DNA of 36,764 nucleotides from contig VMTD01000105.1 in the NCBI GenBank assembly GCA_013791785.1, positions 1 through 36,764 on the forward strand. Direction: 5' to 3'. The notes under the pieces are model-generated. The model saw only the letters and a list, made by a program, of their open reading frames with translations, had not been told where the DNA came from and ran no database searches. Positions 1 to 36,764 of this stretch are shown here, in pieces. How positions within the stretch are numbered: position 1 is the stretch's first letter; the number at the start of each line of letters is the position of its first letter. Origin of the DNA: Methanobacteriota archaeon (GTDB taxonomy: Archaea; Thermoplasmatota; Thermoplasmata; SG8-5). Made by a program: the position numbers and the translations under genes.

Positions 1-299
1 GCTATTCCCACAACCACCAGCGCTATTGTGCCGATGAGGAAATTGGTCGTTTCGCTCTTGGTTATGGTCCCGACGCCGAGAGCCGTTATCAAACCCACCA
101 GGAAACCCAGTCCGGTGAGGGCCGCCGCAATGTACCCCCATGTATCGTTGGTCGCTGTTGCGTCTAACATATCGGCCCCTATGAGGAGCCCCACAACTAT
201 CGCAATTGCCACTCCAAGCAGGAAAAGTATGGGTCCCAGCTTGCCCAGAAACCCTTTTCCCCTCTTGGATACTCTGTTTACGTTATTCTTTACATCCAT
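1..299 (-). CDS. Small membrane protein, C-terminus outside window
   Basis: Minus-strand reading MDVKNNVNRVSKRGKGFLGKLGPILFLLGVAIAIVVGLLIGADMLDATATNDTWGYIAAALTGLGFLVGLITALG...; hydrophobic; RBS-like gaggtg upstream of the start; the + ORF at 28-336 is its antisense. Confidence 0.7.
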   Translation of the reverse strand, partial: MDVKNNVNRVSKRGKGFLGKLGPILFLLGVAIAIVVGLLIGADMLDATATNDTWGYIAAALTGLGFLVGLITALGVGTITKSETTNFLIGTIALVVVGI

Positions 300-402
300 C
301 CACTTCACCTCATTAATCCGCCCCATGGGCGGCTAACACTATATATATTATTACCTTAATAAATGTTGCGCATATAATAATCCTCCGTTTGGACGTAAGA
401 GT

Positions 403-508
403 TCAGTCTTCTGAAATTTTAGATTTTAGATTTTAGATTTTTGCTGGGAATATGCAACGTCGTCAATCCGTCGTAAATCTACAATCGTCAATCTACAATC
501 TACAATCG
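403..508 (+). repeat. Dispersed intergenic repeat, copy 1 (TTTTAGA heptamers plus unique core)
   Basis: TCAGTCTTCTGAAATTTTAGATTTTAGATTTTAGATTT...GAATATGCAACGTCGTCAATCCGTCGTAAATCTACAATC; inverted copy at 20315-20429. Confidence 0.85.
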
Positions 509-629
509 TTATCATAGCTTCATTTCACTGAATACTAACGTTTGAACGCTCTAATGCCCCTTATCTGCACAAATCTCTCGTATCTAACGCGGTAGCGGCC
601 CAGAGTTGAGAATCATTGCCAGGCGGAGG

Positions 630-968
630 TCAGTCATCGTCCTCATTCGCGGCCTTCGCCTCTTTTTTCTTCTCGAATCTCAGCTTGATGCCCCGGGGCG
701 CGAAAACACCAACCATGGCCAACCCCGCAAAGGTGAACACACAGACCCAGAACGTCACAAGGACCGCGTCAGGCCAATCCACCGATGCCGAAACATACCA
801 CAGCAGGAAGAACAGCATGAGGAAAACAGTCATGCTCATGAGTATCTGAACGGTTTCCTTCCTTTCCTTGGTCCAGTGCTCCCTGGTTCGCGGATACTTG
901 AAAGCCACCGCAGTCAGGCAGATATAGATTATGAACGCTATGAGCAGTATCCATTCCGTGTTTGTCAT
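630..968 (-). CDS. Small multi-pass membrane protein
   Basis: 112-aa ORF, about 3 TM segments, charged KKKEAKAANEDDD tail; abuts the AAA+ gene. Confidence 0.75.
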   Translation of the reverse strand: MTNTEWILLIAFIIYICLTAVAFKYPRTREHWTKERKETVQILMSMTVFLMLFFLLWYVSASVDWPDAVLVTFWVCVFTFAGLAMVGVFAPRGIKLRFEKKKEAKAANEDDD

Positions 969-969
969 T

Positions 970-3618
970 TCATGTCTTCCTGGCCTTGTAGACCTTCATG
1001 AAGTTGGTGGATGATTCGATGTCATCCGGTGTGATGGAGCTCTCCACCCTCTCCAGGGCGTTGATAAGATGCTCCCTTGTCACAACCCGTTTCGTTGTGT
1101 CGGTGGCGTTTATCACGGCCATGAGTTTCGCCTCATCCACAACGGCGGTGATGTCCGCGCTGCTGTAATTGTCGCTCTTCTCTGCCAGTTCCTTCAGGGT
1201 TTTATCATCCACGTCAGGCGCCAGCGGGATACCTCTGAGATATATTCTGAATATCTTCTCCCTGGCTTCCATACCAGGCGGCGGCACGTAGAACAGCTTG
1301 TCGAACCTTCCCGGCCTCAGCAGGCTGGAGTGCAGCAGATGCGGGCGGTTGGTGGTGGCTATCACCAAGATATGCTCCCTGGCATCTACGTCATCGATCT
1401 CGGCAAGTATCTGGCCCATGACCTTCCCTGCCTCCGGGTCCTCGATGACCTCCTTGGAACCTATAACGTCAATGTGTTCTATGAGAACAACCGACGGCGC
1501 GGCTTCCCTGGCCCTGTAGAAAATCTCCTTTATGGACGGCGTGAACTGCGTGTGGCCGCCGATGAGTTCCGTGGCGCTGATATTCTGTATGGTCAAATCC
1601 AAATCGTTGGCCGCGGCCCGCATTATGTGTTTCTTGCCGCATCCTGGCGGCCCGAACAGCATCATGCCCCTTCCGGTCTTCAAGCGGAAGTCTTCCAGTA
1701 CCTTCGGTTCCTTGATGAGCAGCTGCATGTAATCGTGCAAATCCTTCTTGAGGCGGTCTGCGCCTCCCACATCGTCCCATCCGACGCCTCTGCGGCCGGT
1801 GTCGCGCTTCACTTTGTGCATCTTCCTCTCAAAATCAAGTTTCAGCAGTTCGTAGGTTTCCAGCATGGCAAGGCTGATGCTCGGTTTTATGACAGATGCA
1901 ACATAATTCAGGTCATCGGCCGTAATCACCGCATCTTCTCCCGTGTCAATGGCGCGCTTCATGGCCCTTGTGGCGCCTTCCCTGGCAAGGTTTGCCATAT
2001 CCGCACCGCTGAATCTCTCGCATTTCATTATCACATCTGTCAGGTCAATATCCGGCTCCAAAGGCCTACCCATCAGGTGGACCTTGAGGACTGCCTTTCT
2101 CTCCTCTATGTCCGGTGGCGGGACGTAGATGATTTTGTCAAACCTTCCCGGCCTAAGCAGGGCGGGGTCAATCATTTCCGGCTTGTTGGTGGTGCCCACC
2201 AGAATTATACCGGCAGAATGGTCCATACCGTCAAGTTCGGCAAGCATGATGCTGAGCAATCTTGGCGTCACGTCATCACCGGCATACAGGTCTCTGTGCT
2301 TTGCCATTGCCTCCAGGTCGTCGAAGAATATGATACACGGCCTCCTTTCCTTTGCCATGCGAAACAGCTCCGCGACCTTCGTTTCGGACTCTCCGTACCA
2401 CTTGGACATGATGTCCGAGCATTTCACGGTGACCATTTCCACGCTGAGCTCGTTGGCCAGAGCCTTCATGAGCAGGGTTTTACCGCAGCCCGGGGGCCCG
2501 AACAGCAGCACGCCCTTTGGCGGGTCAATGCCATATTTCTGGGCTATGTCGCTCATGAGCAATGGGACCATTATAGACTCCTTCAAGTCCTCTTTCACGT
2601 CCTCAAGGCCCCCCACCAGCTCGAAACTGCTCTTGCCCAGATTCTCCATGTCCGAAATTCTTGTACCGACACTGGCATCCAGTTCTATGCTGGTGAAATA
2701 CGGCTGGAAGAATTCCTTTCCCGCACGGCCGAGAAGTATGGAGGCAAGCACCGCCCCGAAGAGCAATCCGCCTGCGACATAACCGGCAGTTCCGGGCACC
2801 AGAAGATAACTGTAGAATCCGATGAACGTTCCGGTGATTATGGCCGGGGGAATCAGTGTCAGCGGCATTGTGTATTTCGAATCAGACACGTCCCTGTGGA
2901 AGAACCGGTGCACCAGAAATACCGCCACGCCTATCAGGAAAATCTGAACGATGGGCGCAACCGACAGCCCCAGATTATCGCCTATAACGCTGGTGATGAT
3001 GTCCAGGTTGGCGTTCTGGATTCCGAGAAGTGATGTGCCTATGTCTGCCATTGTGAAATTGGACGTTGCCGGTTCGAAGAACACCATAAAACTGGACTGG
3101 TGCTGCGGGCCCACCAGCATGCCAGCGACGGTCAGGTTGCCGCATGTGACCATGAAAGTGAGGAATACACCGCCCAGGACCAGCACGCCCACCGACAGGA
3201 GAAGCGGGAGCATGGTTGCAGCCACCACTGGCACAATCATTGAAAGGCCGAACCTCGACAGGAATATCATGAGAAAAGCCAGATACCCAAGCTTCCATTC
3301 GAAAAGCGAAACAACAAGGGCCGTGAGCATGAACAGTACCATGAACAGGCCGAATTCTGGTAACTGGTAACCCGCAGCAGCACAGACAAATATGCTCAGC
3401 GTGATGAGTGCGAGATATGGAAACCGTATGGACACCACCGCTATGATGACCGATGCCAGGAACACCATCCAGGCAGGATAGAACGGTATCCACGTTGCTC
3501 CGAATATCCCGAGAATGAAAAACAGTATCGGTGTCAGGAACCAGGGGTGACGGCGTTCGTCTTCCACCATGTTGCCGAACATACTTTTAGCCCTGTGGGC
3601 CATCATTGTATTACTCAT
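970..3618 (-). CDS. Membrane-embedded tandem AAA+ ATPase (Cdc48/FtsH-like AAA modules with N-terminal polytopic membrane domain)
   Basis: N-terminal TM helices, then D1 GPPGCGKTLLM / CIIFFDDLEAM / RPGRFDK and D2 GPPGCGKKHIM / VVLIEHIDVIG / RPGRFDK. Start taken at MSNTMMAH inside the 970-3666 ORF. Confidence 0.9.
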   Translation of the reverse strand: MSNTMMAHRAKSMFGNMVEDERRHPWFLTPILFFILGIFGATWIPFYPAWMVFLASVIIAVVSIRFPYLALITLSIFVCAAAGYQLPEFGLFMVLFMLTALVVSLFEWKLGYLAFLMIFLSRFGLSMIVPVVAATMLPLLLSVGVLVLGGVFLTFMVTCGNLTVAGMLVGPQHQSSFMVFFEPATSNFTMADIGTSLLGIQNANLDIITSVIGDNLGLSVAPIVQIFLIGVAVFLVHRFFHRDVSDSKYTMPLTLIPPAIITGTFIGFYSYLLVPGTAGYVAGGLLFGAVLASILLGRAGKEFFQPYFTSIELDASVGTRISDMENLGKSSFELVGGLEDVKEDLKESIMVPLLMSDIAQKYGIDPPKGVLLFGPPGCGKTLLMKALANELSVEMVTVKCSDIMSKWYGESETKVAELFRMAKERRPCIIFFDDLEAMAKHRDLYAGDDVTPRLLSIMLAELDGMDHSAGIILVGTTNKPEMIDPALLRPGRFDKIIYVPPPDIEERKAVLKVHLMGRPLEPDIDLTDVIMKCERFSGADMANLAREGATRAMKRAIDTGEDAVITADDLNYVASVIKPSISLAMLETYELLKLDFERKMHKVKRDTGRRGVGWDDVGGADRLKKDLHDYMQLLIKEPKVLEDFRLKTGRGMMLFGPPGCGKKHIMRAAANDLDLTIQNISATELIGGHTQFTPSIKEIFYRAREAAPSVVLIEHIDVIGSKEVIEDPEAGKVMGQILAEIDDVDAREHILVIATTNRPHLLHSSLLRPGRFDKLFYVPPPGMEAREKIFRIYLRGIPLAPDVDDKTLKELAEKSDNYSSADITAVVDEAKLMAVINATDTTKRVVTREHLINALERVESSITPDDIESSTNFMKVYKARKT

Positions 3619-4618
3619 CCTGTGCCACCTCCTCTTTCGGTGCCTGCTTTGCTTTGATGAGGTCAACAGCCCTCTTCTTTCTTCTCTGGTTTATGGCGTA
3701 AAGATAGATGAACAGCGGGATAACAAGGGCGCTCACGCCGGCCATCGGTACCAGGATGGCATCATCCGGGATCCAAACGTTCTTGTTGCCGCCGGAATCG
3801 GTGTACTCGAACGGGAAATTTGTGTATTCGGCAATCCCCATGACGCTGTAATTGTACATTCTCGATGTGACCAGTGCATTGTACTGGTCCCAGGCCGTGA
3901 CATAGAAAGTGACGTTCGTCCCTGCGGGATATCCGGGTATGGTCCTGCGCATCTCGGTTGAATTTACATTGGTCTTGGAGAAGTTCCAGCCCCCTTCGCG
4001 GGAATCACCCTCGGCCGTTTCATAGATCACGTACAGATTGGCTCCAGAGATGGTGACATTCTCGACGGACCTGAGAGTTATGACCACCCCCTCGGTGGCA
4101 TTTGCCCTCAGGGGCCAGTATTCCATGAAGATATTCTCGTCGAAGGAATCGTGCCTCCAACCGCTGCCCTGGACATCGTAGGTGAATGACATGGAGCTCT
4201 TGGAGTCCATTTGTGTGAAGAAGTAATCGTATGCCACTATGTAAAAATCAATCCTGTATCCATTGAGTGGGAACGGCTCCAGTATGCACTCGAATACCGT
4301 ATCGGTCTTCTTCTGGAACGGTAATGAAAACGGAAATTGAACGCTGTCCTCGGGATAAACGACGCCGAATACGGCCGCCTGCTTGATCCAGACATCTGGT
4401 ATTTTCGAGGTGATGGTGACGATTATCTGGTCGCTGGTGGTTATTACCTCCGGCGCCACTTCAACAAGGATGTTCTGTGAAAATGTGTCATACTGCCAGC
4501 CAACCTCGCCAGCCCTGGTTCCAATTTCGTCGTTACCTATTACTCCCACGGTGGGGATTGTGAGCATTGCAGTGATAGCGAAACACGCCATCAGGATTAC
4601 CAAATTGTTGTTTCTCAT
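3611..4618 (-). CDS. Secreted/membrane-anchored protein with Ig-like ectodomain and C-terminal TM
   Basis: 335 aa; N-terminal signal-like segment; beta-rich ectodomain; C-terminal TM followed by KKRAVDLIKAKQ; overlaps the AAA+ start. Confidence 0.8.
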   Translation of the reverse strand: MRNNNLVILMACFAITAMLTIPTVGVIGNDEIGTRAGEVGWQYDTFSQNILVEVAPEVITTSDQIIVTITSKIPDVWIKQAAVFGVVYPEDSVQFPFSLPFQKKTDTVFECILEPFPLNGYRIDFYIVAYDYFFTQMDSKSSMSFTYDVQGSGWRHDSFDENIFMEYWPLRANATEGVVITLRSVENVTISGANLYVIYETAEGDSREGGWNFSKTNVNSTEMRRTIPGYPAGTNVTFYVTAWDQYNALVTSRMYNYSVMGIAEYTNFPFEYTDSGGNKNVWIPDDAILVPMAGVSALVIPLFIYLYAINQRRKKRAVDLIKAKQAPKEEVAQDE

Positions 4619-4627
4619 TGCAGCACC

Positions 4628-5941
4628 TCAAGCACGAACCTTTATTTTATGTCTTACACCAATTTTTGGTTTGACTTTTGACTTCATCCTGTCTCCCAGG
4701 GCAATTCCGGCAAATCCGGCAAACAGATATTGGGCCGGAACCGTGGTCGCCATGGGTATGCTCGGTGGCGGCGGCGGCGGCGGTGGCGGCGGTGGTGGCA
4801 CCGTACCGGTCGGAAGCGGCACTCCATCCGCACCGAGCGGCGGCGGTGGCTGGAGCTTCTCCGGCGGTGCCTGAACGAAACGGTTGCCAAGGAATATGCA
4901 AGCCAGCTCATGCATTGCGCCGGTTTGCTGGCCCGGGTCGAAGGAGAACATCTCCACCGTGCCCTTGCTATATCTGAAATAGGAGGCAAACAGGAGTTGG
5001 GCGTTATTATACTCCGCATACAGCATTATTTGCAAATCCTCGTAACCGGGTGTGATGGCAACGACATCGCTCGTTATCACATCAAGCTCAATCGGTCCCG
5101 AGTACTGTGAAGGCGACTCACCCGTATTGAGGAACTGTGCGGTGAACTCTATATTCTGATTGATGGTATTGATGCTGATCGCACCGGGGAATATGTAACG
5201 CAAATCTCTCATGGCCTTACCGATGAATATTGCATTTCCTCCCCTGGTGACCACGCTCTTTATGGCGTCGCGGAACTCGATGCTTGTCAATATGGAGCCC
5301 AGATCCTCTATTATGACCAGGTCCGCATCCGTAAGCGGGTTTGAAACGGGATACTCCGATATCAGCCATTGCAGGCGCCAGATGGTGATCAATTCATAGG
5401 GTATTTCCATGGTCTCCAGGAGGCTGGCCGAAAAGCTGTTCTGGTAAATATTCGATTCTTCCCTGCCAATGACCAGAATCCTCGTGGGGTGCTCTATCTT
5501 GTACACCCTGGTGGAGATGAAGAGAGCGGTAACGTTATGAACCGTGACGCTGGGGAACTTGTCGAGAACGGCGTTAACCACCTCGGAATCATGCCCACTT
5601 ATGATTATGGGTCCGCCGGAATAATTCACTCCCTGCGGGTATTCACTGGTTTTTATGACCGGGTCTGGCGGCCCTATCAATCTGTAGCAGATAGTATCAT
5701 TCCTGAGAAGGGCGTGCACCAGTCCGAAGGCACGGACGGTATCGTTCTGCATCTCATCCATGGGTATGACCAGGTCGTTGGATGTGAAGGGCATGGTCTC
5801 ATATCTTTCCCTGGTACCGAGGGGCCTGGCAGTCTGGGCGGAAGATAACGGCAGAAGGACTATAACGGCAATCAGAAAGATGCCCAGCGCCACGGTCAGG
5901 TGCGTTACTATTTTGTTATATTCTATATGTTCTTGCATCAT
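4628..5941 (-). CDS. Membrane-anchored extracytoplasmic protein with 12-proline run before C-terminal TM
   Basis: 437 aa; N-terminal TM; P12 tract (CCA CCA CCG CCG CCA CCG...); hydrophobic segment and basic C-tail. Confidence 0.8.
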   Translation of the reverse strand: MMQEHIEYNKIVTHLTVALGIFLIAVIVLLPLSSAQTARPLGTRERYETMPFTSNDLVIPMDEMQNDTVRAFGLVHALLRNDTICYRLIGPPDPVIKTSEYPQGVNYSGGPIIISGHDSEVVNAVLDKFPSVTVHNVTALFISTRVYKIEHPTRILVIGREESNIYQNSFSASLLETMEIPYELITIWRLQWLISEYPVSNPLTDADLVIIEDLGSILTSIEFRDAIKSVVTRGGNAIFIGKAMRDLRYIFPGAISINTINQNIEFTAQFLNTGESPSQYSGPIELDVITSDVVAITPGYEDLQIMLYAEYNNAQLLFASYFRYSKGTVEMFSFDPGQQTGAMHELACIFLGNRFVQAPPEKLQPPPPLGADGVPLPTGTVPPPPPPPPPPPPSIPMATTVPAQYLFAGFAGIALGDRMKSKVKPKIGVRHKIKVRA

Positions 5942-5992
5942 GTTATGATTTCCACATTCAGATTGGTCACCCTCTTATAAATATTTCTGGCC

Positions 5993-7012
5993 TTATTTCA
6001 CATCGCTCCCCGGGGCACCGCCATCCGGCCCTTTTTCGGTTGTTTCGGCCTCTCCGGGCGGCTTTTCAGCAAGGGTATTATCTGGCTTCGCCGGTGGGTG
6101 GGTTTTCTCATCCTTCTCCTCTGCTCCTGTCTTGAGCTCCTTCCTTCGAGCCCTGTATTTGGACAACCTGGGGGCCACCATATCGAACACGAAGGGCAGG
6201 AACAGAAGCAGGAAAATGGTAATGTAAAGTCCGGTCCAGCTATTTCTGGGAACACCGTCGGTATTGGAGCCGGTGACCTTCAGCTTTATCAGCCCGAACC
6301 AGGGAATTTCCCCTATGGCCTTGCCCACTATCCATTCGGGGAGTATCAGCTCGTAATTCGGTTGGTCGTAGAACGGCACGTTGTTATCGCCCATGGTGAT
6401 ATATCCGCCGTGAGGCACCTTATCATGTGTTTCGTAGTAAAGCATCAGCCATTCCAGGTTGATGACGACACTCTCCTTCCAGAAACCGTAGTCCTCCAGG
6501 ATTATGGCATCCCTTGTACCGTACAGGCACAGGGAAGGCACGTCGAAGGTGTAATTGACGTAGTCTATTCCAACGAAGTCCTGGGATACCTTTGTCTCAT
6601 TTACTTCCAGCCATACCACCAATCTGTGGATTATGGGCACGATGGCCGTGCCGTCCTCCATCTCGGTTTGACCGTTTGGCCGGTAGATTATGACATCGCC
6701 GTATGCTCCGTATTTTGAATAATCGGTGGCCTCGCCGTCCACGTATGTTGTGACATCGTCGATGCCGTTGACGGTCTTGACGAAAACCATATCCCCTGTG
6801 TCAATGACGCCCACGACACTCTTGTTATCGTGCCGCTGCATGCTTCCCGACTCCACCACGACCATGGGTGGCCAAATGCCGCAGTAAGCGAAGATTATCA
6901 GCATCACCAGACACACGATGACGAAGGCGACCAATATGTCCTTTCCTATGCTGATAAGGCTCCTTTTCAGTTTATCCTTGTTCATCAGCCGTTCCGTTCC
7001 AGGGCTTGACAA
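5993..7012 (-). CDS. Signal peptidase I, archaeal/ER (S26B) type, with extended C-terminus
   Basis: VVESGSMQRH (catalytic Ser), GDVIIYRP, IIHRLV (His in place of Lys), GYITMGDNN. Start may be MNKDKLKR at 6985. Confidence 0.88.
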   Translation of the reverse strand: MSSPGTERLMNKDKLKRSLISIGKDILVAFVIVCLVMLIIFAYCGIWPPMVVVESGSMQRHDNKSVVGVIDTGDMVFVKTVNGIDDVTTYVDGEATDYSKYGAYGDVIIYRPNGQTEMEDGTAIVPIIHRLVVWLEVNETKVSQDFVGIDYVNYTFDVPSLCLYGTRDAIILEDYGFWKESVVINLEWLMLYYETHDKVPHGGYITMGDNNVPFYDQPNYELILPEWIVGKAIGEIPWFGLIKLKVTGSNTDGVPRNSWTGLYITIFLLLFLPFVFDMVAPRLSKYRARRKELKTGAEEKDEKTHPPAKPDNTLAEKPPGEAETTEKGPDGGAPGSDVK

Positions 7013-7099
7013 CAGACATTCATATAAATATTCTTTTGAAGTTATTATTCACTGAAAAGGTTTAAGTAACCCCGTGTTCATATATTTCTTCAGATTCAA

Positions 7100-10000
7100 A
7101 TGAATGAAATTTGCAGGAATACCGTTGCATACAGGTGGGCAAGCGTTTTGATTGCGCTATCCTTTTTACTTATGACAATTCCTATGGCAACCGGCTCGCC
7201 CCCCGTTTCCTCAGACGACTGGGATGGTTCGGTGCCGGTCAGGCCCACGGATTTCAATTCCACCGATGAGATTAGAAACATATTGTACAATATAGACGAA
7301 TCCCTCATGGGAAAGCACATCCAGGCGCTTCAGGATGTTGGCACGCGCTATTCGTACAGGGGCGACAAATGCTACCAGGCCGCGGATTACATAGCCACGG
7401 TTTTCGAGAGGAACGGCCTTGATGTCTATTATGATGATTTCACGCTCAACACCGTTGTGAAGATGCGCAACGTGGTCGGTGTCAAACCCGGAACTTCCAC
7501 CTCGAACGGAACAGTAATAATCTGCGGTCATTACGATACCTTTTCACCCGGTTCATATCCCTGGACGGATGCGCCCGGGGCCGATGACAATGGCAGCGGT
7601 GTTGCAGCGGTAATGGCGGCCGCCGAGATATTGTCCGATTACCAATTCAACCTGACCATCAAGTTCATAGCCTTCGACGGCGAGGAGCAGGGTCTCAAGG
7701 GCAGCTACAATTATGTATCCGGGGCGGTGGCGGCGGGAGAGAACATAACCGCGGTCATCAATTTGGACATGATAGCCTACAACCCGGACCCGGGCACCGT
7801 GGAGGTGTATATTTATGAAGGTAACAACGGAAACTCCTCCTGGCTGAAATCCTTTATGGGTGATATTGCAGTGAAATATCAACACATAAGTAGAATACAG
7901 CTCGTTGATGCGGGCAGGATATGGGCCAGTGACCATCATTCATTTTCGGCACATTTTCAATCCATTCTTCTGATAGAACGGAGATTCGGCAGCAACCCAA
8001 ACTATCACAGAATAACCGATACCATAGATAAGCTGAATCTCACATACTGCGCCAACATCACCCAGGTGGCACTTGCGGCCGTATCGGAGTTGGCCGGAAT
8101 AAGCTCCCAGGATTCAATGCCGCCCTCTCACACTCCCGGAACCCCGTCGAACGGAAGCTATGCCACCGCCACGCCGAACATATCCATAGAGGTCACCGAC
8201 CCGGGCAGCGTGGATGCCGCGTCAGTGAAGTTCATCGTGGACGGAACCCAAGTGACGCCGGCAATACACATTATACCGCTGGGCCTGAATTTTTCCTATG
8301 CCCCGCCCACACCCTTCCCGGACGGTAAGATAGTGGACATCTCCGTTTCAGCGGCCGACATGCTCGGGAACAATTTCACCCACAACTGGTCGTTCATGGT
8401 GGACGCTGTCTTCCCGGAACCGCCATCAAATTTCGGCATCGAATCAGCCCGGATCGGGGCTGTAAAACAGGGCCTGAACCTTGACATAGACTCCCCGTCT
8501 GATTCCAAACATGCACTCGCCCCCTCGGTGATTTACCGCGACGGCGAGTACAAGATGTGGTACATGGCCAGCAATTCATCCATCTATCATATCAGTTATG
8601 CCAATTCATCTGACGGTCTCACTTGGCAGAAACACGGTGTGGTTCTTCTTTACGGTGTAACCGGACAGCCGGACGATGCGCATGTCGGGCATCATGAAGT
8701 GATATTCGACGGTGAATACAAAATGTGGTACTCGGGCTACAACGGCACAGCCTGGCGCATCATGTACGCGAACTCCAGCGACGGCATCAACTGGGTGAAG
8801 CACGGTGTTGTACTGGATTTGGGGCTGCCCGGAAGCCTGGATGCTACATATGCACTCTCGCCGGCGGTCATCAAGACCGATGAATACAAAATGTGGTACA
8901 CCGGCTATGACGGCCTGAAATACAGCATTCTGTACGCGAACTCCAGTGACGGCATCAACTGGGTCAAACAGAATGAATCACAGCTGTCCCCCGGCGGCCC
9001 CGGAAAAAGATGGGGCGATGCCATCATTGCATACCCCACAGTGATTCATGATAACGGGACATATCATATGTGGTATAATCGAGTCGGTTCGAACTACTAC
9101 CAGACACACTATGCAAGTTCCTCCGACGGGCTGACGTGGGAAGACCAGGGAATTGCGATTGAAGCAAGTGTCGACATCGGTACACCAGATAGATTCCAGG
9201 CCACGTATGTCTCGGCAATGGTCGTTGGGAATGAAACCAAATTGTGGTATTCAGGTTTTGACGGGACAAACTGGCGTATATTGTTCGCCAACATCACGCC
9301 CCAGGACCCGGCAGATGACCTCACGCTTTCCTGGACCCCATCATCCTCCACCGATGTCGTGGGCTATGAGATATTCAGGGAAAGCAGGCCTTCGGCTTTC
9401 AGGCAACCCATGGTAAGAGCCAGCCCGGAAAAATACACCCAGCCAAATGGTGTCACTCCCTGGATCTTCGAAACGGAGGAAATCAACAATGTAACAGCGT
9501 ATGGCCCGGTAGCGGGGACTGATCCGCCGTCGTTTTACCTTCCCGATGATAACCTCATTGATTTGGCGCTTTACATCCGGTCCGGGGTCGGCGAATGGAC
9601 CAAACTCATGGGCGGTGCAGGTTATAGTTTGGATTCAGTTCTGGGGTATGTGGAGATACTCTCGCCCCTTTTTGGGCCGGGATGCACGTTCCATGCCTGG
9701 TACAACCACTCGGGCGGCAGGGCTCTGCGGGTTGACGGTCAAACCGTTTCGGATATCCGGGCAGGGTCAGCCTCGTTACTCAGTTACTATTATGTGATAA
9801 GAGCCGTGGACAGAGCTGGAAACATTGCCTATTGTCAGGACACGGTAGGCAAAATAGCCACTGAAACGTCCAATCCCTGGACTCTGCTCGGCAATCCTTT
9901 CCTTACCGGTCAGGTTCCCATTAGCGAAGCGCTGGCTGGCCTTGATTGGACCGCCGCCAAGACCTGGGTGCCGGACAATGCGCCGCATCAATGGACATCC

Positions 10001-10348
10001 AATGTCCCTGGCCGCCCCCCGGCGCTCAACACACTTCAAACAGTCAACCAGACCACCGGGGTTTGGGTGAGGGTCGAGAATTCCAATTATTACGTGGCTA
10101 TCGGCACCGTCTCCAATATCAGCATCAACCTTTCGCCCGGCTGGAACCTAGTTTCTTATCCCTATCATAAAATGATGTCCGTGTCACAGGCGCTGGCAGG
10201 CGTTCCATGGGACCGTGTTGAAATCATGGACCAGTACTCGCCTGGCCTTATCACAGAAATATACGATTCAGACACACTCTATCCCGGTAGCGGCTTCTGG
10301 GTTTATGTTACATCCAGCGCGGTCTGGAATGCCATAAACGTACCTTAG
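7100..10348 (+). CDS. Secreted M28-family Zn peptidase with five-repeat beta-propeller-like region
   Basis: GHYDTFSPG...APGADDNGSG, AFDGEEQGLKGS, INLDMIAYNP, SDHHSF; five YKMWYxG..W.I.YANSSDGINW repeats; C-terminal GWNLVSYP repeats. Confidence 0.9.
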   Translation: MNEICRNTVAYRWASVLIALSFLLMTIPMATGSPPVSSDDWDGSVPVRPTDFNSTDEIRNILYNIDESLMGKHIQALQDVGTRYSYRGDKCYQAADYIATVFERNGLDVYYDDFTLNTVVKMRNVVGVKPGTSTSNGTVIICGHYDTFSPGSYPWTDAPGADDNGSGVAAVMAAAEILSDYQFNLTIKFIAFDGEEQGLKGSYNYVSGAVAAGENITAVINLDMIAYNPDPGTVEVYIYEGNNGNSSWLKSFMGDIAVKYQHISRIQLVDAGRIWASDHHSFSAHFQSILLIERRFGSNPNYHRITDTIDKLNLTYCANITQVALAAVSELAGISSQDSMPPSHTPGTPSNGSYATATPNISIEVTDPGSVDAASVKFIVDGTQVTPAIHIIPLGLNFSYAPPTPFPDGKIVDISVSAADMLGNNFTHNWSFMVDAVFPEPPSNFGIESARIGAVKQGLNLDIDSPSDSKHALAPSVIYRDGEYKMWYMASNSSIYHISYANSSDGLTWQKHGVVLLYGVTGQPDDAHVGHHEVIFDGEYKMWYSGYNGTAWRIMYANSSDGINWVKHGVVLDLGLPGSLDATYALSPAVIKTDEYKMWYTGYDGLKYSILYANSSDGINWVKQNESQLSPGGPGKRWGDAIIAYPTVIHDNGTYHMWYNRVGSNYYQTHYASSSDGLTWEDQGIAIEASVDIGTPDRFQATYVSAMVVGNETKLWYSGFDGTNWRILFANITPQDPADDLTLSWTPSSSTDVVGYEIFRESRPSAFRQPMVRASPEKYTQPNGVTPWIFETEEINNVTAYGPVAGTDPPSFYLPDDNLIDLALYIRSGVGEWTKLMGGAGYSLDSVLGYVEILSPLFGPGCTFHAWYNHSGGRALRVDGQTVSDIRAGSASLLSYYYVIRAVDRAGNIAYCQDTVGKIATETSNPWTLLGNPFLTGQVPISEALAGLDWTAAKTWVPDNAPHQWTSNVPGRPPALNTLQTVNQTTGVWVRVENSNYYVAIGTVSNISINLSPGWNLVSYPYHKMMSVSQALAGVPWDRVEIMDQYSPGLITEIYDSDTLYPGSGFWVYVTSSAVWNAINVP

Positions 10349-10381
10349 ATAGATTTAATACCGATGAGCGTCTAGCATTCT

Positions 10382-10555
10382 ATGCTTCCGCTCGAAGACC
10401 GTGATGACATGCGTGATTTCGCGAGGATGATTCACGGAGCAAACGGAGGTACGCCCTACAGCGGGGCGCAGGCTCTCCTTCGGGAGGGCAAGGTTTCGCG
10501 GATTAATTACCCGCGAGATTATTCGGATGCCTTTTTTGGGTCCCTCCAGGACTGA
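10382..10555 (+). other. 57-aa small ORF or structured ncRNA locus (unresolved)
   Basis: MLPLEDRDDMRDFARMIHGANGGTPYSGAQALLREGKVSRINYPRDYSDAFFGSLQD*; below the ORF-track cutoff. The same DNA carries several hairpins, including GGCTCTCC-TTCG-GGAGGGC; TATA-like TTTAATA about 25 nt upstream. Confidence 0.45.
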
Positions 10556-10674
10556 GGTGTGACGCCTTTGCATGACTGGAGAACAACCCAGGCACCCTAC
10601 AACCCCTCGGCTAGGGTCAGGATACTGAGAGAGCTAAGCTTACCATGATGCTTTCTGTTACTGCCGAGGGACAA

Positions 10675-10691
10675 CCCCACCCTAGGCGGGG
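10675..10691 (-). terminator. Possible terminator hairpin downstream of the beta-helix gene
   Basis: On the minus strand CCCCGCC-TAG-GGTGGGG, located just after the stop at 10713. Confidence 0.35.
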
Positions 10692-10712
10692 GGCAACCCC
10701 ACCCTATTCTTC

Positions 10713-13700
10713 TCACAATCCCAATGGGTCCGATTCCTCCGGTTCGACATCCTGGTCAGTTTCATCTAAGAGGTCTTTTTCCGGTGCGGCCGCATCATCT
10801 TCCCCGGTGTTCTTGACAGGTTCATCGTCCTTGATGCCGGCCTGCCTCTTCAACCTCTTCAGTTTGACCCTGGTGCGCTTGAGATCCCTCCGCAGGGACC
10901 GATTGGCCATGTAGAGCATGGTTGTGAGTATCAGCAAACCGATGATGAGTCCGTACATGAGCCAGTCCATCATGTCACTGGTCTTCTCTTCTGTCACGGT
11001 GATGTACTGCCAACTGGTGGAATTTCCGATTGACCGACCCCCCTCGTCCTTCGCGGTGCCGGAAAGGGTAACGGTGTAAGTGGTGTTGTAGGCAAGCTGG
11101 GTTGCCGGTAGGAATTTCATGCTTCTGCTGGTCTCGCTCCAAGTGAACGTGCCATTGACCGCTTCGGAAGCGTTCTTGAAACTGAAAGCATTTTCGACGG
11201 ACGTCCTGTTCATGGGATTGTTGAAGCTGATGCCCACATAGAATTCTCCCACACCCACCGGTATGGTGGCATTGTTCAGCGGGAATATGGCTACGATTTT
11301 CGGACCTTCAGGCACTTCCACCCCCTCCGTGTAGAAAACAAAACTGAACTTGTCCCCGGGCCATCCGTCGCCGTTTCCGTCCAGCTTCATGCCGCCCAGG
11401 TCCATTGCGGTTCCAAGGACAGTGATTCTGTATTCTGCGCCCTCTTGCAGCCCGGAATTGAGAACCAGCGTCAGGTTCCTGCCGCCGCCTGTGAATACCG
11501 ACGTGAACGGAGTATTCGGTGATATGGATATGGCGCTGGTGACAGAATTCAGATTCATCACCGCGCTGAAGTTGATGTATATTGCCGCCAGATCGGTGGG
11601 CACGCCCGTTTGGCTTGGGGTGGGATAATGCGAGAGGACCACCGGCGGCTCCGCCGTGGTTGCAAAGCCGAACGCGTAATCATCATCGGCTTCCGAAACG
11701 CCGTTCTGGTTCCCGTCCAGCGTCATGCCGTATATGGACATGGCATCGGAGGACATCCTCACTACATAATCGGTGTCGAAATCCAGTTTCTCGGTCGGTT
11801 GGAATGAGAATATGGTGTTCTCCGAGAACCAGTCCACGGTTCCGTTTGACGCTGTCCAGACAGTTGTCCCATCGGTATAATTGAAGGCGCCTTCCACCGA
11901 TGCAGTGTCCATGGAGCTGTCGAAAATCACATTGATGTAAGTGTTCACGTTCACGTTGAACGCCCCGGCAGGCGGATAAGTGCTGGTAATCCTCGGGGCC
12001 GGGGGCGCACCCCAGGTCATGAAATTCCAGGTATAATTTCCGTCTTTCAGAAGTTTCCCACCAATGTCTTTGGCGATGTTCCCGTCCAATTCGGCCGTAT
12101 AGCTGGTGTTTGTTTCCAGGGGCAGGTCCAGGGTGAACGTCATTTCTGTCTGTTCCAGGTTCCAGTATGCCGAACCGTCGGTAATGTTCCAGGTCTGATT
12201 TCCGTCCGTGTAGGAGAATGCCGCTTCCGCGGATGTTCTGTTCATCCTCTCCGAGAACATTATTTTGAACGGTTTGTTCGGGTCCACATCGAACTGGCCA
12301 TCTGCGGGCTGGGTGTAAATAACGTACGGCGCCTCATCATCGGTCATGAACTCCCATGTGAGCACATCCTGGGGCCATTGCCCACCCACGTCGGACAGGT
12401 CCTGGTCCAGAAGGTTTCCGATGATGTCCGTTGCCGTGCAGTTCACTGCCACGGTGTACAGCGTTTCGTAGGCCAGCGGAAGGGCCGGGGTGTAGACGGA
12501 AACATTCGTGACATCATCATGCACCCAGGTGCCGTTGGCAGATGTCCAGGTAGTGATTCCGTCGGTGTAATTGAAAGCGTTCGCAACCGACGTCCAGTTC
12601 ATTGTCTCGTTCCATGTTATGGTGATATCCGTGTCAATCAATACAGCGGTGCCGTTGGGGGTGTAATTGAGGGCGAAGGGCGCTTGGGCGGTGTCGGGGC
12701 CGAGGAGTTGGCCCGTATAGGGTTGCATTAGTGGGTAATTGTCAATAGCACCCCCTGTTATTAAGTACCCAACATCACCAATCCCGTCTATGCCAATCAT
12801 ATTTTGATTTGGACCGTAGTAGTGGTCAGTTCCTGAATAATCCGACCAGTAATTTCCACCCAAGGGATATCCATTATCAAATGAATCTCTAAAGAACCAA
12901 ACGCCGTTATACTGATTGTTTATAAATGAGTTATGATAAATTTCATTGTCAGCACTAATATCCATGCCATCACTTATGTCCACACCAAATTCAAAATTAC
13001 TTATTATATTATCTGAAAATGTATTGTTTTTACTCCCTTGAATATATAGCCCCCTGTCAAAGGGGCTGTTTAGGGAATTGTTGTGATTGAAAGTATTGTT
13101 CTTAAAAATATTATAATCAGAGGACATAATCTCCAAACCATGCCTAGTTGTTTGGCCACTATTGTTCAAAACGCTGTTATTATTGCTCCGGACAATCAAA
13201 AATGCGGTTTGAACATTATTAAACACACACCTTTGAAAGCAATTATCATTTGACCTATCAGTTAATATCCCACACCCGATGTTTGAAAAAGAACTATTTG
13301 ATATATTCACGTTAATGCAAAATCCCAAAAGGATTCCATTAGAACCGCCAGTCATGTTCTGATTGCTGATATTTACATTCGAACAATTAACAAGAATTAA
13401 TTCCCCGAATTCATCTTGTATAATTAAACCAGTTTGATTCTTAATAAAAGAAACCGGTTTTCCATTCACTGTGTTGGACAAATCTATTTTATGCGTGTCC
13501 CAGTACTCAAGCGAGTCCCCACGAATGTGAATACTGCAATCCACAAGGGTATTGTTATGAATATGCTCATACATTGTTTCAGCAAGGTGAATGCCAATTG
13601 AATTATTACTCAGATGGTTGTTCCATATTTCTACGTTAGTACAGTTATATTCTACCCATAATGCATTTGACGAAGTATTAGAAATAGTATTGTTATCTAT

Positions 13701-14261
13701 TTCACAATCGTCAGAATGGTATAGATATACCCCGTACACCTGGCTATTTTCAATGGTATTATTTCTAATATTGATGTAACTGGAAAAAATCATATTAATA
13801 CTATATTGACTCGTGTTGAGTATAGTATTATTTAATATGGAAATATTATGACAATTTGTTTGGATATCAATTCCTTTTTCGTTACCTTCAATCGTGCAGT
13901 TAAAAATAGTGCCATTTATAACTTCTGACAATCGAATACCAACATTTACGCCCCCGTCATGAAGGTAGTTATTTCTTATTATGAAACTTAGATTTGTTTT
14001 TGAAATATCAATCCCATTGCCTGTTGTTGAGTCGATGTCATACTCTTCAATGACGTACGGATCACCTGGGGTACCGAATCCACTCCACGTTTCTGTTGTG
14101 GCCTGAGCAATAAAATCCGCATCACCCACGATGATTATCGGCGTATGCGGCGTCAGCGCCGTTATGCTCGGAACAACTTCCCCGGACTCAGCCGGTCCCA
14201 CCAGCATGATGCCGCCAAGAGCCAGGCTCGCGGCGAGAAGCATGCTCAACATCGCTTTCAT
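10713..14261 (-). CDS. Giant secreted surface protein: parallel beta-helix (NosD-like) plus several Ig-like (Big_5/SbsA-like) domains plus C-terminal TM
   Basis: Signal peptide MKAMLSMLLAASLALGGIMLVGPAES; N-rich beta-helix repeats (NNTISNTSS, NNSIGIHL); repeated MNRTSVENAFSY/FNYTDG..W modules; TM and acidic tail. Confidence 0.88.
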   Translation of the reverse strand: MKAMLSMLLAASLALGGIMLVGPAESGEVVPSITALTPHTPIIIVGDADFIAQATTETWSGFGTPGDPYVIEEYDIDSTTGNGIDISKTNLSFIIRNNYLHDGGVNVGIRLSEVINGTIFNCTIEGNEKGIDIQTNCHNISILNNTILNTSQYSINMIFSSYINIRNNTIENSQVYGVYLYHSDDCEIDNNTISNTSSNALWVEYNCTNVEIWNNHLSNNSIGIHLAETMYEHIHNNTLVDCSIHIRGDSLEYWDTHKIDLSNTVNGKPVSFIKNQTGLIIQDEFGELILVNCSNVNISNQNMTGGSNGILLGFCINVNISNSSFSNIGCGILTDRSNDNCFQRCVFNNVQTAFLIVRSNNNSVLNNSGQTTRHGLEIMSSDYNIFKNNTFNHNNSLNSPFDRGLYIQGSKNNTFSDNIISNFEFGVDISDGMDISADNEIYHNSFINNQYNGVWFFRDSFDNGYPLGGNYWSDYSGTDHYYGPNQNMIGIDGIGDVGYLITGGAIDNYPLMQPYTGQLLGPDTAQAPFALNYTPNGTAVLIDTDITITWNETMNWTSVANAFNYTDGITTWTSANGTWVHDDVTNVSVYTPALPLAYETLYTVAVNCTATDIIGNLLDQDLSDVGGQWPQDVLTWEFMTDDEAPYVIYTQPADGQFDVDPNKPFKIMFSERMNRTSAEAAFSYTDGNQTWNITDGSAYWNLEQTEMTFTLDLPLETNTSYTAELDGNIAKDIGGKLLKDGNYTWNFMTWGAPPAPRITSTYPPAGAFNVNVNTYINVIFDSSMDTASVEGAFNYTDGTTVWTASNGTVDWFSENTIFSFQPTEKLDFDTDYVVRMSSDAMSIYGMTLDGNQNGVSEADDDYAFGFATTAEPPVVLSHYPTPSQTGVPTDLAAIYINFSAVMNLNSVTSAISISPNTPFTSVFTGGGRNLTLVLNSGLQEGAEYRITVLGTAMDLGGMKLDGNGDGWPGDKFSFVFYTEGVEVPEGPKIVAIFPLNNATIPVGVGEFYVGISFNNPMNRTSVENAFSFKNASEAVNGTFTWSETSRSMKFLPATQLAYNTTYTVTLSGTAKDEGGRSIGNSTSWQYITVTEEKTSDMMDWLMYGLIIGLLILTTMLYMANRSLRRDLKRTRVKLKRLKRQAGIKDDEPVKNTGEDDAAAPEKDLLDETDQDVEPEESDPLGL

Positions 14262-14385
14262 GTATAGGGCATGAAAGATACAATTTATAAATGTATTGAT
14301 ACAAGAGGTAATGCCAATAATTTGTAAGGACATTGGCAAACAATTTTAAACATCGAAACCTTCCCGTTTTCATGGAGGTTGCCAA

Positions 14386-14559
14386 ATGGTAGCAGTGGTT
14401 AACAAAGACGAATGTGTCGGATGCGGACTTTGCGTGGACGTGTGCCCCAACGGTGCAATAAAGATGGAGGACGGCATCGCGGTTATCGATGCCGACGCAT
14501 GCATCGATTGCGAGGTCTGCGTGGGCGAATGTCCCAACGGCGCAATATCGATGAAGTAA
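14386..14559 (+). CDS. 2[4Fe-4S] ferredoxin
   Basis: MVAVVNKDECVGCGLCVDVCPNGAIKMEDGIAVIDADACIDCEVCVGECPNGAISMK*; two CxxCxxCxxxCP motifs; absent from the ORF track because it is only 57 aa. Confidence 0.95.
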   Translation: MVAVVNKDECVGCGLCVDVCPNGAIKMEDGIAVIDADACIDCEVCVGECPNGAISMK

Positions 14560-14578
14560 GTTCCCGGGAGGAATAACA

Positions 14579-14815
14579 TTGGAGATAATATACATCCTGG
14601 CCAAGGTGGATGCCGGCCATGCCGAGTCCATTCTGTCCAGGCTGAGAGACGTGGAGGGCGTGGCCTTTGCTCATGCCGTTACCGGTTCATTTGATTTTCT
14701 CATAGCCATGGAGGGCGAGAGCCTGGCCAAGCTTCTTTCGCGTTCAATGAAGGAGATAGGGTGCATGGAAGGGATAAAGTCCACCGAGACGCTGGTGGCG
14801 ATAAGGTTGGACTGA
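14579..14815 (+). CDS. Stand-alone Lrp/AsnC ligand-binding (RAM) domain protein
   Basis: MEIIYILAKVDAGHAESILSRLRDVEGVAFAHAVTGSFDFLIAMEG...; TTG start. Confidence 0.8.
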   Translation: MEIIYILAKVDAGHAESILSRLRDVEGVAFAHAVTGSFDFLIAMEGESLAKLLSRSMKEIGCMEGIKSTETLVAIRLD

Positions 14816-14934
14816 ATTTGTTGATGTAAGTGGTTGGCTGGAACCAGCCGCTGGACCGGGGCGGCCGGTGTTGGGGTGATGATAATTTCCTCAACAGGCA
14901 TTGGCACTGTTTTTGAGTTAATAAATAAAAACAG

Positions 14935-15007
14935 CGCCCCGGTCGGAATTTGAATCCGAGTCGAAGCCTCGACAGGGCTTCATGATAGGCCGCTACACTA
15001 CCGGGGC
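14935..15007 (-). tRNA. tRNA-Asp (GUC)
   Basis: Reverse complement GCCCCGGTAGTGTAGCGGCCTATCATGAAGCCCTGTCGAGGCTTCGACTCGGATTCAAATTCCGACCGGGGCG; anticodon loop CTGTCGA; T arm TCGGA-TTCAAAT-TCCGA; 7-bp acceptor stem. Confidence 0.93.
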
Positions 15008-15228
15008 GTATGATACCATTAACCTAACTGAGCCACGGGGTGTAGTGAAGCTCGTCCGGAGAGCCGCTTATGGCTCGAAGGCGAGATTGTTACACTACCG
15101 GGGCGTTCACAGACTGCTTTTTTTTCATCCTTCGCATCGCAATCTCCAAACACCGTCGCATTTTCGTCAGGTGTGGTGGAACCCCCGAGATAAAACCTTG
15201 TTTATGTACTTTGCGCCCCAATCAACTG

Positions 15229-16062
15229 TTACTTAATCTCCACAATCTCCAGCGAGAAATCTGCTGCCTTGACGGAATGCGTCAGCCAGCCCAGCGAGAT
15301 GACGTCCGCGAATTCCGCATATGCCAGTATGTTGTCCGGATTTATCCTGCCGGAGATCTCAATCCTCGCTTTGGGGTTTATTTTTCTGATGCGGGTCGCG
15401 GCCTCCCTCGCCATCTCCGGGGCCATGTTGTCCAGCATGATTATGTCGGCGCCGGTTCCGGCGGCTTCCTCCGCGCCTGCAATGTCAACGACCTCGACTT
15501 CCACAATCGGGGCCTTTCCATGCTCCCTAGCCATGGCCACAGCTTCCGTGATGGTGCTGACTAATCGAAGATGATTATCCTTGATGAGGTACTGGTCGTA
15601 CAGCCCCTCCCGATGCCGAACACCGCCTCCCAGTTCAACGGCGTCCTTTTCCCACTTCCTGAGGCCTGGCGTCGTTTTTCTGGTGGCGGCAATGCTGATT
15701 ACGGGATTCACAGCCCTGCAGGCATCCACCAATTCCCTTGTGATAGTGGCTATGCCGCTGAGCCGCTGGATAAAATTCAGAGCCAGTCTTTCCGTTTTCA
15801 GGAGTGCATCCGCCCTTCCACGGATTTTCATGACAATGTCTCCATTCCTGGCCAGGTCCCCGTCCCTGATGATTATTTCGGTTTCCAGGCCGACATGCCC
15901 GAATATCTCGGCGGCAACATCTATCCCGGCAACGACGCAGTCCTGCTTTACCAGAATGATGGCTTCAACCATCTGGTCCCAGGCTATTGCCTCGGTGGTG
16001 ATATCGCCATCACCCAGGTCTTCAGCGAGAAATTCATGTGGGGCTTTCATGTGCTCAATCAT
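15229..16062 (-). CDS. nadC: Nicotinate-nucleotide pyrophosphorylase (carboxylating)
   Basis: EDLGDGDITTEAI, RLSGIATITRELV, ATRKTTPGLRKWEKDAVELGGGVRHREGLYDQYLIKDNH. Confidence 0.95.
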   Translation of the reverse strand: MIEHMKAPHEFLAEDLGDGDITTEAIAWDQMVEAIILVKQDCVVAGIDVAAEIFGHVGLETEIIIRDGDLARNGDIVMKIRGRADALLKTERLALNFIQRLSGIATITRELVDACRAVNPVISIAATRKTTPGLRKWEKDAVELGGGVRHREGLYDQYLIKDNHLRLVSTITEAVAMAREHGKAPIVEVEVVDIAGAEEAAGTGADIIMLDNMAPEMAREAATRIRKINPKARIEISGRINPDNILAYAEFADVISLGWLTHSVKAADFSLEIVEIK

Positions 16063-16128
16063 GTATTACCTGATAAAAATACTTTCTGGTACTTGTAAGG
16101 GGTCAATGGTGAAGCCACTTACAGGTCC

Positions 16129-16380
16129 TCAGAAATCTTCCGCGTCGGGTACAATTGCCTCGTCTGTTTCCAGGCGGAAAAGCACACCCATCTTCTTGAG
16201 AACCTCGTGGACCTTGTCCGCGAAGTAGATGGTATCATCGACACTGGCGTTCTTGCCCCACTCGTAAACGAAATCATAGTTACCTGTACATGGCTTGAAG
16301 CCGATCATCTGGAGCCTGTCCACTACTTCGGAGGGCAGATTTCCCTCGGTGCTGAACATGACTGTGAGATACGTCCTCAT
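16129..16380 (-). CDS. Conserved small hypothetical protein
   Basis: 83-aa ORF with good composition between annotated genes. Confidence 0.6.
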   Translation of the reverse strand: MRTYLTVMFSTEGNLPSEVVDRLQMIGFKPCTGNYDFVYEWGKNASVDDTIYFADKVHEVLKKMGVLFRLETDEAIVPDAEDF

Positions 16381-16484
16381 CGGGTCTGAATAAGCTGCGA
16401 GATTATAAATAGTTTTGTCTGGCTTTTATTTGCCTCGCACACGGATACCTGTCATTGCATCCGGTAATGTTCTTATCTCAATAG

Positions 16485-17015
16485 ATGTATACCATGCGTA
16501 TGAGACCCAAGGTGCATGACTCTTGCTATGTGCACAGGACCGCGGTGATAATCGGCGATGTCACCATATCGGAGAATTGCGGCATCTGGCCCAATGCGGT
16601 TGTCAGGGGGGACGAATCTTCAGTCTTCATCGGCAAAAATTCCAATATCCAGGATTGCTGCGTCATCCATGTTACCACCGATACCCCCACAAAGATAGGC
16701 GACAATGTATCCCTGGGCCATGGTTGCGTGGTTCACGGGGCCACAATCGGTAACGATGTGATAGTCGGCATGAAGGCCGTGGTTCTGAACAGGGCGGTGA
16801 TTGGGGACGGCTGCGTCATCGCGGCCGGCGCACTGGTCAAGGAAGGCGCCGTAATCCCGCCGGGCAGCCTCGTCGTTGGCGTCCCCGGGAAGGTCGTCAG
16901 GGAATCCGATGCCGGTCTGGGGGAATACGCCAGGAAGAATGCTGCCACTTACGTCGACCTGGCCCGGCGCCACCGGAACGGCGAGTGGTCTGAGTACGAA
17001 CACCGGCAGGATTGA
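16485..17015 (+). CDS. Gamma-carbonic anhydrase-like hexapeptide-repeat protein
   Basis: Left-handed beta-helix hexapeptides: VIIGDVTISENCGIWPNAVVRGDESSVFIGKNSNIQDCCVIHVT...VSLGHGCVVHGATIGNDVIVGMKAVV. Confidence 0.9.
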   Translation: MYTMRMRPKVHDSCYVHRTAVIIGDVTISENCGIWPNAVVRGDESSVFIGKNSNIQDCCVIHVTTDTPTKIGDNVSLGHGCVVHGATIGNDVIVGMKAVVLNRAVIGDGCVIAAGALVKEGAVIPPGSLVVGVPGKVVRESDAGLGEYARKNAATYVDLARRHRNGEWSEYEHRQD

Positions 17016-17101
17016 TTGCCTGAACCGAATAATCAATCAATATTCCGAACAGGCTGAAAAACCTTTATAGATGCCTTCCAAATATCGGACGAGGTAATTC
17101 T

Positions 17102-18175
17102 ATGTCTCACAAGCGATTGCTTATACCCGGACCGACAGAATCTCCCATCGAGATTCTGCAGCAGCAGACCAGGTGGTTGATAGGGCACAGGAGCGCAGAG
17201 TATACGGCACTGTACACTGGCATAATCGATAAACTCGGAAAGTTCTTCGAGACCGAAATGCACAGGGCGACCCTGACCGCATCCGGAACTATCTGGATGG
17301 ACATCACAGCCAGAAATATTGTCAAGAACCGTGCTCTCGCCGGCGTGTGCGGCGCATTCTCTGACAGGATGTACAAGACCATAAGGGATGCCGGAAAGCA
17401 GGTTGACCCGCTGAAGGTCGAGCTCGGCAAGGCCATAAAACCGGAGATGGTCCTGGAGGCACTGGGCAAGGCTGACTACGACACGGTAGCCATAGTCCAC
17501 AACGAGACCTCGACCGGCGTTCGCAATCCCATCGAAGAAATCGGCAAGGCCATCAAGAAGGAATATCCTGACATAATGTTCGTCGTTGATGCCGTATCGT
17601 CTGCCGGCGGGGATTATCTGGTGCCGGAAAAGCTGAACGCCGACCTGATGTTCACATCCACCCAGAAGTGCTTTGCGCTTCCTCCCGGGCTGTCGATTGC
17701 TTTCTACTCGGACGCAGCGGTTGAGAGGGCCCGCTCGGTTCCGGGACGCGGCCATTACACCGACCTCATCGCCATCCATGATTATTATCAGAAGAAGAAG
17801 CAGAATCACACAACGCCGAACGTCAGCCTGATGTACGCTCTCGATTACCAGCTCGACCGCATGCTGAAGGAAGGTCACCAGGCAAGATACGAGCGGCATC
17901 TGGCCATGGCCGAGTACACCCGCAAATGGGCCTCCGAAAAGATGGAGATGTTCCCGGAGCCGGGCTACGAATCGGTTACGGTTTCAACCATCACCAACAC
18001 CCTGGGCAAGGACATAGGCGCCCTGAACAAGGCCCTGGGAAAGAGAGGCTACCAGATAGCCAACGGGTACGGCGAACTGAAGGAGAAGACATTCAGGATA
18101 GGCCACATGGGCGAGTGGACCCCGGATGAAATTAAATCATTGTTGTGGCACATAGACGACATATGGGGTGAGTGA
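17102..18175 (+). CDS. Class V aminotransferase (serine-pyruvate/alanine-glyoxylate type)
   Basis: MSHKRLLIPGPTESP, GHRSAEYTALY, FVVDAVSSAGGDYL, TSTQKCFALPPGLS (PLP Lys). Confidence 0.92.
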   Translation: MSHKRLLIPGPTESPIEILQQQTRWLIGHRSAEYTALYTGIIDKLGKFFETEMHRATLTASGTIWMDITARNIVKNRALAGVCGAFSDRMYKTIRDAGKQVDPLKVELGKAIKPEMVLEALGKADYDTVAIVHNETSTGVRNPIEEIGKAIKKEYPDIMFVVDAVSSAGGDYLVPEKLNADLMFTSTQKCFALPPGLSIAFYSDAAVERARSVPGRGHYTDLIAIHDYYQKKKQNHTTPNVSLMYALDYQLDRMLKEGHQARYERHLAMAEYTRKWASEKMEMFPEPGYESVTVSTITNTLGKDIGALNKALGKRGYQIANGYGELKEKTFRIGHMGEWTPDEIKSLLWHIDDIWGE

Positions 18176-19076
18176 AATGAAAATAATGGTATCTGACAAA
18201 CTTGCAGCCGAAGGCGTGAGGAAAATGGAGGCAGCAGGCCACGAAGTCCTCAAGGCCTGGGACGAGCCCAAGGAGAAGCTGCCTCAGCTCATAGCGGATT
18301 GCGATGCTCTTGTCATCAGGAGCGCAACAAAGGCCAACAAAGCGCTGATAGATGCCGCGCCTAAGCTCAAGGTCATCGGTCGCGCCGGAATTGGCCTGGA
18401 TAACGTCGACGTTGAGCATGCCAAGTCAAAAGGCATCGTCGTGGTTAACACGCCCACCGCTACCACAATCTCGGTTGCGGAGCTGACTTTCACGTTCATA
18501 CTGGCCTCCTATCGGGACATAATCACCGGAACCAATACCACCAAGGCCGGAAAGTGGGAGAAAAAGACCCTGAAGGGCAACGAAGTTTACGGAAAAACAC
18601 TTGGCGTTGCAGGTATCGGCCGCATAGGCCAGGCAGTGGCGGAACGTGCGGTCGCATTCGGCATGAACGTGCTTGCTTACGATCCATACGTCAAGAGCGA
18701 CAAGTATGAGAACGTCACTCTGGACGACCTTGCGGCCAGGAGCGATTTTATCACTCTTCATCTGCCGCTTACCCCGGAAACGAAGCACATGATATCCAAA
18801 AAACAGTTCGACAGCATGAAGAACGGCGTCGTAATTCTCAACGTTGCCAGGGGCGGAACGATTGATGAGAATGCCCTTTACGAGGCCATGAAATCCGGCA
18901 AGGTGAAGGCCGCGTGCCTGGATGTTTTCGAGGTCGAGCCGCCCACAGGAAACAAACTTCTGGAACTGCCCAACCTCCTCTGCACGCCCCATATCGGCGC
19001 CCAGACCGCAGAGGGTCAGACCAGGGCCGGCATCATGGTGGCCGAGGCAGTCCTGGAAAAGCTGGCGGGAAAGTGA
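18168..19076 (+). CDS. serA: D-3-phosphoglycerate dehydrogenase, short form without ACT domain
   Basis: SATKANKALIDAAPKLKVIGRAGIGLDNVDVEHAKSKGIVVVNTP; GVAGIGRIGQAVAERA; NVARGGTIDENAL. Confidence 0.9.
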   Translation: MSEMKIMVSDKLAAEGVRKMEAAGHEVLKAWDEPKEKLPQLIADCDALVIRSATKANKALIDAAPKLKVIGRAGIGLDNVDVEHAKSKGIVVVNTPTATTISVAELTFTFILASYRDIITGTNTTKAGKWEKKTLKGNEVYGKTLGVAGIGRIGQAVAERAVAFGMNVLAYDPYVKSDKYENVTLDDLAARSDFITLHLPLTPETKHMISKKQFDSMKNGVVILNVARGGTIDENALYEAMKSGKVKAACLDVFEVEPPTGNKLLELPNLLCTPHIGAQTAEGQTRAGIMVAEAVLEKLAGK

Positions 19077-19080
19077 AACC

Positions 19081-20313
19081 ATGGTCTGCGTAAGACCGTT
19101 CATGGGCCTGAGACCTAGCCCCGGCCTAGCTGAGAAGGTGGCCGCACCGCCGTACGATGTTCTGGATTCCAACGAGGCCAGGGAGATGGCCTCCGGCAAT
19201 CCGCACAGTTTCCTGCACATCAACAAGCCGGAGATAGATTTACCCGAGTCGATGGATCCTTACAATGACGCTGTCTATGCCAAGGGCGCGGAGAACCTGG
19301 CCAGATTCATTTCAGAGGGAACCATGAAGCAAGACGCCGTACCGCAGTTCTACTTCTACCGCCAGATAATGAACAATCATGCCCAAGTAGGTCTTGTTGC
19401 GACGGTATCGGCCGACGATTACGAAGCAGGCAAGATAAAGAAGCATGAGTTCACCCGCCCGGACAAGGAGAACGACCGCATCAGACACATAATGGCCCTG
19501 AACGCCCAAGTCGGCCCGGTCTTCCTTACCTATCCCGATGAAGATGAAATAAACTGCATCCAGGCCAAGGTTTGCGCCGGGAAGCCGGAATGCGATTTCG
19601 TTTCGGCGGACAATGTGAGACACACCCTCTGGCTTGTGGACAAGGACAACGGCCATACCATTTCCAAGACTTTCGAGAAGGTGCCATACCTTTACGTGGC
19701 TGACGGCCATCACCGTTCGGCCGCCGGCACGATAGTCGCCAGGCAGCGCCGTGACCATAACCCGGGCCACACAGGAAATGAGGAGTACAACTTCTTCCTG
19801 GCAGTGATATTTCCCAAGAGCCACATGAAGATAATGGCCTACAACCGCGCCGTCATGGACCTCAACGGTCTGGGTGAGAACGAGTTTCTGCAGCTGGTGG
19901 GGGATAATTTCATTGTTAAATCCGATGCCGGCCCTAGCCCCGGGTCTGTCCACACCTTTTCAATGTACCTTGGCGGTAAGTGGTACTGTCTCGAGCCGAA
20001 GCAGGGCAGTTACCCGGTGGACGATCCGGTGAAAAGCATAGATGCCAGCATACTTCAGCAGAACCTGCTCCATCCCATACTGGGCATAGACAATCCCAGG
20101 ACGGATAACAGAATAAAATTCATCGGCGGGATACGCGGCACCGGAGAGCTGGAGAAACTTGTGAACTCGGGCAAGTTCAAGGTCGCGTTTTCCCTGTACC
20201 CGGTGACGCTGGACCAACTGTTCGCCGTTGCGGATTCAGGAAATGTCATGCCCCCGAAATCCACCTGGTTCGAGCCGAAACTGAGGTCGGGCCTTGTCGT
20301 CCACATGCTCTAG
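19081..20313 (+). CDS. DUF1015 family protein
   Basis: MVCVRPFMGLRPSPGLAEKVAAPPYDVLDSNEAREMASGNPHSFLHINKPEID...YVADGHHRSAA; start at 19081 inside the longer ORF. Confidence 0.88.
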   Translation: MVCVRPFMGLRPSPGLAEKVAAPPYDVLDSNEAREMASGNPHSFLHINKPEIDLPESMDPYNDAVYAKGAENLARFISEGTMKQDAVPQFYFYRQIMNNHAQVGLVATVSADDYEAGKIKKHEFTRPDKENDRIRHIMALNAQVGPVFLTYPDEDEINCIQAKVCAGKPECDFVSADNVRHTLWLVDKDNGHTISKTFEKVPYLYVADGHHRSAAGTIVARQRRDHNPGHTGNEEYNFFLAVIFPKSHMKIMAYNRAVMDLNGLGENEFLQLVGDNFIVKSDAGPSPGSVHTFSMYLGGKWYCLEPKQGSYPVDDPVKSIDASILQQNLLHPILGIDNPRTDNRIKFIGGIRGTGELEKLVNSGKFKVAFSLYPVTLDQLFAVADSGNVMPPKSTWFEPKLRSGLVVHML

Positions 20314-20314
20314 G

Positions 20315-20429
20315 GCGATTGTAGATTTAGGGATTGTAGATTGTAGATTTACGACGGATTGACGACGTTGCATATTCTCAACACAAATCTAAAATCTAAG
20401 ATCTAAAATCTAAAATTTCAGAAGACTGA
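20315..20429 (-). repeat. Dispersed intergenic repeat, copy 2 (inverted relative to copy 1)
   Basis: Reverse complement shares TCAGTCTTCTGAAATTTTAGATTTTAGAT and GAATATGCAACGTCGTCAATCCGTCGTAAATCTACAATC with 403-508. Confidence 0.85.
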
Positions 20430-20481
20430 CCTCTCACTGCTCTAGAAACATCTTTTATACCCGGTCACATTTCTCAGAGCA

Positions 20482-21279
20482 ATGCCAACGGACAGCCAGG
20501 GCTATCACAAATCCGGCATAATTTCGGACACGGCCTACAAGCAGTACGAGAAGCGTCTTTTGAAAGAGGTGCAGCAATTTCCCCCGCCGGGACATGTGGC
20601 CATCATCATGGATGGTAATCGGCGCTTTGCCAAGGAGATCGGTCTCGGCCCAACCGAGGGGCACAAGAAGGGTCGGAACAAACTCGAAGAAATTCTCGAA
20701 TGGGGCATGGAAGTCGGCGTGAAAGTTCTTACGGTCTACGCGTTTTCATCGGAGAACCTGAGCCGAAACGAAGGGGAAATAAAAGAACTCATGAAACTGT
20801 TCGAGGAGAGTTTTTACAACGTTGCGGACGACGAGCGTGTTCACAGGAATAAAATCCGCATCCGGGCACTGGGCATGATTGATTCCCTGCCGGAGAGCGT
20901 CAGGAAGGCCATAGCCCACGCCGAGGAAAGAACAAAAAACTATGACAATTACAATCTTAACCTGGCCATAGCCTACAGCGGCAGGGAGGAGATAATCCAG
21001 GCCATAAGGGAAATCGCCGGCAAAGTGAAGTCCGGGGAAATGACTGTGGACCAGATAGATCAAAAGATGTTTTCCGGTTACCTCTACACCAAGGAATTTC
21101 CCGATCCGGATCTTATACTCAGAACCAGCGGCGAAGTTCGTGTATCCAACTTCCTTCTGTGGCAGCTGGCATACTCGGAACTCTACTTCGTGGACGTGTA
21201 CTGGCCCGGATTCAGGAAGATTGACTTTCTCAGGGCGATAAGGTCATACCAGCAGCGTTCCAGAAGGTTCGGGAAGTGA
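20482..21279 (+). CDS. uppS: cis-prenyltransferase (polyprenyl diphosphate synthase)
   Basis: HVAIIMDGNRRFAKEIGL, VYAFSSENLSRNEGE, DLILRTSGEVRVSNFLLWQLAYSELYFVDVYWPGF. Confidence 0.95.
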   Translation: MPTDSQGYHKSGIISDTAYKQYEKRLLKEVQQFPPPGHVAIIMDGNRRFAKEIGLGPTEGHKKGRNKLEEILEWGMEVGVKVLTVYAFSSENLSRNEGEIKELMKLFEESFYNVADDERVHRNKIRIRALGMIDSLPESVRKAIAHAEERTKNYDNYNLNLAIAYSGREEIIQAIREIAGKVKSGEMTVDQIDQKMFSGYLYTKEFPDPDLILRTSGEVRVSNFLLWQLAYSELYFVDVYWPGFRKIDFLRAIRSYQQRSRRFGK

Positions 21280-21282
21280 GTT

Positions 21283-21912
21283 ATGGTCCGAAAGGAGCGC
21301 GTCAGGAAGAAATACGACCGCTGGAGTCGGTTTTATGACGCCTTCGATCTGGGCGGCGTCAATGACCAGAAGAAGCTGGCAGTGGACCTTCTTGAACTTT
21401 CTCAGGATTCCCTGGTTCTCGATATCGGCACCGGTACAGGCGCGATAATTCCGTACCTGGCATCGAAACTGGGCAAGAACGGAAAAGTAATCGGCATCGA
21501 TTTCTCGGAGCAAATGATTGAGAGAGCAAACGTCCGCATAAAAAAGCAGGGCATCGGCTCGAAAGCGGAAGCCAGGGTGGCGGACGCGACCGCCATGGAA
21601 TACCCGGACCGCCATTTCGACGCCGCACTGGCAACGTTCGCATTCACCTCCTTCCCCGAGCCAGAAAAAGCCATCGCCGAGGCAGCAAGGGTGCTGAAGC
21701 CCGGCGCGAGATTCTCGGTGCTGGACACGGGCAAACCGCCCGGGAAAGCGGGCTTCAGGTACCGGTACCTCAAGGCCGTGATGTGGCGTGCCGGATATAC
21801 CAACATCTCCCTGGATGTTCCCGGCCTGTTGAGGAAGTCCAGCTTCAAAATCATTAAACTGCACAGGTTCAGCGGGAGTTTCGCGTATATCTGTCTGTGT
21901 GAGAAGACGTGA
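21283..21912 (+). CDS. Class I SAM-dependent methyltransferase (UbiE-like)
   Basis: LVLDIGTGTGAIIPYLASKLGKNGKVIGIDFSEQMIERA; FDAALATFAFTSFPEPEKAIAEAARVLKPG. Confidence 0.9.
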   Translation: MVRKERVRKKYDRWSRFYDAFDLGGVNDQKKLAVDLLELSQDSLVLDIGTGTGAIIPYLASKLGKNGKVIGIDFSEQMIERANVRIKKQGIGSKAEARVADATAMEYPDRHFDAALATFAFTSFPEPEKAIAEAARVLKPGARFSVLDTGKPPGKAGFRYRYLKAVMWRAGYTNISLDVPGLLRKSSFKIIKLHRFSGSFAYICLCEKT

Positions 21913-21954
21913 AGGGCGGAGTGAATCCGCGGCGGCTGTTGAATGCAATTCTCG

Positions 21955-21989
21955 TCGATTTTAGATTTTAGATTTTAGATTTACGACGT
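21955..21989 (+). repeat. Dispersed repeat, partial copy 3 (TTTTAGA heptamers)
   Basis: gattTTAGATTTTAGATTTTAGATTTACGACG. Confidence 0.7.
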
Positions 21990-22279
21990 GCGGTGAATGC
22001 AGCTGGTACCGTTTGAAAACAGCGCATTCGCCAATGGCCCAGAAACATTTCTAAACTGAATCTAGGGCCATAGAATTCCCTTCATTTTGCAAGCAATCGG
22101 TGAATGCGAAAACTAAATTCAAACATTCTGGAGCGTTCGCCATGAATCGGCGTTCTATCTTCATTAATGATTCACGGGTCTTTGGAATTTCCGCAATCGA
22201 CATTATGCAAACGATTTGATTGCGGTTACAAAACGTTGTACCAATGAATATTTATCCTATAAAAGCACTATAATCTTTT

Positions 22280-22963
22280 ATGGACCTGTTCTCCCATGTC
22301 CTCTGGACATCGGTTCTCGGCCGCAACAGGCTGTGGCATGACGAGGCGATATTATTCGCCTTGCTTCCGGATGCCGGTTACTTTCTCATAATGCTTTACG
22401 TGCTCTTCGGCACCCCCATGAACGTGAATTTTGCCGATGCCATGGTCACGCTTCCGAAGGGATTCATGGTTATTTACTACCTGCTGCACAGCTTCGTGGT
22501 GTTCGGCGTCACGGCGCTGGCCGTGTGGAAATTGAAGCCGAAACTTTTGCCTGCTCTTTCGGCCTGGTTTTTTCATATCTGCATGGACATTCCCTTTCAC
22601 GACGGCGTGTTTGGCACCCGGATACTTTATCCCTTGCTCCCGAACTTCTACATCGGCGGCATGTCCTGGGGCGATTATCGAGTTCTGGCGGGCTCCTACT
22701 TCCTGCTTCTGGCCACTTGGTTCTACCTGGAGATGAGGGAACTTCGGAAGCATCGCCGCAGGGATAACTGGCTTCCTGATTGGATCGACCGCCTGGAGCA
22801 CGCTGTCGGAGGTCTAATAAACCCGAAGCCCATTCCCACAGCCCATGCAGAGGGCGGAGATAACGCGCGAACACCTGACAGGATACCTGGAGAAGACCGC
22901 GTCGGCACTGGAGAAAATCAGTATCACGGCCCCGGAGCCGTCCCACCACCGGAAGCAGGCTGA
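22280..22963 (+). CDS. Integral membrane protein, possibly YdjM/metal-dependent hydrolase-like
   Basis: MDLFSHVLWTSVLGRNRLWHDEAILFALLPDAGYFL...; several TM helices; 3' end overlaps the next ORF. Confidence 0.7.
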   Translation: MDLFSHVLWTSVLGRNRLWHDEAILFALLPDAGYFLIMLYVLFGTPMNVNFADAMVTLPKGFMVIYYLLHSFVVFGVTALAVWKLKPKLLPALSAWFFHICMDIPFHDGVFGTRILYPLLPNFYIGGMSWGDYRVLAGSYFLLLATWFYLEMRELRKHRRRDNWLPDWIDRLEHAVGGLINPKPIPTAHAEGGDNARTPDRIPGEDRVGTGENQYHGPGAVPPPEAG

Positions 22964-23141
22964 GGATTTTCTCTCCATGGCACAGGCGTATTTCCAGGAT
23001 GCGAATCATTTTCTCGAGCAGGGTGATTACGTTAACTCGTTCGCATGCGTGAACTATGCCCACGGCTGGCTGGACGCCGGGGCGCGCCTGGGACTTTTTG
23101 ACGTTGGCAAAGATAATGCATTATTCACGCTGACAGAATAA
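22845..23141 (+). CDS. DUF357 family protein
   Basis: ITREHLTGYLEKTASALEKI...AEDFLSMAQAYFQDANHFLEQGDYVNSFACVNYAHGWLDAGARLGLF. Confidence 0.82.
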   Translation: MQRAEITREHLTGYLEKTASALEKISITAPEPSHHRKQAEDFLSMAQAYFQDANHFLEQGDYVNSFACVNYAHGWLDAGARLGLFDVGKDNALFTLTE

Positions 23142-23993
23142 TCAGAGCGTCCGTGCCCCGTTTTCCGCCACCATGCACCTGATAACCTTTCCCCAGCCTG
23201 TGAACTTCTTCTCTATTGCATCTGCATCCCCAAAGGCGAAAATCGTATTCCCGAGCATCACCATGCTGCCCTTCCCCATGCTGCCCAGCGAATCCAGAAC
23301 TTTGATCATTTTCTCGGTGGCCAGTCCTGTGTCCCTGGCGAAAATCCATGAGATGTCGACGAATTCATCAAAACCGGGAATATTCTCGAAATCCCGCAGG
23401 CAGATTTCGCCAGAATCCCTTATCCTGGCCCTGGTGTCCGGCGAGGTTAAAACTCCGCTGGTGCTGATTGGCGTTCCCAGCACGCAGAATACTGCTTCTC
23501 TCGTTTCGATGTTCAGCCGCTCCATTTCCCCGTGCGGCGGTATACCGGGCTCGAGTCTGTGAACGAACCCCCCGACGCTCTGGGCGACTGCGTCCCCGAG
23601 ACCGGTTTTGTTCTCGACTTCCGCGAGGTGTGTGACCTTCAATGCAGCGTACTTCGGGTCCTGGATGCTTAATTCTACTGCGGCAGCAAGACATGCGGCG
23701 AATGTTCCGGCGGCACTCATGCCGAAGCCCTGGCCCATGGGGAGCTGATGCTCTATCTTTACTGTCATGAATTTTCCCGGGGCGAACAGGTCCAGCGCCC
23801 GGCGGGTCACGGGCGCGACGACCGGCTCGTCGCCGAAATAAATGATTGTTTCATTTTCTGCAAGTGTGACGTCCGCGACGGCGCCCAGTTCCGTGCAGAA
23901 ACCCGCGCCCCTGGAGCCGCGCTTCTCCGGAATGATTGCGCCGTCCTCAATGACGAAGAACCCGGTCACATGCCCGGGACAGAACGCCTTCAT
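23142..23993 (-). CDS. Archaeal pantoate kinase (GHMP family)
   Basis: MKAFCPGHVTGFFVI...RGSRGAGFCTELG, LPMGQGFGMSAAGTFAACLAAA, KTGLGDAVAQSVGGFV; adjacent to coaBC. Confidence 0.88.
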   Translation of the reverse strand: MKAFCPGHVTGFFVIEDGAIIPEKRGSRGAGFCTELGAVADVTLAENETIIYFGDEPVVAPVTRRALDLFAPGKFMTVKIEHQLPMGQGFGMSAAGTFAACLAAAVELSIQDPKYAALKVTHLAEVENKTGLGDAVAQSVGGFVHRLEPGIPPHGEMERLNIETREAVFCVLGTPISTSGVLTSPDTRARIRDSGEICLRDFENIPGFDEFVDISWIFARDTGLATEKMIKVLDSLGSMGKGSMVMLGNTIFAFGDADAIEKKFTGWGKVIRCMVAENGARTL

Positions 23994-23994
23994 C

Positions 23995-25167
23995 TCATGC
24001 CTCCAGCATATCGAATATTATTTCTGCGAGTTCGGTTCTGGTGCCCTTGAAATTTAATATCTTTTTTCCAATCAGAATTGCTTTTGTGCTTTCCAGACCA
24101 ACATCTTCCAGCAGGTTGGCGACGATGAGGTCTAAATTGTGCAGCTTCATCCTGACCATGGCTCTCGATTCCAGCTCTTTCCCTGTGATGCCTGTCTCGG
24201 CCTTGAAGCCGACGAGAATTCTGTTTTTCTTTTTCAATAATCCGAGGATCTTCGGGGCCGGCTCCAGGGTTACGGTTAATGGCTTGCCGGATGGGGTTTT
24301 ACCCTTCCTGGGCTTTACTTTGAAATCCGAGATGGCCGCCGGTACGATGATGATATCCGCAACGGCTTTTGGCGACATTTTCTCCAGGTCTGCTACTGAA
24401 GTGAATGTTTTACACTTGGCGAAGGCCGGGGCCTTTCCGTCCGTCCAGAGTTCTACTTCAGCGCCGCGGCGGTACGCCTCGACCGCCAGCGCGAGTCCTG
24501 TTCGGCCGGATGATTTGTTTGAGATGAATCTTACATCGTCAATGGGCTCTTTTGTCGAGCCGGAGATGATCAGAACCTTTTTTCCCACGAGGTTTTTCGG
24601 ACCTGCGGCGCGCATGACTTCCCAGACAATATCGTCCTGGGTGGCCATCTTTGCCTTCTTTTCTTCCAGCCTGGGGCCTACGAAAATTACGCCCTTGGAC
24701 TTGAGTTTATCAACATTCTCCATGATGATATCGTGATTGTACATTGACCCGTGCATTGCCGGCACGATTATGATGGGCATTCCCGAGCCCATGGCGCAGC
24801 TGGCCATTGTTGTAACGGACGTATCATCAATCCCGTGGGCGATCTTGGAGATTGTGTTGGCAGTGGCCGGGGCTATGAGCAGGACGTCCGCGCGGTATTT
24901 TGAATCGCCGCACAGTTCGACGTGCTTAACGGCGCCGTCCAGCTCTATTATGGGCTCGTGGCCCGTTGCAAAATGGATTGCATCCGGGTGGACGAGCTTT
25001 GTAGCGGCTTTGCTCATGACAGGGATAACGTCCGCGCCGTGGCGGGCGAGCTCCCTGGCCAGCTTGACGTCTTCGACAGCCGCGATGCTGCCGGTGATGC
25101 CCAGAACTATGCGCTTGCCTTTGAGCGCGGAGCCTGCCGTTCCCCGGATTTCATTGATAGGGTGCAT
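23995..25167 (-). CDS. coaBC: Bifunctional phosphopantothenoylcysteine decarboxylase / phosphopantothenate-cysteine ligase
   Basis: KRIVLGITGSIAAVEDVKLARELARHGADVIPVMSKAA; LIAPATANTISKIAHGI; PAMHGSMYNH; ISGSTKEPIDDVRFISNKSSGRTGLALA. Confidence 0.95.
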   Translation of the reverse strand: MHPINEIRGTAGSALKGKRIVLGITGSIAAVEDVKLARELARHGADVIPVMSKAATKLVHPDAIHFATGHEPIIELDGAVKHVELCGDSKYRADVLLIAPATANTISKIAHGIDDTSVTTMASCAMGSGMPIIIVPAMHGSMYNHDIIMENVDKLKSKGVIFVGPRLEEKKAKMATQDDIVWEVMRAAGPKNLVGKKVLIISGSTKEPIDDVRFISNKSSGRTGLALAVEAYRRGAEVELWTDGKAPAFAKCKTFTSVADLEKMSPKAVADIIIVPAAISDFKVKPRKGKTPSGKPLTVTLEPAPKILGLLKKKNRILVGFKAETGITGKELESRAMVRMKLHNLDLIVANLLEDVGLESTKAILIGKKILNFKGTRTELAEIIFDMLEA

Positions 25168-25423
25168 ATAATGAGGATAGAAGGGTGCACCTTTTTAAAT
25201 GTTGCGAGAGATGGAAAGGTGCTTAGAGAATGCAACGTGAAGTGATGGGGGGAATCTGTGCAGAAGATTGTAAAATGGGGGCCTGGGAAACGTTGGGAAG
25301 GCCCTGTACCCAGGCCTCGTTGAATATTTTGTTGGCACGTGTCCCAGTCATGTTCAACACGAGGTAATGGGCAAAGATATAAATACCTACGAAGATTGTA
25401 TTCATTATAGAGGTGAATGTTAC

Positions 25424-25525
25424 ATGACCCCAGAGATAAAAGAAAAAAAGAAAGAGGATACTTTCACCCATGATTTTGTGGAAGATGAGTGGGGAGAGGT
25501 ATTACGCAAGCTAGCCAAGAAATAA
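25424..25525 (+). CDS. Tiny ORF, possible antitoxin remnant preceding the Doc pseudogene
   Basis: MTPEIKEKKKEDTFTHDFVEDEWGEVLRKLAKK*; stop overlaps the start of the Doc-like frame; TATA-like motif upstream. Confidence 0.35.
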   Translation: MTPEIKEKKKEDTFTHDFVEDEWGEVLRKLAKK

Positions 25526-25527
25526 AA

Positions 25528-26178
25528 TACCTGACCTCAGATGAAATCATCAAAATTCATGAAGTTTCAATGATGAAATTTGGTGGCGGGGAATCAGGGA
25601 TTTACCGAGAAGGCAAAGACAAGATAGAGTCAATGATAGACTGAATGAAAAATGGATATTTTGACCATCAACCATTTGACACTCTAATAAAAAAGACTGC
25701 CTTCATGTTCCAATCCCTACTCATATAACATCCATTTGTCGACGGAATGAAAAGAACCGGTATATACTCCACACTGACCTTTTTGCTCAGAAACGATTAT
25801 TTGCTGATATCGACTAGCGTGGATGAAAGCGTAAGTTTCGCAATCAGTGTTGCGGACAACATGAATGAATTGAAGCCGGAAGAAAGTTTGGAAATAATAA
25901 TCAAATGGTTCAATGAGCGGGCCATTGATTTGGAAGATACTGAGAAAATTCATACCTATCTCCACAAGAAAGGAAAACGGTTCACATGCCCCAGATGCCA
26001 CAATTTAGATGTTACAATAGTAAAACCCTATTGCAGGGATTGCGGCTTGCAGTTGACAAGTTTCCGAATTTACATTGACGGAATTGTGGAACTGAGGGAA
26101 TTGTTTTATCAAAGAAAACCGGAACCAGATTCAAATCTATCAAAAAATCAGCCACCCAGTCGATTATCGTTGCGTTGA
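25528..26178 (+). pseudogene. Fic/Doc-family toxin pseudogene (two in-frame stops)
   Basis: One frame reads YLTSDEIIKIHEVSMMKFGGGESGIYREGKDKIESMID*MKNGYFDHQPFDTLIKKTAFMFQSLLI*HPFVDGMKRTGIYSTLTFLLRNDYLL...; stops at 25642-25644 (TGA) and 25726-25728 (TAA). Confidence 0.85.
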
Positions 26179-26262
26179 TATGGCCACCCGGTCAAGCGGG
26201 CATGTCAATGAGAGAACAGGCAACACACCATCATATATTTTAATGCGAAACCGTTCTCAGCC

Positions 26263-26335
26263 CGTTCCGTGATGACACAACGGGAGCTGAACGGGCTTCG
26301 GCCTGTGATGAGGAACCCTATGAGTGCTGAGAACG
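26263..26335 (+). ncRNA. C/D box sRNA (2'-O-methylation guide type)
   Basis: C GTGATGA (26269-26275), D' CTGA (26287-26290), C' GTGATGA (26305-26311), D CTGA (26327-26330); terminal stem CGTTC/GAACG; TATATTTTA box about 25 nt upstream. Confidence 0.82.
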
Positions 26336-26584
26336 CTTGTCAGAAGGGGTGCGGAATTTAATCAAAGACGCAGAACCAGCTTTGGGTCCAGGAGGTCCCT
26401 CGGGGATAATCATTCATCTGGACGGTGCTCTCTGGAGCGTGGGGCATGGGGGGTGTTATTGGGTTGATGTAAATATAATTAATGATGGGGGGGACAACCT
26501 GTCAGTGAAATATAATACTCTATTGTATGTAACGCCAATGATGAGAGATGGCACCCCTGGTTAATCGTCAAGCACACACGCACA

Positions 26585-27436
26585 TCAAATATTATCCAAG
26601 AATTCCCGAACCGCTGAATAGGCCGCTGCCTGTTCTCTTTTTCTTAACTCTGAATCGACAGATGTGAAAATTCCTACCCAGGAAGGGCCTTCTGCCCTTA
26701 TGTTTCTGAATTTTTTCTCAATTGAATCGATGCCTGCCCTCAACCCCTCATCCGCAAGGTGCGGTTTGACCTTTTTTGCAACTTCTATTGGATTTTTCAG
26801 GCAATATCCGATCACGGAATAAATGTCATAGGCGTCCTTCTCCTTGTAGCGCTCACCCAATGCAATCCCTTTCATACCCAGGCATCCCGGAATGTCCAGC
26901 ATAGATAGAAATTCTTCTGCTTCCCCATTTCCCGGAAGCATTCCAGTAATCTTTCTTGGGTAATTGAATCTGAAGGCCAGTTCACAACCGCCAGCGATTC
27001 TTGCCGGTAATCCTGCCTGAACCGTTCGATGACGGTGCTTGCCTGAGGTCGAAGTTGCATAAGTTAAAAAATCAACCGTAATCATGTGTTCTTTACCGTC
27101 AATATTTGATTGCACAGGTTTGGAAAAGCTGTATGCAATCGGGTTGCCGTCCCTACCCAATCGCGTTTTGTAGCCCCTGCCCTCAATCATCTCCACTATT
27201 GTGGCATACGCATCAGCATCTATTTGCTCCGGATTTACTGCGAGGTCGATATCAATGGAGCCAACATGCTTGAAGTCCTTTCTGCCGAACTCGTCAATGA
27301 GGAGATACGGAACCCAGCCACCGACAAGAACTATTGAATCCCCATATGATTTCAGAGTCAATGCCAGTTCCAAAAGTGCGGAAAAAGATGCCTCGGTTAA
27401 ACTCTCACCATAATCGTCTGAAAATCTTTGAACCAT
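26585..27436 (-). CDS. AbiEii/AbiGii-like nucleotidyltransferase toxin (type IV TA)
   Basis: IVLVGGWVPYLLIDEFG...GSIDIDLAV (GG...DxD NTase core); adjacent to an AbiEi-like gene. Confidence 0.75.
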   Translation of the reverse strand: MVQRFSDDYGESLTEASFSALLELALTLKSYGDSIVLVGGWVPYLLIDEFGRKDFKHVGSIDIDLAVNPEQIDADAYATIVEMIEGRGYKTRLGRDGNPIAYSFSKPVQSNIDGKEHMITVDFLTYATSTSGKHRHRTVQAGLPARIAGGCELAFRFNYPRKITGMLPGNGEAEEFLSMLDIPGCLGMKGIALGERYKEKDAYDIYSVIGYCLKNPIEVAKKVKPHLADEGLRAGIDSIEKKFRNIRAEGPSWVGIFTSVDSELRKREQAAAYSAVREFLDNI

Positions 27437-27438
27437 TT

Positions 27439-28497
27439 TCAGACCCCCAGTAATTGTTCTCTCAGGTGTTCGGCCTGTTCTCTGCCACGCATCGGGTAGT
27501 TATATAGGTCCAGGTATAATTGAATGTTGGAAACAATTAGTAACTCATTGATTTTTTGAATGTCGGAAAAAACAGCCTTATCCGTCGGTTTGACCAGATA
27601 GACGTTTCCGCCAAATTCCACGGGTTTTAAATTCAATGCATTTATCAATTTATCCATGTCCTTTTTTACATAGACGTAGACATCTGTTGAACGCACAAAC
27701 GGGGCCAACAATGATGCTGCCGCGCCAAGAGTCAGGGCGTAATCATCCATGGATTTCAGGCTTCCGAATATTTTATCCTGGTCCTTCAATGGGCAGTAAT
27801 AACCAGAAATATCTTGCCTGTCAAAACGATAAATTTCGGCCCAGGCATCGAGCAGTTCACCGGGTTTCAGTAATTTGATAGAGCCGCGCTCCTTTTCCAA
27901 ATACCCCTCCGAAACCAGTTTGTTGACCACCTTGTAGGCCTGCCCGATGCTCACCGCAGCTTCTGCGGACAATTCCTCAAATTTCCATGCCCTCTCCGGT
28001 TCTGAAAGAAGGCGCCTGATCACCCAAGTGGCTTTGGTGCTGAAAAGATGTTTCTGAATGCGTTTTTCCTTGGCTATGCTTTCCTTGCCCCACCTCTCTA
28101 TCAGAATTCCATTGAACCTCAGGAAGGCGTTTCCGGAAAGGTCCACAAATCCCAGGCCCATTTCCTTGCACAATCCCCTTCCCCGGGAGCTTATGAACGG
28201 CGCAACCAGGACAGGGTATCCGGGCAACCTGTTCCCCCACGCTTTCGCCTTGCCGGCGAATTCTGCGATTGCGCCCGGCGTTCCGGAGGATTTGACCAGC
28301 ACCAGCAATGTGTATTTTTTTCCAGCCTGTTTGACAGTCAAAACCAGATCAGGGTCCCAGCCTAAATTATTTGTGGATGGCGGCCCCCATCTGACTTCCA
28401 GCAGCTCTGCCAGAACCTCTTCCAGGGCGTTTTTTGCGTCTTGCACGGCGACAGTATTTTCACTATTTGCCACATTTTCACCAAATGATGAAAACAC
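27439..28497 (-). CDS. AbiEi-like antitoxin/regulator with N-terminal nuclease-fold-like region and wHTH
   Basis: DPDLVLTVKQAGKKYTLLVLVKSSG...FVDLSGNAFLRFNGI; wHTH AWKFEELSAEAAVSIGQAYKVVNKLVSEGYLEKERGSIKLL; 2-nt gap to the NTase gene. Confidence 0.72.
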   Translation of the reverse strand: MFSSFGENVANSENTVAVQDAKNALEEVLAELLEVRWGPPSTNNLGWDPDLVLTVKQAGKKYTLLVLVKSSGTPGAIAEFAGKAKAWGNRLPGYPVLVAPFISSRGRGLCKEMGLGFVDLSGNAFLRFNGILIERWGKESIAKEKRIQKHLFSTKATWVIRRLLSEPERAWKFEELSAEAAVSIGQAYKVVNKLVSEGYLEKERGSIKLLKPGELLDAWAEIYRFDRQDISGYYCPLKDQDKIFGSLKSMDDYALTLGAAASLLAPFVRSTDVYVYVKKDMDKLINALNLKPVEFGGNVYLVKPTDKAVFSDIQKINELLIVSNIQLYLDLYNYPMRGREQAEHLREQLLGV

Positions 28498-28539
28498 CTA
28501 AAACTATAAAAACATATCTGCTCTATGGGGGCGTTCACT

Positions 28540-28639
28540 CTGGGTGGCCGGTGCCGCGGTGAAGTTTATGGCAAGCCCCATCCCAGGGGTGTGGCCGCAG
28601 CATCATACCAACCGCCTGCCGCGATGTGCGGGGCGGGGC
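28540..28639 (+). repeat. ~100-bp GC-rich structured repeat A, copy 1
   Basis: ctgggtggccggtgccgcggtgaagtttatggcaagccccatcccaggggtgtggccgcagcatcataccaaccgcctgccgcgatgtgcggggcgggg; one difference from 30584-30683. Confidence 0.88.
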
Positions 28640-28853
28640 GGGGGGTGCGGAAGCCGCGCACATGGAGGAAAACACCTACTCTGTGCTGCTTCCACAATCG
28701 ACATAAATCAACTTTGGGGAGTCTGTGTTTCGACACAGTCCACAACCTCCGGGCCAGTGCCTAAAAAAGTAATGAATTCGACAATATTTAAAGTAATCTG
28801 AGATTAGGTTCGACATAGGGCCAGATGCGAGGGGCGGCCAGATAAATTGATGG

Positions 28854-29408
28854 TTATGTGGAAGGTAGCGGAGCGCCTTCTCCATAAATCAATTCATGAG
28901 GTTTTGCTTTCTTCCGAATAACTTTCTCTTTTAAAGTATCAAAATCATCATTTTTCATTAAATAGATAGGTTCATCCAGATTAAATAATGGGGTAATCAA
29001 TTTAAAATGCTTATGGTCGCCGGTTACAACTTTCTTTTGCCCAAGGTCTTTTGCCATTTGGCAAACAACCAGGTCTGTGAATGAGGTATTGATTTCTTCG
29101 TGCTCAGAATACATTCTCAAACATGAATCTATATGTTCCTTTCTGATGACACTCATAATCCAATACTTATCATTCAATATCAATTTACCGACAGAACATG
29201 CCAGGTTAAAGGCCTTGGAAGTGTCTTTCTCTTTCTCGTTGATTCTCCTTCGAACTACGTTTATTGACTCATTCAATACGTAATCACAAGTGTATGGTTT
29301 TATTATTTGACCATTGAAAATTGCAGCAGCAATGTGCAGTGCATGTTTGTGGTATTGATCCCGTTGGTTTGTGTAGGCTACAAAAAAACCTGAATCAAGA
29401 AAAACCAT
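28854..29408 (-). CDS. PIN-domain toxin (VapC-like RNase)
   Basis: MVFLDSGFFVAYTNQRDQYH, NESINVV, TSFTDLVVCQMA, VVTGDHKHF: the expected acidic quartet. Confidence 0.85.
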   Translation of the reverse strand: MVFLDSGFFVAYTNQRDQYHKHALHIAAAIFNGQIIKPYTCDYVLNESINVVRRRINEKEKDTSKAFNLACSVGKLILNDKYWIMSVIRKEHIDSCLRMYSEHEEINTSFTDLVVCQMAKDLGQKKVVTGDHKHFKLITPLFNLDEPIYLMKNDDFDTLKEKVIRKKAKPHELIYGEGAPLPST

Positions 29409-29417
29409 GGTTAAACC

Positions 29418-30326
29418 TCACGAATAGAGAATCTCATCAATCCTCTCGCTGGTGTCCTCTGTGCCTTCTCCCCAGTCAGAAGGTGAGATAAACGCGAAAA
29501 GTGCAGGATCATCACGGATATTTGGAAGGTCGCACTTTTCCATTATGGATATTGTTTTCTTTTGGAGGTTCACCTCATATTTCTTGAGTTCTGATATAGA
29601 TTCCTCGAGGAGTTTCTCAAAGTTAGTTTGAGAAATGTTCTCGTGTCCATTCTCAGCGATTCGCAGCCTTTTGCAAAGTGCTTCCCAGAACTCTCTCATC
29701 AAGGCTTGTGCGTCATGGCTACAGGACTCAGAATCCTCAGACATTAGAGCCTCGCCTAAGATTCGCACAGTTGTTGCCGGAACCGCCAAGTCTGGAAAGT
29801 CACCGTATGGAAATTCCTTCATGGCTTTTGCAAAATCAGATTTGATTAAATGTCTTTTTAGAGGCTGGAACGGTTGGTCGACAATCTCAAAAGTATCTGT
29901 TCTGAAATCCTTATAAAGTCTTTGAAATTCATAAGGCGCATAGGCATAGACATCAGTAAGTATTGTTTGTTTTCCTTCTCTGGTTTGAGGATACCTGCTG
30001 TAGATAGAGTCAACTAAGGATTTGATTTTCCTCTCATCGTCACTTGAGGCGCCTGTTGGTCTACCCGAAACCCATTTGAACGTACTTTTCATGCCATCCG
30101 CTTCATCAGTCAATAATTGAAGGTCGGTAGGCATGTCTCGAATGGAGACCATATCTCCCCAAAAATACCAATAATGGGGCAGTTTCATATCCTTTCCATA
30201 CTCGTCTTTAAGTTCCTTGTTTAACAGGCTGATTACCTTGTTAAACCACAATCCATCAACTTCACCATCACCATTTCCAAATCTTTTTACAATTGTGTAT
30301 GATGCAAACGACAGCATATCCCCCAT
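29418..30326 (-). CDS. Uncharacterised 302-aa protein encoded directly upstream of the PIN toxin
   Basis: MGDMLSFASYTIVKRFGNGDGEVDGLWFNKVISLLNKEL...LPHYWYFWGDMVSIRDMP...; 9-bp gap to the PIN gene, same strand. Confidence 0.8.
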   Translation of the reverse strand: MGDMLSFASYTIVKRFGNGDGEVDGLWFNKVISLLNKELKDEYGKDMKLPHYWYFWGDMVSIRDMPTDLQLLTDEADGMKSTFKWVSGRPTGASSDDERKIKSLVDSIYSRYPQTREGKQTILTDVYAYAPYEFQRLYKDFRTDTFEIVDQPFQPLKRHLIKSDFAKAMKEFPYGDFPDLAVPATTVRILGEALMSEDSESCSHDAQALMREFWEALCKRLRIAENGHENISQTNFEKLLEESISELKKYEVNLQKKTISIMEKCDLPNIRDDPALFAFISPSDWGEGTEDTSERIDEILYS

Positions 30327-30583
30327 ACACTCACCTCCTTAGATAAAATAGAATGAGATTCACTTTATACCCATTCTGCAACATTGACTCCGTTTCTGGT
30401 TCTTTCACTTTGCATGGCTACCATCTTTTAGATTGTTCCCTACCATTTCCCATCGCTATGCAACCTTACAATAGATGATTGCCTATAAAATCTTTACCCT
30501 TGCAGAATCAATTATAAACTATCGCCCCCCAGCGCTCTCGCGACTGGCCGGCATGATGAACTCTATTTTCCCTGGGCGTGGTG

Positions 30584-30683
30584 CTGGGTGGCCGGTGCCG
30601 CGGTGAAGTTTATGGCAAGCCCCATCCCGGGGGTGTGGCCGCAGCATCATACCAACCGCCTGCCGCGATGTGCGGGGCGGGGC
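30584..30683 (+). repeat. ~100-bp structured repeat A, copy 2
   Basis: Near-identical to 28540-28639; runs directly into the duplicated methyltransferase tail at GGCGGGGC. Confidence 0.88.
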
Positions 30684-30987
30684 ATGCTGGTGGAAAAATG
30701 CCCGATGATAAAATGCAGGAGGCCGGTCGCACCTACTCCCAGCCTTCAAGCGCCTTATGGTCCTTCCTGTTCTTCAGGTTCTGGGCCAGGTCTGCGAAGC
30801 GTTTGACGGAGAGGTCGAGGTATTTTGGCTCGGTATCAATGCCGATGAAACGCCTTCCATACATGCAGGCGGCCAGGCCTGTTGTGCTGGAGCCGGTGAA
30901 CGGGTCAAGAATTAAATCGCCCTCATTGGTGCTGGCTAGGACCACCCGCCGGAGCAAATCCAGGGACTTCTGGATCGGATGCTTTCC
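30676..30987 (-). repeat. 312-bp duplication of methyltransferase 3' end, copy 1
   Basis: Collinear and gap-free with 32307-32618; a small number of substitutions. Confidence 0.9.
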
Positions 30988-31005
30988 CGAAGGTCTTCTC
31001 AGCAA
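30733..31005 (-). pseudogene. Truncated DNA adenine methyltransferase (C-terminal fragment)
   Basis: KHPIQKSLDLLRRVVLASTNEGDLILDPFTGSSTTGLAACMYGRRFIGIDTEPKYLDLSVKRFADLAQNLKNRKDHKALEGWE matches the intact enzyme; N-terminus missing. Confidence 0.88.
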
Positions 31006-31070
31006 GTTTCAGAGTGATTATAACCCACATTGGCAATAGTTAGAAACAATTATATACTGCGAAGTGTATA

Positions 31071-31106
31071 GTTCAAAATAGTGAACATATGTTCGATAAA
31101 ATGAAC
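31071..31106 (+). promoter_or_regulatory. Symmetric four-half-site operator at the MNT gene start
   Basis: GTTC-N8-GAAC-ATAT-GTTC-N8-GAAC; central GAACATATGTTC (31083-31094) is a perfect palindrome; TATA-like tatatact about 20 nt upstream. Confidence 0.65.
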
Positions 31107-31634
31107 ATTAAGCCCCTGGCAATAACAATTCTGGTCCATCTCTCGCGTTCCTCCGGCAAGGAATTCTACGTAAGGGAAGTAGCCAGAGAAACCGGCGCCA
31201 GCCTTGGAGGATGCCACAAAGCACTGAGGGAATTGCTGGTGCTTGGCCTGGTCAAGTCGAGGAAGAGCGGCCGCAACCTGTATTACACGGTCGATGCTGC
31301 GAACCCGGCAATCCCTCGCTTCAAGATATTTATCAACCTGGTCGAACTCAAGAAACTTGTGGATTGCCTTCGGCCTTCGGTGTTCAAAGCCGTTCTATTT
31401 GGCAGTTGCGCATCCGGGGCCGATACTCAAGATAGTGACATCGACATCTTCATTATAACCCCTGAACCGGGCCCGGTCAGGGAAATTCTGAAATCCATGA
31501 AATTGTCGAGAAAAATCCAGGCGGTGATATTCACGCCGGGACAATTGTTGGAGTCCAGAGAGAAGGATCCGGCATTTCATGGCGAGATTGATAAAGGGAT
31601 AGTGCTTTACAGGGCAGAAGATGAACGCTTTTGA
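31089..31634 (+). CDS. wHTH plus minimal nucleotidyltransferase (MNT) fusion, antitoxin-like
   Basis: N-terminal wHTH FYVREVARETGASLGGCHKALRELLVLGLV; NTase VLFGSCASGADTQDSDIDIFII (GS...DxD). Confidence 0.85.
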   Translation: MFDKMNIKPLAITILVHLSRSSGKEFYVREVARETGASLGGCHKALRELLVLGLVKSRKSGRNLYYTVDAANPAIPRFKIFINLVELKKLVDCLRPSVFKAVLFGSCASGADTQDSDIDIFIITPEPGPVREILKSMKLSRKIQAVIFTPGQLLESREKDPAFHGEIDKGIVLYRAEDERF

Positions 31635-32034
31635 GAGATGTATTGCGGAGAAGAGATTGGTGAAGGTCGAGATTTCCCCCGAGATGATAAAGAAGGAACT
31701 GGAGAGCGCCGATTATGATTATGGGCGGGCCATGGGCAGCCTTAAAGAAAAGGATGCAAAATGGGCTTCGATTCAGGCATATTATTCCATTTTTCATGCG
31801 GCCAAGGCGCTTGTTCTTTCCAAAGGATACAGGGAGAAGGGGCATGCCTGCCTTCAGATAGCCCTGAAGGAGCTTTTTCCGGAGGAGAAAGACCTGGCTA
31901 ACGACCTGGAAATGTGCATGGACCTCCGTCATGGCGCGGATTACGCATCAACATACGATGCAGAGAGTGCCAAGATTGCGGTGAGGAAAGCCGGAACTTC
32001 CTTGGAAAGGGTCGGGGAACTGCTCGGCCAATGA
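31621..32034 (+). CDS. HEPN-domain protein, toxin-like partner
   Basis: AKWASIQAYYSIFHAAKALVLSKGY...DLRHGADYAS; overlaps the MNT stop by 14 nt. Confidence 0.85.
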   Translation: MNAFERCIAEKRLVKVEISPEMIKKELESADYDYGRAMGSLKEKDAKWASIQAYYSIFHAAKALVLSKGYREKGHACLQIALKELFPEEKDLANDLEMCMDLRHGADYASTYDAESAKIAVRKAGTSLERVGELLGQ

Positions 32035-32293
32035 TTCGATTTATCGATGCCGGGTACGTGAGTTCGATGCAGTATGCGTGGGGTGCGCTGGGAGACGCGA
32101 TTGAAGTAGGGGCGACCACTCAAAGCACGTTTCCTCCGATTTTACGGCAACAGGCCGCGCGGCCGTCCCCCAATTGTCGGTTAGCCTGGGTGCCGTTGTC
32201 ACCCCGCCCTTACAGGCGAGGCTTCACAGTTGAAGGATGCAAAATGCACCATTTGTTTGGAAGAATCTCACTTGATGCCAGATTAGTATAAAA

Positions 32294-32313
32294 CCCCGCC
32301 CTCACAGGCGGGG
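32294..32313 (-). terminator. GC-rich hairpin followed by T-run downstream of methyltransferase
   Basis: Minus strand CCCCGCC-TGTGAG-GGCGGGG-TTTTATAC; perfect 7-bp stem. Confidence 0.6.
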
Positions 32314-32618
32314 CATGCTGGTGGAAAAATGCCCGATGATAAAATGCAGGAGGCCGGTCGCACCTACTCCCAGCCTTCAAGCACCTTATGGTCCTTCCTG
32401 TTCTTCAGGTTCTGGGCCAGGTCTGCGAAGCGCTTGACGGAGAGGTCCAGGTATTTCGGTTCCGTATCAATGCCGATGAAACGCCTTCCATACATGCAGG
32501 CGGCCAGGCCTGTTGTGCTGGAGCCGGTGAACGGGTCAAGAATTAAATCGCCCTCGTTGGTGCTGGCCAGGACCACCCGCCGTAGCAAATCCAGAGATTT
32601 CTGGGTCGGATGTTTTCC
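32307..32618 (-). repeat. 312-bp duplication of methyltransferase 3' end, copy 2 (parent)
   Basis: See 30676-30987. Confidence 0.9.
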
Positions 32619-33248
32619 ATGCGTTTTTTCCGAGGGCTTGGGTGTGGTTATCGCCCAAACCGAGCGCATCTGCTTGTTGGATTTCTTGATAAAATCACCG
32701 GGCCAGCGCCCGTTCTTCATGGCATCATAGTTGAAAGTGTGTTTACCGGCTTTTGATTTCCGCGCCCAGAGAAGCGTTTCATGGCTGGCAGTGAAAAATC
32801 GTGTGCTCAGGTTCGGTGCTGCATTGGGCTTGTACCAGGCAATGTCGTTCAGCATGTGGAAGCCCTGCAATTGAAGCGCGTAGCCGCAAGCGTATATCGA
32901 GTGATAAGTACCGGAAATCCAGATTGTGCCGTTCTTCTTCAGAATTCGTTTGCACGCGGCAATCCAGGCCATGTGAAACTCGAAATCCAGTTCCGGACCC
33001 TGGCTCTTGTCCCAGTCCCCCTTGTTGACAGGGACGCGCTTTCCTGCATGACACGTGAAGCCGCCATTGGAGAGATTGTATGGGGGGTCGGCGAAGACCA
33101 TGTCGACGGATTCCTCCGGCATCGATTCGAGGAGGGCGAGGCAGTCGGAGTGGTAGAGGGTGAATCCGGACGGGAATAATATGGCTGTGCCGATGGAGGG
33201 GAGGAAAGGATAATAATGATAGTTCAACATACAGGAGGGAGGAGTCAA
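32364..33248 (-). CDS. Beta-class DNA adenine methyltransferase (DpnA/DpnIIB-like)
   Basis: MVFADPPYNLSNGGFTCHAGKRVPVNKGDWDKS (DPPY), DPFTGSSTTGLAA (SAM motif). Start may be MLNYHYY at 33230. Confidence 0.92.
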   Translation of the reverse strand: MTPPSCMLNYHYYPFLPSIGTAILFPSGFTLYHSDCLALLESMPEESVDMVFADPPYNLSNGGFTCHAGKRVPVNKGDWDKSQGPELDFEFHMAWIAACKRILKKNGTIWISGTYHSIYACGYALQLQGFHMLNDIAWYKPNAAPNLSTRFFTASHETLLWARKSKAGKHTFNYDAMKNGRWPGDFIKKSNKQMRSVWAITTPKPSEKTHGKHPTQKSLDLLRRVVLASTNEGDLILDPFTGSSTTGLAACMYGRRFIGIDTEPKYLDLSVKRFADLAQNLKNRKDHKVLEGWE

Positions 33249-33251
33249 TAG

Positions 33252-34601
33252 ATGGCTGATGATATGGATTTGCTACTGCAGGAAGGCGAGGGCTACAAAG
33301 TAGAATTCAAAGAGGCAGTTTCAAGATTGGATAAGGAGATGTGTGCCTTTGCCAATTCCTCCGGCGGAGCCATATACATAGGCATCGCAGACAACAACGA
33401 GATCAAATCATATAAACTTACCAACAAGCTGAAATCAGAAATTATCGACATTGCAAGGAACTGCGACCCTCCAATCACGATATCTGTGCAGCAAACAGGA
33501 GACATAATAAAGATAGATATTCCAGAGGGCGATAACAAACCGTATGGATGTGCCAATGGTTTTTACTTGAGAATCGGGCCTAATTCACAGAAGATGACAA
33601 GGGACGAGATAATAGTTCTCATAAAGTCAGAAGGCAAGATAAGGTTTGACGAGCTATTAGAGACAAAGTTCGGCTATCCCACAGATTTTGATAAAAATAA
33701 ATTATCGAGATTTTTAGAACTTGCAAGACTTTCAAAAACAATAAAAGTGGATAAGGTCTTGCTCAACCTGGGCGTCGCAGAGAAAGAAGAGGGAGAACTC
33801 TATATCAATAACTCGGGCGTATTATTTTTCGCCAAAGAACCTCAGAAATTCATTCCGTGGTCTGTTTTTACAGTCGTTCTCTTCAAGGACAAAGATGGTG
33901 CTGATGTAATTGATAGAAAAGAAATAACAGGGAGTCTGTTTGAGATTGTTGAACAGGTAATGGATTTCGTCAGACTATATGCAAAAGTGGCGTACAGGTT
34001 TACCGGCAAACCACAGAGGGAAAATATCTATGAATATCCATTTGATGCGATAAGAGAGGCTGTTATCAATTCTGTGATGCACAAGGATTATTTTGAACAT
34101 GGTCACAACAACATCCTGAAATTCTTCCCAGATAATATCCGGATAGAAAATATCTGGGTCAGGCCCAGGCATTTTGTCCTTGGAAAGACTGTTTTCAGAA
34201 GAAATCATCTGATTGCTGACCTGTTCTCAAAGATAGATTTCGGCGAAAAGCTTGGCTCAGGAATGCAGAGAATGAAAGATATCTGCAAGGCCGAGAATAC
34301 TCCACATCCAAAAATAGAATTTACCGACACACATTTTTACGTAGTGTTCAAACAGAACAGGGAATACCTAAAGATGATTGAAAAAGAGGACGATAGGGAT
34401 ATATGGCATATTTTGAATGGAAGACAAAGAAAAGCGGTTGAATATATTAAAACACAGGAATCTATCTCCATCTTAGAGTATATATCCTTGAATAAAGTGA
34501 GTGATAAAACTGCTAGACGGGATTTGAATGATTTGGTTGAAAAGGGAATACTCAAAAAGGAAGGCGTTACCACTGGCCTCAAATATAAATTATTGCCGTA
34601 G
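33252..34601 (+). CDS. AlbA_2/Schlafen-type ATP-binding protein with C-terminal wHTH (COG2865-like)
   Basis: EGEGYKVEFKEAVSRLDKEMCAFANSSGGAIYIGIADNNEI; DAIREAVINSVMHKDYFEHGHNNILKFFPDNIRIEN; GEKLGSGMQRMKDIC; RBS-like aggaggg. Confidence 0.9.
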   Translation: MADDMDLLLQEGEGYKVEFKEAVSRLDKEMCAFANSSGGAIYIGIADNNEIKSYKLTNKLKSEIIDIARNCDPPITISVQQTGDIIKIDIPEGDNKPYGCANGFYLRIGPNSQKMTRDEIIVLIKSEGKIRFDELLETKFGYPTDFDKNKLSRFLELARLSKTIKVDKVLLNLGVAEKEEGELYINNSGVLFFAKEPQKFIPWSVFTVVLFKDKDGADVIDRKEITGSLFEIVEQVMDFVRLYAKVAYRFTGKPQRENIYEYPFDAIREAVINSVMHKDYFEHGHNNILKFFPDNIRIENIWVRPRHFVLGKTVFRRNHLIADLFSKIDFGEKLGSGMQRMKDICKAENTPHPKIEFTDTHFYVVFKQNREYLKMIEKEDDRDIWHILNGRQRKAVEYIKTQESISILEYISLNKVSDKTARRDLNDLVEKGILKKEGVTTGLKYKLLP

Positions 34602-34636
34602 ACATATACATCACTAAACATGTCCGAGCCCACCAG

Positions 34637-34666
34637 AACTTCGGTCAACTTCGGTCAACTTCGGTC
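34637..34666 (+). repeat. Tandem 10-bp repeat, 3 copies of AACTTCGGTC
   Basis: aacttcggtcaacttcggtcaacttcggtc. Confidence 0.85.
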
Positions 34667-34959
34667 AGAAGATGAGGAGGGAGCAGCCGAAGAAACTGCT
34701 TGAAACCCGAAAGTGCCTGGCAGGTTGGCGGGGGAAAATAGTTAAGATTATGATTGAACATGTCCTCGCCCACATACCGCAATCTTTAGATTTGCGGATA
34801 CGGGCGCTTTCTATGCAATTATTATTGCGAGAAATTGTTTAATAAAGGTGCTCCCCACAATATTCCATGCTTCAAGCATTTTCGAATCACCCTGGATGAC
34901 CCTTTCACCCATTTGATTTCATGTCATTCAGGATGAAAGCAGTTAGGATTCAGCAGCAC

Positions 34960-35085
34960 TCATTTTCCATTCTTTTCCCAGGATTTAAGCGACTTCTGCT
35001 TACCTTTCTTTTCAATATCATTCTTCAAATCCTCAAACCTCTTGATGGACAAGTCCAGGAGTATTTTTCTTTTGACCTCGCTGCG
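34960..35085 (-). pseudogene. Remnant of another methyltransferase C-terminal tail
   Basis: Minus frame ...EVKRKILLDLSIKRFEDLKNDIEKKGKQKSLKSWEKNGK*, compared with PKYLDLSVKRFADLAQNLKNRKDHKVLEGWE in the intact gene. Confidence 0.6.
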
Positions 35086-35158
35086 CTGGCTCACCCTCCA
35101 AAAGAAAAATATTCAGCAAACAAGAAAAATCGGGTTCGCCTGCTCGCTCGGTACATTG

Positions 35159-35178
35159 CTGGCGCGTGGGCGCGCCAG
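35159..35178 (+). repeat. Perfect 8-bp stem hairpin CTGGCGCG-TGGG-CGCGCCAG
   Basis: Direct inspection. Confidence 0.75.
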
Positions 35179-35240
35179 ACACAACCAAGTCATAACCAAC
35201 CTATAACCATCATTTTACCCTCGCCCAGCCATTCACCATC

Positions 35241-35462
35241 ATGTCTGAAATCCCCACTCCGGAGCAAGTCCTGGCGGGCGACCCGTTCTTCCACGACGCA
35301 GAAGGCAATGCTCGTGCGGTATGCGTGGGGTGCGGGTGCGCGATCGACCCGGAGTTCGGGGATTATGTGGAACTGGCCATTACGAGGAAGCGGGGGCTGG
35401 GGATGGAGCGACCCGGACGGAGGTGGGTGTGGTGTGGGGGGTGTTGGATTGGCTATGAATAG
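35241..35462 (+). CDS. Small Zn-ribbon-like protein
   Basis: MSEIPTPEQVLAGDPFFHDAEGNARAVCVGCGCAIDPEFGDYVELAITRKRGLGMERPGRRWVWCGGCWIGYE; CxxC...CxxC. Confidence 0.6.
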   Translation: MSEIPTPEQVLAGDPFFHDAEGNARAVCVGCGCAIDPEFGDYVELAITRKRGLGMERPGRRWVWCGGCWIGYE

Positions 35463-35523
35463 TTTCGCCACCCCCTCCCTATTCTTTATATAATATCTAT
35501 ATCCATATGGCCCGAGTGGTAAT

Positions 35524-36636
35524 ATGTCTAGAGAGAAATCTTCGAAAACCAAGGAACAATTAGGAATCCTTGACAAATTATATCAATATTTTAAAGCTGG
35601 GTTATGGAGACAAACACGCCAACTATTCGACAAGTATGATGATAGTGAAGATGCAATAACCGGTGTGGACATTACAAATTACCTCGCGCCCAGTGCTCTA
35701 AAATTAAGATCAATGCATTCGATTGTCCAATTAATGTCTAAAGTGCGCCAAGATGTTGGAAAAAATGCAATATTCATTGGTGTGGAGAGGAAAGGATATG
35801 TTTTCGCGGGCGCTTTGCTTGATGAGTTCGAGGAAACAGACATCATTTTAAAAGGAAGCCGCCATGTAAATGAAAAAGACGTAAAAGGCAAAACAGTTGT
35901 GTTGATAGATGATGCGTCCAAAACTGGAAAAACGATAATAGATAAAACGAAAGAATATCAGAAACTTGGGGCCGATGTCGTAATTGCAATTGTTGCGTTA
36001 GCCACGAAAGCCGCTGTGGATAACATCAACATTCAATTTAAATCCAAGAATGTAGCATTATTTTCACATACCGTATGCGAAAATGAAGATGAATACGCGG
36101 AATTGTATCCGCTGTTTTACCATATCGTCAGCAGCAGTAGCATTCCCATTGCTGGCGAACCGAAAGCGGAAATACATTTTGCTACGAATAGTTTAGATCT
36201 TGTTGTGAAAACACTTTGCAATTTGGACAGGGGAAAGTACGTCAATATCGATTCAATCGAAAACTCTTATCCTGTAAGGGGAACCATCGACTACTACGAA
36301 TACACTCTCGCGAATGGTGCGGAGGAATTCAAGGAGATAGGAGACAAAACTGGTTTCTTCATTACTTTGGAGCAGTCAAAAATCCGACTCTATTTCGATT
36401 TCGATGGGACCGTGATTGTAAAACTATGCCCCATAGTCTATCTAGAGATTCCTGAGAAAGTCAATTGTCGGGAATATGAAAAATGCAAAAAATCAATGGA
36501 TCTGGTAGGGCAACCATTACTATGCGTCAAGTGCATTGAAGAGATGATCGGGGACATATTGCTCGGCATAATGAAAGAGGATCTTGACAGAAAAGCCAGT
36601 GCTCTGCACTTGAAATACAGATTTAAAAAATTATAG
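35524..36636 (+). CDS. Phosphoribosyltransferase-fold protein with unknown C-terminal extension and Cys cluster
   Basis: PRPP-loop-like KTVVLIDDASKTGKTIID; NAIFIGVERKGYVFAGALL; C-terminal C-x5-C-x12-C-x2-C; strong TATA-like ctttatataatat upstream. Confidence 0.75.
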   Translation: MSREKSSKTKEQLGILDKLYQYFKAGLWRQTRQLFDKYDDSEDAITGVDITNYLAPSALKLRSMHSIVQLMSKVRQDVGKNAIFIGVERKGYVFAGALLDEFEETDIILKGSRHVNEKDVKGKTVVLIDDASKTGKTIIDKTKEYQKLGADVVIAIVALATKAAVDNINIQFKSKNVALFSHTVCENEDEYAELYPLFYHIVSSSSIPIAGEPKAEIHFATNSLDLVVKTLCNLDRGKYVNIDSIENSYPVRGTIDYYEYTLANGAEEFKEIGDKTGFFITLEQSKIRLYFDFDGTVIVKLCPIVYLEIPEKVNCREYEKCKKSMDLVGQPLLCVKCIEEMIGDILLGIMKEDLDRKASALHLKYRFKKL

Positions 36637-36646
36637 GGGAAAGGGA

Positions 36647-36764
36647 CTAAATCAAGCCCCTTTCATTCAGGTCGGCGATCATCTTGTCGACCATCGGTTT
36701 TGCCTCGTTCGCTATGGAAATCTTCTTCCTCCATTTGCCACTCTCTAGCACCCAATCGGAGTCA
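36647..36764 (-). CDS. C-terminus of a CDS entering from the right edge
   Basis: Minus frame DSDWVLESGKWRKKISIANEAKPMVDKMIADLNERGLI*. Confidence 0.6.
   Translation of the reverse strand, partial: DSDWVLESGKWRKKISIANEAKPMVDKMIADLNERGLI

Follow-up and report, generated by a model that had tools for sequence, protein, structure and literature searches.

Does the phosphoribosyltransferase (PRTase)-fold protein encoded at the end of an archaeal contig serve nucleotide salvage, or does it belong to a conflict system? The window analysed here, that is, the whole stretch of 36,764 nucleotides, is contig C92 of genome G000, a Thermoplasmatota archaeon, and its last complete gene before the contig end at 36764 is a plus-strand open reading frame of 370 codons plus a stop codon. 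A sequence-only reading had described the product as a PRPP loop followed by an unrecognised C-terminal stretch with four cysteines, and had proposed a nucleotide-modifying effector of a conflict system rather than a salvage enzyme. The gene and its immediate surroundings show the following features.

35485..35493, plus strand: TATA-like box of archaeal type, TTTATATAA, roughly 30 bp ahead of the start codon, putative function
35524..36636, plus strand: PRTase-fold protein, 370 aa (open reading frame; Pribosyltran, 3.8e-11; alignment with eight near full-length members, itself included)
35779..35796, plus strand: PPi-loop motif GVERKG, residues 86-91, with R89-K90-G91 invariant in 8/8 aligned members
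35896..35934, plus strand: intact PRPP loop VVLIDDASKTGKT, residues 125-137, with D129 invariant in the aligned members
36064..36633, plus strand: family-specific C-terminal domain, approximately residues 181-370, with K286-x-R288 and P303 invariant, and with a fold model
36466..36534, plus strand: four-Cys cluster C315-x5-C321-x12-C334-x2-C337, a probable Zn site (predicted metal binding)
36647..36764, minus strand: 3′ end of a winged-helix (wHTH) partner gene (DSDWVLESGKWRKKISIANEAKPMVDKMIADLNERGLI*), truncated by the contig end (partner-family HMM, E 4.1e-8)

Pfam assigned Pribosyltran to residues 67-167 (3.8e-11; 43 bits, with a cut-off of 26.3), and the loop VVLIDDASKTGKT shows the four hydrophobic residues, two acidic residues and T/S-G-x-T of type I PRTases. 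Past approximately residue 190, no model in Pfam, NCBIfam or PADLOC covered the protein. The best PADLOC match was PRTase_III-A, the PRTase of type III-A retrons (1.6e-8, residues 70-181 only), and NCBIfam PRK02277 matched weakly (5.8e-4). All curated NCBIfam cut-offs for salvage and biosynthetic PRTases were missed by far, with 27.4 bits against a cut-off of 113 in the best case. A full-length AlphaFold model built with six sequences gave a reasonable PRTase core and was only moderate as a whole (pLDDT 62, pTM 0.49); in Foldseek it retrieved PRTase cores only, from HGPRT and OPRT structures (HGPRT, 1.4e-4). Residues 183-370 folded alone reached a mean pLDDT of 72.6 and a pTM of 0.69, and a comparison of this model with PDB folds, of the kind that the sequence-only reading had suggested, returned zero matches at E <= 0.001 (best E 0.05). 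The C-terminal region matched no salvage enzyme. Matches of this domain to KA1-like and helix-grip folds were weak and were discarded. The initial description of the protein held, with approximately 190 C-terminal residues unmatched in model libraries and PDB folds. The strong promoter of its own that had been claimed is plausible, as the putative TATA-like box TTTATATAA is present approximately 30 bp before the ATG. An Rfam search over 33000-36764, around the PRTase gene, found no match. The string TTTATATA occurs once on the plus strand of the window and not at all on its minus strand.

The toxin-antitoxin, methyltransferase and Schlafen-type neighbours named by the sequence-only reading were recovered by Pfam, and the genes upstream of the PRTase gene include the following.

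27439-28497: AbiEi-like protein
28854-29408: PIN-like protein
31089..32034, plus strand: MNT nucleotidyltransferase/HEPN pair, toxin-antitoxin-like (Polbeta, 7.9e-11; HEPN, 1.4e-11)
32364..33248, minus strand: N6/N4 DNA methyltransferase (1e-57)
33252..34601, plus strand: SLFN/AlbA_2 protein with RecG-like HATPase_c_4 and HTH

Within this region, 26585-28497 contains the AbiEi-like regulator (AbiEi_2, 3.5e-9) and, after it, a 283-aa protein that had no Pfam match, an arrangement like that of type IV toxin-antitoxin pairs. Near-identical copies of the C-terminal portion of the N6/N4 methyltransferase lie to both sides of the MNT/HEPN genes (30733-31005; 32364-33248), possibly as a duplication or an insertion scar. 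Past the SLFN/AlbA_2 gene, a short intergenic tandem repeat, acttcggtca, is present in approximately three copies (34638-34667).

Genome searches placed the closest relative, a near full-length protein with 40% identity, in genome G410, and further members in G625, G192, G424, G318, G565, G204, G278, G580 and G261; the member in G202 was found via its partner gene. The family set comprises about ten loci, mostly from MAGs, and its alignment A4 covers both halves of eight near full-length members including the window protein. Residues R89-K90-G91, D129, K286, R288 and P303 were invariant in this alignment. Because invariant positions also lie in the C-terminal region, it constitutes a conserved domain rather than junk. 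The latter part of the PRPP loop (T-G-x-T) was altered in several members (TADT, TGNK, TGNG, SGQS and TGQH) and retained as TGKT in the window and G410 proteins. Because this motif has changed in several members, not every member need be an enzyme. Equivalents of the four-Cys cluster were found in L030, L023, L043, L044, L052 and L049 (genomes G410, G261, G625, G192, G202 and G580), and the cluster was absent from the three cyclase-linked members L046-L048. The PRTase gene of G580 (L049, 6187-7272) is split by an in-frame stop codon, as a pseudogene or through an assembly error, and its HD-CE and wHTH neighbours are open.

The occurrence within the class was patchy: 10 of 399 genomes matched at E <= 1e-8, some of them with generic PRTases. 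Most single-protein matches of a scan of the phylum covered the core only, came from generic PRTases and were left out of the family. No relatives were found in plasmid and phage records by tblastn with the window protein, or in viral contigs searched with PRTase protein and wHTH queries.

The sequence-only reading had treated the PRTase as a single protein, and this was incomplete, as a conserved wHTH partner at the window end had been overlooked. The stop codon of this gene lies at 36649-36647 on the minus strand, convergent to the PRTase gene, and the encoded fragment DSDWVLESGKWRKKISIANEAKPMVDKMIADLNERGLI is 58% identical to the wHTH of G410 across that stretch. An adjacent wHTH of approximately 95-120 aa, always of this one family, was found in L030, L023, L043, L044, L046, L047, L048, L049, L050 and L052 in addition to the window end. 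It adjoins the PRTase in all homologous loci with a readable flank on that side, and the PRTase-wHTH pair was found in approximately ten Thermoplasmatota genomes. The two genes are convergent in seven loci (L030, L023, L043, L044, L049, L052 and the window), where their 3′ ends overlap by 11-17 bp or are separated by 10-35 bp; the wHTH gene is convergent to the PRTase-cyclase genes in L048 and divergent in L046, L047 and L050.

The pairwise divergences of PRTase and wHTH were strongly correlated in a Mantel test that includes some pairs from related genomes (r 0.88, p 1e-4). The modules do not track genus boundaries: G278 and G565, from different genera, have modules that resemble each other more closely than do those of G565 and G318, which share a genus, and G580 of that same genus has an HD-CE type module. 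In the phylum sample, seven of the nine genomes with the wHTH carried a PRTase beside it, the window being counted through a contig overlap; G308 and G383, also with the wHTH, had no PRTase beside it. Bacterial relatives of the wHTH (in 7 of 188 genomes around a Clostridia match) had no PRTase nearby. Because they occur apart from a PRTase, the wHTH family is broader than the module, and the pairing is not a generic effect of this wHTH. Reduced genomes (~1 Mb) related to the Clostridia match carry extended or tandem wHTHs of the same family, with no PRTase (L109-L115).

The genes beyond this pair were exchangeable. An HD-CE gene lies directly beside the PRTase in L043 (5e-20) and L049 (1e-12), and a class III nucleotide-cyclase-like gene follows it in L046, L047 and L048. 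The cyclase-like protein of L048 matched Guanylate_cyc (2.9e-5; 24.2 bits against a cut-off of 21.9), and those of L046 and L047 share its D-x-V-x-F and G-D motifs as read from the sequences. L023 and L052 encode a protein of 196-213 aa with HISCHG and LSACE motifs and only weak Pfam matches, which by its motifs may be a CHAT/caspase-like protease, and L044 encodes a protein with an RNCLVH motif and no Pfam match that could be HEPN-like. L052 additionally contains genes for a C5-methyltransferase, Vsr and a PD-(D/E)XK protein, and L045 contains a DpnI remnant. A third gene was not visible in the window or at the locus of the closest relative, G410, and the latter had no clear defence neighbours.

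One homologue lies among histidine biosynthesis genes: in L047, hisA and hisB flank the PRTase cassette. The L080 locus, from a sister genome within this genus, lacks the cassette and has hisB and hisA ~170 bp apart, and in L076 and L081 hisA is followed by the start of an unrelated ATPase gene. Accordingly, the L047 cassette represents an insertion into a variable site, and its location was rejected as support for a biosynthetic role. In this Methanoplasma-like genus, the spot holds the PRTase cassette in one genome, the ATPase in two and nothing in another, and it may be an insertion hotspot.

The complete wHTH gene of the source genome (96 aa) is located on another contig, C139, at 103-393. 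Over exactly 119 bp, the end of the window is identical to G000:C139:276-394; this overlap lies inside the wHTH gene, and the two contigs part immediately after the wHTH stop codon, which resembles a branch in an assembly graph with k=119. On C139, the place of the PRTase is taken by a gene with an RNase III domain (440-907; Pfam, 1e-16), which is convergent to the wHTH gene. Further genes on this contig encode a PDC-M57B homologue, a DpdC-like protein, an HNH nuclease and DrmC, DrmB and DrmA of DISARM (DrmA, 2.8e-99); a nuclease of the DpnI type is encoded upstream of the wHTH gene. These data are most simply read as one identical wHTH segment in two settings next to a defence island, with a single wHTH gene that, within one genome, seems to face the PRTase in one setting and the RNase III domain gene in the other; a mixture of strains in the MAG could also produce this picture, and we infer the link between the PRTase-wHTH pair and the drmABC contig from the assembly overlap. 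C139 (L068, 1-19623) has 141 identical bases at both ends. Because of these identical ends, it is circular or has a copy of the wHTH start on both flanks, and this defence island may be a circular element.

Taken together, the window PRTase is one half of a mobile, probably defensive PRTase-wHTH module whose mechanism we can only infer. The conflict-type context proposed earlier was borne out, as the homologues lie in unrelated places, several of them beside methyltransferase, Vsr, DpnI, HD-CE or caspase-like genes. With a confidence that falls a little short of even, we regard the PRTase as part of a small archaeal conflict module that is exchanged horizontally and comprises the wHTH and often an exchangeable third gene. 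This reading is supported by the constancy of the pair, the parallel divergence of its two proteins, the swapping of third partners, the defence genes adjoining several loci and the retained PRPP loop, whereas the usual convergent layout differs from the operons of most toxin-antitoxin pairs, the DISARM link was drawn through an assembly overlap and the G410 locus is free of clear defence neighbours. Within such a module, control of the PRTase by the wHTH is the best supported arrangement. If the pair works like the PRTase/WH effectors of type III-A retrons, the wHTH would keep the PRTase silent as a repressor or binding partner. Upon attack, the PRTase would use PRPP to drain or modify the nucleotide pool, resulting in a stop of growth, and the C-terminal Zn-type domain might select the substrate or the partner.

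The sequences are compatible with two roles of the PRTase, of which we favour a PRPP-consuming effector over a sensor of PRPP or nucleotides by which the wHTH and the third gene would be gated. The nucleotide-modifying effector role suggested by the sequence-only reading was not supported in the way that its conflict context was, as the activity is a predicted one and several members have a degenerate PRPP loop. Because of this degeneration, a ligand-sensing role is nearly as likely as an effector role. The corresponding alternative, to which we give a clearly lower but still appreciable probability, holds that the PRTase senses PRPP or nucleotides and controls the wHTH as a split regulator of the PurR or GfcR type, with the third gene as effector or signal maker. 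PRTase-wHTH fusions such as B. subtilis PurR are established regulators, and our module shares with regulators of this type the joint presence of a PRTase domain and a winged helix. The retention of D129 and R89-K90-G91 while T-G-x-T decays in several members, the constancy of PRTase and wHTH while the enzymatic third gene changes, and the weak PRK02277 match are consistent with a sensor. Unlike these regulators, the module consists of separate, mostly convergent genes, no fusion having been seen, and it has an extra C-terminal Cys domain and no biosynthetic neighbourhood. The fully intact loop of the window protein and the lack of a visible third gene in the window and in G410 also argue against a sensor, as does the use of PRTase/WH as effector genes by type III-A retrons (PMC12548924).

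Two further readings are improbable, and to the same degree. In the first, the pair would be a toxin-antitoxin or addiction module that stabilises mobile DNA, with the PRTase as toxin, the wHTH as antitoxin and no antiviral role. Two small, paired and mobile genes close to other toxin-antitoxin genes (MNT/HEPN and AbiEi-like), together with a wHTH that is apparently duplicated or on a circular contig, would fit such a module, but a convergent layout and enzymatic third genes are atypical of it. In the second, which we likewise consider doubtful, the genes would form an undescribed nucleotide-signalling immune module of archaea, in which the PRTase produces or detects a signal derived from PRPP under the gating control of the wHTH, and the third gene serves signal turnover or killing.

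A type III-A retron consists of a reverse transcriptase (RT), an ncRNA and the effector genes PRTase and WH, as in Retron-Bpu1 and Retron-Ppe1 (PMC12548924). It is very unlikely that the window contains such a retron or a remnant of one, with its RT and ncRNA missing or missed. The two systems resemble each other as two-protein units of a PRTase and a winged helix, PRTase_III-A was the best defence model for the core, and two III-A models each matched four of eight family members. However, this likeness is limited to the PRTase core: the C-terminal domain is unrelated at the sensitivity used, and the wHTH partner matched none of the retron WH models. The module also differs from III-A retrons in being archaeal and usually convergent and in its varying third gene, and Rfam gave no match near the gene. 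No RT was seen in the homologous loci read or in the window, whose contig ends 128 bp past the PRTase gene. Because an RT was not found, we do not file the module as a retron.

Beside type III-A retrons, the conflict proteins PRTase-CE (PF24390) and HD-CE (PF24391) are the nearest known kinds. HD-CE genes adjoin two family members, and PRTase-CE weakly matched residues 82-189 of the window protein with 21 bits, under the gathering cut-off of 27 bits; the G410 relative was just above it (27.1 bits). The neighbour of a bacterial protein that is a clear PRTase-CE member (L096) is an ATPase-like protein and not a wHTH. This protein was rejected as a relative, since it aligned with the family profile on 44 core columns only, with a probability of 1%. 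A literature search on PRTase-CE found no paper.

The salvage reading, in which the protein would be a PRTase of usual nucleotide salvage or biosynthesis that carries an additional domain, is already largely refuted and scarcely probable: although the core fold and PRPP loop are those of type I salvage PRTases (HGPRT, OPRT and APRT), with Foldseek matches to HGPRT and OPRT, and one homologue lies among his genes, the protein stays below every curated cut-off, has ~190 unmatched C-terminal residues and is patchily distributed, its his-linked copy is an insertion, and the neighbourhoods differ between homologous loci, with no metabolic context in common and no conserved purine or pyrimidine operon.

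To our knowledge, PRTase defence effectors are known mainly from retrons and from sequence predictions, and we found no description of the role of PRPP in them; a 2026 survey of archaeal immunity mentions neither PRTases nor retrons in its main text. An archaeal PRTase-wHTH pair that operates without an RT would separate the question of the effector from the retron machinery, in a small system of two genes, and the exchangeable third genes are candidates for signal or killer functions.
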